The notes beneath the pieces were generated by a model. That model saw only the letters and a program-made list of their open reading frames with translations, did no database searches and had not been told where the DNA came from. The translations under genes were made by a program, and so were the position numbers. A stretch of 64,000 nucleotides of DNA from Isoptericola halotolerans (GTDB lineage: Bacteria > Actinomycetota > Actinomycetes > Actinomycetales > Cellulomonadaceae), in assembly GCF_013149785.1 (NCBI RefSeq), contig NZ_JABEZU010000001.1:372001-436000 (forward strand), given 5' to 3'. Positions 1 to 64,000 of this stretch are shown piece by piece. Position 1 is the first letter of the stretch. Every line of letters begins with the position of its first letter.

Positions 1-170
1 ACCGCGACCCGGGCCGGCGCACCGTCGGGGGCGACGGACGGCGCGTACCGCACGAGCGTGGCCTCGGCGTCGTCGGGCAGCGGCAGGGTGCGGGCCTCGA
101 AGTCCTCGCCCAGCACGTCGGGCCGCCAGGCCGAGGTGCGGAGGTCCTGGGGGTCGGGTGCGGTGCTCAT
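1..170 (-). CDS. alpha/beta hydrolase family protein, N-terminus only (partial)
   Basis: The reverse strand starts with an ATG at 170 and runs off the window edge after 56 codons. The peptide opens MSTAPDPQDLRTSAWRPDVL and continues with a FEARTLPLPDD-like segment and a strand ending in LVRY. This W-R-P-D-x-L ... F-E-x-R-T-L-P-L pattern resembles the N-terminus of actinobacterial serine-aminopeptidase/lysophospholipase-type alpha/beta hydrolases. The nucleophile elbow and catalytic triad lie outside the window, so the family call rests on the N-terminus alone. It is transcribed in the same direction as the reverse-strand lipoprotein gene ending at 200. Confidence 0.5.
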   Translation of the reverse strand, partial: MSTAPDPQDLRTSAWRPDVLGEDFEARTLPLPDDAEATLVRYAPSVAPDGAPARVA

Positions 171-199
171 CGCATCGAGCCTACTCAGCCCGAGCCTGC

Positions 200-1198
200 T
201 CAGCGCGGCGCGTCCGGTCCCTGCTCGGGGCTCGTTCCGGGGCCGGGGCCGGGGCCGGGGTCCGTCGGTTCCGCGGACGGGGAGGTCGGGTCCGTCGGGG
301 GCGTGCCCTGCTCCGGAGACGTCCCCGGGGCCACGGGCGGCTGCTGGACGCCGAGCGGCGGGCCGGGCTGCGGCGGTGTCCCTCCGGGGGTGTACGGGTC
401 CGGGACGGGCGTGGCGCCCGGGGTGGCGCCTGCCGTCGCGGTGCCCGGCGCCGCGGTGCCCGCCGTCGCGGTGCCCGGCGCCGCGGTGCCGTCCGCCGTC
501 GGCGAGGTGCGCCGGTTGCTGCGGACGACGAGCACCGCGACCAGGGCGAGCACGGCGATGCCCAGCACCGCGCCGATGATCCACCAGGGGAACCCGCCGG
601 AGCCGAGCCCGCCGCTGGCCTCGCCGCGGGCGAAGATCTCCGTGCTCTCGCCCATCGCGGGGCGCCACTCGACGGTGCTGCCGTCCACGGTGCCGTTGGT
701 CTCGATGACCTCCCCGGGGAAGGTGACGGCCACCCGGACGTCGAAGCTGTCGGCGACCCCCGGGGGCAGCCCGCTCATCTGGCCGGTGTCGTCGGACATG
801 TCCATCGTGCCCTGCACCACGAACTCGTCGCCGTCGCGGGTGACCGACAGCTCGTCGGTCCCGGTGCCGGCGAGCTCCTCGAGGGGCATGTCGGTGAAGG
901 TCACGGTCGTGCCCGTGTACTCGCCGTCGGCGTAGGCCTCCTGCGAGCTGCCGTCCGGGAGGTCGCCGGCGATGTCGTCGCCCGCCTGGTCCCACAGGGC
1001 CTGCGGGTCCATCCCCATCGTCTCGGCCAGCTGGTCGGAGAACGCGACGGTCATCGACCCGGAGACGGTGTCGTCCGAGGAGAGGGTGAGGTCCATGTCG
1101 ACCTTCATGCACCCGGCGAGGGCGAGCAGCCCCACGGCGGCGAGCACGGCGACGGCGGCGGTGCGGAGGCGGCGCGGGCCGCGGGTGGGTGTCTGCAC
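200..1198 (-). CDS. LppM-like lipoprotein with C-terminal membrane anchor
   Basis: Starting at the GTG at 1198 gives a short lipoprotein signal peptide: basic residues (RGPRRLR), a hydrophobic run and lipobox LAGC with the lipidated Cys near residue 29. The exported domain (KVDMDLTLSSDD... SGSMTVAFSD...) resembles the actinobacterial LppM/DUF3153 domain, suggesting a surface or envelope role; its molecular function is unknown. A single transmembrane segment (WWIIGAVLGIAVLALVAVLV) follows, then a Pro/Thr/Gly/Ala-rich, probably cytoplasmic tail of about 100 residues built partly on a DNA tandem repeat. An upstream TTG at 1273 would extend the frame, but it lies inside the clpB HAIR operator and would bury the signal peptide, so I reject it. 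The gene is divergent from clpB. Confidence 0.7.
   Translation of the reverse strand: MQTPTRGPRRLRTAAVAVLAAVGLLALAGCMKVDMDLTLSSDDTVSGSMTVAFSDQLAETMGMDPQALWDQAGDDIAGDLPDGSSQEAYADGEYTGTTVTFTDMPLEELAGTGTDELSVTRDGDEFVVQGTMDMSDDTGQMSGLPPGVADSFDVRVAVTFPGEVIETNGTVDGSTVEWRPAMGESTEIFARGEASGGLGSGGFPWWIIGAVLGIAVLALVAVLVVRSNRRTSPTADGTAAPGTATAGTAAPGTATAGATPGATPVPDPYTPGGTPPQPGPPLGVQQPPVAPGTSPEQGTPPTDPTSPSAEPTDPGPGPGPGTSPEQGPDAPR
431..490. repeat. 30-bp tandem duplication inside the lipoprotein tail
   Basis: Positions 431-460 and 461-490 are two copies of a 30-base unit differing only at the first base. They encode the repeated Gly-Thr-Ala-Ala-Pro-Gly-Thr-Ala-Thr-Ala stretch in the C-terminal tail of the lipoprotein. 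The unit is a multiple of three, so copy-number change would keep the frame and only lengthen the tail. Confidence 0.8.
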
Positions 1199-1253
1199 GT
1201 CCTCAGCATCCCCCAGGTCGGCACGCGGGGCACCCGCTGGGCGGCGCGACAGG

Positions 1254-1274
1254 GTTGAGTGGAATAGACTCAAC
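1254..1274 (+). promoter_or_regulatory. HAIR operator (HspR binding site) of clpB
   Basis: TTGAGT (1255-1260) and ACTCAA (1268-1273) are separated by exactly 7 bases and extended by one G/C pair on each side. This matches the HAIR consensus bound by the heat-shock repressor HspR in actinobacteria. A -10-like TAGACT (1265-1270) lies inside the site, so repressor binding would block RNA polymerase directly. The site is about 50 bases before the clpB start. No hspR gene is in the window; it normally sits in the dnaK operon. Confidence 0.88.
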
Positions 1275-1324
1275 TTTGCGGAGGTTTATCCGAACAGACC
1301 ACCCCGAGCGGACCCGGAGGATCC

Positions 1325-3964
1325 ATGGACACCAAGTTCACCACGATGTCGCAGCAGGCCATCGGCGACGCCGTGCAGTCGGCGTCGGCCGCGGGCAACC
1401 CCCAGCTCGAGCCGGCCCACCTGCTCGCCGCGCTCCTGCAGCAGACCGGTGGTGTCGCCGTCGGGCTGCTGGAGGCCGTCGGCGCGAACCCGCAGCAGAT
1501 CGGGCAGAAGGCGCGCGCCGCGCTCGTGGCGCTGCCCACCGTCAGCGGTGACGGCGTCGCCCAGCCCGCACCCTCCCGGCCGATGCAGTCCGTGCTCACC
1601 ACCTCCGCCCGGGAGGCCGAGGCGCTCGGTGACGAGTACGTCTCCACCGAGCACCTGCTCATCGCGCTCGCCGCCGGGCAGTCCGCCGCCGCCCAGGCGC
1701 TGACGGGCGCCGGCGCGACCGCCGAGGCGCTGCGCGCCGCGCTGCCGTCCGTGCGCGGGTCGGGGAGGGTCACCAGCCCGAACCCGGAAGGGACCTACCA
1801 GGCGCTCGAGCAGTACGGCACCGACCTCACCGCTCGCGCCCGGGACGGGCGCCTCGACCCGGTCATCGGCCGCGACGCCGAGATCCGACGCGTCGTGCAG
1901 GTGCTGAGCCGCCGGACCAAGAACAACCCCGTGCTCATCGGGGAGCCCGGTGTCGGCAAGACCGCCGTCGTCGAAGGGCTCGCCCAGCGCATCGTCGCCG
2001 GCGACGTCCCCACCTCCCTGCAGGGCAAGCGGCTCGTCGCGCTCGACCTCGCCGGCATGGTCGCGGGCGCGAAGTACCGCGGCGAGTTCGAGGAGCGGCT
2101 CAAGGCGGTCCTGGAGGAGATCACCGCCTCCGACGGCGAGGTCATCACGTTCATCGACGAGCTGCACACCGTCGTGGGGGCCGGTGCGGGCTCCGACGGG
2201 GCGATGGACGCCGGCAACATGCTCAAGCCCATGCTCGCCCGGGGCGAGCTGCGCATGGTCGGGGCGACCACGCTCGACGAGTTCCGCGAGAACATCGAGA
2301 AGGACCCGGCCCTGGAGCGCCGCTTCCAGCAGGTGTTCGTGGGAGAGCCGTCCGTCGAGGACACCGTCGCGATCCTGCGCGGCCTCAAGGAGCGGTACGA
2401 GGCGCACCACAAGGTCACCATCGCCGACTCCGCCCTCGTGGCCGCCGCCGCGCTGTCCGACCGGTACATCACCGGTCGCCAGCTCCCCGACAAGGCGATC
2501 GACCTCGTCGACGAGGCGGCCTCGCGCCTGCGCATGGAGATGGACTCCTCCCCGGTCGAGATCGACGAGCTCCAGCGGGCCGTCACCCGGCTCGAGATGG
2601 AGGAGGTCGTGCTCAAGGACAACGAGAGCTCGGGGGACGCCGCCTCGCGCGCCCGGCTCGAGAAGCTCCGCGCCGACCTCGCCGACCGCCGCGAGGAGCT
2701 CGCGGCGCTGACTGCCCGGTGGGAGTCCGAGAAGGCGGGCCACAACCGCGTCGGCGACCTGCGCGCCCGCATCGACGAGCTGCGCACCGAGGCCGACCGG
2801 CTCCAGCGCGACGGCGACCTCGAGGCTGCCGCCCGGCTGCTCTACGGCGAGATCCCGTCCGTCGAGCGCGAGCTCGTCGACGCCGAGCTCGCCGAGGCCG
2901 ACCAGCAGGTCGCCGGCGGCGCGGACACGTCCGCCGAGCCCGGGACACCGATGATCGCCGACAAGGTCGGTGCCGACGAGATCGCCGAGGTCGTCTCCGC
3001 CTGGACCGGCATCCCCGCCGGGCGGATGCTGCAGGGCGAGACCGAGAAGCTCCTCGGCATGGAGGACGTGCTCGGGCAGCGCCTGATCGGGCAGACCGGT
3101 GCCGTGTCCGCCGTGTCGGACGCCGTCCGGCGCTCGCGGGCCGGCGTGGCCGACCCGGACCGCCCGACCGGGTCGTTCCTGTTCCTGGGACCGACCGGCG
3201 TGGGCAAGACGGAGCTGGCCAAGTCGCTCGCGGAGTTCCTCTTCGACGACGAGCGGGCGATGGTCCGCATCGACATGTCCGAGTACTCCGAGAAGCACAG
3301 CGTCGCCCGTCTGGTCGGCGCCCCTCCGGGGTACGTCGGTTATGAGGAGGGCGGCCAGCTCACGGAGGCGGTCCGCCGTCGGCCCTACTCCGTGGTGCTG
3401 CTGGACGAGGTGGAGAAGGCCCACCCCGAGGTCTTCGACATCCTGCTGCAGGTGCTCGACGACGGTCGCCTGACCGACGGCCAGGGACGCACCGTCGACT
3501 TCCGCAACACCATCCTCGTGCTGACGTCGAACCTCGGGTCGCAGTTCCTCGTCGACCCCACCCTGGACGACGCCACCAAGCGGGAGAACGTCATGACCGC
3601 GGTGCGCACGGCGTTCAAGCCGGAGTTCCTCAACCGGCTCGACGACGTGGTCGTCTTCGACGCGCTGACGCTCGACGAGCTGGGGCGGATCGTCGACCTG
3701 CAGGTCGACGCGTTCGCGGCCCGGCTGGCAGACCGTCGGATCACGCTGTCGGTGACCGACGCCGCGCGCGAGTGGCTGGCCCTGGAAGGCTTCGACCCGG
3801 CGTACGGTGCCCGACCGCTGCGGCGGCTGGTGCAGCGCGAGATCGGCGACCGGCTCGCCCGGCAGCTGCTGGCCGGCGACGTGGCCGACGGCGACGCCGT
3901 CGTCGTCGACCGTGACCCCGAGGGTGCAGGGCTCACCGTCGCGCCCGAGGTGCTCAACGCCTGA
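1325..3964 (+). CDS. clpB: ATP-dependent disaggregase ClpB
   Basis: An 879-residue Hsp100 protein that extracts and refolds aggregated proteins together with DnaK. The N-terminal Clp repeat domain covers about residues 1-150. The first AAA+ module has Walker A GEPGVGKT at 206-213. A long middle coiled-coil (about 410-540, rich in Glu/Arg/Leu) separates ClpB from ClpA and ClpC. The second AAA+ module has Walker A GPTGVGKT at 622-629, and a ClpB C-terminal domain follows. Length fits the family (about 850-880). The start is an ATG preceded by GGAGG four bases upstream. The HAIR operator upstream places it in the HspR heat-shock regulon. It is followed by the convergent response-regulator gene. 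Confidence 0.97.
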
Positions 3965-3994
3965 CCACGTCCCGCCGGGCGCTGAGCGTGCAGC

Positions 3995-4654
3995 TCAGCG
4001 CCCGGCGGTCGCCACGCCGCGCTCGAACGCCCACACCACGAGCTGGACCCGGTCGCGGGTGCCGGTCTTGGTCATGATGCGACCCAGGTGGGACTTCACG
4101 GTGCTGGCCTCGAGGTAGAGCGCGGCGGCGATCTCCGCGTTGGAGGATCCCCGGCACAGCAGCGCGAGGATGTCGTGCTCGCGGGGCGTGAGGAGCGCGG
4201 CCGCGTCGTCGTCCCGGGCGGCGGGCGCCCGGCGCCGGGCGAACTCCTCCAGGACCCGTCGGGTGAGGGAGGAGTCCACGAGCCCGTCGCCGCCGGCCAC
4301 CCGTCGCACCGCGTCGACCAGCACCTCGGGCTCGGCGTCCTTGAGCAGGAACCCGCTCGCGCCCGCCTCGAGAGCGCCGAACACGTAGTCGTCCAGGTCG
4401 AAGGTGCTCACGACCAGGACCGGCACCGGGTCGGCCACGCCGGGCCCGGCGAGCTCGCGGGTCGCGGTGATGCCGTCGCCACCGGGCATGCGCACGTCCA
4501 TGCACACGACGTCCGGTCGCAGCTCCCGTGCGACCCGGACACCCTGGGCTCCGCTCGACGCCTCGCCCACGACGTCGATCCCCTCGGAGCCGAGGATGAC
4601 CGCGAACCCTGCGCGGACCACGCTCTGGTCGTCCACCAGCACGACGCGGATCAC
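3995..4654 (-). CDS. NarL/LuxR-family response regulator
   Basis: A 219-residue two-component regulator. The receiver domain has the acidic pair D8-D9 and phospho-acceptor D53 in MDVRMPGGDG. A LuxR-type helix-turn-helix occupies about residues 150-212 (LTPREHDILALLCRGSSNAEIA..., TVKSHLGRIMTKTGTRDRVQ). Its start codon overlaps the stop of the preceding sensor kinase gene by 4 bases (ATGA), so the two are translationally coupled and almost certainly cognate. With the upstream ABC ATPase and permease genes on the same strand it forms a four-gene operon, so the transporter is a likely target. The signal cannot be read from the sequence. Confidence 0.93.
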   Translation of the reverse strand: MIRVVLVDDQSVVRAGFAVILGSEGIDVVGEASSGAQGVRVARELRPDVVCMDVRMPGGDGITATRELAGPGVADPVPVLVVSTFDLDDYVFGALEAGASGFLLKDAEPEVLVDAVRRVAGGDGLVDSSLTRRVLEEFARRRAPAARDDDAAALLTPREHDILALLCRGSSNAEIAAALYLEASTVKSHLGRIMTKTGTRDRVQLVVWAFERGVATAGR

Positions 4655-6009
4655 GGGGCCTCCTGCGCGACGGGCTGCCCGGTACGGCCCGGGACCGTGC
4701 GGGCACCGCAGGGGACCGCGAGCCGCACCCGCCAGGCACCCCCGGGCACGGCCCCGGCCTCCAGGGTGCCCTCGACCAGCGCGGCGCGCTCCCTCATCCC
4801 GATGAGCCCGTGCCCCGGCGGTGCGACCCGGCCGGGCCGGTCACCGGTCGACGTCGACGGCGCGAGGGCTGTGCTGTCCACGGAGACCCGGTTGCGGACG
4901 GTGAGGACGAGCTCGGCCGGACGGTGGTCCACGACGACGTCGACCGGCTGACCGGGGGCGTGGCGGCGTGCGTTCGCCAGCGACTCCTGCAGCACCCGGT
5001 AGACGGTGCGCTGGGTGTTCGGCGGGACGTCGCCCTGCGTGCCCCGCACCTCGTGGCGGATGTCGGCCCCCGCGGACCGTGCGAGGGCGAGCAGCTCCGG
5101 CAGGTCCTCCAGCGTGGGCTGCGGAGCGTCCTCGAGGTCGGCGCCGGTCCCGCCGTCCGACCGCAGCAGCCCGACGACGAGCCGCAGGTCGTCCAGGGTC
5201 GAACGGCCCTGGGTGCGGATCCAGCGCAGCGACTCCCGGGCACGCTCCGGGTCGTGGTCGACGAGGCGCTCCGCGGCTGCCGCCTGCACCACGATCCCGG
5301 ACAGGTGGTGCGCGGCGATGTCGTGCAGCTCGCGCGCCATGCGGCCGCGCTCCTCGAGCACGGCACGGGCCGCCCGCGCCTCGCGTTCGCGCTCGGCCTG
5401 CTCCACGCGCCCGCGCAGCTGGGCCTCCAGCTCGCGCCGGGTGCCGACGTAGACGCCGATCAGCGTGGCACCGACGTAGGCGAGGACGGCGGAGACCAGA
5501 CCCGCCCCGAGCTGGGTCGCGGCCGAGCCGGTGGCTGGGAGGTGCTCGGGGACCGGCCCGACGAGCACGAAGCTCAGGAGCGTGAGCGCCACGGAGGCGA
5601 CCACGGCCCACCCCACCGCGGCGCGCCGCGGGACGTACGCGCCCACGGAGTAGGCAGCGACCAGGGTGGCCGGCGCCTGGAAGGACAGGAACGGGGGTAG
5701 CACCGCCACGAGCGCGACCTGGCCCGCGGTGACGAGCGCGAGGCAGAGCAGGGGGGAGCGCCGGCGCAGGCACAGCAGGGACGCCTGGGCGAGCATCACG
5801 GCGGTGACCGAGAGCCGGCCGGCGCCGTCGATCTGCGCGTCGTCGGCACCCTGGCCGACGAGCGGGACGACGACCTCGTCGAAGGCCACCCGCTCCACGA
5901 CCAGGAACAGTGCGACCGTCAGCAGGCCGACCGCGACCCCCAGCAGCGCGTCGCGCCGACCAGGAGTGGAGCGGACGGCGTCGAGACGCCGGCGCGGGGG
6001 TCCGGTCAC
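4651..6009 (-). CDS. NarL-type membrane sensor histidine kinase
   Basis: A 452-residue kinase with four to five hydrophobic segments in the first 190 residues and no sizeable extracellular domain. The HisKA_3 phosphoacceptor motif is ELHDIAAHHLSG near residue 230, followed by an HATPase domain with an N-box-like ESLANARRHA and a G-box PGHGLIGMRER. The membrane-embedded sensor suggests detection of membrane stress or a lipophilic compound, an inference from architecture. It lies between the ABC permease gene and its partner regulator and overlaps the regulator by 4 bases. The spacer to the permease gene (6010-6087) shows no obvious promoter. Confidence 0.92.
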   Translation of the reverse strand: MTGPPRRRLDAVRSTPGRRDALLGVAVGLLTVALFLVVERVAFDEVVVPLVGQGADDAQIDGAGRLSVTAVMLAQASLLCLRRRSPLLCLALVTAGQVALVAVLPPFLSFQAPATLVAAYSVGAYVPRRAAVGWAVVASVALTLLSFVLVGPVPEHLPATGSAATQLGAGLVSAVLAYVGATLIGVYVGTRRELEAQLRGRVEQAEREREARAARAVLEERGRMARELHDIAAHHLSGIVVQAAAAERLVDHDPERARESLRWIRTQGRSTLDDLRLVVGLLRSDGGTGADLEDAPQPTLEDLPELLALARSAGADIRHEVRGTQGDVPPNTQRTVYRVLQESLANARRHAPGQPVDVVVDHRPAELVLTVRNRVSVDSTALAPSTSTGDRPGRVAPPGHGLIGMRERAALVEGTLEAGAVPGGAWRVRLAVPCGARTVPGRTGQPVAQEAP

Positions 6010-6087
6010 GGGGAGGCCGCCTCTCGTCGGGTGCTGGGGCGAGACTACTGTCCGGCCCGGCGGGTCCCCCCGCCGGGCCGGACGGGC

Positions 6088-6960
6088 TCACAGGAGGTCG
6101 CGGCGGGAGAACGTGACCGCGCCGGAGCCGAGCACGACGGCGACCCAGGCCGCCAGCCCGGCGAGCGCGGCCGCCGCCCCGGTCGTGGCGACGTCGCCGA
6201 GGAGCCCGGCCGCCTGACCCGCCGACGCCGTCGCGCCGAGGGTCAGCGGCAGCCAGGTCAGCGCCGACGACGTCCCGGCGGACACCAGCGCGACGACCGC
6301 CTGGACCAGCGGCTCGACGAACGCGACCGCGACGACGACGACGATCGCCGCGACCTGGTTGCGCACGAGGATGCCGACGCCCAGCCCGAGCCACGCGAAC
6401 GCCACCAGGACGGCCAGGCCCCGCGCCCAGGTGCCGAGGACGTCTCCGCCGTCGACGGCGAGCCCGGCACCCGGCGTGCTCAGGACCGCCGTGGCCAGGC
6501 CGAGCGCCGAGACGAGCGCGAGGCCGACGCCGATCGTCGCCGCGGCGACCGCCGTCGCAGCGGCCTTGCCGAGCAGCACCCGGGTGCGCGAGGGGACCAC
6601 GAGCGCCGTCGGGACGATCCCGCCCGTGCGGAAGTCGGTGGTACCGGCCAGCGCGCCGAGGATGAGCATGCACAGGGTCGCGACACCGACCGACCCGGTC
6701 CCCGAGGGGCCGTTGCCGAGGAGGTCGAGCATCCCTCGCTGGGCGCCGGCGGTGCCGAGGTCGGTGAGCGCGACCAGGTCGGGGACGAGGTCGGTCGCCG
6801 GTCCGGGGGAGGTGAGCGCGTCCAGCCGGTCGAGCCGGTCGAGCACCCGCGGCATCACGACGGTCAGGGCCTGCACGAGCACCGCGCCGGCGAGGGCGAC
6901 GATGCCGATGACCCAGGCGGAGCGGGTGGAGCGGAGCTTGAGGATCTCGGCACGGAACAT
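6088..6960 (-). CDS. ABC-2 type transporter permease
   Basis: A 290-residue integral membrane protein with about six hydrophobic helices, beginning with a short cytoplasmic MFRAEILKLRSTRSAW segment typical of ABC-2 permeases. A large extracytoplasmic loop follows the first helix (about residues 38-85). Its ATG overlaps the stop of the ATPase gene (TGATG), so the two are coupled and form one exporter. The substrate is unknown; exporters of this layout beside a NarL-type two-component system often confer resistance to peptides or drugs. No catalytic residues are expected. Confidence 0.85.
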   Translation of the reverse strand: MFRAEILKLRSTRSAWVIGIVALAGAVLVQALTVVMPRVLDRLDRLDALTSPGPATDLVPDLVALTDLGTAGAQRGMLDLLGNGPSGTGSVGVATLCMLILGALAGTTDFRTGGIVPTALVVPSRTRVLLGKAAATAVAAATIGVGLALVSALGLATAVLSTPGAGLAVDGGDVLGTWARGLAVLVAFAWLGLGVGILVRNQVAAIVVVVAVAFVEPLVQAVVALVSAGTSSALTWLPLTLGATASAGQAAGLLGDVATTGAAAALAGLAAWVAVVLGSGAVTFSRRDLL

Positions 6961-7673
6961 CAGCGGACTCCTGCGGTGGTGGCGGTCAGGTCGAGGTAGA
7001 CGTCCTCGAGCGAGGCGTCCCGGACCAGCTCGTCGAGCGGTCCGGCGGTGATGACGCGGCCCTGCCCCAGGACCACGACGTCGTCGGCCACCTGGGTGAC
7101 CTCGGCGAGCACGTGGCTGGCGAGCAGGACGGCACCGCCGCCGTCCGCGAAGGAGCGCAGCATCTCGCGCAGCCAGCGCATGCCCGCCGGGTCGAGACCG
7201 TTGGCGGGCTCGTCGAGGACGAGCACGCCCGGATCGCCGAGGAGTGCTGCGGCGAGCCCGAGCCGCTGCCGCATCCCCAGGGAGTACGTGCGCACGCGGC
7301 GGTCCGCGGCGGGCGTCATCCCCACGATCTCCAGCACGTCGTCGACCCGGCCGGCGGGGAGCCCGGCGGCCAGGGTGAGGATGCGCAGGTGGTCGCGGCC
7401 GGTGCGCCCGGGGTGCAGGCCGCCCGCGTCCAGGAGCGCCCCCACGGTCCGCGCGGGGTCGTCGAGGTCGCCGTGGCGCCGGCCCTGGACGAGCGCCTGG
7501 CCCGCGGTGGGGGCGGCGAGTCCGAGCAGGACGTGCAGGGTGGTCGTCTTGCCGGCCCCGTTGGGTCCGAGGAGCCCGACGACGCGTCCCGGCTCGACCG
7601 TGAGGTCGACGTCGCGGACGGCGTCGAACCCCCCGTACGACTTGCGCAGACCGGTGATCTGGATGGCGGGCAC
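6960..7673 (-). CDS. ABC transporter ATP-binding protein
   Basis: A 237-residue ABC ATPase with Walker A GPNGAGKTT, signature SLGMRQRLG and Walker B VLVLDEPANGLDP. I chose the GTG at 7673 because AGAGGGGA lies 5-6 bases upstream and the protein then begins directly with the AIQITGLRKSYGG strand; the ATG at 7700 would add nine residues without a ribosome site. It powers the ABC-2 permease encoded next, whose start overlaps this stop. It is the first gene of the transporter/two-component operon. The CCTR-like architecture indicates an exporter. Confidence 0.92.
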   Translation of the reverse strand: MPAIQITGLRKSYGGFDAVRDVDLTVEPGRVVGLLGPNGAGKTTTLHVLLGLAAPTAGQALVQGRRHGDLDDPARTVGALLDAGGLHPGRTGRDHLRILTLAAGLPAGRVDDVLEIVGMTPAADRRVRTYSLGMRQRLGLAAALLGDPGVLVLDEPANGLDPAGMRWLREMLRSFADGGGAVLLASHVLAEVTQVADDVVVLGQGRVITAGPLDELVRDASLEDVYLDLTATTAGVR

Positions 7674-7788
7674 GTGTTCCCCTCTCGTGGTGGCCCGCAC
7701 CGTGGCCGGCGCGGTGCTCCCAGACTGGCCGGGGCGACGTCGTCGTCGCTTCTGGCGGGAGGGGGAAGGTGACCTACGACTTTTGGTG

Positions 7789-7856
7789 GAACGCCGAACA
7801 GGAGCCTGGGCCCGTATTCCTCGCGGAATACGGGCCCAGGCTCCTGTTCGGCGTTC
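7789..7856. repeat. perfect 32-bp inverted repeat (intergenic palindrome A)
   Basis: Positions 7789-7820 and 7825-7856 are exact reverse complements separated by TCGC. The element begins 16 bases after the stop of the NlpC/P60 gene, so on the reverse strand it could end that transcript. It lacks a long U-tract. Its left arm matches the arm of the element at 44056-44117 at about 22 of 26 positions, which argues for a repeated element rather than a unique terminator. Confidence 0.9.
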
Positions 7857-7871
7857 GCTTGCGGGAGAGTC

Positions 7872-8735
7872 TCAGACGCGGACGAACGTGGGGTTGCTCT
7901 GCCACATCTTCCGCTTGATGACGCCGGTCCCGGGGCGGGCGGCCTCGATGACCTGGCCCTTGCCCGCGTAGATGGCGACGTGACCCGGGGTGTAGACGAT
8001 GTCGCCGGGCTTGGCGTTCTGGCGGGAGACCTTCTTGCCCGCCGAGCGCTGCGCGGAGGACGACCGCGGCAGGTTCTTGCCGGTCGCCTTCTTGTAGACG
8101 TACGACGTGAACCCCGAGCAGTCGAAGCCCGTCGCCGGGCTGGTGCCGCCGTAGGAGTAGCGGTGGCCGACGTACCGGTTGGCCACGTTGACGACCTTCG
8201 AGCCGCTCGTCTTCTTCGCCTTCACCGTGATGGTGCGGTTGCGCTGTACCTGGGCCAGCCCGGTGGACCTGGCCGGCACCACCGTCAGGCGGACACGGTT
8301 CTTGCCGACGTCGTAGCGCTTCAGCTGCGGCTTCATGCGCACGATGCCGTTGTTGTTCAGCTTCTTGACGTTGACCTTCTTGCCGTCGACGAAGAGGCGG
8401 ACGCGACCCTTGACCGGGTCGCCACCCTTGGTCGCCTTGACCGTGAAGACGGGCCGCGTCTTCTTGCTGCCCTTCTGCGCGGACTTCCGGGACACGGAGA
8501 CCTTGACGGCCGGCTTGGACTTCTTCGCGGCGACGAGCGCCTGACCGGCGACCGACACGTTCGCCACCGTGGAGGAGGTCGACGGGGCGGGTGCGGCGGA
8601 CGCGGTACCGGCACCGACGACGAGCGTTCCGCCCGCGAGCGCGGCGGACAGGGCGACGGCGACGGCGGAGCGTCGCAGGCGCGGTGATCGTTCGGTGCCC
8701 TGCGGGCGCGCAGGACTGTACTGAGTGTGGGACAT
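7872..8735 (-). CDS. secreted NlpC/P60 peptidoglycan endopeptidase
   Basis: A 287-residue protein starting at the ATG at 8735, which has GGAGAGG five bases upstream. A signal peptide (RRSAVAVALSAALAGGTLVV... ASA) covers about residues 1-48. A Lys-rich Ig-like/flexible region (about 70-170) probably binds the wall. The C-terminal NlpC/P60 cysteine peptidase has catalytic Cys in FDCSGFTSYVYKK and His in GHVAIYAG. It is predicted to cleave peptide stems of peptidoglycan outside the cell. The leader carries a c-di-AMP riboswitch, a common arrangement for actinobacterial cell-wall hydrolases. The frame is open farther upstream to 8972, but that stretch is the riboswitch. Confidence 0.93.
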   Translation of the reverse strand: MSHTQYSPARPQGTERSPRLRRSAVAVALSAALAGGTLVVGAGTASAAPAPSTSSTVANVSVAGQALVAAKKSKPAVKVSVSRKSAQKGSKKTRPVFTVKATKGGDPVKGRVRLFVDGKKVNVKKLNNNGIVRMKPQLKRYDVGKNRVRLTVVPARSTGLAQVQRNRTITVKAKKTSGSKVVNVANRYVGHRYSYGGTSPATGFDCSGFTSYVYKKATGKNLPRSSSAQRSAGKKVSRQNAKPGDIVYTPGHVAIYAGKGQVIEAARPGTGVIKRKMWQSNPTFVRV

Positions 8736-8745
8736 GGGTACCTCT

Positions 8746-8883
8746 CCAGCCTGCGAGATGAGCTGTCGGATGAGGCCGAGAAGTGATGGCCCGCCGTCGT
8801 GGGACGGCTTAACCCCAAGGACGGAACGAGTCCGCCCGAAGAACGTGGTTCTCCCGCTGCTGCCGTGGGTTCGGTGAAGCCGG
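8746..8883 (-). ncRNA. c-di-AMP (ydaO/yuaA) riboswitch
   Basis: Read on the reverse strand, the leader carries conserved blocks of the ydaO family: GCGGGAGAACCA, a TTGGGGTTAAGCC block, and a 3' block TCCGACAGCTCATCTCGCAGG. The closing helix can form between CCGGCTT (8877-8883) and AGGCTGG (8746-8752), the latter adjoining the ribosome site. Riboswitches of this class are normally OFF switches for cell-wall hydrolases when c-di-AMP is high. The end of P1 next to the ribosome site suggests control of translation, though termination cannot be excluded. The boundaries are my folding estimate. Confidence 0.85.
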
Positions 8884-9200
8884 ACCACCGGCAGCACTGG
8901 GCTTGCGGTCCGACCTTTCACCCCGGACACGGGGCGACCCGGGCACGCTAACGGCAAGTGGCCGCTGATCACAATCAGGTAACGGCGCGTTGTCCGTCTT
9001 CTTTGCGGAGGAATGGTGAAGCATTCCGGAGGCGTGCTGATGACCGAATTGACCGATCAATACCTTCTCAGTCGGACAAGCCGCTCAGAATGCACGCCCG
9101 AGATGTACCGTCTCGGCTGGATATGCGCGCTCGTCGTCGCGGTCGACACCGCTCGTCCGTGCAGGTCGCGGGCGCCTCTTCACGACCGGGGTGACGATGG
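8884..9200. other. non-coding stretch upstream of the riboswitch
   Basis: About 317 bases without a supportable gene. The part near 8885-8935 may form additional 5' leader hairpins of the NlpC transcript. Bases 8990-9130 are less GC-rich than the surroundings and probably hold the reverse-strand promoter. The end near 9200 is the 3' flank of the septum-formation gene. Small open frames here show no ribosome site or recognisable peptide. Confidence 0.5.
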
Positions 9201-9944
9201 TCACTCCAGGAGGCTTCCCGTCCTCGGGGCTGTGGTCACCGCCACACACAGTCCGGCACGGTCACCCTGCGCCCAGGACTCCTCGCTCGGGGTCCAGACG
9301 ACCCACGAGAGATCGGCGCCCGCGGAGGAGCCGACCTCCGACCCGCTCGGTCCGAGCAGATCGGGGCCGCAGGTCCGCGAGACCCGCGTGGCCAGGGCCT
9401 GTGCGCCGGGCCACACCTCGTCCACCGCCGAGTCGTGCCGTCCGACCACCTGCCCGGTGTGCTCCTCGGCGCACGGGACCGCCTCGACCGCCTCGACCGT
9501 CGCACCGTCCGGGACGTCGGCCAGGCACGAGCCGAGCACGAGCTGGACGGCGTTGACCCGCCTCGTCTCGTCGAGGTCCGCGGCCACCGGCTCCCAGGCC
9601 TGGTCGCGCGACTGGTTCACCGTCCAGGCCCCACCGGCAGCCACGCCGACCACGAGGACGATCACGCCGACCATCGACGCGACCCAGATCCTGGCCCGTC
9701 GGCGCGCGGCCGCCCGGTCCGCCGCCGTCGGGCCACCGGGAGCTCCCCACCGGGCGCCGAAGGTCGCCGGGTCGTCGGCGCCGACGACCGGGCCTGGTGC
9801 GCCGCTCCCGTGCGCACCCGTGCCGTGCGCACCCGTGCCGTGCGCACCTGTGCCGTGCGCCGCCGGCGCGGCCGGTGCGGCGTCCGCCGCCGGCCCCGGG
9901 GAGGTGAACAGCGGGTCCTCTGCGCGGTCGGGCACGTCGGTCAT
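9201..9944 (-). CDS. septum formation family membrane protein
   Basis: A 247-residue protein with a low-complexity cytoplasmic N-terminus (about 1-85) containing a tandem AHGTG repeat, one transmembrane helix (WVASMVGVIVLVVGVAAGG, about 88-108) and an extracytoplasmic domain. The domain has paired cysteines (GSCLADVP, EAVPCAEEH, SRTCGPDL, AGLCVAV) in the spacing of the actinobacterial Septum_form family (CxxD ... V.C...H). The family name comes from a reported link to cell division, but the molecular role is unclear. The gene is followed by palindrome-free DNA and the NlpC leader; xthA lies just upstream on the same strand, 9 bases away. Confidence 0.75.
   Translation of the reverse strand: MTDVPDRAEDPLFTSPGPAADAAPAAPAAHGTGAHGTGAHGTGAHGSGAPGPVVGADDPATFGARWGAPGGPTAADRAAARRRARIWVASMVGVIVLVVGVAAGGAWTVNQSRDQAWEPVAADLDETRRVNAVQLVLGSCLADVPDGATVEAVEAVPCAEEHTGQVVGRHDSAVDEVWPGAQALATRVSRTCGPDLLGPSGSEVGSSAGADLSWVVWTPSEESWAQGDRAGLCVAVTTAPRTGSLLE
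9801..9860. repeat. 15-bp tandem repeat (4 copies) in the septum-formation gene
   Basis: Four 15-base units encode AHGTG-AHGTG-AHGTG-AHGSG at residues 29-48 of the protein. The units are near-identical at the DNA level, so the copy number may vary between strains without breaking the frame. Confidence 0.8.
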
Positions 9945-9953
9945 GAGAACAAC

Positions 9954-10772
9954 CTAGTGGGGCGAGGGCGGGGCGTCCGCGAGGTCGACGACCACCGGGA
10001 CGTGGTCGCTCGCGCCCTTGCCCTTGCGCTCGTCACGATCGATCGCCACGCCGGTGACGCGCTCGCGCAGCGCCGCCGAGGCGTAGGCGAAGTCGATCCG
10101 CAGACCCTTGTCCCGCGGGAAGGCGAGCTGCTGGTAGTCCCAGTAGGTGTAGGTGTGCTCGGCCGGCAGGTGCTCGCGCGTGACCTCGGTGTAGCCGGCC
10201 TCCTCGAACGCCGCGAAGGCCGCACGCTCGGCGGGCGAGACGTGCGTGTGGCCCTCGAACGCGGTGGCGTCCCAGACGTCGGTGTCGAGGGGGATGACGT
10301 TCCAGTCGCCCAGCAGGGCGACCTGCGCGGTGGGGTCGGCGGCGAGCCAGCCCTCGGCGTCCCGCCGCAGCCCGTCGAGCCAGGCGAGCTTGTAGGCGTA
10401 GTGCGGGTCGTCGAGGGCGCGCCCGTGCGGGACGTACAGCGACCACACGCGGACCCCGGCGCACGTCGCCCCGAGGGCACGGGCCTCGACCCGGGGCTCC
10501 TGGTCGGCCTTGCCGAAGGCGGGCTGACCGGCGAACGACGTCGCGACGTCCTGCAGGCCCACCCGGGAGACGATCGCGACGCCGTTCCACTGGTGGTACC
10601 CGGTGTGGGCGACCTCGTAGCCGGCGGCCTCGAACGCGGCGACGGGGACCTGCTCGTCCCGGCACTTGGTCTCCTGGATCGCGAGCACGTCGGTGCCCGA
10701 CCGTTCCAGGAAGGCCAGCACTCGGTCGAGCCGGGTCCGCAGAGAGTTGACGTTCCACGTGGCGATACGCAC
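9954..10772 (-). CDS. xthA: exodeoxyribonuclease III
   Basis: A 272-residue DNA-repair nuclease of the ExoIII/AP endonuclease family, acting at abasic sites and on 3' blocks. Visible motifs are IATWNVNSLR at the N-terminus, the metal-binding QETK, LYVPHG, GDWNVIP and the C-terminal SDHVPV. I chose the GTG at 10772 because it gives the canonical MRIATWNVNS start and a -10-like TAGGGT sits 7 bases upstream; the in-frame GTG at 10781 lies inside that hexamer. It is divergent from the SDR gene and shares a very compact promoter with it. Confidence 0.93.
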   Translation of the reverse strand: MRIATWNVNSLRTRLDRVLAFLERSGTDVLAIQETKCRDEQVPVAAFEAAGYEVAHTGYHQWNGVAIVSRVGLQDVATSFAGQPAFGKADQEPRVEARALGATCAGVRVWSLYVPHGRALDDPHYAYKLAWLDGLRRDAEGWLAADPTAQVALLGDWNVIPLDTDVWDATAFEGHTHVSPAERAAFAAFEEAGYTEVTREHLPAEHTYTYWDYQQLAFPRDKGLRIDFAYASAALRERVTGVAIDRDERKGKGASDHVPVVVDLADAPPSPH

Positions 10773-10779
10773 GACACGC

Positions 10780-10798
10780 ACCCTAGGCCTCTAGAGTG
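10780..10798. promoter_or_regulatory. back-to-back leaderless promoters of xthA and the SDR gene
   Basis: On the forward strand TAGAGT (10793-10798) is followed after 5 bases by the ATG at 10804. On the reverse strand TAGGGT (forward 10780-10785) is followed after 7 bases by the GTG at 10772. Both start codons would be the first transcribed bases. The two -10 elements are only 7 bases apart, so each gene's -35 region overlaps the other's -10. Confidence 0.6.
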
Positions 10799-10803
10799 CG
10801 TCC

Positions 10804-11577
10804 ATGGGAACCGCGCTCGTCACCGGTGCTACCGCCGGCCTCGGACTGGAGTTCGCCTGGCAGCTCGCCACCGCGCGCCACGACCTCGTGCTCGTGGCGC
10901 GCACCACCGAGCGCCTGGAGCAGGTGGCAGGGCAGATCCGTGCCGCCGCCGGGGTCCGGGTGGAGGTCCTGCCCGCCGACCTGGCCGTGCCCGACGACGT
11001 CGCCCGGGTCGCGGAGCGGCTGGCGGTCACGGGGGAGGAGCCGGGCGACGAACGCAACCCGGTCGGGCTGCTCGTCAACAACGCGGGGTTCGCCACCGCG
11101 CAACGGTTCGTCGGGGGCGACGTCCAGGTCGAGCTCGGGGCGATCGACGTCATGGTGCGGGCCGTCGTCGAGCTCACCCATGCCGCCGCCGGACAGATGA
11201 CCGCCCGGGGGCGCGGTGCGGTGCTCAACGTCGCCTCGGTCGCAGCGCTGACGGCCGGGGGGACCTACGCCGCGGCCAAGGCGTACGTGCGTTCCTTCAC
11301 CGAGGGGCTCGCGGTGGACCTCCAGGGCACCGGGGTCACGGCGACGGTGCTGTGCCCCGGGTTCGTCCGGACCGAGTTCCACGACCGGGCCGAGCTGGAC
11401 ATGACGTCGGTGCCCGCGATCGGCTGGCTGGACGCCCCGTACGTCGTCTCGCAGGCGCTCGCCGACGTCCGCCGCGGCGTCGTCATCTCCACCCCGTCGT
11501 TGCGCTACAAGGCCGGCTCGGCGTTGCTGCGGCTCCTGCCGCGCTCCGCCGTCCGGGCCATCGGCCACTACCGCTGA
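10804..11577 (+). CDS. short-chain dehydrogenase/reductase
   Basis: A 257-residue classical-type SDR. The cofactor motif TGATAGLG is at residues 7-14, NNAG near 96-99, and the active site has Ser in NVASVAAL and Tyr/Lys in TYAAAKAYV. The N-terminal Arg in LVLVARTTERL suggests NADP(H) preference. The C-terminal part resembles the DltE/YqjQ-like group that reduces carbonyls of unknown nature. The ATG follows a TAGAGT hexamer at leaderless spacing and there is no ribosome site. Its last 10 bases overlap the 3' end of the convergent tetR gene. Confidence 0.88.
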   Translation: MGTALVTGATAGLGLEFAWQLATARHDLVLVARTTERLEQVAGQIRAAAGVRVEVLPADLAVPDDVARVAERLAVTGEEPGDERNPVGLLVNNAGFATAQRFVGGDVQVELGAIDVMVRAVVELTHAAAGQMTARGRGAVLNVASVAALTAGGTYAAAKAYVRSFTEGLAVDLQGTGVTATVLCPGFVRTEFHDRAELDMTSVPAIGWLDAPYVVSQALADVRRGVVISTPSLRYKAGSALLRLLPRSAVRAIGHYR

Positions 11578-12587
11578 GCGGCCTGACGGGCGGCAGCGGC
11601 CTGCGCCGCCTCCGCCTCGGCCCTGCGGGCGTCGCGTAGCGCCTTCTCGTGCTCGCGCACCTTCTTCTGCGCCTCGCGGACCTTGCGCTCGGCCTCCTTG
11701 CGCTTCGCCGCGGCCTTCTTGACCTTGGCGTCGGAGGAGTAGGCCTGGACGACGGCGGCGACCTCGGCGAGCGCCGCCTCGTCGTCCGGTGCGCCGGCGA
11801 GGCCGCCCGCGTGCTCCTCGACGCGGTCACCGCCGTCGGAGGGGGCGCACCGGGTGATGAACGCCGCCACCCCGTCGAGGGTGCGTTCGAGACCCCAGGC
11901 GACGTCGTCGACCTCATCGAGCTCGGGGACCTCCGGCACGTACGACCCGCGTTCGACGAGCGGACGCAGGTACGGGAAGCGGATCTCGTCGACGAGCATC
12001 CGCAGGGTGTCGGCGATCCCGGCGGCGTCGTACGTGCCGTCCGTCTCGCCGGCCGCTCGGTGGAGGTCGCGGCCGAGCAGGGCGGCGTTGCGGGTGTAGC
12101 CGTTGACGAGCAGGATCGTGGCGACCTTCGCGCCGTCGCCGAGCGGGGTGGAGCGCAGCGCGCGCAGGGCGACGTCGGCGGCGCGCAGGTTGTTCGGGGT
12201 CATCGGGGCGCCGCTGATGGGGATGTCCAGCACCCAGGGGTGCTGCCGGTAGGTGGCGAGCACGAACAGCGCCCACTCGCGCAGCTCGGCGCGCCAGTCC
12301 GGCGGCTCGTGCGCGGGGGGGAACTCGACGTCGAACGCCATCTCCTGCATGAGCAGCAGCAGGTCGTCCTTGCTGGTGACGTACCGGTACAGCGACATCG
12401 TGGTGAAGCCGAGACTCTTGGCCACCCGGGCCATGGAGACCCCGGCGAGGCCCTCGGCGTCGGCGATCTCGACGGCGGCCTCGACGATCCGCTCGATGCT
12501 GAGCTCCCGGCGAGGGGCCCGCTCGGGACGTTCGGCGACCCCCCAGGTGAGCGCGAGGCGGGCGGGGAGCTCGGGCACGTCGGTCAT
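11568..12587 (-). CDS. TetR-family regulator of the adjacent drug exporter
   Basis: A 339-residue protein with an N-terminal TetR helix-turn-helix (about residues 28-75, SIERIVEAAVEIADAEGLAGVSMARVAKSLGFTTMSLYRYV) and a TetR_C-type ligand domain to about 225. The tail is unusual: about 50 residues of Lys/Arg/Glu/Ala-rich sequence (KVKKAAAKRKEAERKVREAQ...) predicted to form a coiled coil, making it longer than the usual 190-240 residues. It follows the ABC permease gene by 31 bases and is likely the repressor for that operon, acting at the TGTA-N5-TACA sites near 14450. Its start codon is embedded in a long inverted repeat. Confidence 0.85.
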   Translation of the reverse strand: MTDVPELPARLALTWGVAERPERAPRRELSIERIVEAAVEIADAEGLAGVSMARVAKSLGFTTMSLYRYVTSKDDLLLLMQEMAFDVEFPPAHEPPDWRAELREWALFVLATYRQHPWVLDIPISGAPMTPNNLRAADVALRALRSTPLGDGAKVATILLVNGYTRNAALLGRDLHRAAGETDGTYDAAGIADTLRMLVDEIRFPYLRPLVERGSYVPEVPELDEVDDVAWGLERTLDGVAAFITRCAPSDGGDRVEEHAGGLAGAPDDEAALAEVAAVVQAYSSDAKVKKAAAKRKEAERKVREAQKKVREHEKALRDARRAEAEAAQAAAARQAAQR

Positions 12588-12612
12588 GGCCCCATCATGA
12601 CCGACGTGCCCG
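12572..12612. promoter_or_regulatory. 17-bp inverted repeat across the tetR start codon
   Basis: Positions 12572-12588 and 12596-12612 are exact reverse complements with a 7-base spacer. The repeat starts six bases after the permease stop and its distal arm contains the tetR ATG and first codons. In a read-through transcript the start codon would be trapped in a stem; a transcript starting at the ATG (CATGAT-like -10, 6 bases upstream) would lack the first arm. It could alternatively be a terminator or a second operator. Confidence 0.75.
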
Positions 12613-12618
12613 GGCCCG

Positions 12619-13440
12619 TCATCGAGCCGTTCGCCGGCGGTAGGTCACGGACCCGGCCAGGATGCTCGCCGCCAGGAAGCCGGCGAGCCACGCGCAGGCG
12701 GCGAGGAGGGTGCCCGCGTCGGGAGTGTCCATGAGGAGCCCGCGCACGGACTCGATGACCGGGGTGAACGGCTGGTTCTCGGAGAAGCCGTGCAGCCAGG
12801 TCGGCATCGTCTCCACGGGGACGAAACCGGAGCTGAGGTACGGCAGGAAGAGGAAGATCATGGTGACGGACTGGGCGGCCTCGACGCTCATCACCAGGCC
12901 GAGCGTGGCGCTGATCCAGGTGAAGGTCAGGACGGCGAGCACGGCGAGGCCGAGGAACCCGAGCCAGCCGGCGATCCCGGCATCGGGTCGGAAGCCCAGG
13001 GCCACGGCGGCGAGCACGACGACGACGGCGGAGGCGAGGTTGCGCACGACGCTGGCGATCACGTGTCCCCACAGGGCGGACGGACCGAAGATCGGCAAGG
13101 TCTTGAAGCGGTCGATGGTGCCGGTCGTCATGTCCTGCGAGACGCCGATCGCTGCGCTGGCGGAGTTCATGCCCAGGCACATGACGAGCACGCCGGGCAC
13201 GACGTAGTCGATGTAGTCGCCATCGGTGCTGCCGGAGATCGCCCCGCCGAAGATGACGACGAACACGATCATGATCAGCACGGGCAGGGCGAAGGCGGTG
13301 ATGAGCCCGTCGACGGAACGCAGCGAGCGCCTGGTCTCGCGCCGGGTCATGGTGACGACGTCGCGCACGGCGGAGCGGTGCTTCAGCGGGGCAGCGGCGC
13401 GGGGGGACGCGGTGGTCGCGACGGGCAGGGTGGTGGTCAT
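12619..13440 (-). CDS. ABC-2 transporter permease (DrrB-like)
   Basis: A 273-residue ABC-2 membrane protein with six hydrophobic helices after a cytoplasmic N-terminus of about 45 residues (ending RRSLRSVDGLITAFALPVL). The DrrB/NodJ-like core has GVSQDMTTGTIDRFKTLPI between helices two and three, the usual coupling region. Its ATG overlaps the stop of the ATPase gene by 4 bases, so both halves are co-translated. It likely exports a hydrophobic drug or lipid. The stop is followed by the tetR inverted repeat. Confidence 0.9.
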   Translation of the reverse strand: MTTTLPVATTASPRAAAPLKHRSAVRDVVTMTRRETRRSLRSVDGLITAFALPVLIMIVFVVIFGGAISGSTDGDYIDYVVPGVLVMCLGMNSASAAIGVSQDMTTGTIDRFKTLPIFGPSALWGHVIASVVRNLASAVVVVLAAVALGFRPDAGIAGWLGFLGLAVLAVLTFTWISATLGLVMSVEAAQSVTMIFLFLPYLSSGFVPVETMPTWLHGFSENQPFTPVIESVRGLLMDTPDAGTLLAACAWLAGFLAASILAGSVTYRRRTAR

Positions 13441-14426
13441 CGTCGTGCCTCCTGGCGGTCGCGGTCCGAGGTGGCCGGCGACGCGGGCCGGTGGGTCAGG
13501 GCGAGGAAGACGTCGTCGAGCGTGGGCTTGACCACGCTGACGGCGGCGATGTCGAGCCCGTCGCGCTCTGCGCGGGCGAGGATCTCGCGGATCGTGTGCA
13601 CGGGGGTGCTGGTCGGCAGGGTGAGCGTGAGCTGCTTGTCGTCCGACTCGGCCTCGGTGAGTCCGGCGATGCCGGCGAACGAGCGCTCGCGCGCGGTGGT
13701 CAGTCCGTCCGTGTCGTCGAAGGTGACCCGGACCCTGTCGTCGTCGACGAGCGCCTTGAGCTCGGAGGCGGTGCCGCGGGCGGCGATGCGGCCGTCGGCG
13801 AGCACGGCGATCGTGTCCGCGAGCTGGTCGGCCTCCTCCAGGTACTGGGTGGTGAGCAGGATGGTGGTGCCGTCGGCGGCCAGCGAGCGCACCACCTCCC
13901 ACAGCTGGGTGCGCGACGCCGGGTCGAGCCCGGTGGTCGGCTCGTCGAGCACGAGGACCTCCGGGTCGGCCACGAGGCTGATCGCCAGGTCGAGCCGGCG
14001 GCGCATGCCTCCGGAGTAGGTGGAGACCCGGCGTCGCGCGGCGTCGGCGAGGTCGAAGCGCTCGAGCAGCTCGGCGGCGCGTCGGCGGACGGCGCGCCGC
14101 GGCAGGTGGGCGAGGTCCGCCATCATGACGAGGTTCTCCTCGCCGGTCTGGAACTCGTCGACGGACGCGTACTGGCCGGTCAGGGCGATGCTGCGGCGCA
14201 CGGCACCGGGCTGTCGCACGACGTCGGCGCCCGCGATGGCCGCCGTGCCGCCGTCGGGCCGCACGAGGGTGGTGAGGATGTTGACGCACGTGGTCTTGCC
14301 GGCACCGTTCGGGCCGAGCAGCGCGAAGATCTCGCCGCGGCGGACGTCGAGGTCGACGCCGCGCAGCACGGGGTGACGCCCGTAGGACTTGTGCAGCCCA
14401 CGGACCTCGATCAGCGGGTCGTTCAT
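13437..14426 (-). CDS. daunorubicin-resistance type ABC ATPase (DrrA-like)
   Basis: A 329-residue ATPase with Walker A GPNGAGKTT (about 39-47), signature YSGGMRRRLD, Walker B VLVLDEPTTGLDP and the C-terminal DUF4162-like extension of about 100 residues typical of DrrA proteins. The ATG at 14426 has AGGAG eight bases upstream. It is the first gene of the exporter/TetR operon, under the operator array at 14449-14498, and divergent from pyrE. DrrA/DrrB pairs expel anthracyclines and other hydrophobic compounds; the substrate here is unknown. Confidence 0.92.
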   Translation of the reverse strand: MNDPLIEVRGLHKSYGRHPVLRGVDLDVRRGEIFALLGPNGAGKTTCVNILTTLVRPDGGTAAIAGADVVRQPGAVRRSIALTGQYASVDEFQTGEENLVMMADLAHLPRRAVRRRAAELLERFDLADAARRRVSTYSGGMRRRLDLAISLVADPEVLVLDEPTTGLDPASRTQLWEVVRSLAADGTTILLTTQYLEEADQLADTIAVLADGRIAARGTASELKALVDDDRVRVTFDDTDGLTTARERSFAGIAGLTEAESDDKQLTLTLPTSTPVHTIREILARAERDGLDIAAVSVVKPTLDDVFLALTHRPASPATSDRDRQEARR

Positions 14427-14448
14427 GGCCGGGCTCCTGGGTCGGTGT

Positions 14449-14498
14449 GTGTATGACGTACACGAGCGTACGTCATACACAACGGTGTAGGAAATACA
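14449..14498. promoter_or_regulatory. TetR-type operator array upstream of the exporter operon
   Basis: GTGTATGACGTAC (14449-14461) and its exact reverse complement (14468-14480) flank a 6-base spacer. Within the left arm lies TGTA-N5-TACA (14450-14462), and another TGTA-N5-TACA occurs at 14486-14498. The sites sit between the exporter ATPase start and pyrE. They are probably bound by the TetR protein encoded at the end of the same operon. Confidence 0.75.
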
Positions 14499-14561
14499 TC
14501 TGGTGTGGTGCGTAGACATCCCTGCCGCCCCCTGCTCAGGCACCCGGATATCCTGGGCCTC

Positions 14562-15143
14562 GTGACTTCCGCCGACTTCTCCCCGACCCCCCGTGAGCAG
14601 CTGCTCGAGCTCGTCCAGGAGCTCGCCGTCGTGCACGGGAAGGTGACGCTCTCCTCCGGCAAGGAGGCCGACTACTACGTCGACCTGCGCCGGATCACCC
14701 TGCACCACCGTGCGGCCCCGCTGGTCGGGCACGTGCTGCTGGACCACCTCGAGGAGGTCGGGCTCGGTACGGCCGACGTGGACGCCGTCGGCGGGCTCAC
14801 CCTCGGGGCGGACCCCATCGCCGACGCGCTGCTGCACGCCGCCGCCTCCCGCGGGCAGGAGCTCGACGCCTTCGTCGTGCGCAAGTCCGCCAAGACCCAC
14901 GGGATGCAGCGGCAGATCGAGGGGCCCGACGTCACCGGGCGGCGCGTCGTCGTCCTCGAGGACACCACCACCACGGGCGGCTCACCGATCACCGCTATCG
15001 AGGCGCTGCGTGCGGCCGGGGCCGAGGTGCTCGGCTGCGCCACCATCGTGGACCGCGACACCGGTGCGGGGGCGAAGATCGAGGCTCTCGGGGTGCCCTA
15101 CCACTACCTCTTCGACCTGGACGACCTCGGCCTGAGCCGGTAG
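14562..15143 (+). CDS. pyrE: orotate phosphoribosyltransferase
   Basis: A 193-residue enzyme that joins orotate to PRPP in pyrimidine synthesis. The PRPP-binding loop is VVVLEDTTTTGGS (about residues 125-137), and the N-terminal KVTLSSGKEADYYVDLR is typical of PyrE. I chose the GTG at 14562: the protein then starts at the conserved helix, and a TATCCT hexamer lies seven bases upstream, consistent with a leaderless message. It is divergent from the exporter operon and convergent with the HAD phosphatase; the spacer holds an inverted repeat. Confidence 0.93.
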   Translation: MTSADFSPTPREQLLELVQELAVVHGKVTLSSGKEADYYVDLRRITLHHRAAPLVGHVLLDHLEEVGLGTADVDAVGGLTLGADPIADALLHAAASRGQELDAFVVRKSAKTHGMQRQIEGPDVTGRRVVVLEDTTTTGGSPITAIEALRAAGAEVLGCATIVDRDTGAGAKIEALGVPYHYLFDLDDLGLSR

Positions 15144-15158
15144 CGCAGCGGAGGTCGT

Positions 15159-15233
15159 GGTTGTGGGCGCGATTCTTGGGGCCTGAAACTCCTATTTTCC
15201 ATGCATATCGGGCCAGGGTTCGCGCCCACAACC
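15159..15233. repeat. intergenic inverted repeat B between convergent genes
   Basis: Positions 15159-15172 and 15220-15233 are 14-base exact reverse complements around a 47-base, less GC-rich loop. The element fills the gap between the pyrE and HAD gene ends, so it could end transcription both ways. The arm sequence is not obviously related to palindrome A. Confidence 0.8.
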
Positions 15234-15237
15234 GGGT

Positions 15238-16014
15238 TCAGACGCGGTCGACCAGGTCCGCGATCGAGTCCACGACGTGCGAGGGCCGGAACGGGTGATG
15301 GTCCACCTCGTGCTCCGCGGTGGACCCGGTGAGCACGAGGAACGTCTCCAGCCCGGCCTCGATCCCGGCCACGACGTCGGTGTCCATGCGGTCGCCGATC
15401 ATCGCGGTCGTCTCCGAGTGCGCATCGATCCGGTTGAGCGCCGAACGGAACATCATCGGGTTGGGCTTGCCCACGTAGTAGGGCGACCGGCCCGTCGCCG
15501 CGGTGATCATCGCCGCGACCGCACCGGTGGCGGGCAGCGGGCCCTCGGTGGAGGGGCCGGTCGTGTCCGGGTTCGTGGCGATGAACCTCGCGCCGGCCTT
15601 GATGAGGCGGATCGCCTTGGTGATCGCCTCGAACGAGTAGGTGCGGGTCTCGCCCAGCACCACGTAGTCCGGGTCCGTCTCGGTGAGCGTGTAGCCGGCC
15701 GCGTGCAGGGCCGTGGTCAGCCCGGCCTCGCCGATCGCGTACGCCGAGCCGTTCGGCACCTGGTCGGCGAGGAACTTGGCGGTCGCCAGGGCCGACGTCC
15801 AGATCGCCTCCTCCGGCACCTCGATGCCGGACCTGGCCAACCGTGCGGACAGGTCGCGCGCGGTGAAGATCGAGTTGTTGGTCAGCACCAGGAAGGGACG
15901 ACCGGCCTCCCGCAGCGCGCGGATGAAGTCCGCCGCCCCGGGGATCGCCTCGCCCTCGTGCACGAGGACGCCGTCCATGTCCGTCAGCCAGCACTCGATC
16001 GTCCGTCCGCTCAT
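15238..16014 (-). CDS. HAD-IIA family sugar-phosphatase (NagD-like)
   Basis: A 258-residue phosphatase. The nucleophile and general acid are D12 and D14 in LTDMDGVL; motif II is VLTNNS, motif III includes YVGKPNP and motif [10 protein letters not shown]. The large cap insertion between motifs II and III marks subclass IIA (NagD, 4-nitrophenylphosphatase, PLP phosphatase). Substrates of this group are small phosphates such as nucleotides or sugar phosphates; the sequence does not tell which. The ATG at 16014 has a TAGCGT hexamer six bases upstream (leaderless); a GTG two codons earlier sits within it. Confidence 0.9.
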
Positions 16015-16064
16015 GCGCACACGCTATCGCCAGCGGCGCCCGGTGGGGCCGTAGGCTTCCCTCC

Positions 16065-17036
16065 GTGACCGACGAGCCGCAGGAATCGACTCACTCCGGC
16101 GCCGTGCGCCGCCACGCCGCGCCGCATCCCGGTACGCCCTGGCGCGCCGCGCCCGGCCTCGCCGTCCGTGGCGGGCTGGTCGGCATGGCCGAGTCGGTCC
16201 CCGGCATCTCCGGCGGCACCGTCGCCCTGGTCACCGGCCTGTACGACCGGCTGCTCGCGGCCGCGAGCCAGGTGGTGCACGCCGGCCGCGAGCTCGTCCA
16301 GGGCATCGCCCGGGGCCGTGGCCTGCGACCGGCAGGACGTGCCCTGCGCGCCGTCGACGCCCGGTTCCTCGTGCCGGTGCTCGTCGGCATGGCGGTGATG
16401 CTCCTGGTCTCCCTCAGCCTGGTCGCGCCGCTGCTGGAGGAGAACCCCGTCCCGGTGCGGGCGGTGTTCTTCGGCATGATCGCCGTCTCGGTGATCGTGC
16501 CCCTGCGGATGATGCCGGACCGGTTCCGCCCGCTGGACGCCGGCCTCCTCGTCGTCGCCGCGGTCGCCGGGTTCTTCCTGGTCGGCCTGCCCCCGAGCGA
16601 CCTGTCCGACCCGTCGCTCTGGTACGTCGCCGGGTGTGCGGCGATCGCCATCAACGCGCTCGTGCTGCCCGGCGTCTCGGGCTCGACCCTGCTGGTCGTG
16701 CTGGGGATCTACATCCCCGTGCAGCAGGCGATCTCGGACCGTGACCTGGCGTTCGTCGGCGCTTTCGCGCTCGGTGCGATCGTCGGCCTGGCGTCCTTCG
16801 TCAAGCTCCTGCACTGGTTGCTGGAGCACCGGCGGCAGGTGACCATGGCGGTGCTCGCCGGCCTCATGATCGGCTCGCTGCGTGCGCTGTGGCCCTGGCA
16901 GGACGCCGACGGCGGTCTCCTCGCGCCGCCCGACGCCGGCGCCACCGTCGGGCCGGTGATGCTCGCCGTGGCGGGTGCCGCCGTCGTCGGCGCCGCGATC
17001 TGGTGGGAGTCGGTGCGGGGCGACGAGGATGCCTGA
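16065..17036 (+). CDS. DUF368 membrane protein, probable undecaprenyl-phosphate transporter (PopT-like)
   Basis: A 323-residue protein with eight to nine transmembrane helices. The two diagnostic DUF368 motifs are visible as inverted-repeat halves: GMAESVPGISGGTVALVTG (about 41-59) and NALVLPGVSGSTLLVVLG. DUF368 proteins were shown in other bacteria to return the lipid carrier C55-phosphate across the membrane, recycling it for cell-wall synthesis. A TAGGCT hexamer seven bases before the GTG suggests a leaderless message. The last 8 bases overlap the TrmH-family gene, so the two form an operon. Confidence 0.88.
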   Translation: MTDEPQESTHSGAVRRHAAPHPGTPWRAAPGLAVRGGLVGMAESVPGISGGTVALVTGLYDRLLAAASQVVHAGRELVQGIARGRGLRPAGRALRAVDARFLVPVLVGMAVMLLVSLSLVAPLLEENPVPVRAVFFGMIAVSVIVPLRMMPDRFRPLDAGLLVVAAVAGFFLVGLPPSDLSDPSLWYVAGCAAIAINALVLPGVSGSTLLVVLGIYIPVQQAISDRDLAFVGAFALGAIVGLASFVKLLHWLLEHRRQVTMAVLAGLMIGSLRALWPWQDADGGLLAPPDAGATVGPVMLAVAGAAVVGAAIWWESVRGDEDA

Positions 17037-17670
17037 GGCGGACGGTGCCGGGGAGCAGGTCGGCGTCGGGCCCTGGTCCGGCGGCTCGCCGCCCGACGAC
17101 CCCCGCTACGACCCCGAGCTGCTCGCGCACGGCGACCGCCGCAACGTCGTCGACCGCTACCGGTACTGGACGGTCGAGGCGATCCGGGCCGACCTCGACG
17201 CGCGGCGTCCGCCGGACCGTCACCTGCACGTCGCGATCGAGAACTGGGCGCACGACCTGAACATCGGGTCCGTGGTGCGCACGGCCAACGCCTTCAACGC
17301 GGCCGGGGTGCACATCGTGGGACGGCGGCGGTGGAACCGCCGGGGCGCGATGGTCACCGACCGGTACCTGCACCTGCACCACCACCCGGACCCCGCGGCG
17401 TTCGCCGCGTGGGCCGCCCACGCCGACGACGGTGCGCGGCTACCGGTCGTCGGGGTCGACAACGTGCCCGGGTCCGTCCCGCTCGAGGGGCGCGAGCTCC
17501 CGGCGCGGTGCGTGCTGCTCCTCGGGCAGGAGTCGAGCGGGCTGACGCCCGAGGCGCAGGCCGCGTGCGACGTCGTCGTGCACATCACCCAGCACGGCTC
17601 GACACGCTCGCTGAACGCGGGTGCGGCGGCGGCCGTCGCGATGCACTCCTGGGCCCTGCAGCACGCGTGA
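17029..17670 (+). CDS. TrmH-family (SpoU) RNA 2'-O-methyltransferase
   Basis: A 213-residue enzyme with SPOUT motifs: NIGSVVRTANAFNAAGVHI (motif 1), LLGQESSGLTPEA (motif 2) and QHGSTRSLNAGAAAAVAM (motif 3). It should transfer a methyl group from AdoMet to a ribose in tRNA or rRNA. In the last motif the usual Pro-Met-x-Gly is replaced by Gln-His-Gly, seen in a TrmH subgroup. The ATG at 17029 lies inside the end of the DUF368 gene, indicating coupled expression. The exact RNA target is unknown. Confidence 0.88.
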   Translation: MPEADGAGEQVGVGPWSGGSPPDDPRYDPELLAHGDRRNVVDRYRYWTVEAIRADLDARRPPDRHLHVAIENWAHDLNIGSVVRTANAFNAAGVHIVGRRRWNRRGAMVTDRYLHLHHHPDPAAFAAWAAHADDGARLPVVGVDNVPGSVPLEGRELPARCVLLLGQESSGLTPEAQAACDVVVHITQHGSTRSLNAGAAAAVAMHSWALQHA

Positions 17671-17829
17671 TCGGGGCGACCGTCTCGCTGGGCGGTACCG
17701 GATGTGACGGCCATGACCCGCTCGTGAGAAAATCGGGGCGCATGTGGTCCTGGCGATCGCTCGCCACCAGTGAGGGTGTGTCGCCGCCCGCCTGCGTTCC
17801 TCGTACGTTCCCTCATTGGAGTACCGCAG

Positions 17830-18849
<1,020 letters not shown>

Positions 18850-18863
18850 TCGTCGCCTGACGT

Positions 18864-18906
18864 GCGCAGTGCCCCTCCACCGACCGGGTGGAGGGGCACT
18901 GTGCGT
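18864..18906 (+). terminator. fba transcription terminator hairpin
   Basis: AGTGCCCCTCCACC (18868-18881) pairs exactly with GGTGGAGGGGCACT (18887-18900) over a 5-base loop and can be extended by several outer pairs. It lies 18 bases after the fba stop and between convergent genes, so it may serve both. Confidence 0.85.
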
Positions 18907-18934
18907 TCTGCGCTGCCTGGGGGAGCGGGTCGGG

Positions 18935-19357
18935 CTACCGCGGCCCGGCGGCGGTGATGTCGAGGTCGACGCCCGGGTCCTCGTCGACGATCTCGAGGAG
19001 CTCGCCGATGCGGGTGACGTCGAGGAGGAAGCGGACGGTCGGCGGGGCGCGCAGCACCCGGACCTTGTGCGGGCTGCGCGACGCCAGGCGAGCCAGGAAG
19101 GCCACGCCGGAGGAGTCCATGAACGTGACGTGGTGCGCGTCGAGCTCGACCGGCAGGCCGGAGGCCTCGGCGTCGGAGATCGCCTCGCCGAGCTCGGCGC
19201 TCACGTCGGCGTCGATCTCGCCCGACAGCACCACCCGGGCCCGTGACGTCCCGACGATGACGTGGATGCTCGCAGGGTCACCGATCTGGGGCGCCGTGGA
19301 GGCTGCGCCGTCCCCGTTCCCAGGGGTGCCCGGCGTCGTGTTCGATCCGTCCTGCAC
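18935..19357 (-). CDS. STAS-domain anti-sigma factor antagonist-like protein
   Basis: A 140-residue protein with a disordered N-terminus of about 30 residues, then a STAS domain. The conserved phosphorylation-site region reads FMDSSGVAFLARL, with the acceptor Ser in DSSG; upstream is LSGEIDADVS. STAS proteins of this kind are phosphorylated by a serine kinase/anti-sigma factor and dephosphorylated by a PP2C phosphatase. The gene is divergent from a SpoIIE phosphatase with its own kinase-like domain, so it is a natural partner. Confidence 0.88.
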   Translation of the reverse strand: MQDGSNTTPGTPGNGDGAASTAPQIGDPASIHVIVGTSRARVVLSGEIDADVSAELGEAISDAEASGLPVELDAHHVTFMDSSGVAFLARLASRSPHKVRVLRAPPTVRFLLDVTRIGELLEIVDEDPGVDLDITAAGPR

Positions 19358-19471
19358 GGTGCTCCTTCCTTGAGCTGTTCGCTCTCCTCAGGTCTCAGCG
19401 GACACCAATCTACGGTTGAATGTGCAGCGAATGCACCAACTTGGCCGTGACACGACGGAAACGGAGGGCGT

Positions 19472-21730
19472 ATGACCGATTTGCCCTACCCCGTGTCGAC
19501 GACGGCACCGGTTTCCGGGGAGCAGCTGGCTCTCGCGCTCACCACGACCACCGTCCCGGCGTTCGTCACCGGGCCCTGGGAGGCCGGCATGCCGGTCATC
19601 TGGGTGAACGAGGCGTTCGAGCGGCTCGTCGGTGTCGGGGCGGAGGACCTCGGACTGCTGGGACCTCATCCCCTGCTGGCCCTGGTCGAGGACGACCCGC
19701 ACCGCGCGGCGGCCCAGGCGGACCTCGCCGCCGGACGGGCGATGCGGCGCATCGTCAGCGCCCGCAAGCGTGACGGCGGGGTGAGCTGGCTGCAAGTGGA
19801 CGTCACGCCGATGCCGCGCGCCGAGGGCGAGGAGCTGCGCTGGGTGGGCGTGACCACCGACGTCTCGGAGTACGTGGACCAGCAGGCGGCGCAGCTCGCC
19901 TCCCTCGAGGTCGAGCGCCGCGAGCGGGCCGACCTCGACCTCATCGCGCAGACCACGGAGCTGCTGGGTGACCTGGAGTACCCGTTCGCGCTGCGGGACA
20001 TCGCCGACCTGCTGCGGTCGCTGGTCCCGTGGAGCGGCTTCTACCTGAACGACGACGGGTTGCAGTACGCCGACGGCGTCGACGTCGCGTCCCCGCCGAC
20101 GGGGCGCGGTCGTCGGCACACCCGGTACGTGCCGGAGACGTGGCACGTCGACCTCGCCGGCGACCCCTCCGGGGTGGTCGGCGGTCACGCTGACGTCCAC
20201 GACGTCGGAACCGCTCCCAGCCCGGACGCCGCGCCCGCCGTCGACCACGTCCAGGAGCTGCTCGACGGCGTGGTCGACGGCCCCGTACGGCTCGACCTGA
20301 GCGGGTCCTACGGTCCGCACACCGCCTCGGGATGGTTGCGGCGGGACCTGGTGCGGCGCGTGGTGGAGGAGTCCGGCGTGGTGCCGCGCTCCGTCGTCGT
20401 GCACGCGGTCGCCGGACGACGGCGGGTGCTCGGCCTGCTGGCGACGTGGCACGGCGACGCCGCCCGCGGCCCCGGCGCCGATGCCGGCGGCCGGGCCGAG
20501 CCCGCGCCCGAGCACATCTTCACCGTGGTCGAGGTGGTCGCCCGCCGGGCCGGGACGGCGATCGACAACGCCCGGCTCTACGCCCGGGAGCACCGGCTCG
20601 CCGAGGCGCTCCAGCGCGCCATGCTCCCCGAGCAGGCCGACGTGACCGGGCTGGACGTCTGGACCTACTACGCCCCCAACGCCGAGCACGCCCAGGTGGG
20701 TGGCGACTGGTACGACGTCCTGCAGATCTCCGAGGGAACCGTCGGGCTCGTGATCGGCGACGTCGTCGGGCACGACGTCGAGGCCGCGGCCGCGATGGGG
20801 CAGCTGCGCTCGGTGGTCCGTGCCTACGCCTACGAGCTGACCACCCCCGGCACCGTGCTCGACCGGGTCGACCAGCTCGTCACCGGGATGCGCGTGCCGC
20901 GCCCGGCCTCCATGGTCTACGCCACCCTGCACCACGTGACCGACGACGACTCCTGGTCCGTCGAGTACACCCGGGCAGGTCACCTGCCACCCCTGCTGCT
21001 GCGCGACGGCGACGTGCGGCTGCTGTCCGGTGCCAGCGGCTCGCTGGTGGGGTTCGGCACCGCGGCACGCAAGACCGGCCGTGAGGTGCTGCGCCGCGGC
21101 GACGTGCTGCTGTTCTACACCGACGGGCTCATCGAGCGTCGCGACCGTTCGTTGAAGGTGGGGCTCGACACCCTGGTGGAGATGTCGGGCCGGATCACCG
21201 CACGGGACGCCGCCGGCGTCGGCGAGGAGCTGCTCTCCCGGCTGGCGGACTCCCCGGAGGACGACGTCGCGATCGTCGTGGTGCGGGTGCCCGACCCGGT
21301 CCAGGACGCCCAGGTGACGGCGCTCAGCCCGCGGTCCCGCCGGTGGTTGCTGCCGAGCGAGCCCGCCTCGATCGGGCGCGCACGCCACGCGGTGCTGCGG
21401 ACCTGCCAGGCCTGGGGTCTGGTGGAGTCCGCGGCGGCCGAGCTCGTGGTCTCCGAGCTCGTCGCCAACGGGGTGCTGCACGGCTGGGGCAACATCGCGC
21501 TGCGCCTCTTCGACACCGGCGACGGTCTGCGCATCGAGGTCGAGGACGCCAACCCGGCGCCCCCGGTGGCCACCGACGGTCACCCAAACCGAGTCGGCGG
21601 GTTCGGCATGCAGATCGTCGAGCGGCTCGCCGACTGGGGCTGGCGGCCGGCGGGGACCGGCAAGCTGGTCTGGGCCAAGCTCCGGCCGCAGCCGATGCAG
21701 CCCGACGAGCCGGCCCCCGCCCTCGGCTGA
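19472..21730 (+). CDS. PAS-GAF-SpoIIE phosphatase with C-terminal HATPase domain
   Basis: A 752-residue soluble regulator. A PAS domain covers about residues 15-140, a GAF-like domain about 150-375, a SpoIIE/PP2C phosphatase about 395-610 (GDWYDVL, VGDVVGHDVEAAA, VLLFYTDGLIER, DDVAIVVVR), and a serine-kinase-type HATPase about 620-740 (ELVVSELVANGVLHG, GGFGMQIVERLADWGW). It can thus both phosphorylate and dephosphorylate STAS proteins in response to a signal. STAS genes sit on each side. GGAGG lies four bases before the ATG at 19472. Confidence 0.92.
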   Translation: MTDLPYPVSTTAPVSGEQLALALTTTTVPAFVTGPWEAGMPVIWVNEAFERLVGVGAEDLGLLGPHPLLALVEDDPHRAAAQADLAAGRAMRRIVSARKRDGGVSWLQVDVTPMPRAEGEELRWVGVTTDVSEYVDQQAAQLASLEVERRERADLDLIAQTTELLGDLEYPFALRDIADLLRSLVPWSGFYLNDDGLQYADGVDVASPPTGRGRRHTRYVPETWHVDLAGDPSGVVGGHADVHDVGTAPSPDAAPAVDHVQELLDGVVDGPVRLDLSGSYGPHTASGWLRRDLVRRVVEESGVVPRSVVVHAVAGRRRVLGLLATWHGDAARGPGADAGGRAEPAPEHIFTVVEVVARRAGTAIDNARLYAREHRLAEALQRAMLPEQADVTGLDVWTYYAPNAEHAQVGGDWYDVLQISEGTVGLVIGDVVGHDVEAAAAMGQLRSVVRAYAYELTTPGTVLDRVDQLVTGMRVPRPASMVYATLHHVTDDDSWSVEYTRAGHLPPLLLRDGDVRLLSGASGSLVGFGTAARKTGREVLRRGDVLLFYTDGLIERRDRSLKVGLDTLVEMSGRITARDAAGVGEELLSRLADSPEDDVAIVVVRVPDPVQDAQVTALSPRSRRWLLPSEPASIGRARHAVLRTCQAWGLVESAAAELVVSELVANGVLHGWGNIALRLFDTGDGLRIEVEDANPAPPVATDGHPNRVGGFGMQIVERLADWGWRPAGTGKLVWAKLRPQPMQPDEPAPALG

Positions 21731-21740
21731 GGGTGACGAC

Positions 21741-22184
21741 TCAGGCCAGCGCGCGGACCTCGCCCACGGAGGTCCCGGAGTCCACGAGGAACTGCCGGCA
21801 CCGGTCCGCCTCGGCCGTCTCCCCGATGCGGCCCGCGGCCCGGGAGAGGGCCAGCACGGACCGCAGGAACCCCTGGTTGGGGAGATGGTCCGCGGGGATC
21901 GGCCCCTGGCCTCGCCAGCCGGCCCGGCGCAGTGCGTCCAGCCCCCGGTGGTAGCCGGTCCGGGCCTGCGCATAGGCGGTCACGGCGTGGACGACGTCGT
22001 CGCCCCCGTCGAGGGTCTGCTCGGCCAGCACGGCCCAGGCCAGGCTGGACGCCGGGTGCGCCGCGGCGACGTGCGCCGGGACGCCCCCCTCCGCCAGTGC
22101 GGCGCGGGCAGCGGCGTGCTCGTCCGGCAGGTAGGTCGGTGCCGGACCACCGAGCAGGTTCTCCACAGGATCACTTGGGCTCAT
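21741..22184 (-). CDS. DUF3151 family protein
   Basis: A 147-residue soluble protein matching the actinobacterial DUF3151 pattern: PVENLLGGPAPTYLP at the N-terminus, SLAWAVLAE, YAQARTGYHRGLDALRRAGWRGQGPIP and NQGFLRSVLALSRAA. Function is unknown; the helical repeat-like layout resembles TPR-type folds. I chose the ATG at 22184 because AACAAT lies seven bases upstream, fitting a leaderless start; two upstream in-frame ATGs at 22205 and 22193 are possible. It is convergent with the SpoIIE phosphatase gene. Confidence 0.8.
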   Translation of the reverse strand: MSPSDPVENLLGGPAPTYLPDEHAAARAALAEGGVPAHVAAAHPASSLAWAVLAEQTLDGGDDVVHAVTAYAQARTGYHRGLDALRRAGWRGQGPIPADHLPNQGFLRSVLALSRAAGRIGETAEADRCRQFLVDSGTSVGEVRALA

Positions 22185-22276
22185 GCGGCCCATTGTTCCA
22201 GGCAACAGGAGTGGCGCGTGCCCGCCGCGGGTGTTCAGGGCGTCGCCGGGCTCCCGACGCGGGTAGTCTCGTGCGC

Positions 22277-22654
22277 ATGATCGAGATCGCGACGTCCTCG
22301 ACGACGACGACGCTCGTGATCGCCGGTGATCTCGACCTCGCCGAACGGGACCAGTTCCCCGAGATCGCGGCGCGGGTCGTCGGGCTGCGCCGACAGCTCC
22401 TGGTGATCGACATGTGCCGGGTGACCTTCATGGACTCCACGGGCGCGGCGTTCCTCATCTCGCTGGCGGACTCGGGGCGCAAGAGGGGCGGCGCGACGGT
22501 CCTGCGCGGCGCCGACGAGCGTGACCTGTTCGTGCTGGAGGTGTGCGGTGCGCTCGACCTGTTCCGCGTCGACCACGACCACCACTGCGAGCAGTCGGAC
22601 GTCTCCACGGGCGCCACACCGGTACATCTCCCGCAGCGGCACCGTCCTTCCTGA
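22277..22654 (+). CDS. second STAS-domain anti-sigma factor antagonist
   Basis: A 125-residue STAS protein with the acceptor region FMDSTGAAFLISLAD (Ser in DSTG) and a LVIAGDLDLAERDQF N-terminal strand. It is close to the minimal STAS size plus a 20-residue basic tail. TAGTCT lies seven bases before the ATG, so the message is probably leaderless. It lies 0.5 kb from the SpoIIE phosphatase/kinase gene and is a likely substrate, together with the STAS protein at 18935. purA follows 85 bases downstream. Confidence 0.87.
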   Translation: MIEIATSSTTTTLVIAGDLDLAERDQFPEIAARVVGLRRQLLVIDMCRVTFMDSTGAAFLISLADSGRKRGGATVLRGADERDLFVLEVCGALDLFRVDHDHHCEQSDVSTGATPVHLPQRHRPS

Positions 22655-22739
22655 CCCGCAGACAGGTCACGGGCGGGTAAACTCTGCCGAGGCCCGGCGG
22701 CAGCCCCCGGGTCCACCGATTCACGAGGAGAGTTGATCC

Positions 22740-24035
22740 ATGCCAGCCGTGGTGCTCGTCGGCGCCCAGTGGGGCGATGAGGGCAAGGGGAAGGCGACCG
22801 ATCTTCTCGGAGACCGCGTCGACTACGTGGTGAAGTTCAACGGCGGCAACAACGCCGGGCACACCGTCGTCATCGGGGACGAGAAGTACGCCCTGCACCT
22901 GCTGCCGTCCGGCATCCTGTCGCCCGGCGTCACGCCCGTCATCTCGAACGGTGTCGTGGTGGACATCGAGGTCCTCTTCGAGGAGCTGGACGGCCTGATC
23001 GAGCGTGGGGTGGACGTGTCGCGTCTGCTCGTCTCGCAGGGAGCCCACGTGATCGCCGGGTACCACCGCACCGTCGACAAGGTGACCGAGCGGTTCCTCG
23101 GCAAGCGCAAGATCGGCACCACCGGTCGTGGCATCGGTCCGGCGTACGCGGACAAGATCAACCGGGTCGGCCTGCGGGTCGCGGACCTCTTCGACGAGAA
23201 GATCCTCGCCGAGAAGATCGAGGGCGCGCTCGACCAGAAGAACCACCTGCTGGTGAAGGTCTACAACCGGCGTGCGATCGAGGTGCAGGAGACGGTCGAC
23301 GAGCTGCTGCAGCACGCCGAGCGGCTGCGGCCGATGGTGGCCGACACGGGGCTCGCCCTGAACCAGGCGTTGGACCGTGGCGAGACCGTCCTGTTCGAGG
23401 GCGGCCAGGCGACCATGCTCGACGTCGACCACGGCACGTACCCGTTCGTGACGTCGTCGAACGCGACGGCGGGCGGCGCGGTGACCGGGTCGGGCGTCGG
23501 GCCCACGCGTGTGGACTCGGTGATCGGTGTCGTCAAGGCCTACACGACCCGGGTGGGCGAGGGACCGTTCCCCACCGAGCTCTTCGACGACAAGGGTGCC
23601 TACCTGCAGAAGGCCGGCGGCGAGTTCGGCGTCACCACCGGGCGGCCGCGCCGCTGCGGCTGGTACGACGCCGTCATCTCCCGCTATGCCGCCCGCGTCA
23701 ACGGCCTGACGGACCTGGTGCTGACCAAGCTCGACGTGCTCACCGGGCTCGAGAAGGTCCCGGTGTGCGTGGCCTACGACGTCGACGGCGAGCGGTACGA
23801 CGAGATGCCGATCGACCAGACGGCGTTCCACCACGCGAAGCCGATCTACGAGGAGCTCGACGGGTGGTGGGAGGACATCTCGCACTGCCGCACCTTCGAG
23901 GACCTGCCGGTCAACGCCCAGCGCTACGTGCGCCGGCTGGAGGAGATCTCCGGCTGCCGCGTCTCCGCCATCGGTGTCGGTCCTCGTCGCGACGAGATCA
24001 TCGGCATCCACGACCTGGTCCACCCGCGGGCCTGA
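22740..24035 (+). CDS. purA: adenylosuccinate synthetase
   Basis: A 431-residue GTP-dependent enzyme making adenylosuccinate from IMP and aspartate, the first AMP-specific step. The P-loop-like GDEGKGK is at residues 12-18 with catalytic D13, and H41 is in NNAGHT. Other hallmarks are [32 protein letters not shown] and [18 protein letters not shown] lies about 8 bases before the ATG. purD follows after 22 bases, but purD appears to have its own leaderless promoter. Confidence 0.97.
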
Positions 24036-24057
24036 GCGCCGCCTACACTGGCTGCCC

Positions 24058-25350
24058 GTGAAGATCCTCGTCGTCGGGAACGGTGCTCGCGAGCACGCCA
24101 TCGTCCATTCCCTCGCAGCGGAGCCGGTCACGGTCGGCGTCACGCACGAGCTGCACGCCGCCCCGGGCAACCCGGGGATGGGTGCGCAGGCCAGGTTGCA
24201 CGCGGTCGACCCGGACGACGGCGGAGCGGTGGCGACGCTCGCCACCTCACTGGGCGCTGACCTCGTCGTCGTCGGCCCGGAGGCACCGCTCGTCGCCGGC
24301 GTCGCGGACGCCGTGCGCGACGCGGGGATCCCGGTGTTCGGGCCGTCCGCCGAGGCGGCGCGGCTGGAGGGCTCGAAGGCCTTCGCCAAGGAGGTCATGG
24401 CCACCGCGAACGTGCCGACCGCGATGGCGCACGTGTGCACCACCCTCGACGAGGTGGCTGCCGCGTTGGACGCCTTCGGTCCGCCCTTCGTGGTCAAGGA
24501 CGACGGGCTGGCCGCCGGCAAGGGCGTCGTGGTGACCTCCGACCGGGACGCCGCGCTGGAGCACGCGCGCGCCTCCCTGGTCGCTCGCGGGGACGCAGGC
24601 ACGGTGGTGGTCGAGGAGTACCTCGACGGTCCCGAGGTCTCGCTGTTCTGCCTGTGCGACGGCTCGACCGTGGTGCCGCTCGTCCCGGCCCAGGACTTCA
24701 AGCGCGTGGGCGACGACGACGCCGGTCCGAACACGGGCGGGATGGGCGCCTACACCCCTCTCGACTGGGCGCCTGCGGGGCTCGTCGGCGAGGTGGTCGA
24801 CCGCATCGCCCAGCCCACCGTCGACGAGATGGCCCGCCGCGGCACCCCGTTCTCCGGTGTGCTCTACGTCGGGCTCGCGCTCACGTCCCGCGGCACCCGC
24901 GTGGTGGAGTTCAACGTGCGCTTCGGCGACCCGGAGATCCAGGCCGTCCTCGCGCGGCTGCGCACGCCCCTGTCCGGGGTGCTGCTGGCCGCCGCCCAGG
25001 GTGGTCTCGCCCAGCTCGAACCCCTGACCTGGACCGACGACGCCGTCGTCAACGTCGTCGTGGCCTCGCAGGGCTACCCGGAGTCCCCCCGGAAGGGCGA
25101 CCCGATCACCGGGATCGACGCCGCAGCCGCGCTGGACGGCGTGCACGTGCTGCACGCGGGCACCGCGGTCGACGACGGCGCGCTGGTGAGCGCGGGCGGT
25201 CGCGTGCTGTCCGTGGTCGGGCGGGGTGACGACCTCGCCGCCGCGCGCGCCGCGTCGTACGCGGGGGTCGCGCTGATCGACCTGCCGGGGTCGCACCACC
25301 GGACCGACATCGCCCTGAAGGCCGAGCGTGGCGAGGTCGCGGTTCCCTGA
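24058..25350 (+). CDS. purD: phosphoribosylamine-glycine ligase
   Basis: A 430-residue ATP-grasp enzyme joining glycine to phosphoribosylamine in purine synthesis. Landmarks: KILVVGNGAREHAI, VVGPEAPLVAGVAD, FGPSAEAARLEGSK, ATP-grasp KDDGLAAGKGVVV, NTGGMGAYTP and EFNVRFGDPEIQ. The GTG at 24058 gives the conserved N-terminus; TACACT lies eight bases upstream, so the message may be leaderless. It ends 16 bases from the convergent serine-hydrolase gene. Confidence 0.96.
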   Translation: MKILVVGNGAREHAIVHSLAAEPVTVGVTHELHAAPGNPGMGAQARLHAVDPDDGGAVATLATSLGADLVVVGPEAPLVAGVADAVRDAGIPVFGPSAEAARLEGSKAFAKEVMATANVPTAMAHVCTTLDEVAAALDAFGPPFVVKDDGLAAGKGVVVTSDRDAALEHARASLVARGDAGTVVVEEYLDGPEVSLFCLCDGSTVVPLVPAQDFKRVGDDDAGPNTGGMGAYTPLDWAPAGLVGEVVDRIAQPTVDEMARRGTPFSGVLYVGLALTSRGTRVVEFNVRFGDPEIQAVLARLRTPLSGVLLAAAQGGLAQLEPLTWTDDAVVNVVVASQGYPESPRKGDPITGIDAAAALDGVHVLHAGTAVDDGALVSAGGRVLSVVGRGDDLAAARAASYAGVALIDLPGSHHRTDIALKAERGEVAVP

Positions 25351-25365
25351 CCTCGCGCCGGGCGG

Positions 25366-26478
25366 CTACGCGGACGTGACGTGGTCGAGGACCGGTGCCA
25401 GCAGCCGAGGCAGCGGCCCGGTGTCCAGCCCGCCGTCGTAGCGTCCGGTGGTCTGCACGACGACGAGGTCGTGCTCGGGGAGCAGGTGCAGGCGCTGGTC
25501 GCCGTTGCCGATGCCGCCCACCCAGCGGTCCCGCCCCTCGCCCTGCAGGTACCACTGGTAGCCGTAGCCGCCCCAGCCGGTCGACGTGTGCCGGGTGAGC
25601 ATCGTGGCGATCCAGTCGGCGGGGACGACCTGCTGCCCGTCCCAGGTGCCGCCGTCGAGCACGGTCTGCCCGATCCGGGCGAGGTCGCGCGGCGCGAACC
25701 GCAGCCCCGAGCAGGCGATGGGCGTGCGGTCGGTCGTGGCGGTCCACTCGACCCTCCCGAGACCGAGCGGGGCGAACAGGCGGCGTCGCGCGAACTCTGC
25801 CAGCGGCAGGCCGGTGCCGCGCGAGATCAGCCGGCCCAGAACCTCGGTGGTGCCGCCGCTGTAGTTCCACCGCTCGCCCGGGGGTGACACGACGGGACGC
25901 CCCAGGACGTAGCGGTACGGGTCCGCGGCCAGTCGCATCGCGATCTCGCCGTTGCGGGGGTCGGTGTACGGCGGCCGCTCCCACCACTCCAGCCCGGTGG
26001 TCATGGTCAGGGCGTGCCCGACGGTGATCCGGGCACGCTGCGGGTCCGTCGCCAGGTCGGCGTGCTCCGGGAACTGCTCCAGCAGCGGCGCCTCGGGGTC
26101 GGGCACCGAGCCGTCGGCCAGCGCGATGCCGTACAGCAGGGCCACGACGCTCTTGGACACCGAGCGCACGTCGTGCAGCGTGCGCGGCCCGAACGTCACG
26201 GTGCCGAGCGGCCTGCCCTGCCGGAAGTCCTTCCCGCGCCCGTACCACTCGGCGACCAGCTCGCCGCGGTGCACCACGACGACGCCGTGCAGCCCGGGGA
26301 CCTGGTCCGCCACCTGCCCGACGGCGGCACGCAGCTCCGCGGACGCCCCGCCGTCGGGCAGGGGCGCGCCCGAGGGCGCCGACCACGGTGCGCCCGGTTC
26401 GCCGTCACCGATGCGCAGCGTCGGGTTGAGGACGAACTCGCGCAGCGTCTTGACCGGGTGGGACGCGAACAGGTGCAT
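25366..26478 (-). CDS. serine hydrolase of the beta-lactamase/esterase family
   Basis: A 370-residue class C beta-lactamase-like hydrolase. The nucleophile motif SVSK sits near residue 108 in HDVRSVSKSVVALL, and a Tyr motif YSGG (NYSGGTTEVLG) provides the base. No signal peptide is visible, so it is probably cytoplasmic. Family members include EstB-type esterases, D-amino-acid amidases and 6-aminohexanoate-dimer hydrolases; the substrate cannot be told. CACGAT lies seven bases before the ATG, hinting at a leaderless message. It is inserted on the opposite strand between purD and purC. Confidence 0.88.
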   Translation of the reverse strand: MHLFASHPVKTLREFVLNPTLRIGDGEPGAPWSAPSGAPLPDGGASAELRAAVGQVADQVPGLHGVVVVHRGELVAEWYGRGKDFRQGRPLGTVTFGPRTLHDVRSVSKSVVALLYGIALADGSVPDPEAPLLEQFPEHADLATDPQRARITVGHALTMTTGLEWWERPPYTDPRNGEIAMRLAADPYRYVLGRPVVSPPGERWNYSGGTTEVLGRLISRGTGLPLAEFARRRLFAPLGLGRVEWTATTDRTPIACSGLRFAPRDLARIGQTVLDGGTWDGQQVVPADWIATMLTRHTSTGWGGYGYQWYLQGEGRDRWVGGIGNGDQRLHLLPEHDLVVVQTTGRYDGGLDTGPLPRLLAPVLDHVTSA

Positions 26479-26582
26479 GCTGCCTATCGTGGCGCACGGG
26501 CGAGGGCGTGAACAGGGTGGGTGCCGCGGCTGTCCTCGGACGCCGACGTCACCGGTCGAGCGGCAGTGAGAGACTGGGCGCC

Positions 26583-27566
26583 GTGACCGACGCGCGCCCC
26601 TCGACCACGCCCGACGCCTTCGCCGGCGGCCCGCTCCCGCTGCCCGGCTGGCGGCACGTCTACTCCGGCAAGGTCCGGGACCTGTACGCCCCGGACCTGC
26701 CCGCGCTGGGCGGCGTGCACCCGCTGGGCGACGTCGTCCTCGTCGTGGCGAGCGACCGGGTCTCGGCCTACGACCACGTGCTCAGCCCCGGCATCCCGGA
26801 CAAGGGCGTGGTCCTGACCCAGCTGAGCCTGTGGTGGTTCGACCAGCTCGCGGACCTCGTCGACAACCACGTGGTGTCGATCGAGCCCAGCGCCGAGCCG
26901 GGGGACGGGCTGGTCCCCGACGTCGTCGTCGGGCGCGCCATGGTCTGCCGGCGGCTGGAGATGTTCCCGGTGGAGTGCGTGGCCCGCGGCTATCTCACGG
27001 GGTCAGGGCTCGCGGAGTACCGCGCGAACGGTGAGGTCACCGGCATCCCGCTGCCCGACGGCCTCGTGGACGGCTCGCGCCTCCCGGAGCCGATCTTCAC
27101 CCCGGCCACCAAGGCCGAGGTCGGCGAGCACGACGAGAACGTGTCGTTCGACGAGGTGGCCCGGCGCGTCGGCGACGACGACGCCGCTCGCCTGCGCGAC
27201 CTGACGCTGGCGGTCTACGGCAGGGCCGAGGAGATCGCCCGCGAGCGTGGCGTCATCCTCGCGGACACCAAGCTGGAGTTCGGTGTGGTGCCCGACGGCG
27301 CCGCGGGCGCCGGGCGGATCGTGCTCGGCGACGAGGTGCTCACCCCGGACAGCTCGCGCTTCTGGCCCGCGGACTCGTGGGAGCCGGGGCGCGCCCAGCC
27401 GAGCTTCGACAAGCAGTTCGTGCGCGACTGGCTCACCTCGGACGCGTCCGGGTGGGACCGCGCGAGCGACGGCGTGCCACCCGTGCTGCCGGACGACGTC
27501 GTCCGGCGCACCCGGGACCGCTACCTCGAGGCGTACGAGCGGATCACGGGCGCGGCGCTGCACTGA
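26583..27566 (+). CDS. purC: SAICAR synthetase
   Basis: A 327-residue enzyme coupling CAIR and aspartate with ATP. The family motifs YSGKVRDLYA (about 25-34), VASDRVSAYDHVLSPGIPDKG, VECVARGYLTGSG, ADTKLEFG and DEVLTPDSSRFW are all present. It is the longer actinobacterial/eukaryote-like form. The GTG at 26583 is preceded by GAGACT seven bases upstream, so it may be leaderless. The 3' end overlaps the convergent DUF4190 gene by 23 bases. Confidence 0.96.
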   Translation: MTDARPSTTPDAFAGGPLPLPGWRHVYSGKVRDLYAPDLPALGGVHPLGDVVLVVASDRVSAYDHVLSPGIPDKGVVLTQLSLWWFDQLADLVDNHVVSIEPSAEPGDGLVPDVVVGRAMVCRRLEMFPVECVARGYLTGSGLAEYRANGEVTGIPLPDGLVDGSRLPEPIFTPATKAEVGEHDENVSFDEVARRVGDDDAARLRDLTLAVYGRAEEIARERGVILADTKLEFGVVPDGAAGAGRIVLGDEVLTPDSSRFWPADSWEPGRAQPSFDKQFVRDWLTSDASGWDRASDGVPPVLPDDVVRRTRDRYLEAYERITGAALH

Positions 27567-28077
27567 GCGCGTCGGTCGTCAGGTCCGGCTCCAGCTCCAC
27601 GGACTGCTGGGAGAGCTCGTTGATGCCCTCCTGGACGCCGTCCTGGAACTCCTCGGTGGTCACGATCCAGAGTAAGAACGCCACGAGCAGCGTCCAGGCG
27701 ATCGTGCTCAGCACGCCGAGCACGAGGCCCGCGATGGCGAGGCCCCTCCCGGAGCGGCCGGACCTCTTGGTGCGGACCATGCCGGCGATGCCGAGGCCGA
27801 CGGCGAGCAGCGCCGTGCCGAGCAGCCCTGCCACGAGGGCTGCGATGGCGACACCGTCCGTGCCTGCGGGCTGCTGCTGCGGCGCGGGGTAGGGCGACGG
27901 CCCGCTCGTCGGTGGCTGGGCCGGACCGTAGGGCGCGGCGCCCTGGGGCGGACCGTAGGGAGAGCTGCTCGGCGCCGGCGTCGTGCCGGGAGCGCCGTAC
28001 GGGTCCGCGGGCCCCGGTCGCGCGGGGCCGGCGTCGTCGGGCGGCCGGTAGGGGTCGGGCGAAGAGGTCGACGTCAC
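27544..28077 (-). CDS. DUF4190 membrane protein
   Basis: A 177-residue protein with a Pro/Gly/Tyr-rich cytoplasmic N-terminus of about 70 residues (repeats of PYGPPQG/PYGPAQP type), followed by two transmembrane helices in the DUF4190 pattern (VAIAALVAGLLGTALLAVGLGIAGMV, then GRGLAIAGLVLGVLSTIAWTLL). The acidic tail is probably extracytoplasmic. Function is unknown. The gene is divergent from purS and its last 23 bases overlap purC antisense. Confidence 0.8.
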   Translation of the reverse strand: MTSTSSPDPYRPPDDAGPARPGPADPYGAPGTTPAPSSSPYGPPQGAAPYGPAQPPTSGPSPYPAPQQQPAGTDGVAIAALVAGLLGTALLAVGLGIAGMVRTKRSGRSGRGLAIAGLVLGVLSTIAWTLLVAFLLWIVTTEEFQDGVQEGINELSQQSVELEPDLTTDALSAAPRP

Positions 28078-28295
28078 GAGGTTCTCCCAGGGTGTTCGAG
28101 GTCGTGTCCGACCTCGACCCTAGCGGCGCCCACCGATGTCGGGCGAGACACGGCACCGGGCCGACGGCGGGTAGACTGACCGCGGAATCCCGCCGTCGTG
28201 CTCCCGCCCCGTCTCGCGCCGCGTCGTACGCACCGCTCGCGCGCGGACCGGGAACCCGGAGCGACGGCCCGTGCTGAGCCCCTGAGGAGCCCGAA

Positions 28296-28568
28296 GTGGG
28301 ACGCGTCGTCGTCGAGGTCATGCCCAAGCCCGAGATCCTGGACCCCCAGGGCAAGGCTGTGGTCGGGGCGCTGCCGCGTCTTGGCTTCACCCAGTTCTCC
28401 GGTGTCCGCCAGGGCAAGCGGTTCGAGCTCGAGGTCGACGGCGAGGTGACGTCGGAGGTCCTGGACGCCGCGCGCCAGGCCGCGGAGACGCTGCTGTCGA
28501 ACCCGGTCATCGAGGACGTCGTGCGGGTCGCCGACGCCTCCGAGGAGTCGGCCGGAGCGGTGGCCTGA
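28296..28568 (+). CDS. purS: FGAM synthase small subunit PurS
   Basis: A 90-residue subunit of the three-part FGAM synthase (PurS-PurQ-PurL). The sequence [19 protein letters not shown] and the [20 protein letters not shown] segment are typical. The start is a GTG; its stop overlaps the purQ ATG (TGATG), so they are coupled. A TAGACT hexamer near 28172 may be the promoter. The cognate purL lies 30 kb downstream rather than adjacent. Confidence 0.95.
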
Positions 28569-29299
28569 TGAGCGCCGGCTCCGCCAGCACCACCTTGGAC
28601 AGCGCCCGGATCGGCGTCGTCACGTTCCCCGGCACGCTCGACGACCGCGACGCCGCCCGGGCGGTCCGCCTCGCCGGTGGTGAGCCGGTGTCGCTGTTCC
28701 ACGCGGACGGCGACCTGCAGGGCGTCGACGCCGTCGTCCTGCCCGGCGGCTTCTCGTACGGGGACTACCTGCGGGCCGGGGCGATCAGCCGGTTCGCGCC
28801 GGCGATGGACGCCCTCGTGGACGCCGCCAAGGGTGGGTTGCCGGTGCTCGGCATCTGCAACGGCTTCCAGGTCCTCACCGAGGCGCACCTGCTGCCGGGG
28901 TCGATGATCAAGAACGACCACCTGCACTTCGTGTGCCGCGAGCAGGTGCTCGCCGTCGAGAACGCCGAGACGGCCTGGACCAACGCCTACACCGCGGGGC
29001 AGCACATCACCATCCCGCTGAAGAACCAGGACGGCCAGTTCGTCGCCGACGAGCGCACCCTCGACGAGCTCGAGGGGGAGGGGCGCGTCGCCTTCCGGTA
29101 CGTCGGGGGCAACCCGAACGGGTCGCGCCGCGACATCGCCGGCATCTCGAACGCGGCGGGCAACGTCGTCGGCCTCATGCCGCACCCCGAGCACGCCGTC
29201 GAGGCAGGGTTCGGCCCGGACAGCCCTGCCGGGCAGCGTGCGGGCACCGACGGGCTCGGCTTCTTCACCTCGGTGCTGGCGTCCCTCGTCCACGCATGA
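28568..29299 (+). CDS. purQ: FGAM synthase glutaminase subunit PurQ
   Basis: A 243-residue class I glutamine amidotransferase supplying ammonia to PurL. The catalytic Cys is in [11 protein letters not shown] and the His/Glu pair in [10 protein letters not shown]. The N-terminus carries about 14 extra residues before [13 protein letters not shown]. Translation is coupled to purS. The stop codon lies inside a 10-base direct repeat shared with the start of the following acetyltransferase gene. Confidence 0.96.
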
Positions 29300-29399
29300 G
29301 CACGAGGAGCCCCCGCGGAGGTGCGCCGAGGGACGAGGTGTGCCGGAGCGAGGCACCGCAGGGTTCATGCGCAGGGAACCCCTCATGAGCCACGCATGA
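29290..29399. repeat. 100-bp spacer bounded by a 10-bp direct repeat
   Basis: CCACGCATGA occurs at 29290-29299 (purQ stop) and at 29390-29399 (acetyltransferase start), exactly 100 bases apart. The intervening DNA shares CGGAGGTGC, GCCGAGGGACGAGG and CCGCAGG, in that order, with the 88-bp tandem repeat after purL. Removing one repeat and the spacer would restore a 4-base ATGA overlap of the two genes. Confidence 0.75.
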
Positions 29400-29905
29400 C
29401 GGCTCAGACCTGCACCAGCACCGTCGAGGTCGGCGAGGTGCCGTGGGACCACCCCGACGCCGTCGCGCTGCGCGCGGAGGCGGTCGCGGACCTCGGACGC
29501 CGCTACGGCGGTGACGAGGACGCACGTGAGGTCATCGACCCCGCCACGATCGTGACGACGGTGCTGGCCCGGCTCGGTGGCGCCGTCGTGGGCTGCGGCA
29601 GCGTGCGCGACGTCTCCGGCACGCGCGACAACCGCGGCCCGGCGTCGACGCACCCCGCGGCGACCGGAGAGGTCAAGCGGGTGTTCGTGGCACCGGCGGC
29701 TCGCGGTCACGGCGTCGCCCGCTCGATCATGGGCGACCTGGAGCGCACCGCGCGGCGGGCAGGGTTCCGCCGCCTCGTGCTGGAGACCGGCACCGCGCAG
29801 CCCGAGGCCATGGGGCTCTACGAGACGCTCGGGTACGCGTCGATCGAGTCCTACGGCCGGTACGCCGCCGAGGCGGACCAGCGCTGCTACGGCAAGGACC
29901 TCTGA
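29396..29905 (+). CDS. GNAT-family N-acetyltransferase
   Basis: A 169-residue acetyltransferase with the acetyl-CoA loop in VKRVFVAPAARGHGVARSIM (R-G-x-G-V/A form of the Q/RxxGxG/A motif) and a C-terminal ETLGYASIESYGRY strand. The substrate is unknown. I chose the ATG at 29396, which overlaps the second copy of the direct repeat; no good ribosome site is visible. It was probably once directly coupled to purQ. It is convergent with an LLM oxidoreductase gene. Confidence 0.85.
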   Translation: MTAQTCTSTVEVGEVPWDHPDAVALRAEAVADLGRRYGGDEDAREVIDPATIVTTVLARLGGAVVGCGSVRDVSGTRDNRGPASTHPAATGEVKRVFVAPAARGHGVARSIMGDLERTARRAGFRRLVLETGTAQPEAMGLYETLGYASIESYGRYAAEADQRCYGKDL

Positions 29906-29930
29906 CCCGGCCCTCGCTCCGGCACGCATC

Positions 29931-29992
29931 ACTCGGCAGTTCTGGTTCCACTCGGCAACTCCAGCAGCCGAGCGGAGCTGGAACTGCCGAGT
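29931..29992. repeat. intergenic inverted repeat C
   Basis: ACTCGGCAGTTC (29931-29942) pairs exactly with 29981-29992; allowing G-U pairs the stem extends to 26 bases per arm (29931-29956 with 29967-29992) with one mismatch and a 10-base loop. The core ACTCGGCA occurs twice in the left arm. It fills the gap between convergent genes and touches the stop codon at 29992. Confidence 0.8.
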
Positions 29993-30879
29993 CAACCGAC
30001 CGACGTCAGCAGCGGCCGCACCTCGGCACCGAGGAACCGTGCGAACGCCGGCAGGTCCGGCTCGGAGGCGCTCGGCTGGATCGCCACGGCCGTGGCCCCG
30101 GCGTCGACGAGCGTCCGCACCGCCGCAGCGATCGACGCGGCGTCGCCGGCCGCGCCGATCCCTCGTCCCGGTTCGGCACCCCACTGCGGCAGCTCGGCGT
30201 CGAGCCGCTCCTGGGCGCGGGGCCCTGTCGTGGCGATGAGCGTGGCGTGCACGTCGGTCAGCTCTCGCCCGGCGTCCTGCGCGGCGCTCCGGGCCGCCGC
30301 CACCGACCCCCGCACGTCGTCGGGCGTCAGGGCGTTGGCGAGGATCAACCCGTCGCCGAGCTCTCCCACCAGCGCGAGCGACCGCGGGCCCACGCCGCCC
30401 AGCCACAGGGGGACCGGCTCCGTCGGCGGCCAGTCGAGCCGGACGGCGTCCAGCGAGACGTAGCGGCCCGACGTCGTCACCTCGTCGCCGGCGAGCAGCC
30501 GTCGCAGCGCCTCGGTGTGCTCGCGCAGCAGCGTGAGCGGCGACGAGACCCGCACGCCGGACTGGCCCATCCACTCCTGGACGCCGTGCCCGACACCGGG
30601 CACGAACCGTCCGGGGAAGGTGCGTGCCAGGGTCGCGACCTCCATGGCCGTGACGGCGGTGCTGCGCAGGGGGACGGGCAGGAGCCCGAGACCGACCCGG
30701 ATCCGGTCGGTCCACGCGAGCGCCGCGGCCGCCGAGGCGAGTCCGCTCTGCTTGAAGCAGTCCTCCCACACCCACAGGTCGTCGAGCCCTGCGGCTTCCG
30801 CCGCCTCGGCGAGCGCGCGCAGGGTCTCGGGGGCGTGCGTGGGGACGTGGGCGATGCCCAGACGAACGTCGGTGGTCAT
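29992..30879 (-). CDS. luciferase-like (LLM) flavin-dependent oxidoreductase
   Basis: A 295-residue TIM-barrel flavoenzyme of the bacterial luciferase/F420-dependent group. The sequence LGLLPVPLRSTAVTAMEVATLARTFPGRFVPGVGHGVQEWM is characteristic, as are PLWLGGVGPRSLALVGELGDG near residues 180-200. Whether it uses F420 or FMN cannot be told. I chose the ATG at 30879 with a CACGAT hexamer six bases upstream; an in-frame ATG at 30897 would add six residues. The gene is followed on the same strand side by two others in a tight cluster. Confidence 0.87.
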   Translation of the reverse strand: MTTDVRLGIAHVPTHAPETLRALAEAAEAAGLDDLWVWEDCFKQSGLASAAAALAWTDRIRVGLGLLPVPLRSTAVTAMEVATLARTFPGRFVPGVGHGVQEWMGQSGVRVSSPLTLLREHTEALRRLLAGDEVTTSGRYVSLDAVRLDWPPTEPVPLWLGGVGPRSLALVGELGDGLILANALTPDDVRGSVAAARSAAQDAGRELTDVHATLIATTGPRAQERLDAELPQWGAEPGRGIGAAGDAASIAAAVRTLVDAGATAVAIQPSASEPDLPAFARFLGAEVRPLLTSVG

Positions 30880-30919
30880 GCGCCCATCGTGCCGCACGGT
30901 GCCGACAGGGCGGCAGGCC

Positions 30920-31711
30920 TCAGGTGTCCGTGCTCGGGAGGGTGCGCAGGTAGTGGAGCTGGGCCGCCACCGACTGCCGTGCGGCGCCGATCACCGACGC
31001 GTCGACGTCCGCGTACACGCGCGCGACGACGTCGCCGACCGTGGCGTCGGACCCGAGCTCCGCCAGCACGGCCCGGACCTGGTCGAGCCGTTCCAGGCGG
31101 TGCTCCCGGTAGGCGCGGACGGCGGTACCCAGGTCCTCGATCACCGGACCGTGCGCGGGCAGCCCCCGGCGGCCGTCACCAGCACGCTCCAGCACGTCCA
31201 GGCTGGCGAGGTAGTCGCCCAGCGACCCGTCCGGTGCCGCGATGACCGTGGTGCCCCGTCCGAGCACCGTGTCGCCCGTGAGCACCACCGGGTCCTCGCC
31301 GGGCGCGCGGACCACGAAGGACACGGAGTCGGCGGTGTGTCCCGGGGTCGCGAGCACCTCGATCCGCAGACCGGCGGCCTCGATCACCTCGCCTCCGCGC
31401 AGGGGCGCGGCCGAGGCGCCGTGGCAGTGGGCGAGGTCGGCCGCCCGCACCGGGGAGCCGGTCATGGCGTGCAGGGCGGTCGAGCCGGCGGTGTGGTCGG
31501 CGTGCCGGTGCGTGACGAGGACGAGCTCGACCGGACCGGAGGCCAGCGCACCGAGGTGGACGGCGTCGTCGGGCCCCGGGTCGACCACGACGGCGCTCGG
31601 CGCCCCCGGTGCGCGCAGCACGTACGAGCGGGTACCGTCCAGCGTCATCGGGCCCGGGTTGTCCGCGCGGCGCACGGACGCGAAGGGGGTGACCGGTGCC
31701 AGCCCGGGCAT
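30920..31711 (-). CDS. metallo-beta-lactamase fold hydrolase
   Basis: A 263-residue protein with the zinc motif THRHADHTAG (HxHxDH), further metal ligands in TPGHTADS and a TGDTVLG Asp, and HGPVIED late in the domain. The layout resembles LACTB2/RNase BN-like or glyoxalase II-like hydrolases. The ATG overlaps the stop of the upstream LLM gene (TGATG), so it is translationally coupled to it. Substrate is unknown; a thioester or lactone fits the neighbourhood but is only a guess. Confidence 0.88.
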   Translation of the reverse strand: MPGLAPVTPFASVRRADNPGPMTLDGTRSYVLRAPGAPSAVVVDPGPDDAVHLGALASGPVELVLVTHRHADHTAGSTALHAMTGSPVRAADLAHCHGASAAPLRGGEVIEAAGLRIEVLATPGHTADSVSFVVRAPGEDPVVLTGDTVLGRGTTVIAAPDGSLGDYLASLDVLERAGDGRRGLPAHGPVIEDLGTAVRAYREHRLERLDQVRAVLAELGSDATVGDVVARVYADVDASVIGAARQSVAAQLHYLRTLPSTDT

Positions 31712-32757
31712 CACGCCATGGCCTCGGCCAGCAGCTCGAGCGTCGCCACCCGGCCGGGCGTCGCGTCCAGGGGTTCGGTGGCGTACGTGCCGGCCACGGG
31801 CACGACCATCACCTCGTCGACCTGGTGCCGGTCGGCGAGCCGGCGGATCTCGGCGGCGGCGTCGTCGGGCGTGGCGATCAGCCACCGGCCGCGCATGTCC
31901 TCGATCATCTGCTGGCCGAGACCGTCCAACGGCGTGGCCAGTGCCTCCTCCACCGTCTCGCTGCGCCCCATCGGCTTGCCGGTGCGCAGCCGAGCCATCG
32001 CGCGGAGCTGGGGGAGCGCCCGCTCGTGGGCCTCGTCGCGCGTCGGGGCCACGACCGCGTTCACGGTGAGGAAGGTCCGCGGTTCCGGGTGCTCGGCCGA
32101 CGGGCTGTAGCCGTCCCGGTAGAGGGCGAGCACCTGGTCCATGCCCGCTCCCGAGAAGTGGTTGGCGAAGACGTACGGCAGGCCGAGCTCGGCGGCGAGG
32201 CGCGCCGAGTAGTCGCTGGAGCCGAGCAGCCACAGCGTCGGTGCCGAGTCGGCCGCCGGGGTCGCGTGCACGTCGTACACCTTGCCGTCGGTGAGCCGCA
32301 GCCGGGCACCGTCCGGGGACATGAGCGACTGGATGTTCTGCACGTGGTCGGGGAAACGGTCCACGTCCGAGGTCGGCCCGGACGAGCGCAGCAGCGCCGT
32401 CACCACCGGGTCGGACCCCGGTGCCCGGCCGATGCCGAGGTCGATCCGTCCCGGAGCGAGGGCCTCCAGCGCCGCGAACTGCTCGGCGACCACCAGCGGG
32501 GCGTGGTTCGGCAGCATCACGCCGCCCGAGCCGACCCTGATCCGGGAGGTGCGGGCGGTGGCGGCCGCGATCATCACCGGCGGCGTGGAGGCGGCGACGG
32601 CCGCCATGTTGTGGTGCTCGGCGAACCAGTAGCGCTCGTAGCCGAGCGCGTCGGCGCGCTCGACGAGCGCCATCGAGGAAGCCAGCGCCTGGGCGCTCGA
32701 CTGCTCGGTGCGGACCGGTACCAGGTCCAGGACGGAGAGGGCGGGCGAGGTAGTCAT
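31711..32757 (-). CDS. LLM-class flavin-dependent oxidoreductase
   Basis: A 348-residue flavin monooxygenase-like protein of the LLM family in the alkanal monooxygenase-like (YhbW) subgroup: LSVLDLVPVRTEQSSAQAL at the N-terminus, YWFAEHHNM, RVGSGGVMLPNHAPLVVAEQFA and DLGIGRAPGSDP. The substrate is unknown. It is the first gene of a pair with the metallo-hydrolase. It starts at the ATG at 32757. Confidence 0.9.
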   Translation of the reverse strand: MTTSPALSVLDLVPVRTEQSSAQALASSMALVERADALGYERYWFAEHHNMAAVAASTPPVMIAAATARTSRIRVGSGGVMLPNHAPLVVAEQFAALEALAPGRIDLGIGRAPGSDPVVTALLRSSGPTSDVDRFPDHVQNIQSLMSPDGARLRLTDGKVYDVHATPAADSAPTLWLLGSSDYSARLAAELGLPYVFANHFSGAGMDQVLALYRDGYSPSAEHPEPRTFLTVNAVVAPTRDEAHERALPQLRAMARLRTGKPMGRSETVEEALATPLDGLGQQMIEDMRGRWLIATPDDAAAEIRRLADRHQVDEVMVVPVAGTYATEPLDATPGRVATLELLAEAMA

Positions 32758-32881
32758 CAGACCGGTGAACGCTCGCCGCGGGGCCGAGCATTCCGACGGT
32801 CCTCTCATCGTCGTCTCATGAACGCCCGGTAGCGTCCGCCCAGCACTGAGACGATCCACGAACGCACCCGGGGGAATGGGC

Positions 32882-33598
32882 ATGCAGCACGTCCGGCGCG
32901 TCGCAGAGACGCTCGGCGTCCGGCGCGGACCGGCCGCCACCGTGCTGGCCATGTGCTGGGGGACGCTCGCGATCCTCGTCGTGGCGCACGTCGGGTTCCG
33001 GCAGTACCGGGTCCCGGGTGACGTGGACTTCGCCCTCGGTCGTGAGCGCGGGTACGGCGAGGTCTTCTTCATGATCATGACGATCTGGTGCGTCGCGCTC
33101 TGCCTCGCCCTGATGTGGCGCCTGCGCGCCCCGGTGATGGGTGGCTGGGCGCTGGGGTTCGGCATGTTGTTCGTCGACGACTGGTTCCAGCTCCACGAAC
33201 GGTTCGGCGCCGTGCTCGGACCGTCGCTCGGGGTGCGCAACGCGCTGGGTGAGATCGTCTGGCTCGGCGCCCTGGCCCTCGTGGTCGGGGTCGCGCTGGT
33301 CGTTCTCCACCTGGTCGCGCCGGCCGGGACGAGATCCATCTCGGCCGTGCTGTTCGGCCTGGCTGCCGCGCTGGCGGTGGCGGGCGTCGGGATGGACTAC
33401 CTGCACTCGCTGACGTCCGGGCACGGGCGGTGGCTCAACACCGTCATGATCATCCTGGAGGACGGCGGCGAGATCCTCGTGATGTGCCTGGTGACCTGCT
33501 ACCTCTTCGCGGTACAGGCGCTCGGTCACCGTCCACGGGTGAGCGGCTGGTTCGGCCGGGTCACGGGCGTCCCGGCCGAGCATCGCGCCCTGCGCTGA
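32882..33598 (+). CDS. membrane protein of unknown function
   Basis: A 238-residue protein with about six hydrophobic segments and no signal peptide. Helices near residues 20-40, 60-80, 85-105, 115-140, 150-170 and 190-210 are visible, with conserved-looking acidic/aromatic patches (FVDDWFQLHERFG, GMDYLHSLTSG, ILEDGGEILVM) between helices. I cannot assign a family. I chose the ATG at 32882, seven bases after GGGGGA; an ATG two codons upstream is less well spaced. It is divergent from the LLM gene and followed by the FUSC-type gene. Confidence 0.65.
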   Translation: MQHVRRVAETLGVRRGPAATVLAMCWGTLAILVVAHVGFRQYRVPGDVDFALGRERGYGEVFFMIMTIWCVALCLALMWRLRAPVMGGWALGFGMLFVDDWFQLHERFGAVLGPSLGVRNALGEIVWLGALALVVGVALVVLHLVAPAGTRSISAVLFGLAAALAVAGVGMDYLHSLTSGHGRWLNTVMIILEDGGEILVMCLVTCYLFAVQALGHRPRVSGWFGRVTGVPAEHRALR

Positions 33599-33703
33599 CG
33601 GCCGGCGCATGCTCCTCGTCCGGTCTCCGGGTGCGGCGGACGCCCGCCGCGCCCACCATCAGCTCAGGGACGGCGGGGGCTGGACCGGGAGGTGGCGGAC
33701 AGC

Positions 33704-34759
33704 ATGGACCGACGCAAGGTGGTCAGAGCGTTGGCGAGGGTGCACCGGACGTGGTTGCGTCACCCGCGCTGGTCGTTGGCGAGCCGGGGCGCGCTCGCCG
33801 CGGGCATCGCATGGTTCGTGGGGGTCCTCGCCCCCGCCCCGTTGTCCGACTACCCGTACTACGCGCCGCTCGGCGCGGTCATCGCCACCACGAGCACCCT
33901 GGTGCGGTCCGTGCGGGACTCGGTCCAGGTCACCGCGGCGCTGCTCGTCGGCGCCGGGATCGCGCGGGCGGCAGATGTCTTCCTGTCGCCCGGGGCGCTG
34001 TCGGTCGCGCTGGTCGTGGGTGCCTCGCTCCTCATCTCCGGTTGGCGGGGCTTCGGCGAGATGGGGAGCTGGGTCGCGACGTCGGCGATCTTCGTGCTGA
34101 TCCTCGGCAACGTCGACGCCCTGGAGTACGTGGGGTCCTTCGCCGGTCTCGTCGTGGCGGGTGCCGCGGTCGGGGTCGCGATCAACCTGGCGCTGCCTCC
34201 GCTGCCGCTGAGGCTGACAGAGGACGCGCTCGAGCAGCTCAGCGACGTCCTGGCCGACGAGATGGAGGATCTGGCGGACGACCTGGACGAGCCGGGAGCG
34301 TTGGTGGTCGACGCCTGGGACCTCCGCCGCCGAGCGGTCCACGGGACGCTCGACCGGACCCGTGCGGCGGTCGAGGGGATCCGCGAGGCGGGCCGGGCCA
34401 ACGTGCGGGTGCGCCGTCACCGTCGCTGGAGCAGGGGCCAGGAGGTCCGGTCCCGGGAGCTCGAGACGGCGGCGGCCTCGGTAGAACAGGTGCTGGGCCT
34501 CCTGGTCGACGTCACCGCCCCGATCGACCTCGGTGTGTCGTTGCGGTCGGCCCTGGTGGACGCCCTGCGGTCCACGGCCGCGGTGCTGCGCGCGGACGCC
34601 TGGGACCCTGAGCGGGACGAGCTGGTCGATCGCCTGGCCGAGGTGGTGCGGGAGTTCGAGCGAAGGGTCCGGGAGGAGGCCCCGCAGGTCGAGGTGGAAC
34701 TGGTCGCCGGAGCGCTGGTCGTGTCGCTGCAGCGCGCCGTCGAGGCCTTCCGGGAGTGA
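33704..34759 (+). CDS. FUSC-type aromatic acid exporter-like membrane protein
   Basis: A 351-residue protein with a hydrophobic N-terminal half (five to six helices, about residues 25-165, including PYYAPLGAVIATTSTLVRSVRDS, a FUSC/ArAE-type motif) and a cytoplasmic, charged helical C-terminal half. Half-size FUSC proteins probably dimerise. Substrates in the superfamily include aromatic acids, but none is shown here. The ATG at 33704 follows GGAGGTG nine bases upstream; a GTG at 33692 is the alternative. It ends directly next to the convergent metZ. Confidence 0.75.
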   Translation: MDRRKVVRALARVHRTWLRHPRWSLASRGALAAGIAWFVGVLAPAPLSDYPYYAPLGAVIATTSTLVRSVRDSVQVTAALLVGAGIARAADVFLSPGALSVALVVGASLLISGWRGFGEMGSWVATSAIFVLILGNVDALEYVGSFAGLVVAGAAVGVAINLALPPLPLRLTEDALEQLSDVLADEMEDLADDLDEPGALVVDAWDLRRRAVHGTLDRTRAAVEGIREAGRANVRVRRHRRWSRGQEVRSRELETAAASVEQVLGLLVDVTAPIDLGVSLRSALVDALRSTAAVLRADAWDPERDELVDRLAEVVREFERRVREEAPQVEVELVAGALVVSLQRAVEAFRE

Positions 34760-36031
34760 TCAGGCCCGCAGCGCCTGCTCCACGTCCTCGATGATGTCCA
34801 GCGGGTCCTCGAGCCCGACGGACAGCCGCACCGTCGTGTCGGTGATCCCGACGGCGGCACGCCCCTCCGCGCCGAGCTTGCGGTGCGTGGTGGTGGCCGG
34901 GTGGGTCATGATCGACTTGGCGTCGCCCAGGTTGTTGGACAGGTCGATGATCCGCAGGGAGTCGAGGAACGCGAAGGTGTGCTTCTTCGCCTCGTCCGGC
35001 CCGGCGCCGTCGGGCACGGCGAGCTCGAAGGTGACGACGGTGCCTCCTCCGGTCTGTTGCGCCTTCGCGAGCTCGTGCTGCGGGTGCGAGGGCAGGTACG
35101 GGTAGAGCACGCGCGCGATCTCCGCACGGCCCTCGAGGGCCGTGGCGACCTGCAGGGCGGCGGCGTTCTGGGCGCGCACCCGGACGTCGAGGGTCTCGAG
35201 CCCCTTGAGCAGCACCCAGGCGTTGAACGGGCTCATCGAGGGCCCGGTGTGCCGCAGGAAGGTCTGGACCGGGCCGGCGAGGAACTCCTCGGACCCGAGG
35301 ATCGCCCCGCCGAGCACGCGCCCCTGCCCGTCGATGTGCTTGGTCGCGGAGTAGACGACGACGTCGGCGCCGAGCGCGAACGGCTTCTGCAGGATCGGCG
35401 TGGCGAACACGTTGTCGACCACGACGACGGCGCCGGCCGCGTGGGCGAGCTCGGCCACGCGGCGCACGTCCACCAGGTCCTGCATGGGGTTGGACGGCGT
35501 CTCGAAGAACACGACGTCGGCGGGGGTGGCGAGGGCCTGCTCCCACTGCTCGGGGACGTGTCCGTCCACCAGGTCGACCTGCACGCCCCACGTGGCGAGG
35601 ATCTCGTCGTAGATGACGTTGGTCGAGCCGAACAGCGCGCGGGCGGAGACGATGCGTGAACCGCTGGACACCAGGGCCGCCAGCGTGGTGAACACCGCGG
35701 ACATGCCGCTGGCGGTCGCGTAGCAGGCCTCGGCGCCCTCGATGAGGCGCAGCCGCTCCTCGAAGGTGCGCACGGTGGGGTTGCCGTAGCGCGAGTACAT
35801 GAAGCGCGAGGTCTCGCCGGCGAACGCCGCCTCGGCGTCGGCGGCCGAGGAGTACGTGTAGCCCTGCGTCAGGAAGAGGCCCTCGGACATCTCCTCGAAG
35901 TCGGAGCGGCGGTGACCGCCGCGCACGGCGAGCGTGGCCGGGCGGACGCCGTCGGGCAGCGGGCCACGGCCGGAGCCGCCCGGCCTGGTGGCGTCGGCGC
36001 CGGGCCCGGTGGGGACCTCGGCGCCGGTCAC
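34760..36031 (-). CDS. metZ: O-succinylhomoserine sulfhydrylase / cystathionine gamma-synthase family
   Basis: A 423-residue PLP enzyme of the Cys/Met metabolism family. Visible motifs are SRYGNPTVRTFEERL, the PLP-ring stacking ASGMSAV, FFETPSNPMQDLVD and the PLP lysine in VVYSATKHIDGQGR. Length and sequence fit MetZ, which makes homocysteine from O-succinyl (or O-acetyl) homoserine and sulfide. The GTG overlaps the rhodanese stop by 4 bases (GTGA), so the sulfur-carrier and the enzyme are co-translated. Both are under the S-box-like leader at 36494-36590. Confidence 0.88.
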   Translation of the reverse strand: MTGAEVPTGPGADATRPGGSGRGPLPDGVRPATLAVRGGHRRSDFEEMSEGLFLTQGYTYSSAADAEAAFAGETSRFMYSRYGNPTVRTFEERLRLIEGAEACYATASGMSAVFTTLAALVSSGSRIVSARALFGSTNVIYDEILATWGVQVDLVDGHVPEQWEQALATPADVVFFETPSNPMQDLVDVRRVAELAHAAGAVVVVDNVFATPILQKPFALGADVVVYSATKHIDGQGRVLGGAILGSEEFLAGPVQTFLRHTGPSMSPFNAWVLLKGLETLDVRVRAQNAAALQVATALEGRAEIARVLYPYLPSHPQHELAKAQQTGGGTVVTFELAVPDGAGPDEAKKHTFAFLDSLRIIDLSNNLGDAKSIMTHPATTTHRKLGAEGRAAVGITDTTVRLSVGLEDPLDIIEDVEQALRA

Positions 36032-36483
36032 GCCGTGGCCTCGTCGTAGGAGCCCCAGGGCAGTCCGCGCACCTTCCAGCCCTGCTGGTCGCGGACGCCG
36101 CCGAAGCCGGGTGCGCCCTCGAAGCCCTCGAGGACGTTGTAGGACGGCCCGATGCCGGCGGACGTGGCCAGGCGGGCGGCACCGATGGAGCGCTGCCCCG
36201 AGCGGCACAGGAAGACGACCGGCTTGTCGGGGCCGACGCCGGCGGTCTCCAGCTCGGCGAGGAACGCGGGGTTGGGCCGACCGTCCGCGGTGACCCACTG
36301 GCTGAAGACGGTGTCCTTGCCGAGCCCGGTGACGTCGGGGACGCCGACGGTGCGCCACTCGCCGTCGGTGCGGACGTCGACGAGCACGGCGTCCGGGTCG
36401 GCGGAGAGCAGGTCCCAGGCCTGCTGCGGGGTGATGTCCCCGGCGTAGCCCTGCGCGGGGCGGGCCTCGATCGGTGCGGTCAT
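36028..36483 (-). CDS. rhodanese-domain sulfurtransferase
   Basis: A 151-residue single-domain rhodanese. The persulfide-forming Cys is C93 in FLCRSGQRS; the entry loop is LVDVRTDGEWRTVGVPD. The last residues (WKVRGLPWG) match rhodaneses linked to methionine synthesis. It may pass sulfur to MetZ, with which it is translationally coupled. GGGAGG lies about 7 bases before the ATG at 36483, and the leader just upstream is structured. Confidence 0.9.
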   Translation of the reverse strand: MTAPIEARPAQGYAGDITPQQAWDLLSADPDAVLVDVRTDGEWRTVGVPDVTGLGKDTVFSQWVTADGRPNPAFLAELETAGVGPDKPVVFLCRSGQRSIGAARLATSAGIGPSYNVLEGFEGAPGFGGVRDQQGWKVRGLPWGSYDEATA

Positions 36484-36493
36484 GGCACTCCTC

Positions 36494-36590
36494 CCATCGG
36501 TCGTGGCGGTAGCACCGCGTCCGAGGGCTGAAGGCCCCCGCGGGTTGCTGCGGCGTCGACGTGCCACGTCACTCGGCCGCTCGGGATGGT
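36494..36590 (-). promoter_or_regulatory. candidate SAM-I (S-box)-like leader of rhodanese-metZ
   Basis: On the reverse strand the leader has the S-box-like order: GAG, a short helix GTGGC/GCCGC, AGCAACCC, a variable hairpin and GGTGCTACCGCC. CCATC (36585-36589) can pair with GATGG (36494-36498), which abuts the GGGAGG ribosome site, giving a translational OFF switch. The P2b/pseudoknot part of typical S-boxes is short or absent. An open frame of 30 codons (36572 to 36480) ending in ATGA overlap also spans it, so an attenuating leader peptide is an alternative. Confidence 0.5.
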
Positions 36591-36671
36591 CAGGGCGATC
36601 GTACGACACCGCGTCCGTTGGATGGACAGTCCGTCTCGCAGGCTGGGCACCGGGTCGGGTGCACACCGCGG

Positions 36672-37262
36672 TCAGCCCTCGTAGCGGAGCTCGACGCGAC
36701 GGTTCTGCTCGCGGGCCTCGGCCACTGCGTCCTCGTCGCCGCGCTCGTCGACCTTGAGCCGGCTCTCGCCGAAGCCCTCGACGTCCAGGTCCAGGTCGTC
36801 CCGGGCCTGCTCGATCGCTGCGGCGACGGCATCTGCGCGCCGTTCGGACAACCCTTGGTTGAACTCCGCGGTGTCGACCGTGTCGGTGTGACCGTGGACC
36901 TTCACCGTGGCGTCCTGAGGGATGTCGGCGACCAGCTCGCCGACGCGCCGGACCGCGTCGTCGGACAGCTCCGACTCCGAGGGGTCGAAGAGGATGTCGG
37001 AGGACAGCGTCACGACCGTCTCCTCGTCCTCCTGCTCGACCGTCTGCACCTCGTGGACGCTCCGGGCGGGGTCTGCCCAGGAGGTGACGGAGCGGCCCGG
37101 GTCGGACCACTCGACGATCGACTGGGCGATCTCCCGGGGCGTCGGGTCCTCGAAGCCCAGTTCCTCCGGTGTGGGCCACTCCGCGGTGGACGGGGTGGAG
37201 GCCACGAACGCCAACGTGAGCGCGGCGGCGAGGTGGATGCTGTGCGCGGGCACGCGGATCAC
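36672..37262 (-). CDS. OmpA-family peptidoglycan-associated protein
   Basis: A 196-residue secreted protein with a signal peptide (about 1-26, IHLAAALTLAFVASTPSTA), a linker and an OmpA domain (about 85-195). The wall-binding core reads ILFDPSESELS, KVHGHTDTVDTAEFNQGLSERRADAV and the tail EQNRRVELRYEG, typical of residues contacting diaminopimelate. The GTG overlaps the stop of the upstream lipoprotein by 4 bases. OmpA domains in Gram-positives anchor protein complexes to the wall; context suggests a complex with that lipoprotein. Confidence 0.88.
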   Translation of the reverse strand: MIRVPAHSIHLAAALTLAFVASTPSTAEWPTPEELGFEDPTPREIAQSIVEWSDPGRSVTSWADPARSVHEVQTVEQEDEETVVTLSSDILFDPSESELSDDAVRRVGELVADIPQDATVKVHGHTDTVDTAEFNQGLSERRADAVAAAIEQARDDLDLDVEGFGESRLKVDERGDEDAVAEAREQNRRVELRYEG

Positions 37263-37915
37263 TCCCCGGAGGTCAGCGGGACGTCGTCGAACACGGGCCA
37301 CGAGCTGCTGATCTGGACGTCGACGGCCGAGACGTCGTCCTGGGGGGCCGCGAAGAAGATCTGGAACCCGATCGACTCGCCCTGGGCCGCCTCGGCGTCG
37401 TGCCAGTTGGCGTGGTGGATCGGCTGGTACGTCTTCAGGTGGGCGCGGTCGACGAGCTGCGGCCTGTCCGTGCCCAGCAGGGTGTACACCGAGGACAGGC
37501 CGTTGCCGCTGCCCACGAACTGGGGCGTCAGGACCAGGCGTAGCTCGGTGGTGCTGCCGTCGGTGGTCAGCGACTCGATGCCGACGCGTACGTCGTCGTC
37601 GGTGCCGGGGAGGGTGAAGGTCGCGTCGGCGACGACCTGGTCGGGGTCGGCAGGCGTCACGCCGATGACATCCGTCCGGGAGGCGTCGGCGGTGGTGTCG
37701 TTCTCGGGCGCCGGGGTCGCGGCGTCGTCGTCGCTGACGTCGTCGCCCTCGTCGTCTGTGTCGGGATCGGACGGTGCCCCGTCGGTCTCGGGCTGCGTGC
37801 TGCTCTGGACGGCCTCGCCCTCGAACGTGGCGTCCTCGGTGCCGAACAGCGCGCAGCCGGACAGGCTGAGCGAGGCGAGCAGGGCGACCGGGACGAGTCG
37901 GGTGATGGTGCGCAT
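37259..37915 (-). CDS. lipoprotein of unknown function
   Basis: A 218-residue lipoprotein. AAGGAGAA precedes the ATG; the signal peptide RLVPVALLASLSLSGC has its lipobox Cys at residue 21. A very acidic Asp/Thr/Glu-rich linker covers about residues 28-85. The C-terminal domain (about 90-215) is beta-rich (DATFTLPGTDDDVRVGIESLTTDGSTTELRLVLTP...) and unassigned. It is co-translated with the OmpA-like protein. About 100 bases separate it from the kinase gene upstream. Confidence 0.8.
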   Translation of the reverse strand: MRTITRLVPVALLASLSLSGCALFGTEDATFEGEAVQSSTQPETDGAPSDPDTDDEGDDVSDDDAATPAPENDTTADASRTDVIGVTPADPDQVVADATFTLPGTDDDVRVGIESLTTDGSTTELRLVLTPQFVGSGNGLSSVYTLLGTDRPQLVDRAHLKTYQPIHHANWHDAEAAQGESIGFQIFFAAPQDDVSAVDVQISSSWPVFDDVPLTSGE

Positions 37916-38015
37916 GGCGTTCTCCTTGATCGGTGGACACCTGGTGGGTCGTCGAGCAGCCCGGAAAAGTTGCATGCGGGGGCGCGCCGATGTCATTCGA
38001 TGATGTCGGTGCTGG

Positions 38016-39260
38016 TCATGGCGTGACCCGCAGGGGAAGATCGGCCTCGAGCGGGCGGTCGCCGTCGCGAGTCTGGAGGCGTACCCGCGCCTGGCCGGTG
38101 GACGCCGGCGTGAGCGTGATCGACGGTTCGTCGGCCACGTACTGACCGGTGGGCAGCACCCAGACCCAGTGCTCGGTCCCCGCGACGTCGGCCACGAAGG
38201 TGGCTGTCTCGCCGACGGAGACCTGCGTGGGCCCCTCGATCGCCACCCGGACGGTATCGGTCCGGTCCGGTGGCGCCGGGCCGGGGCCGAGCAGCGCACC
38301 CAGCGTCAGCCCTGCGACCAGTGCCGCCGTCGATGCCGTCGCGGCGACGCGGACCGTCCGTCGCCGCCGTGGCGGTGCGTCCGGTGCGTCCTGCGCGGGG
38401 GCGGCAGCGACGGGCTGTGCGTCCTGTGGTGGGCGCGGCACGGGTGGTGGGGTGAGCGCGCGCTCGACGTCGGCGAGCCACTGTGCGGCGTCGTCGTGCC
38501 GGTCGGTGGGGTCTGCGGCCAGGGAGCGGTGCAGGGCGTCGTCCAGCGCGTCGGGCAGCTCGGCGCCGTCGCACAGCCATCGCATCAGCGCCGACATGGC
38601 CCACAGGTCGGCTCTGGTGTCGACGCGTCCCGGCCCGGCGGACTGCTCAGGCGGACGGAAGCCCTCGGTGCCGCCCGCCACGGTGAGCCCGGAGCTGACC
38701 GCCAGGTCTTTGCACATGCCCAGGTCGGCGACGAGCAGACGTTCGTCCTGGGCGACGACGCGTCCGGGCGCGGTGCCGTGCGGTGTCTCGTCGGGCGCCG
38801 CGGTCGTGGCCTCTGCCGACGTCAGCAGCACGTTGCCGGGGCTGAGGTCCCGGTGCACGATCTGCACGCGGTGCACGGCCTCGACGGCCGCTGTCAGGCC
38901 GCGGGCGACGGCGAGCACGTCGTCGACGGACGCCGTCCACCCGCTCGAGCGCAGGCGTCGCACCCGGTCCCGGAGCGTGCCCCGGTCGGCGCGCTCCAGC
39001 ACCAGGAACGGCTGCTGACCTGCCGACTCGCCGATGTCGTGCACGGCGACCACGTGCGGGCTCCGGACTCGCCGCAGCGCGCGACCCTCGGCGATGAACC
39101 GTTCGCGGACCTCGGGGTTGATGCTGTGGTTCTCCGCGAGCACCTTGACGACGACGTCGTCGTCGAGCCGGTCGTCCCGGGCGGCGTGGACGGTGGCGAA
39201 GGAACCGGCGCCGAGCACGATCCCCAGACGGTAGCGGCCGACCCGTGACGCGCCCGTCAC
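38016..39260 (-). CDS. transmembrane Ser/Thr protein kinase with extracellular Ig-like domain
   Basis: A 414-residue Hanks-type kinase. The glycine loop LGAGSF, Lys in VVVK (K39), catalytic HRDLSPGN (H136-N143) and DLG (D179-G181, in place of DFG) are present. A linker rich in Pro leads to one transmembrane helix (about 302-325, VAATASTAALVAGLTLGALL) and an extracellular PKD/Ig-like domain of about 80 residues. No PASTA repeats. The GTG start overlaps the sigma factor stop by 4 bases. It probably regulates that sigma factor or its partners. Confidence 0.88.
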   Translation of the reverse strand: MTGASRVGRYRLGIVLGAGSFATVHAARDDRLDDDVVVKVLAENHSINPEVRERFIAEGRALRRVRSPHVVAVHDIGESAGQQPFLVLERADRGTLRDRVRRLRSSGWTASVDDVLAVARGLTAAVEAVHRVQIVHRDLSPGNVLLTSAEATTAAPDETPHGTAPGRVVAQDERLLVADLGMCKDLAVSSGLTVAGGTEGFRPPEQSAGPGRVDTRADLWAMSALMRWLCDGAELPDALDDALHRSLAADPTDRHDDAAQWLADVERALTPPPVPRPPQDAQPVAAAPAQDAPDAPPRRRRTVRVAATASTAALVAGLTLGALLGPGPAPPDRTDTVRVAIEGPTQVSVGETATFVADVAGTEHWVWVLPTGQYVADEPSITLTPASTGQARVRLQTRDGDRPLEADLPLRVTP

Positions 39261-39871
39261 ATCTCCCCCAGGCGGGCCGCGACCAGCGCGCGACCCCGGG
39301 AGACCTGGGCCTTGACGGTGCCGACCGGGCGGCAGAGCCGTTCGGCGACCTGCGCGTAGGTGAGACCATCGATGTCCCGCAGCGCCACCGGTGCGCGGTA
39401 GATCTCCGGCAGGCCGGACAGGGCGTCCCGGACGCTGGCGCGTGTCGCCAGCATCGAGCTCATCCGTTCCCCGGGGCCGATGTCGTCGTCGGGCAGGGAG
39501 GTGGTGGCGCGGCGCCGGCGCAGGTGGTCCACGACGCGGCGCCGGACGATGCTGTGCACCCAGGTCGTCACCCTGGACGTCCCGGCGAAGCCGTGGATCG
39601 ACGTCGCCACCGAGATCAGCACGTCCTGCGAGACGTCGTCCACGTCGTTCTCGTCGAGGAGGGCGGCTCGTACGAAACGCCGGACCACGCCGGAGTCGTC
39701 GAGGAGCTCGACCAGCAGCTCGACGGCGAGCTCGTCGCCGTCGGCCGCGTACCGGGCGAGCGTCGCGAGGGCGTCGTCGTCGGCGGCCTCGAAGGCGATC
39801 CGGCGCGCCGTCGCGGGGTCCGCACCCTCCAGTGCCCGTGCCAGGCCGTCGAGCATCCCGTCCCCCCGCAT
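39257..39871 (-). CDS. ECF-type RNA polymerase sigma factor
   Basis: A 204-residue sigma-70-like factor. A non-canonical N-terminus of about 45 residues precedes region 2 (DVDDVSQDVLISVATSIHGF... VTTWVHSIVRRRVVDHLRRRR) and region 4 (LPEIYRAPVALRDIDGLTYAQVAERLCRPVGTVKAQVSRGR). Instead of an anti-sigma factor the next gene encodes a Ser/Thr kinase, co-translated by GTGA overlap, which suggests control by phosphorylation as in kinase-linked ECF groups. The ATG at 39871 has GGAG six bases upstream; the frame is open to an ATG at 39895. Confidence 0.87.
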   Translation of the reverse strand: MRGDGMLDGLARALEGADPATARRIAFEAADDDALATLARYAADGDELAVELLVELLDDSGVVRRFVRAALLDENDVDDVSQDVLISVATSIHGFAGTSRVTTWVHSIVRRRVVDHLRRRRATTSLPDDDIGPGERMSSMLATRASVRDALSGLPEIYRAPVALRDIDGLTYAQVAERLCRPVGTVKAQVSRGRALVAARLGEM

Positions 39872-39961
39872 CGATCTCCGATCGATCCTATCCATACCAG
39901 ATGATGAGACATGGAGCCCACCTGTTGACACCGCCCGTGTCGATTGGTGACCATGACGACA

Positions 39962-40088
39962 GGTCATGAGCGCCAGCGCGAAGCCCCGGCTCGCTGGCCG
40001 GCAACCCTCCCCTCGCGGCGGGGTGCCCCGGGTGACGACCAGGCACGGCGCCGACCGGCGTCCGGCAAGCGCGGGGAGGCCCCTCCCC
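39962..40088 (+). ncRNA. SAM-IV-type riboswitch
   Basis: The leader matches the actinobacterial SAM-IV family: GGTCATGAG at 39962-39970, the P2 helix GCCAGCG/CGCTGGC, the conserved GGCAACCCTCC, a GC-rich P3 hairpin and GGGTGACGACC closing P1 near 40040. Downstream GGGGAG and CTCCCC (40073-40088) form a hairpin; the CCTCCCC arm could otherwise pair with the GAGGAGG ribosome site, suggesting translational control. S-adenosylmethionine binding would repress the aminotransferase gene at 40109. Confidence 0.85.
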
Positions 40089-40108
40089 GAACGAACGAGG
40101 AGGACGTC

Positions 40109-41545
40109 ATGACCACGCTCACCGAGCACCCCGCCTGTCCGGGCACGGACGCCACCGTCGCGGACCTCGCCCCGCTGCTGCCCGTCGTCGGGCACGAGAC
40201 GCTCGCCCCCCTCGTCGACGGCCGGCGCGTGCCGTACGCGAACCTCGACGTCGCCGCCTCGGCCCCGGCGCTGCAGGCCGTCGCCGACCGCATCACCCGC
40301 ACGCTGCCGCTGTACGCCTCCGTGCACCGCGGCGCCGGCTACCTCTCGCAGGTCTCCACCTCCCTCTACGAGGCGGCGCGACGCACGATCGGTGCGTTCG
40401 TCGGTGCCCGCGAGGACGACGCGACGCTCATCGTGCGCAACACCACCGACGCGCTCAACCTGCTCGCCGGTTGCCTCCCGACCTCCGACGACGGTGCCCC
40501 CGGCCGCGTCCTCGTCCTCGACGTCGAGCACCACGCGAACTTCCTGCCCTGGCAGCGCGGCGCCGACGCCACCGTGCTGACCGGCCGGGCCACGGCCGCC
40601 GAGACGGTCGTCGCGCTGCGTGACGAGCTGACCGCGGGTGCCACGTCCGGGCGGCCCTACGCGCTGCTCGCCCTGACCGGTGCCTCGAACGTCACCGGCG
40701 AGGTGCTGCCGGTCGCCGACATCGTGGCAGCGGCCCACGCCGTCGGCACGCGCGTGCTCCTCGACGGGGCCCAGCTCGTGCCGCACCGCCGCTTCTCCCT
40801 GGCCGGGACCGGCGTCGACTACCTGGCCTTCTCCGGGCACAAGACGTACGCGCCGTTCGGCGCCGGGGTGCTCGTCGGCCGGCGCGACTGGCTCGACGCC
40901 GGCACCCCCTACCTGGCCGGCGGCGGCGCCGTGCGCAGCGTGCGCGTGGACGGCACCGAGTGGCACGACGGCCCCGCCCGGCACGAGGCCGGCTCGCCGA
41001 ACGTGCTCGGCGCCGTGGCGCTCGCGGCCGCCTGCGAGGCGCTCGCCGACGTCGACGGCGAGACGTTGCGCGAGCACGAGAACGTGCTGCGCGGCCGCCT
41101 GGTGGCCGGGCTCGAGACGATCGACGGTGTGGAGATCGTGCGGCTGTGGCCCGACGCGGCCGACGCCGTCGGGGTCGTGACGTTCACCGTCGACGGCTAC
41201 GAGCCGGGTCACGTCGCGGCCTACCTGTCCGCCGAGCACGGCGTCGGGGTGCGGGACGGCCGGTTCTGCGCGCACCCGCTGCTCTCCCGCCTGGGGTACG
41301 GCGCCGGCGCGGTCCGCTCGTCGGTCGGGGTCGGCACGGCCGGCGAGGAGGTCGAGCGGCTCGTGGCCGCGGTCCGGACCCTCGTGACCGAGGGGCCCCG
41401 GGCGCGCTACGACGTCGTCGACGGCCTGTGGATCGTGGTGGACGACCCGCGCCCGGTGCCGGAGGGCTCCGGCCTCGAGGGGCTGCTGGCCACCGCCGGC
41501 CCGGGCCGCGACGAGGCCTTCGGCTGCCTGCCCGAGGACGCCTGA
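40109..41545 (+). CDS. SufS-like class V aminotransferase (cysteine desulfurase family)
   Basis: A 478-residue PLP enzyme. The PLP lysine is K245 in FSGHKTYAP, with VRNTTDALNLLAG and a DGAQ Asp in the cofactor site. The active-site cysteine aligns with C387 in GRFCAHP, as in SufS-type desulfurases. There is a C-terminal extension of about 50 residues and no isc or suf genes nearby. GAGGAGG lies 6-7 bases before the ATG. Control by a SAM-IV riboswitch links it to methionine/SAM sulfur flux rather than Fe-S assembly; the true reaction is unknown. Confidence 0.85.
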   Translation: MTTLTEHPACPGTDATVADLAPLLPVVGHETLAPLVDGRRVPYANLDVAASAPALQAVADRITRTLPLYASVHRGAGYLSQVSTSLYEAARRTIGAFVGAREDDATLIVRNTTDALNLLAGCLPTSDDGAPGRVLVLDVEHHANFLPWQRGADATVLTGRATAAETVVALRDELTAGATSGRPYALLALTGASNVTGEVLPVADIVAAAHAVGTRVLLDGAQLVPHRRFSLAGTGVDYLAFSGHKTYAPFGAGVLVGRRDWLDAGTPYLAGGGAVRSVRVDGTEWHDGPARHEAGSPNVLGAVALAAACEALADVDGETLREHENVLRGRLVAGLETIDGVEIVRLWPDAADAVGVVTFTVDGYEPGHVAAYLSAEHGVGVRDGRFCAHPLLSRLGYGAGAVRSSVGVGTAGEEVERLVAAVRTLVTEGPRARYDVVDGLWIVVDDPRPVPEGSGLEGLLATAGPGRDEAFGCLPEDA

Positions 41546-41560
41546 CCCTCCGATCTCGCG

Positions 41561-42031
41561 TCAGCGGGGGGCGAGTGCCGCGCGCACCTCGTCCGCCGAG
41601 AAGCTCGACACGGGCAGGGCAGAGGTGCGGGCCGAGCGCACCGCTCCGCCGTCGTCGACCACGAACGTGCCGCTGTGCTGCAGCAGGGCGATCTTCTGCA
41701 GTCCCACGTCGGAGTGGTCGCCGGTGGCCCAGACCTCGGCCAGCGGTGCCCGGCGCGCCGCGCGCCCGGCGGCCGTGGCGGCCTCGGGGGAGGACCCGGG
41801 GGCCAGGAGCAGGAACGCCGCGCCGTGCAGCTCCCCGGCGTCGTGCATGCGCTGGACCGTGGCCGCGTGCGCGAGGCAGACCGGGCACGTCGCCGAGCGC
41901 ATGAAGTGCACGACGGCGGGGCGCCCGGCCAGCACGTCGGCGAGCGTGCGTCGCTGCCCGTCGGGAGCGACGAGCCCCAGCGGCGGCAGGGTGGTGCCCA
42001 GGGCGGGGTGGTGCGAGGCGTCGATGCTCAT
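41561..42031 (-). CDS. AhpC/TSA-family redoxin
   Basis: A 156-residue thioredoxin-fold protein. The core shows LADVLAGRPAVVHFMRSATCPVCLAHAA with a CPVC active-site pair near residues 49-52, then TFVVDDGGAVR. It should reduce peroxides or disulfides. It is divergent from a MarR regulator gene and shares an intergenic region with it containing phased direct repeats, so MarR control is likely. It is convergent with the SufS-like gene. Confidence 0.85.
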   Translation of the reverse strand: MSIDASHHPALGTTLPPLGLVAPDGQRRTLADVLAGRPAVVHFMRSATCPVCLAHAATVQRMHDAGELHGAAFLLLAPGSSPEAATAAGRAARRAPLAEVWATGDHSDVGLQKIALLQHSGTFVVDDGGAVRSARTSALPVSSFSADEVRAALAPR

Positions 42032-42060
42032 CGGGGTCCTCCGTCGTAGACTGGAGCCTT

Positions 42061-42089
42061 ATCGTCAATCGGCTTGCGCATATTGTCAA
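42061..42089. promoter_or_regulatory. 21-bp phased direct repeats between redoxin and marR
   Basis: ATCGTCAA (42061-42068) and ATTGTCAA (42082-42089) lie exactly 21 bases apart on the forward strand, two helical turns. On the reverse strand the second gives TTGACAAT, a good -35 element for the redoxin gene. The geometry suits a regulator binding one face of DNA, probably the MarR protein encoded next door. Confidence 0.5.
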
Positions 42090-42103
42090 GGGAGTTGCCT
42101 AGT

Positions 42104-42574
42104 TTGTACGACGAGACGCTCGCCCGGCTGGCCGCCGGTGCCCGCGACGACCTGGGCTTCCTCCTGCTGACCGCGGCCGACGCCGTCGTCGCGGCAACCC
42201 TCGCGGAGGTGGCCGGCCAGGGGTACCCGCAGATCCGCCGCGTCCACGTGCCCGTCTTCGTGCACCTGGACCCCGACGGCACCACGATCAGCACCCTCGC
42301 CGCCCGAGCGGGCGTGACGCGGCAGGCGATGACCGGCGTCGTGCGCGAGCTCGAGGAGGAAGGGTTCGTGAGCACCGCGCCCGACCCCGAGGACCGGCGC
42401 GCGCGGCGGGTGTCCCTCACGGCCTCGGGCGCCGAGTACTGCCGGGCCGCGACCGCCGCCAGCGAGCGGCTCAGCGCCCGGTGGGCCGACCGCCTCGGTC
42501 CGGAGGCGGTGGACGTGCTGCGCGACCAGCTCCGTCAGCTCGCGGCCGGGTCGTCGCCGACCGTCCCCGACTGA
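42104..42574 (+). CDS. MarR-family transcriptional regulator
   Basis: A 156-residue winged-helix regulator. The MarR wing and recognition helix region reads TTISTLAARAGVTRQAMTGVVRELEEEGFVSTAPDPEDRRARRVSLT. I chose TTG at 42104, with AAGGGAG nine bases upstream; TTGs at 42074 and 42095 are also in frame, so the start is uncertain. It is divergent from the redoxin gene and convergent with the amidase. No redox cysteine other than EYCRAA is obvious. Confidence 0.82.
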   Translation: MYDETLARLAAGARDDLGFLLLTAADAVVAATLAEVAGQGYPQIRRVHVPVFVHLDPDGTTISTLAARAGVTRQAMTGVVRELEEEGFVSTAPDPEDRRARRVSLTASGAEYCRAATAASERLSARWADRLGPEAVDVLRDQLRQLAAGSSPTVPD

Positions 42575-42588
42575 GCGGGCCGGCGGGG

Positions 42589-44037
42589 TCACCAGGTCGG
42601 CGGGCGTCGCTCCGGCCAGCGCAGCACGTCCTCGAGCTGGGCCGCCAGGGCCAGGAGCGTGAGCTCGCCGCCCGCGCGACCGATGATCTGGACGCCCATC
42701 GGCAGGCCGTCCTGCGTCCAGTGCGTCGGGACGGTGATCGCCGGCAGCCCGGCCACGTTGAGCCAGGACGTGAAGGGCGTGTACTGGCACTGCTGGGCGA
42801 AGTTGCGGTCCGGGTCCTCGGCGTCGAACCAGCCGACCGGCCGCGGCGTCATCGCCAGCGCCGGGGTGATGACGGCATCCAGGGAACCGAGCCCGGCGAT
42901 GATCCGCCGCTCGAACGCGGACAGCACCCGCAGTGCCTCGACCAGCTCGCGTGCCGGCACCTCGCGACCCCGACGGACCAGCCAGGCGGTCAGCGGCTCG
43001 AGCTGCTCCAACGCCGCGGGGTCGTCGATCGGGACCGCAGACGCCCCGGCCATCCACAGGCTGCGGAAGGCGTCCCCGTACTCCGGCGCCGGGTCCCAGA
43101 CATGGTCCGCGAGCTCGTGACCCAGCCCGGCCAGCGCCGCCACCCCTGCCTCCAGGGCCGCCGTCGCGTCCGGGGCGACGGTGATGTCGTAGTAGTCGTC
43201 CCAGGCCGACCAGGTGCTGACGCCGAGCCGGAACCGGCCGCCGTCCTCATCCCGCCCCGCGACCTCGCCGCGCTGCGCCGCAGCAAGGTAGGCCCCGGCG
43301 TGCTCGGCCGGGGTGCGCAGCGTGAACGGGCGCCGCACCGCGCCGCCGGGGTCGCGGGCGAGCATGCCCTCCAGGAGCAGCGCGGTGTCCGCCGTGGTGC
43401 GGGCGAGCGGGCCGTTGGTGACCAGCCCGCCCGCCGACTCCACCCCCGATCCCGACGGCAGCAGCCCCCGCGAGGGCTTCAGCCCGACCACTCCGCAGGC
43501 CGCGGCCGGGATGCGCACCGACCCGCCGCCGTCGGACCCCGGGGCGAAGGGCAGCATCCCGGCCGCCACCGCGACGGCCGCGCCACCGCTCGACCCACCC
43601 GCTCCGCGTCCCAGATCCCACGGGTTGCGCGCGACCGGTCCGGCGAGCGGCTCGGTGTAGGCGGGAAACCCGAGCTCGGGGGCGGTGGTGCGGCCCAGGC
43701 TGACGCTGCCGGCGGCGTCGAGGTCGAGCACCACGCCGTCGGAGACCTCCGGGACGAACCCGGCCAGGGCCCGCGAACCGAACGCGGTCGGTACGCCGGC
43801 GCGCGCGAAGAGGTCCTTGTCCGCGGTCGGCAGGCCCCACAGGGTGCCCGACGGCGGGCCGAGGGTCGCGGCGCGCTCGCGCGCCAGCTCGGGAGTCACC
43901 AGGGAGAACGCGCCGAGCTCGGCGTTGCGGGCCGCGATGCGCGCCAGGAAGTGCTCGGTCGCCTCGGCGGGTGTGAGCTCGCCGGCCCGGAGCCGGTCGC
44001 GGAGCTCGACGGCGGTCAGCTCGTGCAGGGCATCCAT
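42589..44037 (-). CDS. amidase (amidase signature family)
   Basis: A 482-residue amidohydrolase. The catalytic triad fits the AS family: Lys in LPTADKDLF (about 74), the Gly/Ser-rich GAGGSSGGAAVAVAAG region with cis-Ser, and the nucleophilic Ser in GSDGGGSVRIPAAACG. There is no signal peptide. The substrate (amino acid amides, nitriles products, aryl acylamides) cannot be predicted; it is not GatA, since gatB/gatC are absent. It follows palindrome D downstream of the MaoC gene. Confidence 0.9.
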   Translation of the reverse strand: MDALHELTAVELRDRLRAGELTPAEATEHFLARIAARNAELGAFSLVTPELARERAATLGPPSGTLWGLPTADKDLFARAGVPTAFGSRALAGFVPEVSDGVVLDLDAAGSVSLGRTTAPELGFPAYTEPLAGPVARNPWDLGRGAGGSSGGAAVAVAAGMLPFAPGSDGGGSVRIPAAACGVVGLKPSRGLLPSGSGVESAGGLVTNGPLARTTADTALLLEGMLARDPGGAVRRPFTLRTPAEHAGAYLAAAQRGEVAGRDEDGGRFRLGVSTWSAWDDYYDITVAPDATAALEAGVAALAGLGHELADHVWDPAPEYGDAFRSLWMAGASAVPIDDPAALEQLEPLTAWLVRRGREVPARELVEALRVLSAFERRIIAGLGSLDAVITPALAMTPRPVGWFDAEDPDRNFAQQCQYTPFTSWLNVAGLPAITVPTHWTQDGLPMGVQIIGRAGGELTLLALAAQLEDVLRWPERRPPTW

Positions 44038-44055
44038 GCCCCGACCCTACGACGG

Positions 44056-44117
44056 TGCCGAGCAGGAGGTTGGGCCCGCATTGACGGCCCAAAGCGGGCG
44101 CAACCTCCTGCTCGGCA
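44056..44117. repeat. intergenic inverted repeat D, related to palindrome A
   Basis: Positions 44056-44079 and 44094-44117 are reverse complements with one mismatch in 24, around a 14-base loop. The element starts four bases after the stop of the MaoC gene on the reverse strand. The left arm matches that of the element at 7789-7856 at about 22 of 26 positions (shared blocks CAGGAG and TGGGCCCG). Confidence 0.85.
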
Positions 44118-44120
44118 GCC

Positions 44121-45110
44121 TCACAGGGGTGTGACCGTCCCGCAGAAGTGCTGCAGCCGCCGGCGTCCGTTCCACCCGACGTAGGCGAACCCGTCCGTCT
44201 CCGGGGTGATCGCCACGTCCACCGTCCCGGGCAGCAGCACCGGTTTGGCGAACTCCACCGTCCAGCGGTAGGCGTCGCCGCGCACGTGCCCGACGTCGGC
44301 CAGCGCGCGGGCGGCGGTGTACATGCCGTGGGCGATCGCCCGGGGGAAGCCGAAGGCCTTCGCGGACAGGGCCGACAGGTGGATGGGGTTGCGGTCGCCC
44401 GACACCGCGCCGTACGCGCGGCCGGTGCCGGGACCCAGCGCCCAGCGGCCGGTGGGCAACGGAGGGTGCCAGTCGGCGCGGGGTGACTCGTCGCCGGTCG
44501 GCGCGTCCGGGAGCTCGAAGCCCTTGGCGAGATAGGTCGACACCCCCCGCCAGGAAGGCTGCCCGCCGTCGGCCCCGCTCTCCGCCCAGACCTCGGACAC
44601 CAGGTCCACCTGCACGCCGCGCCGGTGGGGGCGCAGGTTCTCCGCCCACGCCCGCACCTCGAGGACGTCGCCGACCCGTACCGGCCCGCGCAGCTCGACG
44701 GCGTTGGCCAGGTGCACCATCCCCAGCAGCGGCAGGGGGAAGTCGCCGCGCACCATGACGGCCGTCGCCAGCGGGAACGCCAGCACGTGCAGGTACCCGG
44801 CGGGCAACGTGTCGCCGACCGGTTCGTGCAGCAGGCGTTGGTACTCGTGGAGGTGCCGGGCGAGGCCGGTGGTCGTCACACCCGGGACGCGGTAGGCGAC
44901 CTCGGGCAGGGCGAGGTCGGTCGCGGCACCGGGGTCGTGGTCCGAGCGACCGGAACCGATGCCCGGCAGCCCCGGCAGGGCGCGCCCGGCAGCGATCCGG
45001 CCCGACGCCGCGGCGCCCCGTGCGTAGAGGCCGCCGAGCCCGGGGAGGCTCGGCTGGGTCTCGACGTGCAGGGCGGTGCCGTCGCCGGTCCGCAGCGGCT
45101 CGGCGGTCAC
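44121..45110 (-). CDS. MaoC-like (HtdX-type) hydratase
   Basis: A 329-residue double hot-dog protein. The C-terminal half has the R-hydratase motif SGDRNPIHLSALSAKAFGFPRAIAHGM with the catalytic Asp and His; the N-terminal half is degenerate. It should hydrate trans-2-enoyl thioesters. Its GTG overlaps the fabG stop by 4 bases. The order MaoC-FabG4-FadA2 is the same as mycobacterial Rv0241c-Rv0242c-Rv0243. Confidence 0.9.
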   Translation of the reverse strand: MTAEPLRTGDGTALHVETQPSLPGLGGLYARGAAASGRIAAGRALPGLPGIGSGRSDHDPGAATDLALPEVAYRVPGVTTTGLARHLHEYQRLLHEPVGDTLPAGYLHVLAFPLATAVMVRGDFPLPLLGMVHLANAVELRGPVRVGDVLEVRAWAENLRPHRRGVQVDLVSEVWAESGADGGQPSWRGVSTYLAKGFELPDAPTGDESPRADWHPPLPTGRWALGPGTGRAYGAVSGDRNPIHLSALSAKAFGFPRAIAHGMYTAARALADVGHVRGDAYRWTVEFAKPVLLPGTVDVAITPETDGFAYVGWNGRRRLQHFCGTVTPL

Positions 45111-46456
45111 TGGCCCACCAGGTGCTGCCCGCAGACCCGCAGCACCTGTCCGTTGACCCCCGCGGCGGCCGGGGAGGCCAGGAACGCGATCGCCTCGGCG
45201 ACGTCGACCGGCCGTCCGCCCTGCGCGAGGGTCGGCAGCCGGCGGGCCACCTCGCGGGTGGCGAACGGGATGCGGGACGTCATCTCGGTCTCGATGAAGC
45301 CGGGGGCGACGGCGTTGGCGGCGCCCCCGCTCGACGCGAGCAGACCCGCGGTGGCCCGGGTGTGCCCGATGACGCCTGCCTTGGAGAACCCGTAGTTCGT
45401 CTGCCCCTTGTTCCCCGCGATGCCGGACGTCGAGGCGAGCGACACGATGCGCAGCCCTTCGATCCCGGCGGCGAGCAACGTCTCGTTGATCCGCAGCTGC
45501 GCGGCGAGGTTCACGGCGACCACCGAGTCCCACTGCGCCGACTTCATGTTCGCCAGCAGCTTGTCCCGCGTGATCCCGGCGTTGTGCACGACGACGTCGA
45601 GGCGACCGTGGCGCTCGCGGGCATGAGCGAGGATGCGCTCCCCGGCGTCGTCCGTCGTGACGTCGAGCTGCAGCGCGGTGCCGCCGACGGCGTTCGCGGT
45701 GGCGGCCAGCGCCTCCCCGGCGGCGGGGACGTCCACGCAGACCACCGTGGCACCGTCGCGGGCCAGGACCTTGGCGATCGACGCGCCGATGCCGCGGGCG
45801 GCACCGGTCACGACGGCCACCTCGCCCTCCAGCGGGCGGCGGCCGGTCGTCTCGGACCCCGTGGTGGCGTCGGTGGGCCCGACGCGCAGGAGCTGGCCGT
45901 CGACGTACGCGCTCCTGGCCGACAGGAAGAAGCGCAAGGTCGCGAGCGCCGACGTCGAGTCCACGCCGGCGCCGTCGGTGAGCACCACGCCGTTGCCGGT
46001 GGCTCCGGCGCGCAGCTCCTTGGCGACCGAGCGCAGGAACCCGTCGACGCCGTTGCGGGTGGCGGCCAGCGCGGGGGAGTCGCCGTCGGCGGGGGCGCGG
46101 GACACGGTGACGACGCGCCCGTTGCCGGCCAGCCGCCGCAGCACGGAGCCGGCGGCGAGGACGGTCTCGGCGACGTCGGTGGGTGCGGCGGCCTCGGTGA
46201 GCACCAGGACGACGGCGCCCCAGCGGACGTCGTCGGTGGGCTGGCGGCGGACGTCGAGGTCCCAGCCGAGGAGCGCCTGGGCGAGCGCGTCGGCGTCACC
46301 CTTCGAGGCGCCGTCGGACAGCACGAGGACAGGGCCGACGGTGAGCGGGTCGCCGGCGCGGTACCGGCGCAGGATCGCCGGGCGCGGCAGGCCCAGCTTC
46401 TTGGCGAGGGTCTTGGTGAACCCGGAGTTGACGGCCTGGGTGTAGCGGTCGGTCAT
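45107..46456 (-). CDS. fabG4: long 3-oxoacyl-ACP/CoA reductase (FabG4-type)
   Basis: A 449-residue SDR, twice the usual FabG size. The C-terminal half (about 205-449) is the active reductase with TGAARGIG, NAGI, and the active site SLASTSGIAGNKGQTNYGFSKAG; it ends in QHLVGQ. The N-terminal half (about 1-200) is a degenerate flavodoxin-like/Rossmann domain without the SDR motifs, as in mycobacterial high-molecular-weight FabG4. It probably reduces 3-oxoacyl-CoA with NADH. It is coupled to the MaoC gene and 16 bases after the thiolase gene. Confidence 0.9.
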   Translation of the reverse strand: MTDRYTQAVNSGFTKTLAKKLGLPRPAILRRYRAGDPLTVGPVLVLSDGASKGDADALAQALLGWDLDVRRQPTDDVRWGAVVLVLTEAAAPTDVAETVLAAGSVLRRLAGNGRVVTVSRAPADGDSPALAATRNGVDGFLRSVAKELRAGATGNGVVLTDGAGVDSTSALATLRFFLSARSAYVDGQLLRVGPTDATTGSETTGRRPLEGEVAVVTGAARGIGASIAKVLARDGATVVCVDVPAAGEALAATANAVGGTALQLDVTTDDAGERILAHARERHGRLDVVVHNAGITRDKLLANMKSAQWDSVVAVNLAAQLRINETLLAAGIEGLRIVSLASTSGIAGNKGQTNYGFSKAGVIGHTRATAGLLASSGGAANAVAPGFIETEMTSRIPFATREVARRLPTLAQGGRPVDVAEAIAFLASPAAAGVNGQVLRVCGQHLVGQ

Positions 46457-46472
46457 CGGTTTCCTTCCCGGC

Positions 46473-47816
46473 TCAGACGGACTCGACGATGGCGGTGGCC
46501 CCGAGGCCGCCGGCGGCGCAGACGGAGATCAGGGCGCGGGCGGGCTCGCCCGTCTCGGCGGCGCGCTGCGCGACGAGCTTGGCGGCGGTGGCGACGATCC
46601 GGCCGCCGGTGGCGGCGAACGGGTGGCCGGCGGCCAGCGAGGAGCCGTTGACGTTGACCTTGCTGCGGTCGACGGTGCCGAACGCCCCGGCGAGGCCGAG
46701 CTCGTTCTTGCCGTAGTCGGCGTCCTCCCAGGCGGCCAGCGTGGTCAGCACGGTGGAGGCGAAGGCCTCGTGGATCTCGAAGAAGTCGAAGTCGTCGAAC
46801 GACAGCCCGTTGCGGGCCAGGAGCCGCGGCACGGCGTGCGCCGGCGCCATGAGCAGGCCTTCGTGGCCGTGCACGAAGTCGACGGCGGCGGTCTCGGCGT
46901 CGACGAACCGGGCGAGCACGGGCAGGTCGTGGGACTCGGCCCACTCGCGCGAGCCGAGCAGCACGGTGGAGGCGCCGTCGGTCAGGGGGGTGGAGTTGCC
47001 GGCGGTCATGGTGGCGGGCGTCTCGAGGGACCGGCCGAACACCGGCTTGAGGCTCGCGAGCTTCTCGATCGAGGTGTCCGCGCGGAGGTTGTCGTCGCGG
47101 GTCAGGCCGCGGAACGGGGTGACGAGGTCGTCGAAGAACCCGGACTCCCACGCGGCGGCGAGGTGCTGGTGGCTGGCGAGCGCGATCTCGTCCTGCGCCT
47201 CGCGGGAGATCTCCCAGCGGGCGGTGGTGATCGCCTGGTGCTCGCCCATGGACAGGCCGGTGCGCGGTTCGTCGGTGGCGGGGGCCATCGGCTTGAGGTC
47301 GCCGGGGCGGATCGTGGCGAGCGCCTTGGCGCGGGCCTGCCAGGTCTTGGCGTGCTGGGCCTCGAGCAGCGCGCGGCGCAGGCCCTCGCTGACGGCGATG
47401 GGAGCGTCGGACACGGTGTCGGTGCCGCCGGCGACGCCGGAGTCGATCTGGCCGAGCCGGATCTTGTTGGCGACGTTGATGGTCGCCTCGAGGCCGGTGG
47501 CGCAGGCCTGCTGGAGATCGAAGGCGGGGGTGGTGGGCGACAGGGAGGAGCCGAGGACGGACTCGCGGACGAGGTTGAAGTCGCGCGAGTGCTTGAGGAC
47601 GGCGCCGCCGACGACCTCGCCGAGGCGTTCGCCCTGCAGGCCGAAGCGGGCGACGAGGCCCTCGAGCGCTGCGGTGAACATCTCCTGGTTCGAGGCGTCG
47701 GCGTACTTCTTGCCGGCGCGGGAGAACGGGATGCGGTTGCCGCCGACGACGACGGCGTCGCGGACGTCCGGCCGGGCGCCGGCCGCGGGGGCGGGGGTCT
47801 GCTGGCGAGTAGCCAC
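46473..47816 (-). CDS. fadA2: acetyl-CoA C-acyltransferase (FadA2-type thiolase)
   Basis: A 447-residue thiolase. The acyl-accepting Cys is C105 in DLQQACATGLEA, the His is in FFEIHEAFAST and the second Cys in ISVCAAGGLGATAIVES. It can cleave or form 3-ketoacyl-CoA. It heads the three-gene operon FadA2-FabG4-MaoC. It is divergent from the TetR gene with an inverted repeat between them, so TetR probably controls both directions. Confidence 0.93.
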   Translation of the reverse strand: MATRQQTPAPAAGARPDVRDAVVVGGNRIPFSRAGKKYADASNQEMFTAALEGLVARFGLQGERLGEVVGGAVLKHSRDFNLVRESVLGSSLSPTTPAFDLQQACATGLEATINVANKIRLGQIDSGVAGGTDTVSDAPIAVSEGLRRALLEAQHAKTWQARAKALATIRPGDLKPMAPATDEPRTGLSMGEHQAITTARWEISREAQDEIALASHQHLAAAWESGFFDDLVTPFRGLTRDDNLRADTSIEKLASLKPVFGRSLETPATMTAGNSTPLTDGASTVLLGSREWAESHDLPVLARFVDAETAAVDFVHGHEGLLMAPAHAVPRLLARNGLSFDDFDFFEIHEAFASTVLTTLAAWEDADYGKNELGLAGAFGTVDRSKVNVNGSSLAAGHPFAATGGRIVATAAKLVAQRAAETGEPARALISVCAAGGLGATAIVESV

Positions 47817-47843
47817 TGCGTGCTTCCTTACACTCCGACGATT

Positions 47844-47867
47844 TCAGGTAGTACTCACAGTACCTGA
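47844..47867. promoter_or_regulatory. inverted repeat operator between fadA2 and tetR
   Basis: TCAGGTA (47844-47850) and TACCTGA (47861-47867) are exact reverse complements around a 10-base spacer; the inner GTAC-N5-GTAC adds symmetry. The site lies 28-51 bases before the fadA2 start and 40 before tetR, ideal for a TetR repressor acting on both promoters. Confidence 0.7.
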
Positions 47868-47906
47868 TACTCTGATTCTCGTGAGACGAGTCACAGGGGG
47901 TGGCCG

Positions 47907-48632
47907 ATGACGGTCGCAGCGCAGGGTTCCCAGGCCGGCCCGAGGGCCGACGGCCGCTCGACCCGGTGGGACGACCACCGCGCCCAACGGCGGACCGCGC
48001 TCGTGCGCGACGCACGCCGGGCGATCCACGAGCTCGGCCCGGGCGCGTCGATGGACGAGATCGCCGCCGTCGCCGGAACCTCCAAGTCGATCTTCTACCG
48101 GTACTTCGACGACAAGGCGGGCCTGCGGCTCGCCGTCGCGGAGGCCGTCGTGGCCGGCATGCACCGCAAGCTCGCCGAGGCCGCCCACGAGGCACCCACC
48201 CCGCACGCAGCGCTGCGGGCCATGGTGCGCGTCTACCTGCAGACCATCGAGCGCTCACCCCACGTCTACTGGTTCGTGACCCGCACGGCCATCGGCGGCA
48301 ACGGCCCCGACGACGGCACCTCCGGTCGGGCCGAGGCCCTCGGCGCCTACCTGGACTCGGTCATCACGCTCGTCGCCGAACCGGCGGCCCAGGCCGCCGG
48401 CGTCCCGCAGTCCACGGCGGCCGCCTGGGCCGCCGGGGCGGTCGGGTTCGTGCGGGGCACGGGGGAGTGGTGGCTCGGCCACACCCTCGCCGCGGGCCTG
48501 ACCCGGGACGAGCTCACCGACCAGATCACCACCTGGCTCTGGAACGGACCGGTCGGGGTGCTGCACCACGGCACCGCGGACCGGGCCACCGAGACGACGG
48601 AAACCACCCCCACCGAGAAGCAGGAGTCCTGA
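47907..48632 (+). CDS. TetR-family regulator of fatty-acid genes
   Basis: A 241-residue TetR protein. The helix-turn-helix lies at about residues 28-75 (RRAIHELGPGASMDEIAAVAGTSKSIFYRYFDDKAGLRLAV). The C-terminal domain is helical and probably binds acyl-CoA, an inference from the neighbours. The ATG at 47907 has a short spacer to GGGGG-type sequence. Its stop overlaps the ATG of the acyl-CoA dehydrogenase gene (TGATG), so repressor and enzyme are co-translated. Confidence 0.88.
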   Translation: MTVAAQGSQAGPRADGRSTRWDDHRAQRRTALVRDARRAIHELGPGASMDEIAAVAGTSKSIFYRYFDDKAGLRLAVAEAVVAGMHRKLAEAAHEAPTPHAALRAMVRVYLQTIERSPHVYWFVTRTAIGGNGPDDGTSGRAEALGAYLDSVITLVAEPAAQAAGVPQSTAAAWAAGAVGFVRGTGEWWLGHTLAAGLTRDELTDQITTWLWNGPVGVLHHGTADRATETTETTPTEKQES

Positions 48633-50725
48633 TGACGACGACGTCCGACCGTACGGCCCAGCACGACAGCGCCACCTCCCCGGGCAGCGCGGACGAGCGC
48701 ATCGACGTCGGCGGGCTGTCCGAGCTGCTCCTGGGCCGGTGGCCCGAGCACCGCCGCGCGGCCCGTGCCCGCGCCGGCGACCCGCGCTTCCACAAGGACG
48801 AGACGCTGACGCCGGCCGAGCACCGCGAGCGCACCCTCGAGCAGATGCGCGAGATGGTCGCCGAGGAGGACAAGCTCTCCTGGCTGGCCTTCCCCGAGCG
48901 CATGGGCGGCCTCGACCAGCCCGGCGCGAACCTCGCCTGCTTCTCCGAGCTGGTCGCGGCCGACCCGTCGCTGCAGATCAAGGCCGGCGTCCAGTGGGGA
49001 CTCTTCGGTGCGGCGATCCTGCACCTGGGGACCCCCGAGCAGCAGGACCGGCTGCTCCCGGCCGCGATGGACCTCACGGTCCCCGGCGCCTTCGCGATGA
49101 CGGAGACCGGGCACGGCTCCGACGTCGCCTCGATCGGCACCACCGCGACCTACGACCCTGCGACGGAGGAGTTCGTCCTCGACACGCCGTTCCGCGGCGC
49201 CTGGAAGGACTACCTCGGCAACGCGGCCCAGCACGCCACCGCCGCCACGGTCTTCGCCCAGCTCATCACGAACGGCGTGGACCACGGGGTGCACTGCTTC
49301 TACGTGCCGATCCGCGAGACGCTGGCGGACGGCTCCGCTGGGCCCTTCCTCCCCGGCGTCGGTGGCGAGGACGACGGCCTCAAGGGCGGCCTGCGCGGCA
49401 TCGACAACGGTCGCCTGCACTTCAGCGGCGTCCGCGTCCCGCGCGCCGACCTGCTGGCCCGCTACGGCTCCGTGGCCCCCGACGGCACCTACTCGTCGCC
49501 GATCGACAGCCCCGGTCGCCGCTTCTTCACCATGCTGGGCTCGCTCGTCCAGGGCCGGGTCTCCCTGGACGGGTCAGCCGTCAACGCCGCCAAGATCGGC
49601 CTCGCCATCGCCGTGAAGTACGGGGCCGAGCGCCGCCAGTTCGCCGGTCCGGGGGTCGATGAGATGGTCATCCTCGACTACGCGACGCACCGCCGCCGCC
49701 TGTTCCCCCGCATCGCCGAGGCGTACGCCGGGCACTTCGCCAACGAGCGCCTGCTCGACCTGTTCGACGACGTCTTCTCCGGCGAGCACGACACCCCCGA
49801 GAACCGCGAGGACCTGGAGACGACGGCGGCCGCCCTGAAGTCGACGTCGACGGCCTTCGCGCTCGACACGCTGCAGGAGTGCCGCGAGGCGTGCGGCGGT
49901 GCCGGCTTCCTCACGGAGAACCGCATCACCTCGCTGCGTGCGGACCTGGACGTCTACGCCACGTTCGAGGGCGACAACACGGTGCTGGCCCAGCTCGTCG
50001 CCAAGCGGCTGGTGGGCGACTACGGCCGCGAGCTGAAGGGGGCCACCAAGTCACCCGCAGGCATGGCCCGGTTCGTGGTGGAGCGTGCCGCGGACGCCGC
50101 CCTGCACCGCACCGGTCTGCGCCGTGTCACCCAGGCGCTCGCCGACGTCGGGGACCCGCGCCGGGCCGCCGGGCACCTGCGCGACGCCGAGACCCAGCGC
50201 GAGCTGCTCGCGGACCGGGTCGCCACGATGGTCGAGGAGGTGGCCATGGCCCTGCGGCCCGCGCAGAAGGCGGCACCCGCCGAGGCCGCCCGCATCCTCG
50301 ACGAGAACCAGGTGGCGTTGGTCGAGGCGGCCCGCGCCCACGCGGACCTGCTGCGCTGGGAGGCGTTCACCGACGCCCTGAGCTCCATCGAGGACCCGGC
50401 CACCCGTCGCGTCATGACCTGGGTGCGCGACGTGTTCGGGCTGACCGTCATCGAGCGGAACCTCACCTGGTACCTGCTGCACGGCCGTCTCTCGGACCAG
50501 CGGGCCCGCACGGTCACCGGCTACGTCGACCGGCTGCTGCTCCGCCTGCGTCCGCACGCCGTCGACCTCGTGGACGCCTGGGGCTTCGGGCAGGAGCACC
50601 TGCGCGCCAAGATCGCCTCCGGTGCGGAGGCCGAGCGGCAGGACGAGGCGCGGGCGTACTACGCGACCCGGCGCGCGAGCGGTGCCGCGCCGGTGAGCGA
50701 GAAGGCGCTGAAGAAGAAGCGCTGA
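48632..50725 (+). CDS. acyl-CoA oxidase-type dehydrogenase
   Basis: A 697-residue flavoenzyme, longer than ordinary acyl-CoA dehydrogenases (about 380-610). The FAD/substrate region AMTETGHGSDVASIGTTATYD, AQLITNGVDHGVHCFYVPIR and the conserved QECREACGGAGFLTENR follow the peroxisomal acyl-CoA oxidase pattern. The putative catalytic Glu lies in TFEGDNTVL. It would start beta-oxidation; whether it passes electrons to ETF or oxygen is unknown. A terminator follows. Confidence 0.88.
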   Translation: MTTTSDRTAQHDSATSPGSADERIDVGGLSELLLGRWPEHRRAARARAGDPRFHKDETLTPAEHRERTLEQMREMVAEEDKLSWLAFPERMGGLDQPGANLACFSELVAADPSLQIKAGVQWGLFGAAILHLGTPEQQDRLLPAAMDLTVPGAFAMTETGHGSDVASIGTTATYDPATEEFVLDTPFRGAWKDYLGNAAQHATAATVFAQLITNGVDHGVHCFYVPIRETLADGSAGPFLPGVGGEDDGLKGGLRGIDNGRLHFSGVRVPRADLLARYGSVAPDGTYSSPIDSPGRRFFTMLGSLVQGRVSLDGSAVNAAKIGLAIAVKYGAERRQFAGPGVDEMVILDYATHRRRLFPRIAEAYAGHFANERLLDLFDDVFSGEHDTPENREDLETTAAALKSTSTAFALDTLQECREACGGAGFLTENRITSLRADLDVYATFEGDNTVLAQLVAKRLVGDYGRELKGATKSPAGMARFVVERAADAALHRTGLRRVTQALADVGDPRRAAGHLRDAETQRELLADRVATMVEEVAMALRPAQKAAPAEAARILDENQVALVEAARAHADLLRWEAFTDALSSIEDPATRRVMTWVRDVFGLTVIERNLTWYLLHGRLSDQRARTVTGYVDRLLLRLRPHAVDLVDAWGFGQEHLRAKIASGAEAERQDEARAYYATRRASGAAPVSEKALKKKR

Positions 50726-50749
50726 CCGTGGTGTGACCGGCACGGGCGC

Positions 50750-50782
50750 GGGACGTGGCCGCCCCCTCGGCGGCCACGTCCC
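50750..50782 (+). terminator. terminator hairpin after the acyl-CoA oxidase gene
   Basis: GGACGTGGCCGCC (50751-50763) pairs perfectly with 50769-50781 over a 5-base loop, 25 bases after the stop. It lacks a U-run but is stable, and lies between convergent genes. Confidence 0.8.
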
Positions 50783-50806
50783 GGCGGGATCGGCGTGCTG
50801 TGACGG

Positions 50807-51121
50807 TCAGGCAGCGACCGGAGCGGGCGTGCCGACGACGGCGCCCGCCTCGTCGGCGCGCGGGTACGCGAGCACCGCGCCCCCTTCCGCCGACTCGGCC
50901 ACGTCCGCCGCCGACTCACGCAGTGGCAGGCCGAGGGTGGTCGTGGCCGGGTGCGCAGGAGCCCGGGGAGGAGGCGTCAGCAGGACGACCCCCACGACCC
51001 CGCCGGCCCCGAGGGCGGCAGCAAGGATCGTCAGGACCGGCCCTCCCAGTGCGATCGCCGATCCGAGGAGCAGCCCGCCGCAGAGCGCGACGACAGCCCC
51101 CGCAAGTACCACCCGTTGCAT
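50807..51121 (-). CDS. small membrane protein of unknown function
   Basis: A 104-residue protein with two hydrophobic segments (about residues 4-26 and 28-48, together LAGAVVALCGGLLLGSAIAL and LTILAAALGAGGVVGVVLL) followed by a soluble tail of about 55 residues. No family is recognised. The overlapping forward frame is Arg/Pro/Ser-rich and looks like a shadow, so I prefer this strand. Support is limited to membrane-like composition and position after a terminator. Confidence 0.5.
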   Translation of the reverse strand: MQRVVLAGAVVALCGGLLLGSAIALGGPVLTILAAALGAGGVVGVVLLTPPPRAPAHPATTTLGLPLRESAADVAESAEGGAVLAYPRADEAGAVVGTPAPVAA

Positions 51122-51275
51122 GTCCGACCTCCACGGTCCGCCTCATCCGTGCCACTCCAGGACACGACACTTCGTCGCCCCGCGCATCCGCAGGCGCGGG
51201 CAGGCAGGTCACAAGTCCGTCTCGACCGGCCCTGGACCTCAGGACGACCTCAGGAGGGTGTGAAGGTCGGGCTCT

Positions 51276-51752
51276 TCACGCGTGGGAGTGGCGCCCGGGG
51301 GCGAGGCTGTGGCCGAGCAGCAGCGGTGACGGCTGGGCGTCGGCCTGACGATGCACCTCGCCCGCGAGCCGGAGGGCGAGCTCGAAGCGGACGGCGACCG
51401 CCGAGTCGGCGCTGAACCGCCCACCGAGGCGAGGGTGCGGCATGAACGTCAGCACCTCGTCGTCCTGCGGCACGACGCCGTGCCGGGCCGCCTCGATGAC
51501 GAGGTCCTCGAGGAGCAGGTCGTTCCGTCCGTCGGGTGACTCGAGCTCGGCGGTCAGGTCGACGGCGTTCGGCCAGCGCATCTCGAGCGTGCCCTCCACC
51601 GTGTCGAGGAACCACCACCCTTCGAGAGACTCCAGGAAGACGTCGCCGAAGAGCGTCGCGAAGCGCGGGGTCTTGCCCTGGATCCCCAGCCACGACCACG
51701 ACGCCAGCCCGTAGGAGAAGGCAGCAGCGGGAAAAGGTCGCAGGAGGTCCAC
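51276..51752 (-). CDS. DUF1851-like (Tdi1-type) protein
   Basis: A 158-residue protein with LASWSWLGIQGKTPRFATLFGDVFLESLEGWWFLDTVEGTLEMRWPN, which resembles the T6SS-immunity Tdi1/DUF1851 domain, a relative of SMI1/GAD-type immunity folds. There is no signal peptide or membrane helix. No toxin gene is adjacent, so it may be an orphan immunity protein or a housekeeping relative. The assignment is by pattern only. Confidence 0.6.
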   Translation of the reverse strand: MDLLRPFPAAAFSYGLASWSWLGIQGKTPRFATLFGDVFLESLEGWWFLDTVEGTLEMRWPNAVDLTAELESPDGRNDLLLEDLVIEAARHGVVPQDDEVLTFMPHPRLGGRFSADSAVAVRFELALRLAGEVHRQADAQPSPLLLGHSLAPGRHSHA

Positions 51753-51906
51753 GAGCGCATCAAAGCACGGTGCACGGCCCGCGCAAACCCCTCGAACGGG
51801 ATGAACAAGATGTGACGCGCTTCACGGGCGGAGGTCACCCGGTCCAAGGGTTGTTCAAGGCGTACCCGGCGGGGAACCTGGGCCGTCCCTGGCACGTTGT
51901 GACCGC

Positions 51907-52446
51907 ATGAGCCAGTTCGACTCCTCCTCCCGCCCGCCGTCGACCGAGCGCGCCGGGGTGGACCCCCGGTCCGTCGTGATCAGCGGGGTCACGACCTTCG
52001 CCTGGTACGCGGTGCCCGACGTCGTCCGGCCACGGTGGGCCCGCGCGCTCGCCAAGACGGGCGTGCTGGCGACCGGCGTGCTGCTCGCGATGGGATCGAC
52101 GCGCGAGGGCGCAGAGGCGCGGGCCGCCGTGGAGGACCTGCGCAGCGGCATCCGCTCTGCGCAGGACCAGCCACGCGCGGCCGAGCCGGAGGTCGCGGAG
52201 CTCGAGGTCGCCTCCTCCGGCCGGGCCGTCGTCGCGACGGCCGCCGTCGTCGGGGGCATGGCGGTGGCCGGCACCCTCGCCGTCCTGGGCGAGCGGTGGG
52301 TCTACCGGTTCGCCGAGCGCCTCCGGGGCCGGGGGGTGCGGGCACCGCACGCCACCGTGGGCCTCGTGCTCGGCGCTGCCGCGGCCGGGATGTCCGCGAT
52401 CGACGTGCCGGTCAACGCAGAGCGATCCAGATCAGGAGCTGAGTGA
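51907..52446 (+). CDS. membrane protein of unknown function
   Basis: A 179-residue protein with hydrophobic segments near residues 25-38, 49-65, 102-122 and 145-160 and a charged central loop. I cannot assign a family. The start ATG follows a weak site in TTGTGACCGC. The last 35 bases overlap the 3' end of the convergent crtEb gene, so the end of the reading frame may be less constrained. Confidence 0.55.
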   Translation: MSQFDSSSRPPSTERAGVDPRSVVISGVTTFAWYAVPDVVRPRWARALAKTGVLATGVLLAMGSTREGAEARAAVEDLRSGIRSAQDQPRAAEPEVAELEVASSGRAVVATAAVVGGMAVAGTLAVLGERWVYRFAERLRGRGVRAPHATVGLVLGAAAAGMSAIDVPVNAERSRSGAE

Positions 52447-53308
52447 CCAGGAACCCGGTGACGATGTTCAGCCACAGGAACCTGCTCCATCCGGCGTGCG
52501 CCCGCTCGCAGTCGGCGTCGTCGAGGTCGCGGAACGGCGCGATGCTCACGACGTAGGGCACCACCAGCAGCGCCGCGAGCATCCCTGGCCACCCGGTCGC
52601 CAGCAGCGCGAGACCGCCGAGCACGTAGCCGACCATCGCGGCCCGCACCGTGCGCGCCGCCCCCAGCCACGTGGCCACCGAACCGAGCCCGGCCTCACGG
52701 TCGGCCTCGACGTCCTGCACCGCGCCGAACGCCTGCGAGGCCATGCCCCAGCAGAAGAACCCGGTCAGCGCGGCCAGCACGGGCGCCGTGAGCTCCCCGC
52801 CCGCCAGCGCGATGCCGAAGACGGCCGGGCTGACGAAGTGCGTGCTCGACGTCGCCGAGTCCAGCACCGGCCGTTCCTTGAAGCGGAGGCGTGGGGCGGA
52901 GTAGGCGACCACGGCGAAGATGCTCACCGCGAGCACCGCTGTCGAGGTCGCGTCGCCCACGACGACCAGGTAGGCCAGGAACGGCAGGTTGGTCACCACC
53001 GCCGACCACACCGTCAGCCGGTGCCACCGCCGCGACAGCACCACGCCCTCGATACCGCCCTTGCGCGGGTTGCGCAGGTCGGACTCGTAGTCCCACACGT
53101 CGTTCAGGCCGTACATGAGCAGGTTGTACGGGACCAGGAAGTACAGGGCGCCGACGACGAGCTCGGTGATGCCCACCGCGCCGATCCCGCCCACCATCAC
53201 GTACGCGGCGGCGAACGGGTACGCGGTGTTGACCCAGCTCACGGGGCGGGAGGAGCCGATGATCTGGCGCAGCGCCGCTCTCGCGCCGTGCTCGGTGGCC
53301 GTGCTCAT
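52412..53308 (-). CDS. crtEb: lycopene elongase (UbiA-type prenyltransferase)
   Basis: A 298-residue polytopic prenyltransferase with about nine helices. The first Asp-rich motif is NDVWDYESD (about 69-77) and the second lies in VQDVEADREAG. It adds C5 units to both ends of lycopene to give the C50 flavuxanthin skeleton. Position at the end of the crt operon and coupling by ATGA to crtYf support the call. Confidence 0.9.
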   Translation of the reverse strand: MSTATEHGARAALRQIIGSSRPVSWVNTAYPFAAAYVMVGGIGAVGITELVVGALYFLVPYNLLMYGLNDVWDYESDLRNPRKGGIEGVVLSRRWHRLTVWSAVVTNLPFLAYLVVVGDATSTAVLAVSIFAVVAYSAPRLRFKERPVLDSATSSTHFVSPAVFGIALAGGELTAPVLAALTGFFCWGMASQAFGAVQDVEADREAGLGSVATWLGAARTVRAAMVGYVLGGLALLATGWPGMLAALLVVPYVVSIAPFRDLDDADCERAHAGWSRFLWLNIVTGFLVTQLLIWIALR

Positions 53309-53616
53309 GCGTCGGTCTCCTTCGGTGTCGCCAGCGCCCAGAGGCTCGGCAGGAGCAGGGCTGCCACGACGGGCCAGGCGATGTCCTCGACCGGGGCGAG
53401 CCAGACGTAGGTCCCCAGCAGGAACTCGTCACCGTAACGGAAGAGGTCCGCGGCGATCATCAGGCTGTCGAACACGATGGTCAGCACGGTCAGGATCGCG
53501 GCCGTGGCGGCGGTCAGCAGCCACCACCGTGCGCCCAGCCCCCGGACGAGGGACGTGACGACGGCCACGACCAGCGAACCCACCACCACGAGCAGGGCGA
53601 GGAGTGCGTACGTCAC
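53305..53616 (-). CDS. crtYf: C50 carotenoid epsilon-cyclase subunit CrtYf
   Basis: A 103-residue membrane protein with three helices, one half of the heterodimeric C50 cyclase. The motif FDSLMIAADLFRYG and the WLAPVEDIAWP segment are typical of CrtYf/lycopene cyclase domain proteins. It starts with a GTG overlapping the crtYe stop and its own stop overlaps crtEb. Confidence 0.88.
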   Translation of the reverse strand: MTYALLALLVVVGSLVVAVVTSLVRGLGARWWLLTAATAAILTVLTIVFDSLMIAADLFRYGDEFLLGTYVWLAPVEDIAWPVVAALLLPSLWALATPKETDA

Positions 53617-53963
53617 GAGACCTCCTGACGGGCCCGGCGCGAGCGGGCGTCGGCCCACCGGGCGAGGAGCCCGTGGAGCACCAGGGTGACGTAGCAGAGG
53701 AAGAAGACGAAGAACATCTCCTCGAGCGGCAGGTGCGGGGCGAGCTCGATGCCGGTCATCGCCGCGCCACCGCGCTCGTAGTACCCCTCCGCGATGGCCA
53801 CCACGTCCCAGGCGAGGAAGACCGCCGTCCCCGCGAGGAGCACGACGGCGCCCCGCACCGGGTACGGCGAGAAGAGCACGAGCCGGGCACGGTGGTCGAT
53901 CAGCGCCATGGATGCGATGGCGCCGACCAGCAGGCCCAGGTAGACGAAGTGGTGCCAGGTCAT
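53613..53963 (-). CDS. crtYe: C50 carotenoid epsilon-cyclase subunit CrtYe
   Basis: A 116-residue membrane protein with three helices, the partner of CrtYf. The sequences FLAWDVVAIAEGYYERG and LPLEEMFFVFFLCYVTL carry the lycopene cyclase domain signatures (Asp and Glu-Glu). The two subunits cyclise the ends of flavuxanthin to decaprenoxanthin-type rings. The ATG overlaps the crtI stop by 4 bases. Confidence 0.9.
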   Translation of the reverse strand: MTWHHFVYLGLLVGAIASMALIDHRARLVLFSPYPVRGAVVLLAGTAVFLAWDVVAIAEGYYERGGAAMTGIELAPHLPLEEMFFVFFLCYVTLVLHGLLARWADARSRRARQEVS

Positions 53964-55567
53964 GCGGCCTCCGCCGTCGTCGGGTCGGTCCGGGGGGCGG
54001 GGACGGCACCCGCCGTGGTGTCGCCACGCAGCCGCTTGAGCACGAGCTCGGCGCTGATGAGGCACATCGGCAGCCCGATGCCCGGGATCGTCGAACCACC
54101 CGCGTAGAGCAGGCCGCCCACGTGGCGCGACCGGTTCCCGGCACGGAACATGGCGCTCTGGCGCAGGGTGTGGGCCGGGCCGAGCATCCCGCCCGACCAC
54201 GAGGACAGGTCGGCGGCGAAGTCGCCGGGCCCGACGGTGCGGCGCACGGCGACGCGGTCACGCAGGTCGGGCACGCCCAGGGTGTCGGCGACCCGGTCGA
54301 TCGCGGCGTCCGCGACCTGCTCGACCACGGCGTCGCCCGCGCCGTCGATCCCCCCGCGTCCGATCAGCGGGTCCGCGGGGACGGGCACCAGGACGAACAG
54401 GTTCTCGTCACCGGGCGGGGCGACCGTGGGGTCGGTGCGCGAGGGGGCGCACACGTACAGCGACGCCGGGTCGGGGACGCGGCCGGCTGCGATGTCACCG
54501 AAGTTCGTGCGCCAGTCGGCGGTGAAGAACAGCGAGTGGTGGGCCAGCTCGGGCAGCCGTCCACGCACGCCCAGCATGGCCAGCACGCCGCCGGGGCCGG
54601 GGTCGCGGCGGTCCCACCAGCGCTGCGGGTAGGTCCGCAGGGCGGCCGGCAGCATCGTCGTCTCGACGTGGTGCAGGTCGGCGGCGGCCACGACGACGTC
54701 GGCCCGCGACTCGCGGGCGGTCCCTGCGCCGTCGACCCAGCGGACCCCGGTGGCGTGGGCACGGGCCCGCCGCGGCGACGGGACCCCTGCGGGCCCGCCG
54801 CCGGGCGCGGTCGCGATGCCGGTGACCCGCGTGCCGGTGCGCACCCGCGCCCCGGCCTGCTCGGTCCTGCGCAGCACCGCCGTGACCAGGGCGTCGAAGC
54901 CGCCCTGGGGGTAGCGGACGCCGCCGTCCAGGTCGAGGGCGCTCATCAGGTGGTACATGCTCGGTGCCCGGTCGGGCGAGGAGCCGAGGAACACCGCGGG
55001 GTAGCCGAGCACCTGCTGCAGGCGGACGTCGTCGAAGGACCGTGCGACGAACGACTCCAGCGAGCGTCCCAGCAGCGTGCCGAGCCGGGGCAGCCGGGTG
55101 AGCACCTCCTTCGTGGCCAGGCCGCGCCACGACGCGAACGTCGTGTACAGGAAGTGCCGCAGCGCGAGGTCGTAGGTCTCGTGCGCCGAGTCGAGGTGGC
55201 GCTCGAGCCGGGCACCGGCTCCGGGCTCGATCCGCTCGAAGGCGGCGGCGTTCGCTGCTCGGTCGCGGACGACGTCGAGGGCGTCGTCGTGGCCTTCGAA
55301 GAACACGCGGTAGGCAGGGTCGAGGGGATGCAGGTCGAGCTCTTCCTCGGCCGAGGAGCCCATGAGCCGGAACCAGTGGTCGAACACCTCGGGCATGAGG
55401 TACCACGACGGTCCGGTGTCGAAGCGGAAGCCCTGCGACTCCCAGGACCCGGCGCGGCCGCCCACCGCCTCCTGCTGCTCGAGGACCTCGACGTCGTGCC
55501 CGTCGCGGGCCAGGAGCCCGGCCGTGGCGAGCCCGGCGATCCCGCCGCCGATCACGACCACCCTCAT
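53960..55567 (-). CDS. crtI: phytoene desaturase
   Basis: A 535-residue FAD-dependent desaturase converting phytoene to lycopene. The dinucleotide fold is GGGIAGLATAGLLARDGHDVEVLE (residues 7-30), followed by GRAGSWESQGFRFDTGPSWYLMP. The C-terminal FAD region GLLYAGGSTIPGIGLPMCLIS is intact. It overlaps crtB by 4 bases. Length is normal for CrtI. Confidence 0.95.
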   Translation of the reverse strand: MRVVVIGGGIAGLATAGLLARDGHDVEVLEQQEAVGGRAGSWESQGFRFDTGPSWYLMPEVFDHWFRLMGSSAEEELDLHPLDPAYRVFFEGHDDALDVVRDRAANAAAFERIEPGAGARLERHLDSAHETYDLALRHFLYTTFASWRGLATKEVLTRLPRLGTLLGRSLESFVARSFDDVRLQQVLGYPAVFLGSSPDRAPSMYHLMSALDLDGGVRYPQGGFDALVTAVLRRTEQAGARVRTGTRVTGIATAPGGGPAGVPSPRRARAHATGVRWVDGAGTARESRADVVVAAADLHHVETTMLPAALRTYPQRWWDRRDPGPGGVLAMLGVRGRLPELAHHSLFFTADWRTNFGDIAAGRVPDPASLYVCAPSRTDPTVAPPGDENLFVLVPVPADPLIGRGGIDGAGDAVVEQVADAAIDRVADTLGVPDLRDRVAVRRTVGPGDFAADLSSWSGGMLGPAHTLRQSAMFRAGNRSRHVGGLLYAGGSTIPGIGLPMCLISAELVLKRLRGDTTAGAVPAPRTDPTTAEAA

Positions 55568-56424
55568 CGCCGCACCTCCCGGGCGAGCGCTCCGGCGACG
55601 AGCCGCGCCTTGACGGGGTCGGGGACCCGGACCCGCTGCTGTCGCAGCGTGCGGGCGGGGGTCTCGCGCAGCCGTCGCGCGAGCTCGGCGAACAGGTCGT
55701 GGGCGACCTGCACGGCGACCCGGCTGGAGCGGGGCAGGTCCACGACGGCTCGCTGCGCGACGGCGAGGTCGGCGTCGATGTCGTCGAGCAGCCGGTCGCG
55801 GGTGGCGTCGTCGAACGTCGCGGGGTCGAGGCCGGGGAAGTAGCGGCGCCCCCGTGCGTCGACGTCGTCGGCGAGGTCGCGCAGGAAGTTGACCTTCTGG
55901 AAGGCGGCCCCGAGCCGGGCGGCCCCGGCGGCGCGGCGCGCGTAGGCGCCGTCGGCCCCGTCGACGAAGATCCGCAGGCACATCAGCCCGACCACCTCGG
56001 CCGAGCCGTGCACGTAGCGGGCGAAGCTCTCCTCGTCGTGCACGGCGACGGTCAGGTCGGTCCGCATGGAGGCGAAGAACGGGTCGACGAGCTCGGCGCC
56101 GATCCCATACCGGCGGGCGGTGCGCGTGAACCCGTGCACCACGAGGTTCTGGCTGTAGCCGCGCTTCTGGGCCAGCGCCACCTCCTGCTCCAGCGCGGTG
56201 AGCAGCTCGTCGCGCTCGGCGGCGGTCAGGTCCGCGGCGACGTCGTCGACGATCTCGTCGGCCACGCGGACCAGGGCGTACACGGCGCGCACGTGGTCGC
56301 GCACGGACGGGCCGAGGAGGCGGCACGCCCAGCCGAAGGACGTGGAGTAGGTGTCGACGACGGCAGCGGCGGTGCGCCGTGCGGCGCGGTCGTAGTCGGT
56401 CGTGGCCGCAGGTCGGGGGGTCAT
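55564..56424 (-). CDS. crtB: phytoene synthase
   Basis: A 286-residue enzyme condensing two GGPP to phytoene. The Asp-rich motifs are RVADEIVDD (about 52-60) and NFLRDLADD (about 177-185), and TYSTSFGWACRLL is the N-terminal active-site region. It overlaps crtE and crtI by 4 bases each, so the operon is tightly coupled. Confidence 0.95.
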   Translation of the reverse strand: MTPRPAATTDYDRAARRTAAAVVDTYSTSFGWACRLLGPSVRDHVRAVYALVRVADEIVDDVAADLTAAERDELLTALEQEVALAQKRGYSQNLVVHGFTRTARRYGIGAELVDPFFASMRTDLTVAVHDEESFARYVHGSAEVVGLMCLRIFVDGADGAYARRAAGAARLGAAFQKVNFLRDLADDVDARGRRYFPGLDPATFDDATRDRLLDDIDADLAVAQRAVVDLPRSSRVAVQVAHDLFAELARRLRETPARTLRQQRVRVPDPVKARLVAGALAREVRR

Positions 56425-57476
56425 GCGGCGGCCGCCACGACGCGGGCGCCGCTCGTCAGGCGGACGGCCTCGGCGAGCCCCAGCTCGTCGGCCAGGCTCT
56501 CGGCCGCCGAGCGGTGCCGGACCACCAGCCGTTCCACCGCGGCCCGGGCGCCGCAGCGCTCCAGGGCGTCCCGGACGCGGTCGTGGTCCTGGTCGGTGGC
56601 GTCCGGGTCGCCGAGCACCGGGGCGATCTCGTCCCACGCCCCGGTGCCGCGGGCCAGCACGACGAGGGCGGTGGCCTTGCCCTCGCGCAGGTCCGACGCG
56701 GCACTCTTGCCGGTGACGGCGGGATCGCCGAAGGTCCCGTCGAGGTCGTCCTGGAGCTGGAAGGCCAGGCCGAGCTCGCGGCCGAGCCGGGTGAGGGGCT
56801 CGTCGAGGTCGGTCCGTCCGGCGAGGACGGCGGCCGCTCGCAGCGGCAGGCCGTAGGTGTAGACCGCCGTCTTGCGCTCCGCCGTCGTCAGCACGTCTTC
56901 CAGGGTGGCGCATGTCGCGACGCTCGACCACACGTCGGCCAGCTCTCCGTCGGCCGTGACGTGGAGGATCTCGTCGAACAGCTCGAGCAGCCGGGCCGTC
57001 TGTGCGGCGCCGGCACCGCTGGTGGCGACGGTGCGGAACGCACCGGCGAGGGCGAGGTCCCCGGCGAGGATGCCGGCGGCGGTCCCGTACCCACGGGCAG
57101 CGGCGTCGGTGGCGCCGGCGCTGCGGGCCTCCGTGGCGTGGCGACCGGCCACGTTGGGGCGACCCCGACGGACCAGGTCCCCGTCGATGACGTCGTCGTG
57201 CGCGAGGAAGGCGGTGTGCAGGAGCTCGACGGCGGCCGCCACGTGCCGGGCGGCCCGGGCGTCGGCCGGCGCGTCCGGGCCGGCCAGGGCGTCGTAGGCC
57301 TGCAGCAGGATCCGTGGGCGTACTCGCCGCCCGCCGCGCAGCGCGGCGAGCACGTCGTCCCACAGCCGGGTGTCGCCGGGGCGGGCGGACGCGGCGACCA
57401 GGTCGTCGAGCGTCTCGGTCCGATCGGGCGCCGGAGGCGTTCTCTCTGGCTGGCTGTCGGTCTTCCGCCGGGTCAC
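56421..57476 (-). CDS. crtE: geranylgeranyl diphosphate synthase
   Basis: A 351-residue trans-isoprenyl diphosphate synthase. The first Asp-rich motif is DDVIDGD (about 93-99, HTAFLAHDDVIDGDLVRRG) and the second is LQDDLDGTFGD. Aromatic residues are absent from positions just before the first motif, consistent with C20 products, though length must be tested. GAGGAGG precedes the GTG. It is the first gene of the crt operon, with the repeat-rich operator upstream. Confidence 0.92.
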   Translation of the reverse strand: MTRRKTDSQPERTPPAPDRTETLDDLVAASARPGDTRLWDDVLAALRGGRRVRPRILLQAYDALAGPDAPADARAARHVAAAVELLHTAFLAHDDVIDGDLVRRGRPNVAGRHATEARSAGATDAAARGYGTAAGILAGDLALAGAFRTVATSGAGAAQTARLLELFDEILHVTADGELADVWSSVATCATLEDVLTTAERKTAVYTYGLPLRAAAVLAGRTDLDEPLTRLGRELGLAFQLQDDLDGTFGDPAVTGKSAASDLREGKATALVVLARGTGAWDEIAPVLGDPDATDQDHDRVRDALERCGARAAVERLVVRHRSAAESLADELGLAEAVRLTSGARVVAAAA

Positions 57477-57507
57477 CCGTGCCTCCTCGCCGCAATCCTC
57501 AGACTGC

Positions 57508-57538
57508 TTAGTAAGTATCTAACTGGGCGAGATACTAA
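57508..57538. promoter_or_regulatory. inverted repeat operator between crtE and the MarR gene
   Basis: AGTATCT (57514-57520) and AGATACT (57530-57536) are exact reverse complements with a 9-base spacer, flanked by TTAGTA and TACTAA-like sequence. It lies between the divergent crtE and marR starts, matching the position of the CrtR operator in corynebacteria. The AT-rich content stands out in this GC-rich DNA. Confidence 0.75.
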
Positions 57539-57562
57539 CCACAAGGAGGCTACGATGTCGCC

Positions 57563-58129
57563 GTGACCCAGGCAAGCAGCGGATCGACGCCGTACTGGTA
57601 CGGCGACGACGACGAGGAGGCGCGCGGTCTGCTCGACGCCGTACGCGACCTCCGTCGGGCCGACGAGGCCATGCGCCTGCGCGCCAGCCGCGAGATGGAC
57701 ATGAACGTCAGCGACCTGCGGGCGCTGCGGTTCGTCATCGAGTGCGAGCGGGGCAGGACCCCCGTGACCCCCCGGATGCTGACCGCGCACCTCGAGATCT
57801 CCACCGCCGCGACGACGAAGCTCGTGGACCGGCTCTGCCGCTCGGGCCACCTGGAGCGCCGGCCGCACCCGAGCGACCGGCGCTCCGTGGTGGTCGTGGC
57901 GACCCGCGGCGCCCACCACGAGGTCCGGCAACGCCTCGGGGGCATGCACGCACGCATGCTCGACATCGCCCGCTCGGTGCCGGACTCGGCGCGACCGGCC
58001 GTCCGTGACTTCCTGCGGGCGATGTCCCACGAGCTCGCGCGCGAGCACGACGACCCCGCCGCCGTCGTCGCCGTCGACCAGGTGCCGGCGGGCAGGGATC
58101 CGACCGCGCGGACCGCCCCGCTAGACTGA
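57563..58129 (+). CDS. crtR: MarR-family regulator of the carotenoid operon (CrtR-like)
   Basis: A 188-residue winged-helix protein with the MarR core [47 protein letters not shown]. In Corynebacterium the equivalent divergent regulator CrtR represses crtE and is induced by GGPP; position and family suggest the same here. The GTG at 57563 has TACGAT six bases upstream (leaderless); a perfect AAGGAGG with ATG at 57555 instead frames a three-codon minicistron whose stop overlaps the GTG. Confidence 0.85.
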
Positions 58130-58299
58130 GCCGCGCGCCGCCCCGTCCCGGCTCGTGTCCCGTCCGGGACCTTCGCCCGGAGCCCGGGGTCGCGCGCGAC
58201 CTGGTCCGGACCGACGCCGGATCGGCGTGGACGTGCGGCGAACGCCGTGCGCCCCGACGATCACCCGGTCCGGCGCCCCGTGCGACCCGAGGGAAGTTC

Positions 58300-60633
58300 A
58301 TGACCGCCGCTGCCGAGGCTGCCGCCCCCCGCCCGACGCTCGACACCGTCGAGCACGCCGCTACGACTCCCCACGAGACCCAGCCGTACGCCGAGCTCGG
58401 GCTCAAGCCCGACGAGTACCAGCGGATCCGCGACATCCTCGGTCGGCGCCCGACCGCCGCCGAGCTGGCCATGTACTCCGTGATGTGGTCCGAGCACTGC
58501 TCGTACAAGTCCTCCAAGAACCACCTGCGCAAGTTCGGCGACCGGGTGACACCGGAGATGACCGAGCACCTGCTGGTCGGGATCGGGGAGAACGCCGGCG
58601 TCGTCGACATCGGGGACGGCTGGGCGGTCACCTTCAAGGTCGAGTCCCACAACCACCCCAGCTACGTCGAGCCCTACCAGGGCGCTGCGACGGGCGTGGG
58701 CGGCATCGTCCGCGACATCATCTCGATGGGCGCCCGCCCCGTGGCCGTGATGGACCAGCTGCGCTTCGGTGCCGTGGACCACCCCGACACCGCGCGGGTC
58801 GTGCACGGGGTGGTCGCCGGCGTCGGCGGCTACGGCAACTCGCTCGGCCTGCCGAACATCGGCGGCGAGCTCGTCTTCGACTCCTCCTACCAGGGCAACC
58901 CGCTCGTCAACGCGCTGTGCCTGGGCGTGCTGCGCCACGAGGACATCCACCTGGCCAACGCCTCCGGCACCGGCAACAAGGTGATCCTCTTCGGTGCGCG
59001 CACGGGTGGCGACGGCATCGGCGGCGCGTCGATCCTCGCCTCGGAGACGTTCGAGGACGGCGTCCCCGCCAAGCGGCCGTCGGTGCAGGTGGGCGACCCG
59101 TTCATGGAGAAGGTGCTCATCGAGTGCTGCCTGGATCTCTATGCGGCGAACGTCGTCGAGGGCATCCAGGACCTGGGTGCGGCGGGGATCTCCTGCGCCA
59201 CGTCCGAGCTCGCCTCGAACGGCGACGGCGGCATGCACGTCGACCTCGACGACGTCCTGCTGCGCGACCCCTCCCTCAACGCCGGCGAGATCCTCATGTC
59301 GGAGTCGCAGGAGCGCATGATGGCCGTGGTCACGCCGGAGAAGCTCGACGAGTTCCTGGCCATCACCGGCCGGTGGGACGTCGAGACCTCCGTCATCGGC
59401 GAGGTCAACGGCTCGGGACGCCTGACCATCGACCACCACGGGCAGCGGATCGTCGACGTCGACCCCAAGACCGTCGCGCACGAGGGTCCGGTCTACGACC
59501 GGCCCTACGCGCGCCCGGCGTGGCAGGACGAGCTGCAGCGCGCGTCCGTCTCGGGCCTCGGCCTGGAGCGACCGGAGTCCGGCGCCGAGCTGCGCGCCAC
59601 CGCGATGCGGCTCCTCGCCTCGCCGAACCTCGCCTCCGCCGCCTGGGTGACCGACCAGTACGACCGCTACGTCCAGGGCAACACCGCGCTCTCCCAGCCC
59701 GACGACGGCGGTGTGGTGCGCGTCGACGAGGCGACCGGCCTGGGCGTCGCCCTGGCGACCGACGCGAACGGCCGGTTCGGCAAGCTCGACCCCCGTGCCG
59801 GTGCGCAGCTCGCGCTGGCCGAGGCCTACCGCAACGTGGCCACGACGGGTGCCACCCCGCTGGCGGTCACCGACTGCCTCAACTTCGGTTCGCCGGAGCA
59901 CCCGGACTCCATGTGGCAGCTCGTCGAGGCGATCGAGGGTCTGGCCGACGCCTGCCAGGACCTCGGTGTACCCGTCACCGGCGGCAACGTCTCGCTGTAC
60001 AACGGCTCCGGCGAGCCGGGGCACATCGACTCCTCCATCCACCCCACCCCGGTGGTCGGCGTCCTCGGCGTCATCGAGGACGTGCGGACCGCCCTGCCGT
60101 CCGGCTGGCGGGCCGAGGGCCTGACCGTGCTGCTGCTCGGCGCGACGGCCGACGAGCTCGACGGGTCCGCGTGGGCCGACGTCGAGCACGAGCACCTCGG
60201 CGGCCTCCCCCCGCGGGTCGACCTCGCTGCCGAGCGGGCGCTGGCGGGCGTGCTCGTCGGGGCGCGACGCTCGGGCGCGGCGAGCGCGGCGCACGACCTG
60301 TCCGAGGGCGGGCTGGTGCAGTCGCTGCTGGAGGCGTCGCTGCGCTACGACATCGGCGTGTCCGTCTCGCTCGACGGTGTGACGACCCGCGACGAGGTGA
60401 CGCCGTTCGCGGCGCTGTTCAGCGAGTCGACCGCGCGGGCGCTGGTCGCCGTCGCTCCGGAGCGCGAGGCCGAGGTCGTCGCGGCGGCGGAGGCCGCCGG
60501 CGTGCCGGTCGCGCGTCTCGGGTCGACCGGCGGTGACGAGCTCGCGGTGTCGTTCGGCGAGGAGTCCTTCACGATCCGGCTGGACGAGGCGCGCGAGGCG
60601 CACGAGGGGACCCTGCCCCGCATCTTCGGCTGA
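58300..60633 (+). CDS. purL: FGAM synthase large subunit PurL
   Basis: A 777-residue ATP-dependent synthase making FGAM from FGAR with ammonia from PurQ. Motifs: [18 protein letters not shown] (catalytic His, about 60-77), [26 protein letters not shown], and GGNVSLYN. It is the stand-alone PurL type that needs PurS and PurQ, both 30 kb upstream. GAGGGAAG precedes the ATG. A 170-base upstream spacer shows nothing else. The stop is followed by an 88-bp tandem repeat. Confidence 0.96.
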
Positions 60634-60813
60634 GCCGGAGGTGCAGCGGAGGGTGGGGGCCGAGGGACGAGGCATCCGCCTGCAGCGCAGCCGCAGGTTC
60701 GGCCGACGACGGTTCACCTGAGCCGGAGGTGCAGCGGAGGGTGGGGGCCGAGGGACGAGGCATCCGCCTGCAGCGCAGCCGCAGGTTCGGCCGACGACGG
60801 TTCGGCTGAGCCG
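60631..60813. repeat. 88-bp tandem repeat immediately after purL
   Basis: The unit beginning at the purL stop codon (60631-60718) is repeated nearly exactly at 60719-60806, and a third copy starts at 60807 but decays after a few bases. The period is 88, not a multiple of three. The unit contains GCCGAGGGACGAGG and CCGCAGG, also found after purQ at 29300-29390. Confidence 0.92.
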
Positions 60814-60833
60814 GAGGCGCTCGGCTGACCCAG

Positions 60834-60873
60834 GACGACGGCGCGGCCCCCGGTGGGGGACCGCGCCGTCGTC
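60834..60873. terminator. bidirectional terminator between purL and dps
   Basis: GACGACGGCGCGG (60834-60846) pairs with CCGCGCCGTCGTC (60861-60873); the inside CCCCC/GGGGG continues the stem across a one-base bulge. It lies between convergent genes. Confidence 0.8.
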
Positions 60874-60893
60874 GTCCGTGCGGGGTGGGCCGC

Positions 60894-61379
60894 TCAGGCC
60901 TCGTCGTTCTCCGAGGAGATCATCCAGGCCTGCTTCTCCAGGTCGGCGGTGATCTCGTGCAGGAGGTCGGCCGAGGTGGGGTCCTCGGCGTCGACGTCGT
61001 CGTGGACCTCGCGGACCAGGTCGACCGTCTGGGCCAGACGTTCGACGATCGCGTCGACGGTGTCTCCGACGGAGAGCAGCCCGGCCGGGTACGGGGACAG
61101 GTCGGTGGCGGTGGCCACCGTCTCGGTGCGCCCGTCGGGCACGGCCTGGAGCGCCCGGATCCTCTCGGCCACCGTGTCGCTGTGCTCGCGGGCGACGTCG
61201 ACGAGCTCGTCCAGCTGCAGGTGCAGGTCACGGAACCCGCGGCCGGTGACGTTCCAGTGGGCCTGCTTGCCCTGGACGTGCAGGTCGACGAGGGCGACGA
61301 GCACACGCTGCAGGTGCGCGTGGAGCTTCTCGGACGCGGTGGCGCGGTCCGTGCTGCGGTGGATCGACGGTGCGGACAT
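60894..61379 (-). CDS. dps: DNA-binding ferritin-like protein Dps
   Basis: A 161-residue ferritin-like protein that stores iron and protects DNA under oxidative or starvation stress. The dinuclear ferroxidase region is KQAHWNVTGRGFRDLHLQLDELVD and AREHSDTVAERI. Length is typical. The ATG at 61379 is supported by the conserved start; the frame upstream is open but shows no ribosome site. It is convergent with purL. Confidence 0.93.
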   Translation of the reverse strand: MSAPSIHRSTDRATASEKLHAHLQRVLVALVDLHVQGKQAHWNVTGRGFRDLHLQLDELVDVAREHSDTVAERIRALQAVPDGRTETVATATDLSPYPAGLLSVGDTVDAIVERLAQTVDLVREVHDDVDAEDPTSADLLHEITADLEKQAWMISSENDEA

Positions 61380-61571
61380 GGTGTTCCTCGCTCTCTCGGG
61401 GATCGCCCGGTGGCGGTCACCGTGCTTCTCGGTGATCCTCGTTCTCTTGAACGGTTCCAGACTAGGAGCATTCCCGCAGGTCCGCCAGCAAGGCGAGGCG
61501 ACCCTCTGCGGGCGAGGTTTCCCTCGCCTGCACGCCGCCCGGTCCCTACACTGGAGGGCAGGAGGCGCACG

Positions 61572-61964
61572 ATGTCGTGGCTTGCGATGTACCTGCTGGC
61601 GCTGGGGCTCTGCGCCGTCGGACTGGCGGCGCGGTCCTGGTTGCGCTCGGCGGGCCACCGAGAGGCGTCTGCCCGGCGTCGACGTCGACGGGCGGGCCCG
61701 GATCCCTGGGAGACGCTCGCCATCCAGGTGCGGCTCGGGGAGCTGGCGCAGGAGCTGCGCACGGTGACCGACGACCCGGGGCTGTTCGCCCGTGCCCACC
61801 ACTGGCGTGCCGTCCAGGACGCCTACGACGCCATGCTGCGGGACGCCTGCCGGGTCGCCGGGCTCGCCGTCGTCGACCATCCGCTGCGCGCCGACGAGCA
61901 CGTCACCGAGGACGAGCGGCTGCGTGAGGAGCTCGCGCTGGCTTCCCGCGGCTGGTCCTGGTGA
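61572..61964 (+). CDS. small membrane-anchored protein of unknown function
   Basis: A 130-residue protein with one N-terminal transmembrane helix (WLAMYLLALGLCAVGLAARSW, about 3-23), a very basic RRRRRR stretch and a helical domain rich in Glu/Arg/Leu (VRLGELAQELRTVTDDPGLFARAHHWRAVQDAYDAML). AGGAGG precedes the ATG by about nine bases. I recognise no family. The layout suggests a membrane-tethered helical scaffold. Confidence 0.6.
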   Translation: MSWLAMYLLALGLCAVGLAARSWLRSAGHREASARRRRRRAGPDPWETLAIQVRLGELAQELRTVTDDPGLFARAHHWRAVQDAYDAMLRDACRVAGLAVVDHPLRADEHVTEDERLREELALASRGWSW

Positions 61965-62149
61965 GTGCCGCCGGGTGTAACCTCGAAGTGTGGTGCCCTC
62001 GACGCGACCGCCCTGTCCGGGGCCGCGTCGACGGCGTTGAGCCTCACCTGAAGCCCGGCCCCGTCGGGTTGCTTGACCGGGACGTCTGACGCCTCTCGCT
62101 CCGCCTCGACGGCGGAGGACACGAGCCTTCACGGCCCGAGGAGCAGATC

Positions 62150-63244
62150 ATGACCGTCTCGACCTCCCCTCCTGCCGGGCCGCCGACGCCGCGCGCCCGC
62201 CCGACGAGCAACGCGACCGTGCGGGACTACTCGGTCCTGGCGAAGATCGTCCGGGAGTCCGGGCTGCTCCGGCGCCGGTACACCTACTACTGGACACGCC
62301 TGAGCCTCGCCGTCCTCGCGTTCGGTGCGGTCTGGGCAGGAGTCGCGCTGGTGGGGGACTCCTGGTGGCAGCTCGCGCTCGCGGCCGCGCTCGCGTTCGT
62401 CCTGGCGCAGCTGGCGTTCCTCGGGCACGACAGCGCCCACCGCCAGGTCTTCCGCTCCCGACCCTGGAACGACTGGACGGCCCGCATCATCGCGAACGCC
62501 TTCGTCGGGCTGAGCATCTCGTGGTGGACGGCCAAGCACGACGCGCACCACACCGCGCCCAACCAGGTGGGTCAGGACCCCGACATCTCGCCGGGGGTCG
62601 TCGCCTTCACCCCGGAGGTCCTCGCGAGCCGTCGCGGCTGGCGAGGCGTCCTCGCCCGCCGGCAGGGGTGGTTCTTCTTCCCGCTCCTGACGCTCGAGGG
62701 GCTCTACCTGCACGTCGCGAGCGTGCGCCGGCTCGTGTCGCGCCGGCCCGTCCCGCACCGGGGGGTGGAGCTGCCGCTCCTGCTGAGCCGTCTCGTCCTC
62801 TACGTGGCGGCGCTCGCGGTCCTGCTGCCGCCCGGTATCGCGGCAGCGTTCCTCGGCACCCAGCTCGCCGTCTTCGGTGTGCTGCTGGGCGCCGCCTTCG
62901 CCCCGAACCACAAGGGGATGCCGATCGTCCCGGCCGGCGCCGACGTCGACTTCCTGCGCCGGCAGGTGCTCATGTCCCGGAACATCCGTGGCAACCCGGT
63001 CGTCGACCTCGTCATGGGAGGTCTCAACCGCCAGATCGAGCACCACCTGTTCCCGAGCATGCCGCGACCGAACCTCAAGGACGTGCAGCCGCTGGTCCGT
63101 GCGTACTGCGCCGAGCTGGGCGTCACCTACACCGAGGTGGGGTTCTTCGCGTCGTACCGGATCGTGATCGGCTACCTCAACGACGTCCCGGGGCGTGCCC
63201 GGGACCCGTTCTCCTGCCCGCTGGCCGCCAGCCTGGGGCGGTAG
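62150..63244 (+). CDS. membrane fatty acid desaturase
   Basis: A 364-residue integral membrane desaturase. The three His boxes are H93-DSA-H97, H130-DA-HH134 and Q295-IE-HH299, the last being the QxxHH of front-end/linoleoyl-CoA-type desaturases. Four hydrophobic helices fit the family. There is no cytochrome b5 domain, so it probably uses ferredoxin or another donor. It follows a 185-base spacer with GGAG before the ATG. Confidence 0.9.
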   Translation: MTVSTSPPAGPPTPRARPTSNATVRDYSVLAKIVRESGLLRRRYTYYWTRLSLAVLAFGAVWAGVALVGDSWWQLALAAALAFVLAQLAFLGHDSAHRQVFRSRPWNDWTARIIANAFVGLSISWWTAKHDAHHTAPNQVGQDPDISPGVVAFTPEVLASRRGWRGVLARRQGWFFFPLLTLEGLYLHVASVRRLVSRRPVPHRGVELPLLLSRLVLYVAALAVLLPPGIAAAFLGTQLAVFGVLLGAAFAPNHKGMPIVPAGADVDFLRRQVLMSRNIRGNPVVDLVMGGLNRQIEHHLFPSMPRPNLKDVQPLVRAYCAELGVTYTEVGFFASYRIVIGYLNDVPGRARDPFSCPLAASLGR

Positions 63245-63360
63245 GGCCGGACGCGCCCGCCGCCCCGGGGACCCGCTGAGGGACGGGGTGTAGCGTCGAG
63301 GTATCCGGGCGAACGTGCCCCGTCTGAGGTGCGCGGGCCCGGAACCGCAAGGAGGCCGTC

Positions 63361-63723
63361 ATGGCCGCCCCACACGTCTACCGCACCACCAACGGTCAGC
63401 TCAGCACCCCGGGCCCCCTGCGGACCGGGCCGGAGACCACACCACGTTCGCGTCGATGGACCTCGACGGTCCCGAGGACGCCACGGACCCGTGCCGGCGC
63501 GACCTGGGTGGGGATCTGTCTCGCAGCCCTGCTCCTGGTCGCTCTCATCGTGTTCATGTTCCAGAACACCCAGCCCGTGCTGGTGTCGTTCCTCGGTACT
63601 CAGGCCACGGTCCCGCTCGCCCTCGCGCTGCTGGTCGCGGGAGTCGGGGTGGGCGTCATCGCCCTCGTCGTCGGGACGGTCCGCATCGGGCAGCTCCGTC
63701 GGCGCCTCGCGCACGGCGGCTGA
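63361..63723 (+). CDS. LapA-domain (DUF1049) membrane protein
   Basis: A 120-residue protein with a 45-residue Pro/Thr/Arg-rich N-terminus, then two helices (WVGICLAALLLVALIVFMFQ and LALALLVAGVGVGVIALVVGTV) separated by the conserved NTQPVLVSFLG of LapA proteins. Related proteins act in lipopolysaccharide assembly in Gram-negatives; in actinobacteria the role is unknown. AAGGAGG precedes the ATG. Confidence 0.8.
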   Translation: MAAPHVYRTTNGQLSTPGPLRTGPETTPRSRRWTSTVPRTPRTRAGATWVGICLAALLLVALIVFMFQNTQPVLVSFLGTQATVPLALALLVAGVGVGVIALVVGTVRIGQLRRRLAHGG

Positions 63724-63728
63724 TCGAG

Positions 63729-63780
63729 ACGCCGACGGCCCGGGGCTCACCCGAACAGGTGAGCCCCGGGCCGTCGGCGT
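63729..63780. terminator. 23-bp perfect hairpin, bidirectional terminator
   Basis: Positions 63729-63751 pair exactly with 63758-63780 around a 6-base loop. It sits between the convergent LapA-type and isocitrate dehydrogenase genes and is the strongest hairpin near the window's end. Confidence 0.88.
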
Positions 63781-63786
63781 CGTGGG

Positions 63787-64000
63787 TCAGAAGGTGTCGA
63801 TCGCCGTGTTGAGGGTCTGCGACGGGCGCATCACGGTGGTGGCCAGGTCACCGTCCGGGTAGTAGTACCCGCCGACGTCGACCGGGTTGCCCTGCGCGGC
63901 GAGCAGCTCGTCGACGATCGTCGCCTCGTCCTCGGCGAGCCGGGTGGCGAGCGGGGCGAACGCCGCGGCGAGCTCGGCGTCCTCGGTCTGCGCGGCCAGC
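63787..64000 (-). CDS. icd: monomeric NADP-dependent isocitrate dehydrogenase, C-terminus (partial)
   Basis: The last 71 codons of a reverse-strand gene that continues beyond the window. The peptide has LLAAQGNPVDVGGYYYPDG and ends MRPSQTLNTAIDTF, which matches the C-terminus of monomeric (about 740-residue) NADP isocitrate dehydrogenase, not the dimeric type. It is a TCA-cycle enzyme making 2-oxoglutarate and NADPH. Confidence 0.92.
   Translation of the reverse strand, partial: LAAQTEDAELAAAFAPLATRLAEDEATIVDELLAAQGNPVDVGGYYYPDGDLATTVMRPSQTLNTAIDTF

Follow-up and report, generated by a model that had tools for sequence, protein, structure and literature searches.

A kinase-linked ECF sigma factor and its predicted local lipoprotein target in one actinobacterial order

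STK-linked ECF sigma factors are already known as a kind and, to our knowledge, most kinase-linked ECF sigma groups are without a known target, promoter or signal. The ECF43 systems EcfP-PknT of Vibrio parahaemolyticus and EcfK-PknS of Xanthomonas citri, like the system described here, pair an ECF sigma factor with a linked transmembrane Hanks-type kinase and have no anti-sigma factor (PMC13147305, PMC8999054). In ECF43 uncharged residues that include a phosphorylatable Thr (STTA/QTTA) stand in for the acidic DAED motif of region 2.2, and phosphorylation provides the missing charge (PMC8999054). Phosphosites in the sigma2-sigma4 linker of EcfK are functional (PMC13147305). Regulation by an adjacent kinase has been predicted for the STK-linked groups ECF59, 61, 62, 217 and ECF283, some of which have an acidic region 2.2; ECF283 is actinobacterial and is typified by a Nocardioides protein (PMC8999054).

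The locus considered here lies in the window, by which we mean the whole stretch of 64,000 nucleotides that was analysed. It has the traits of STK-linked ECF systems (an adjacent transmembrane Ser/Thr kinase and no anti-sigma gene), and these are conserved in 17 of 17 loci from 15 genomes. Comparison alone suggests a promoter, a single dedicated target and a candidate phosphosite outside the ECF43 switch. A tag shared by the lipoproteins may be a ligand of the kinase.

The locus and its distribution

The features of the locus are as follows.
36491-36592, minus strand: SAM-riboswitch-like element (40.6 bits, just below the cut-off of 44.4), preceding the rhodanese/sulfhydrylase side
36672-37262, minus strand: gene for a secreted OmpA-domain protein (196 aa, GTG start)
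37259-37915, minus strand: lipoprotein gene (218 aa, lipobox LSGC)
37945-37974, minus strand: predicted ECF-type promoter TGCAACTTTTCCGGGCTGCTCGACGACCCA, 41 nt past the kinase stop codon
38016-39260, minus strand: gene for a transmembrane Ser/Thr kinase (414 aa, GTG start)
about 38019-38249, minus strand: PKD-like ectodomain of the kinase (residues ~338-414; AF2 model and PDB matches)
39257-39871, minus strand: ECF sigma factor gene (204 aa)
39962-40077, plus strand: SAM-IV riboswitch (96 bits), preceding an aminotransferase/cysteine-desulfurase-like gene

The four genes of the sequence-only reading are all present at 36672-39871, on the minus strand, and GTGA overlaps join the kinase start to the end of the sigma gene and the OmpA start to the end of the lipoprotein gene. 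It had also claimed that an anti-sigma factor is absent, and none is adjacent to the sigma and kinase genes.

The four-gene module is inserted between the gene of the SAM-IV riboswitch and the operon of the SAM-riboswitch-like element. Most congeners have an empty site there, with the two sulphur-metabolism units side by side. Both flanks are visible in 14 of the 15 congeners that lack the module, and the stretch fetched from the fifteenth shows one flank. Among the 17 genomes of the genus, the sigma factor was identified, besides the window, in G004 only, which has a complete module at that site. The element TGTCAAC...GTCTC upstream of the sigma gene was rejected as the sigma promoter. It is also kept in the empty-site congeners and reads as TTGACA on the opposite strand, which makes it more likely a part of the SAM-IV-riboswitch gene.

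Close orthologues of the sigma factor were found in 13 of 396 genomes of the order, the window's own included, and those in the other genomes share 50-66% identity with it. These 13 genomes, G004 and a Microbacterium MAG (L047) made up the survey set of 17 loci in 15 genomes, which all belong to one actinobacterial order and represent six or more of its families. In every locus (17/17) the sigma gene has a kinase orthologue directly behind it, mostly with overlapping ends, and the gene after that encodes a lipoprotein, again in 17/17. Linkage in the order sigma, kinase, lipoprotein is well above chance. Of the 16 loci that extend far enough to be judged, 12 encode a homologous OmpA domain downstream, separate or fused; the other four are without OmpA and have a single lipoprotein of 387-444 aa instead.

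Lipoprotein homologues were identified in 37 of 222 genomes of the window's family, and an OmpA gene adjoins them in all 20 neighbourhoods fetched (that of G004 among them). Pairs of lipoprotein and OmpA genes without sigma factor and kinase are common in this family; no sigma-kinase pair without a lipoprotein gene occurs among the 17 loci. Unlinked genes, which the earlier reading had named as its refutation, occur from one side only: for the lipoprotein-OmpA pair, but not for the sigma-kinase pair. The OmpA protein of sigma-less genomes often has a further, lipoprotein-homologous domain fused to it or following it (L089, L097, L099, L101, L102, L104).

The sigma factor and its kinase

The sigma factor has Pfam matches to Sigma70_r2 (residues 62-122) and r4_2 (146-195) and no region 3, the make-up of an ECF (group 4) sigma factor; its PDB relatives are ECF sigma factors. 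An extension of about 35 aa precedes region 2. The sequence-only reading was right that the N-terminus is atypical, although the extension is poorly conserved, is missing in two orthologues and so is not a defining part.

Region 2.2 is acidic in the window protein (DVDDVSQD) and in its orthologues ([A/D]-[V/I]-[D/E]-D-V-x-Q-[D/E], mostly AVDD or AIDD), with no Ser/Thr in this motif conserved across the orthologues. As the acidic residues are retained, a charge switch like that of EcfP would not be needed, and both ECF43-type activation and membership of ECF43 were rejected. The linker between sigma2 and sigma4 reads R-M-S-S (S138, S139) in the window protein and R-x-S-S in all 17 sigma factors. 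L161 and L162, the nearest relatives at class level, share this motif; the remaining ECF proteins of the alignment, L163 and L164 among them, do not. The invariant Ser-Ser is a candidate phosphosite. Near L163, the one of these last two loci that was inspected, no kinase was noted.

The kinase was identified by Pfam (Pkinase, 1.8e-23) and has K39, HRD and DLG motifs and one transmembrane segment. The substitution of DLG for DFG, already pointed out from the sequence, is shared by every intact orthologue and is not peculiar to the window gene. The extracellular Ig-like domain that had been proposed is indeed an Ig-like beta sandwich, best called PKD-like. An AF2 model built from two sequences, in which the kinase lobe is unreliable, gives it a pLDDT of ~75-83 over residues 338-414, and its best PDB matches are PKD domains of collagenases (TM 0.64-0.73 on target). 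A wall-sensing kinase of the PASTA type (PknB/PrkC) was rejected, as there is no PASTA match and the PknB_PASTA model scores far under its cut-off, on the kinase lobe.

It is conceivable that the kinase tethers the sigma factor at the membrane or has another substrate. The sigma factor would then be governed by synthesis or sequestration, with the kinase as a kinase-shaped anti-sigma factor. A sigma factor with an acidic region 2.2 should bind RNA polymerase unmodified, and in all intact orthologues the kinase lobe is short and apparently without helix alpha-G, both of which fit such a role. However, the catalytic residues and activation loop are strictly conserved in the intact orthologues and the invariant linker Ser-Ser is specific to the clade, so we regard this as unlikely and favour phosphorylation of the sigma factor.

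Promoter and lipoprotein tag

The sequence TGCAAC[C/T]-N16-CGAC-N2-A is present with identical spacing in the gap between kinase and lipoprotein genes in 17 of 17 loci (16 unique sites), with one variant (TGAAAC in L146). The motif was first seen in two genomes; a third locus, L047 of Microbacterium, was examined afterwards and matched, as did all later loci. It is absent upstream of 19 homologous lipoproteins in genomes without the sigma-kinase pair. A genome-wide search of the 15 sigma genomes gave 20 matches versus 5 for the reversed control. Sixteen of the matches are the kinase-lipoprotein gaps, two are extra sites in two loci, each before another lipoprotein gene ~3 kb upstream of the main site, and two are seemingly unrelated. 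Across the 220 genomes of the family that lack the sigma factor there is no enrichment (42 matches versus ~46 for the control, the latter counted by hand).

Conservation in the gap, absence from sigma-less loci and the lack of enrichment in sigma-less genomes make it probable that the lipoprotein and OmpA genes are under the control of the sigma factor and do not merely act as its sensors. The sigma factor very probably recognises this motif as its own promoter, and the target is essentially local. A wide regulon was ruled out at the sensitivity of this pattern, there being no excess of sites elsewhere. Autoregulation of the sigma factor via the same promoter was also rejected: no site stands immediately before the sigma gene in any locus, and feedback on sigma transcription is thus not evident. 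At L170 (G525:C1:879482-879511) a full match is followed by an inverted repeat, CCGCATCGCAGCC...GGGCTGCGATGCGG, instead of a lipoprotein gene; this is possibly a small RNA or a terminator under the same sigma factor.

The OmpA-domain protein can be assigned to the OmpA family (PF00691, 1.4e-11, above the gathering score) and has a putative peptidoglycan-associating domain. The lipoprotein has no match in Pfam. A single-sequence model of its fold is too weak, and the PDB gave no match with an E value of 0.001 or lower; its body is beta-rich and of unassigned family. Past the lipidated cysteine, however, it carries A-T-F-E (C-ALFGTED-ATFE), and such a tag recurs among the lipoproteins of the predicted sigma targets, the bodies of which fall into five classes without detectable homology (blastp 1e-3; hhalign probabilities at most 1.2). 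Nearly all of them have A-x-F, mostly then D or E, within 10 residues of the lipidated cysteine. The tags include ATFE, AEFD, AGFE, AEFD, ADFE, ATFE, ADFD, ATFD, AEFE, AEFD and AEFE; in two lipoproteins the last place is A or G. Every intact lipoprotein adjoining the kinase has A-x-F, which covers four of the body classes. The fifth class (L184, an extra gene in G525) has AYEF instead.

We did not find the A-x-F tag in any of 36 other lipoprotein N-termini of the same DNA, nor in any of 19 lipoprotein homologues from sigma-less genomes. The enrichment (Fisher p < 1e-8) is overstated, because the loci are not fully independent (L151 and L152 are nearly identical, L153-L155 are close). The tag is also short, and its retention could reflect an inherited 5' end with swapping of bodies downstream.

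Two loci show damage. In L145 (G479) the sigma and kinase frames are broken by a stop and a frameshift, and the promoter and tagged lipoprotein are still there. In L146 (G468), the locus with the variant promoter, an in-frame TAG falls inside the lipoprotein tag and sigma factor, kinase and OmpA seem intact; the stop and the promoter change are either decay or an assembly error.

One congener, G005, has at the same locus the lipoprotein and OmpA genes only, and sigma factor, kinase, promoter and tag are all missing. This joint absence appears to tie the promoter and tag to the sigma-kinase pair, in a single case that could be a loss in G005 or a gain in the window and G004. Comparison among loci thus lends support to the operon, the link between promoter and target, the tag and the joint absence in G005.

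The tag may serve other ends. It lies beside the lipid anchor, as known lipoprotein sorting residues do, and might be a signal for processing or sorting (cleavage, shedding or placement in a membrane domain) unrelated to the kinase. We find this rather improbable, given that it is missing in homologous lipoproteins of kinase-less genomes, one of them at the same locus. Tentatively, and with somewhat better odds, the tag might be a ligand of the PKD ectodomain, so that the kinase would read the product of its own sigma factor and adjust that factor via phosphorylation of the linker. A role of lipoprotein and OmpA as sensors or feedback ligands, by way of the shared tag, is possible.

The proposed circuit and known systems

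We propose a switch in which an STK-linked ECF sigma factor serves a single dedicated target nearby, with feedback through the tag, and give this circuit as a whole a probability of about 0.66. Sigma factor and kinase would be produced together. The PKD-like domain, just outside the membrane, would sense the state of the envelope and the kinase would control the sigma factor; phosphorylation of the invariant Ser-Ser in the linker is the likeliest means. The active sigma factor would read the promoter directly after the kinase gene, and the transcript would yield a surface lipoprotein, usually plus an OmpA-domain protein. The A-x-F-[D/E] tag, within ~10 residues of the lipid anchor, would be level with the kinase ectodomain, and the tagged lipoprotein would probably signal back to the kinase, forming a feedback loop. 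We infer four of these elements: reading of the promoter by the sigma factor, its phosphorylation at S138/S139, contact between tag and ectodomain, and the sign of the feedback. If the tag is indeed a ligand of the PKD ectodomain, the bacterium would gauge the amount of lipoprotein (with its OmpA partner) at its surface. This would be a self-metering homeostat for surface proteins, with exchangeable cargo and a retained promoter and tag.

The sequence-only reading had placed these genes in a sigma-kinase-envelope signalling unit, and conservation over the six or more families bears this out. It also took lipoprotein and OmpA as sensors upstream, which needs revision, as the ECF-type promoter would make them targets first; its order (OmpA and lipoprotein sense, the sigma factor responds) should be reversed or closed into a loop. 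That OmpA and the lipoprotein sense the wall upstream of kinase and sigma factor, with sigma targets elsewhere in the genome, is very improbable: surface location, operon linkage, the OmpA domain and a tag that could serve sensing would suit it, but the sole consistently placed ECF-type promoter precedes the lipoprotein, other genome-wide matches do not exceed the control, and OmpA is missing from the four loci with large lipoproteins.

In the literature searched we found neither this promoter, target and tag nor any paper that assigns a target to STK-linked ECFs of actinobacteria. The set of sigma factor, kinase and tagged lipoprotein suggests a previously unnoticed envelope-sensing circuit. 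Its parts are testable in ordinary culturable actinobacteria, and it might serve as an orthogonal envelope sensor.

Among described systems, ECF43 lacks the acidic motif of region 2.2, whereas the system in the window keeps [A/D]-[V/I]-[D/E]-D. The targets of ECF43 are polymyxin resistance or T6SS, and those predicted here are the adjacent genes for the tagged lipoprotein and OmpA. ECF59, 61, 62, 217 and ECF283 share the adjacent kinase with the window system, a likeness drawn from published description only (PMC8999054). The most similar class-level loci, L161 and L162 (38-40% identity), differ in the downstream gene, the sigma gene being followed by that of a secreted repeat (RTX-like) protein. 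The order of kinase and sigma genes is reversed where readable: in L161 the kinase gene is directly upstream of the sigma gene, and L162 is truncated where its contig ends. L161 and L162 may represent a sister system that serves a different target. Envelope-stress ECF sigma factors likewise act on envelope genes via an ECF-type promoter, but they use an anti-sigma factor, in the place of which the window locus has a kinase.
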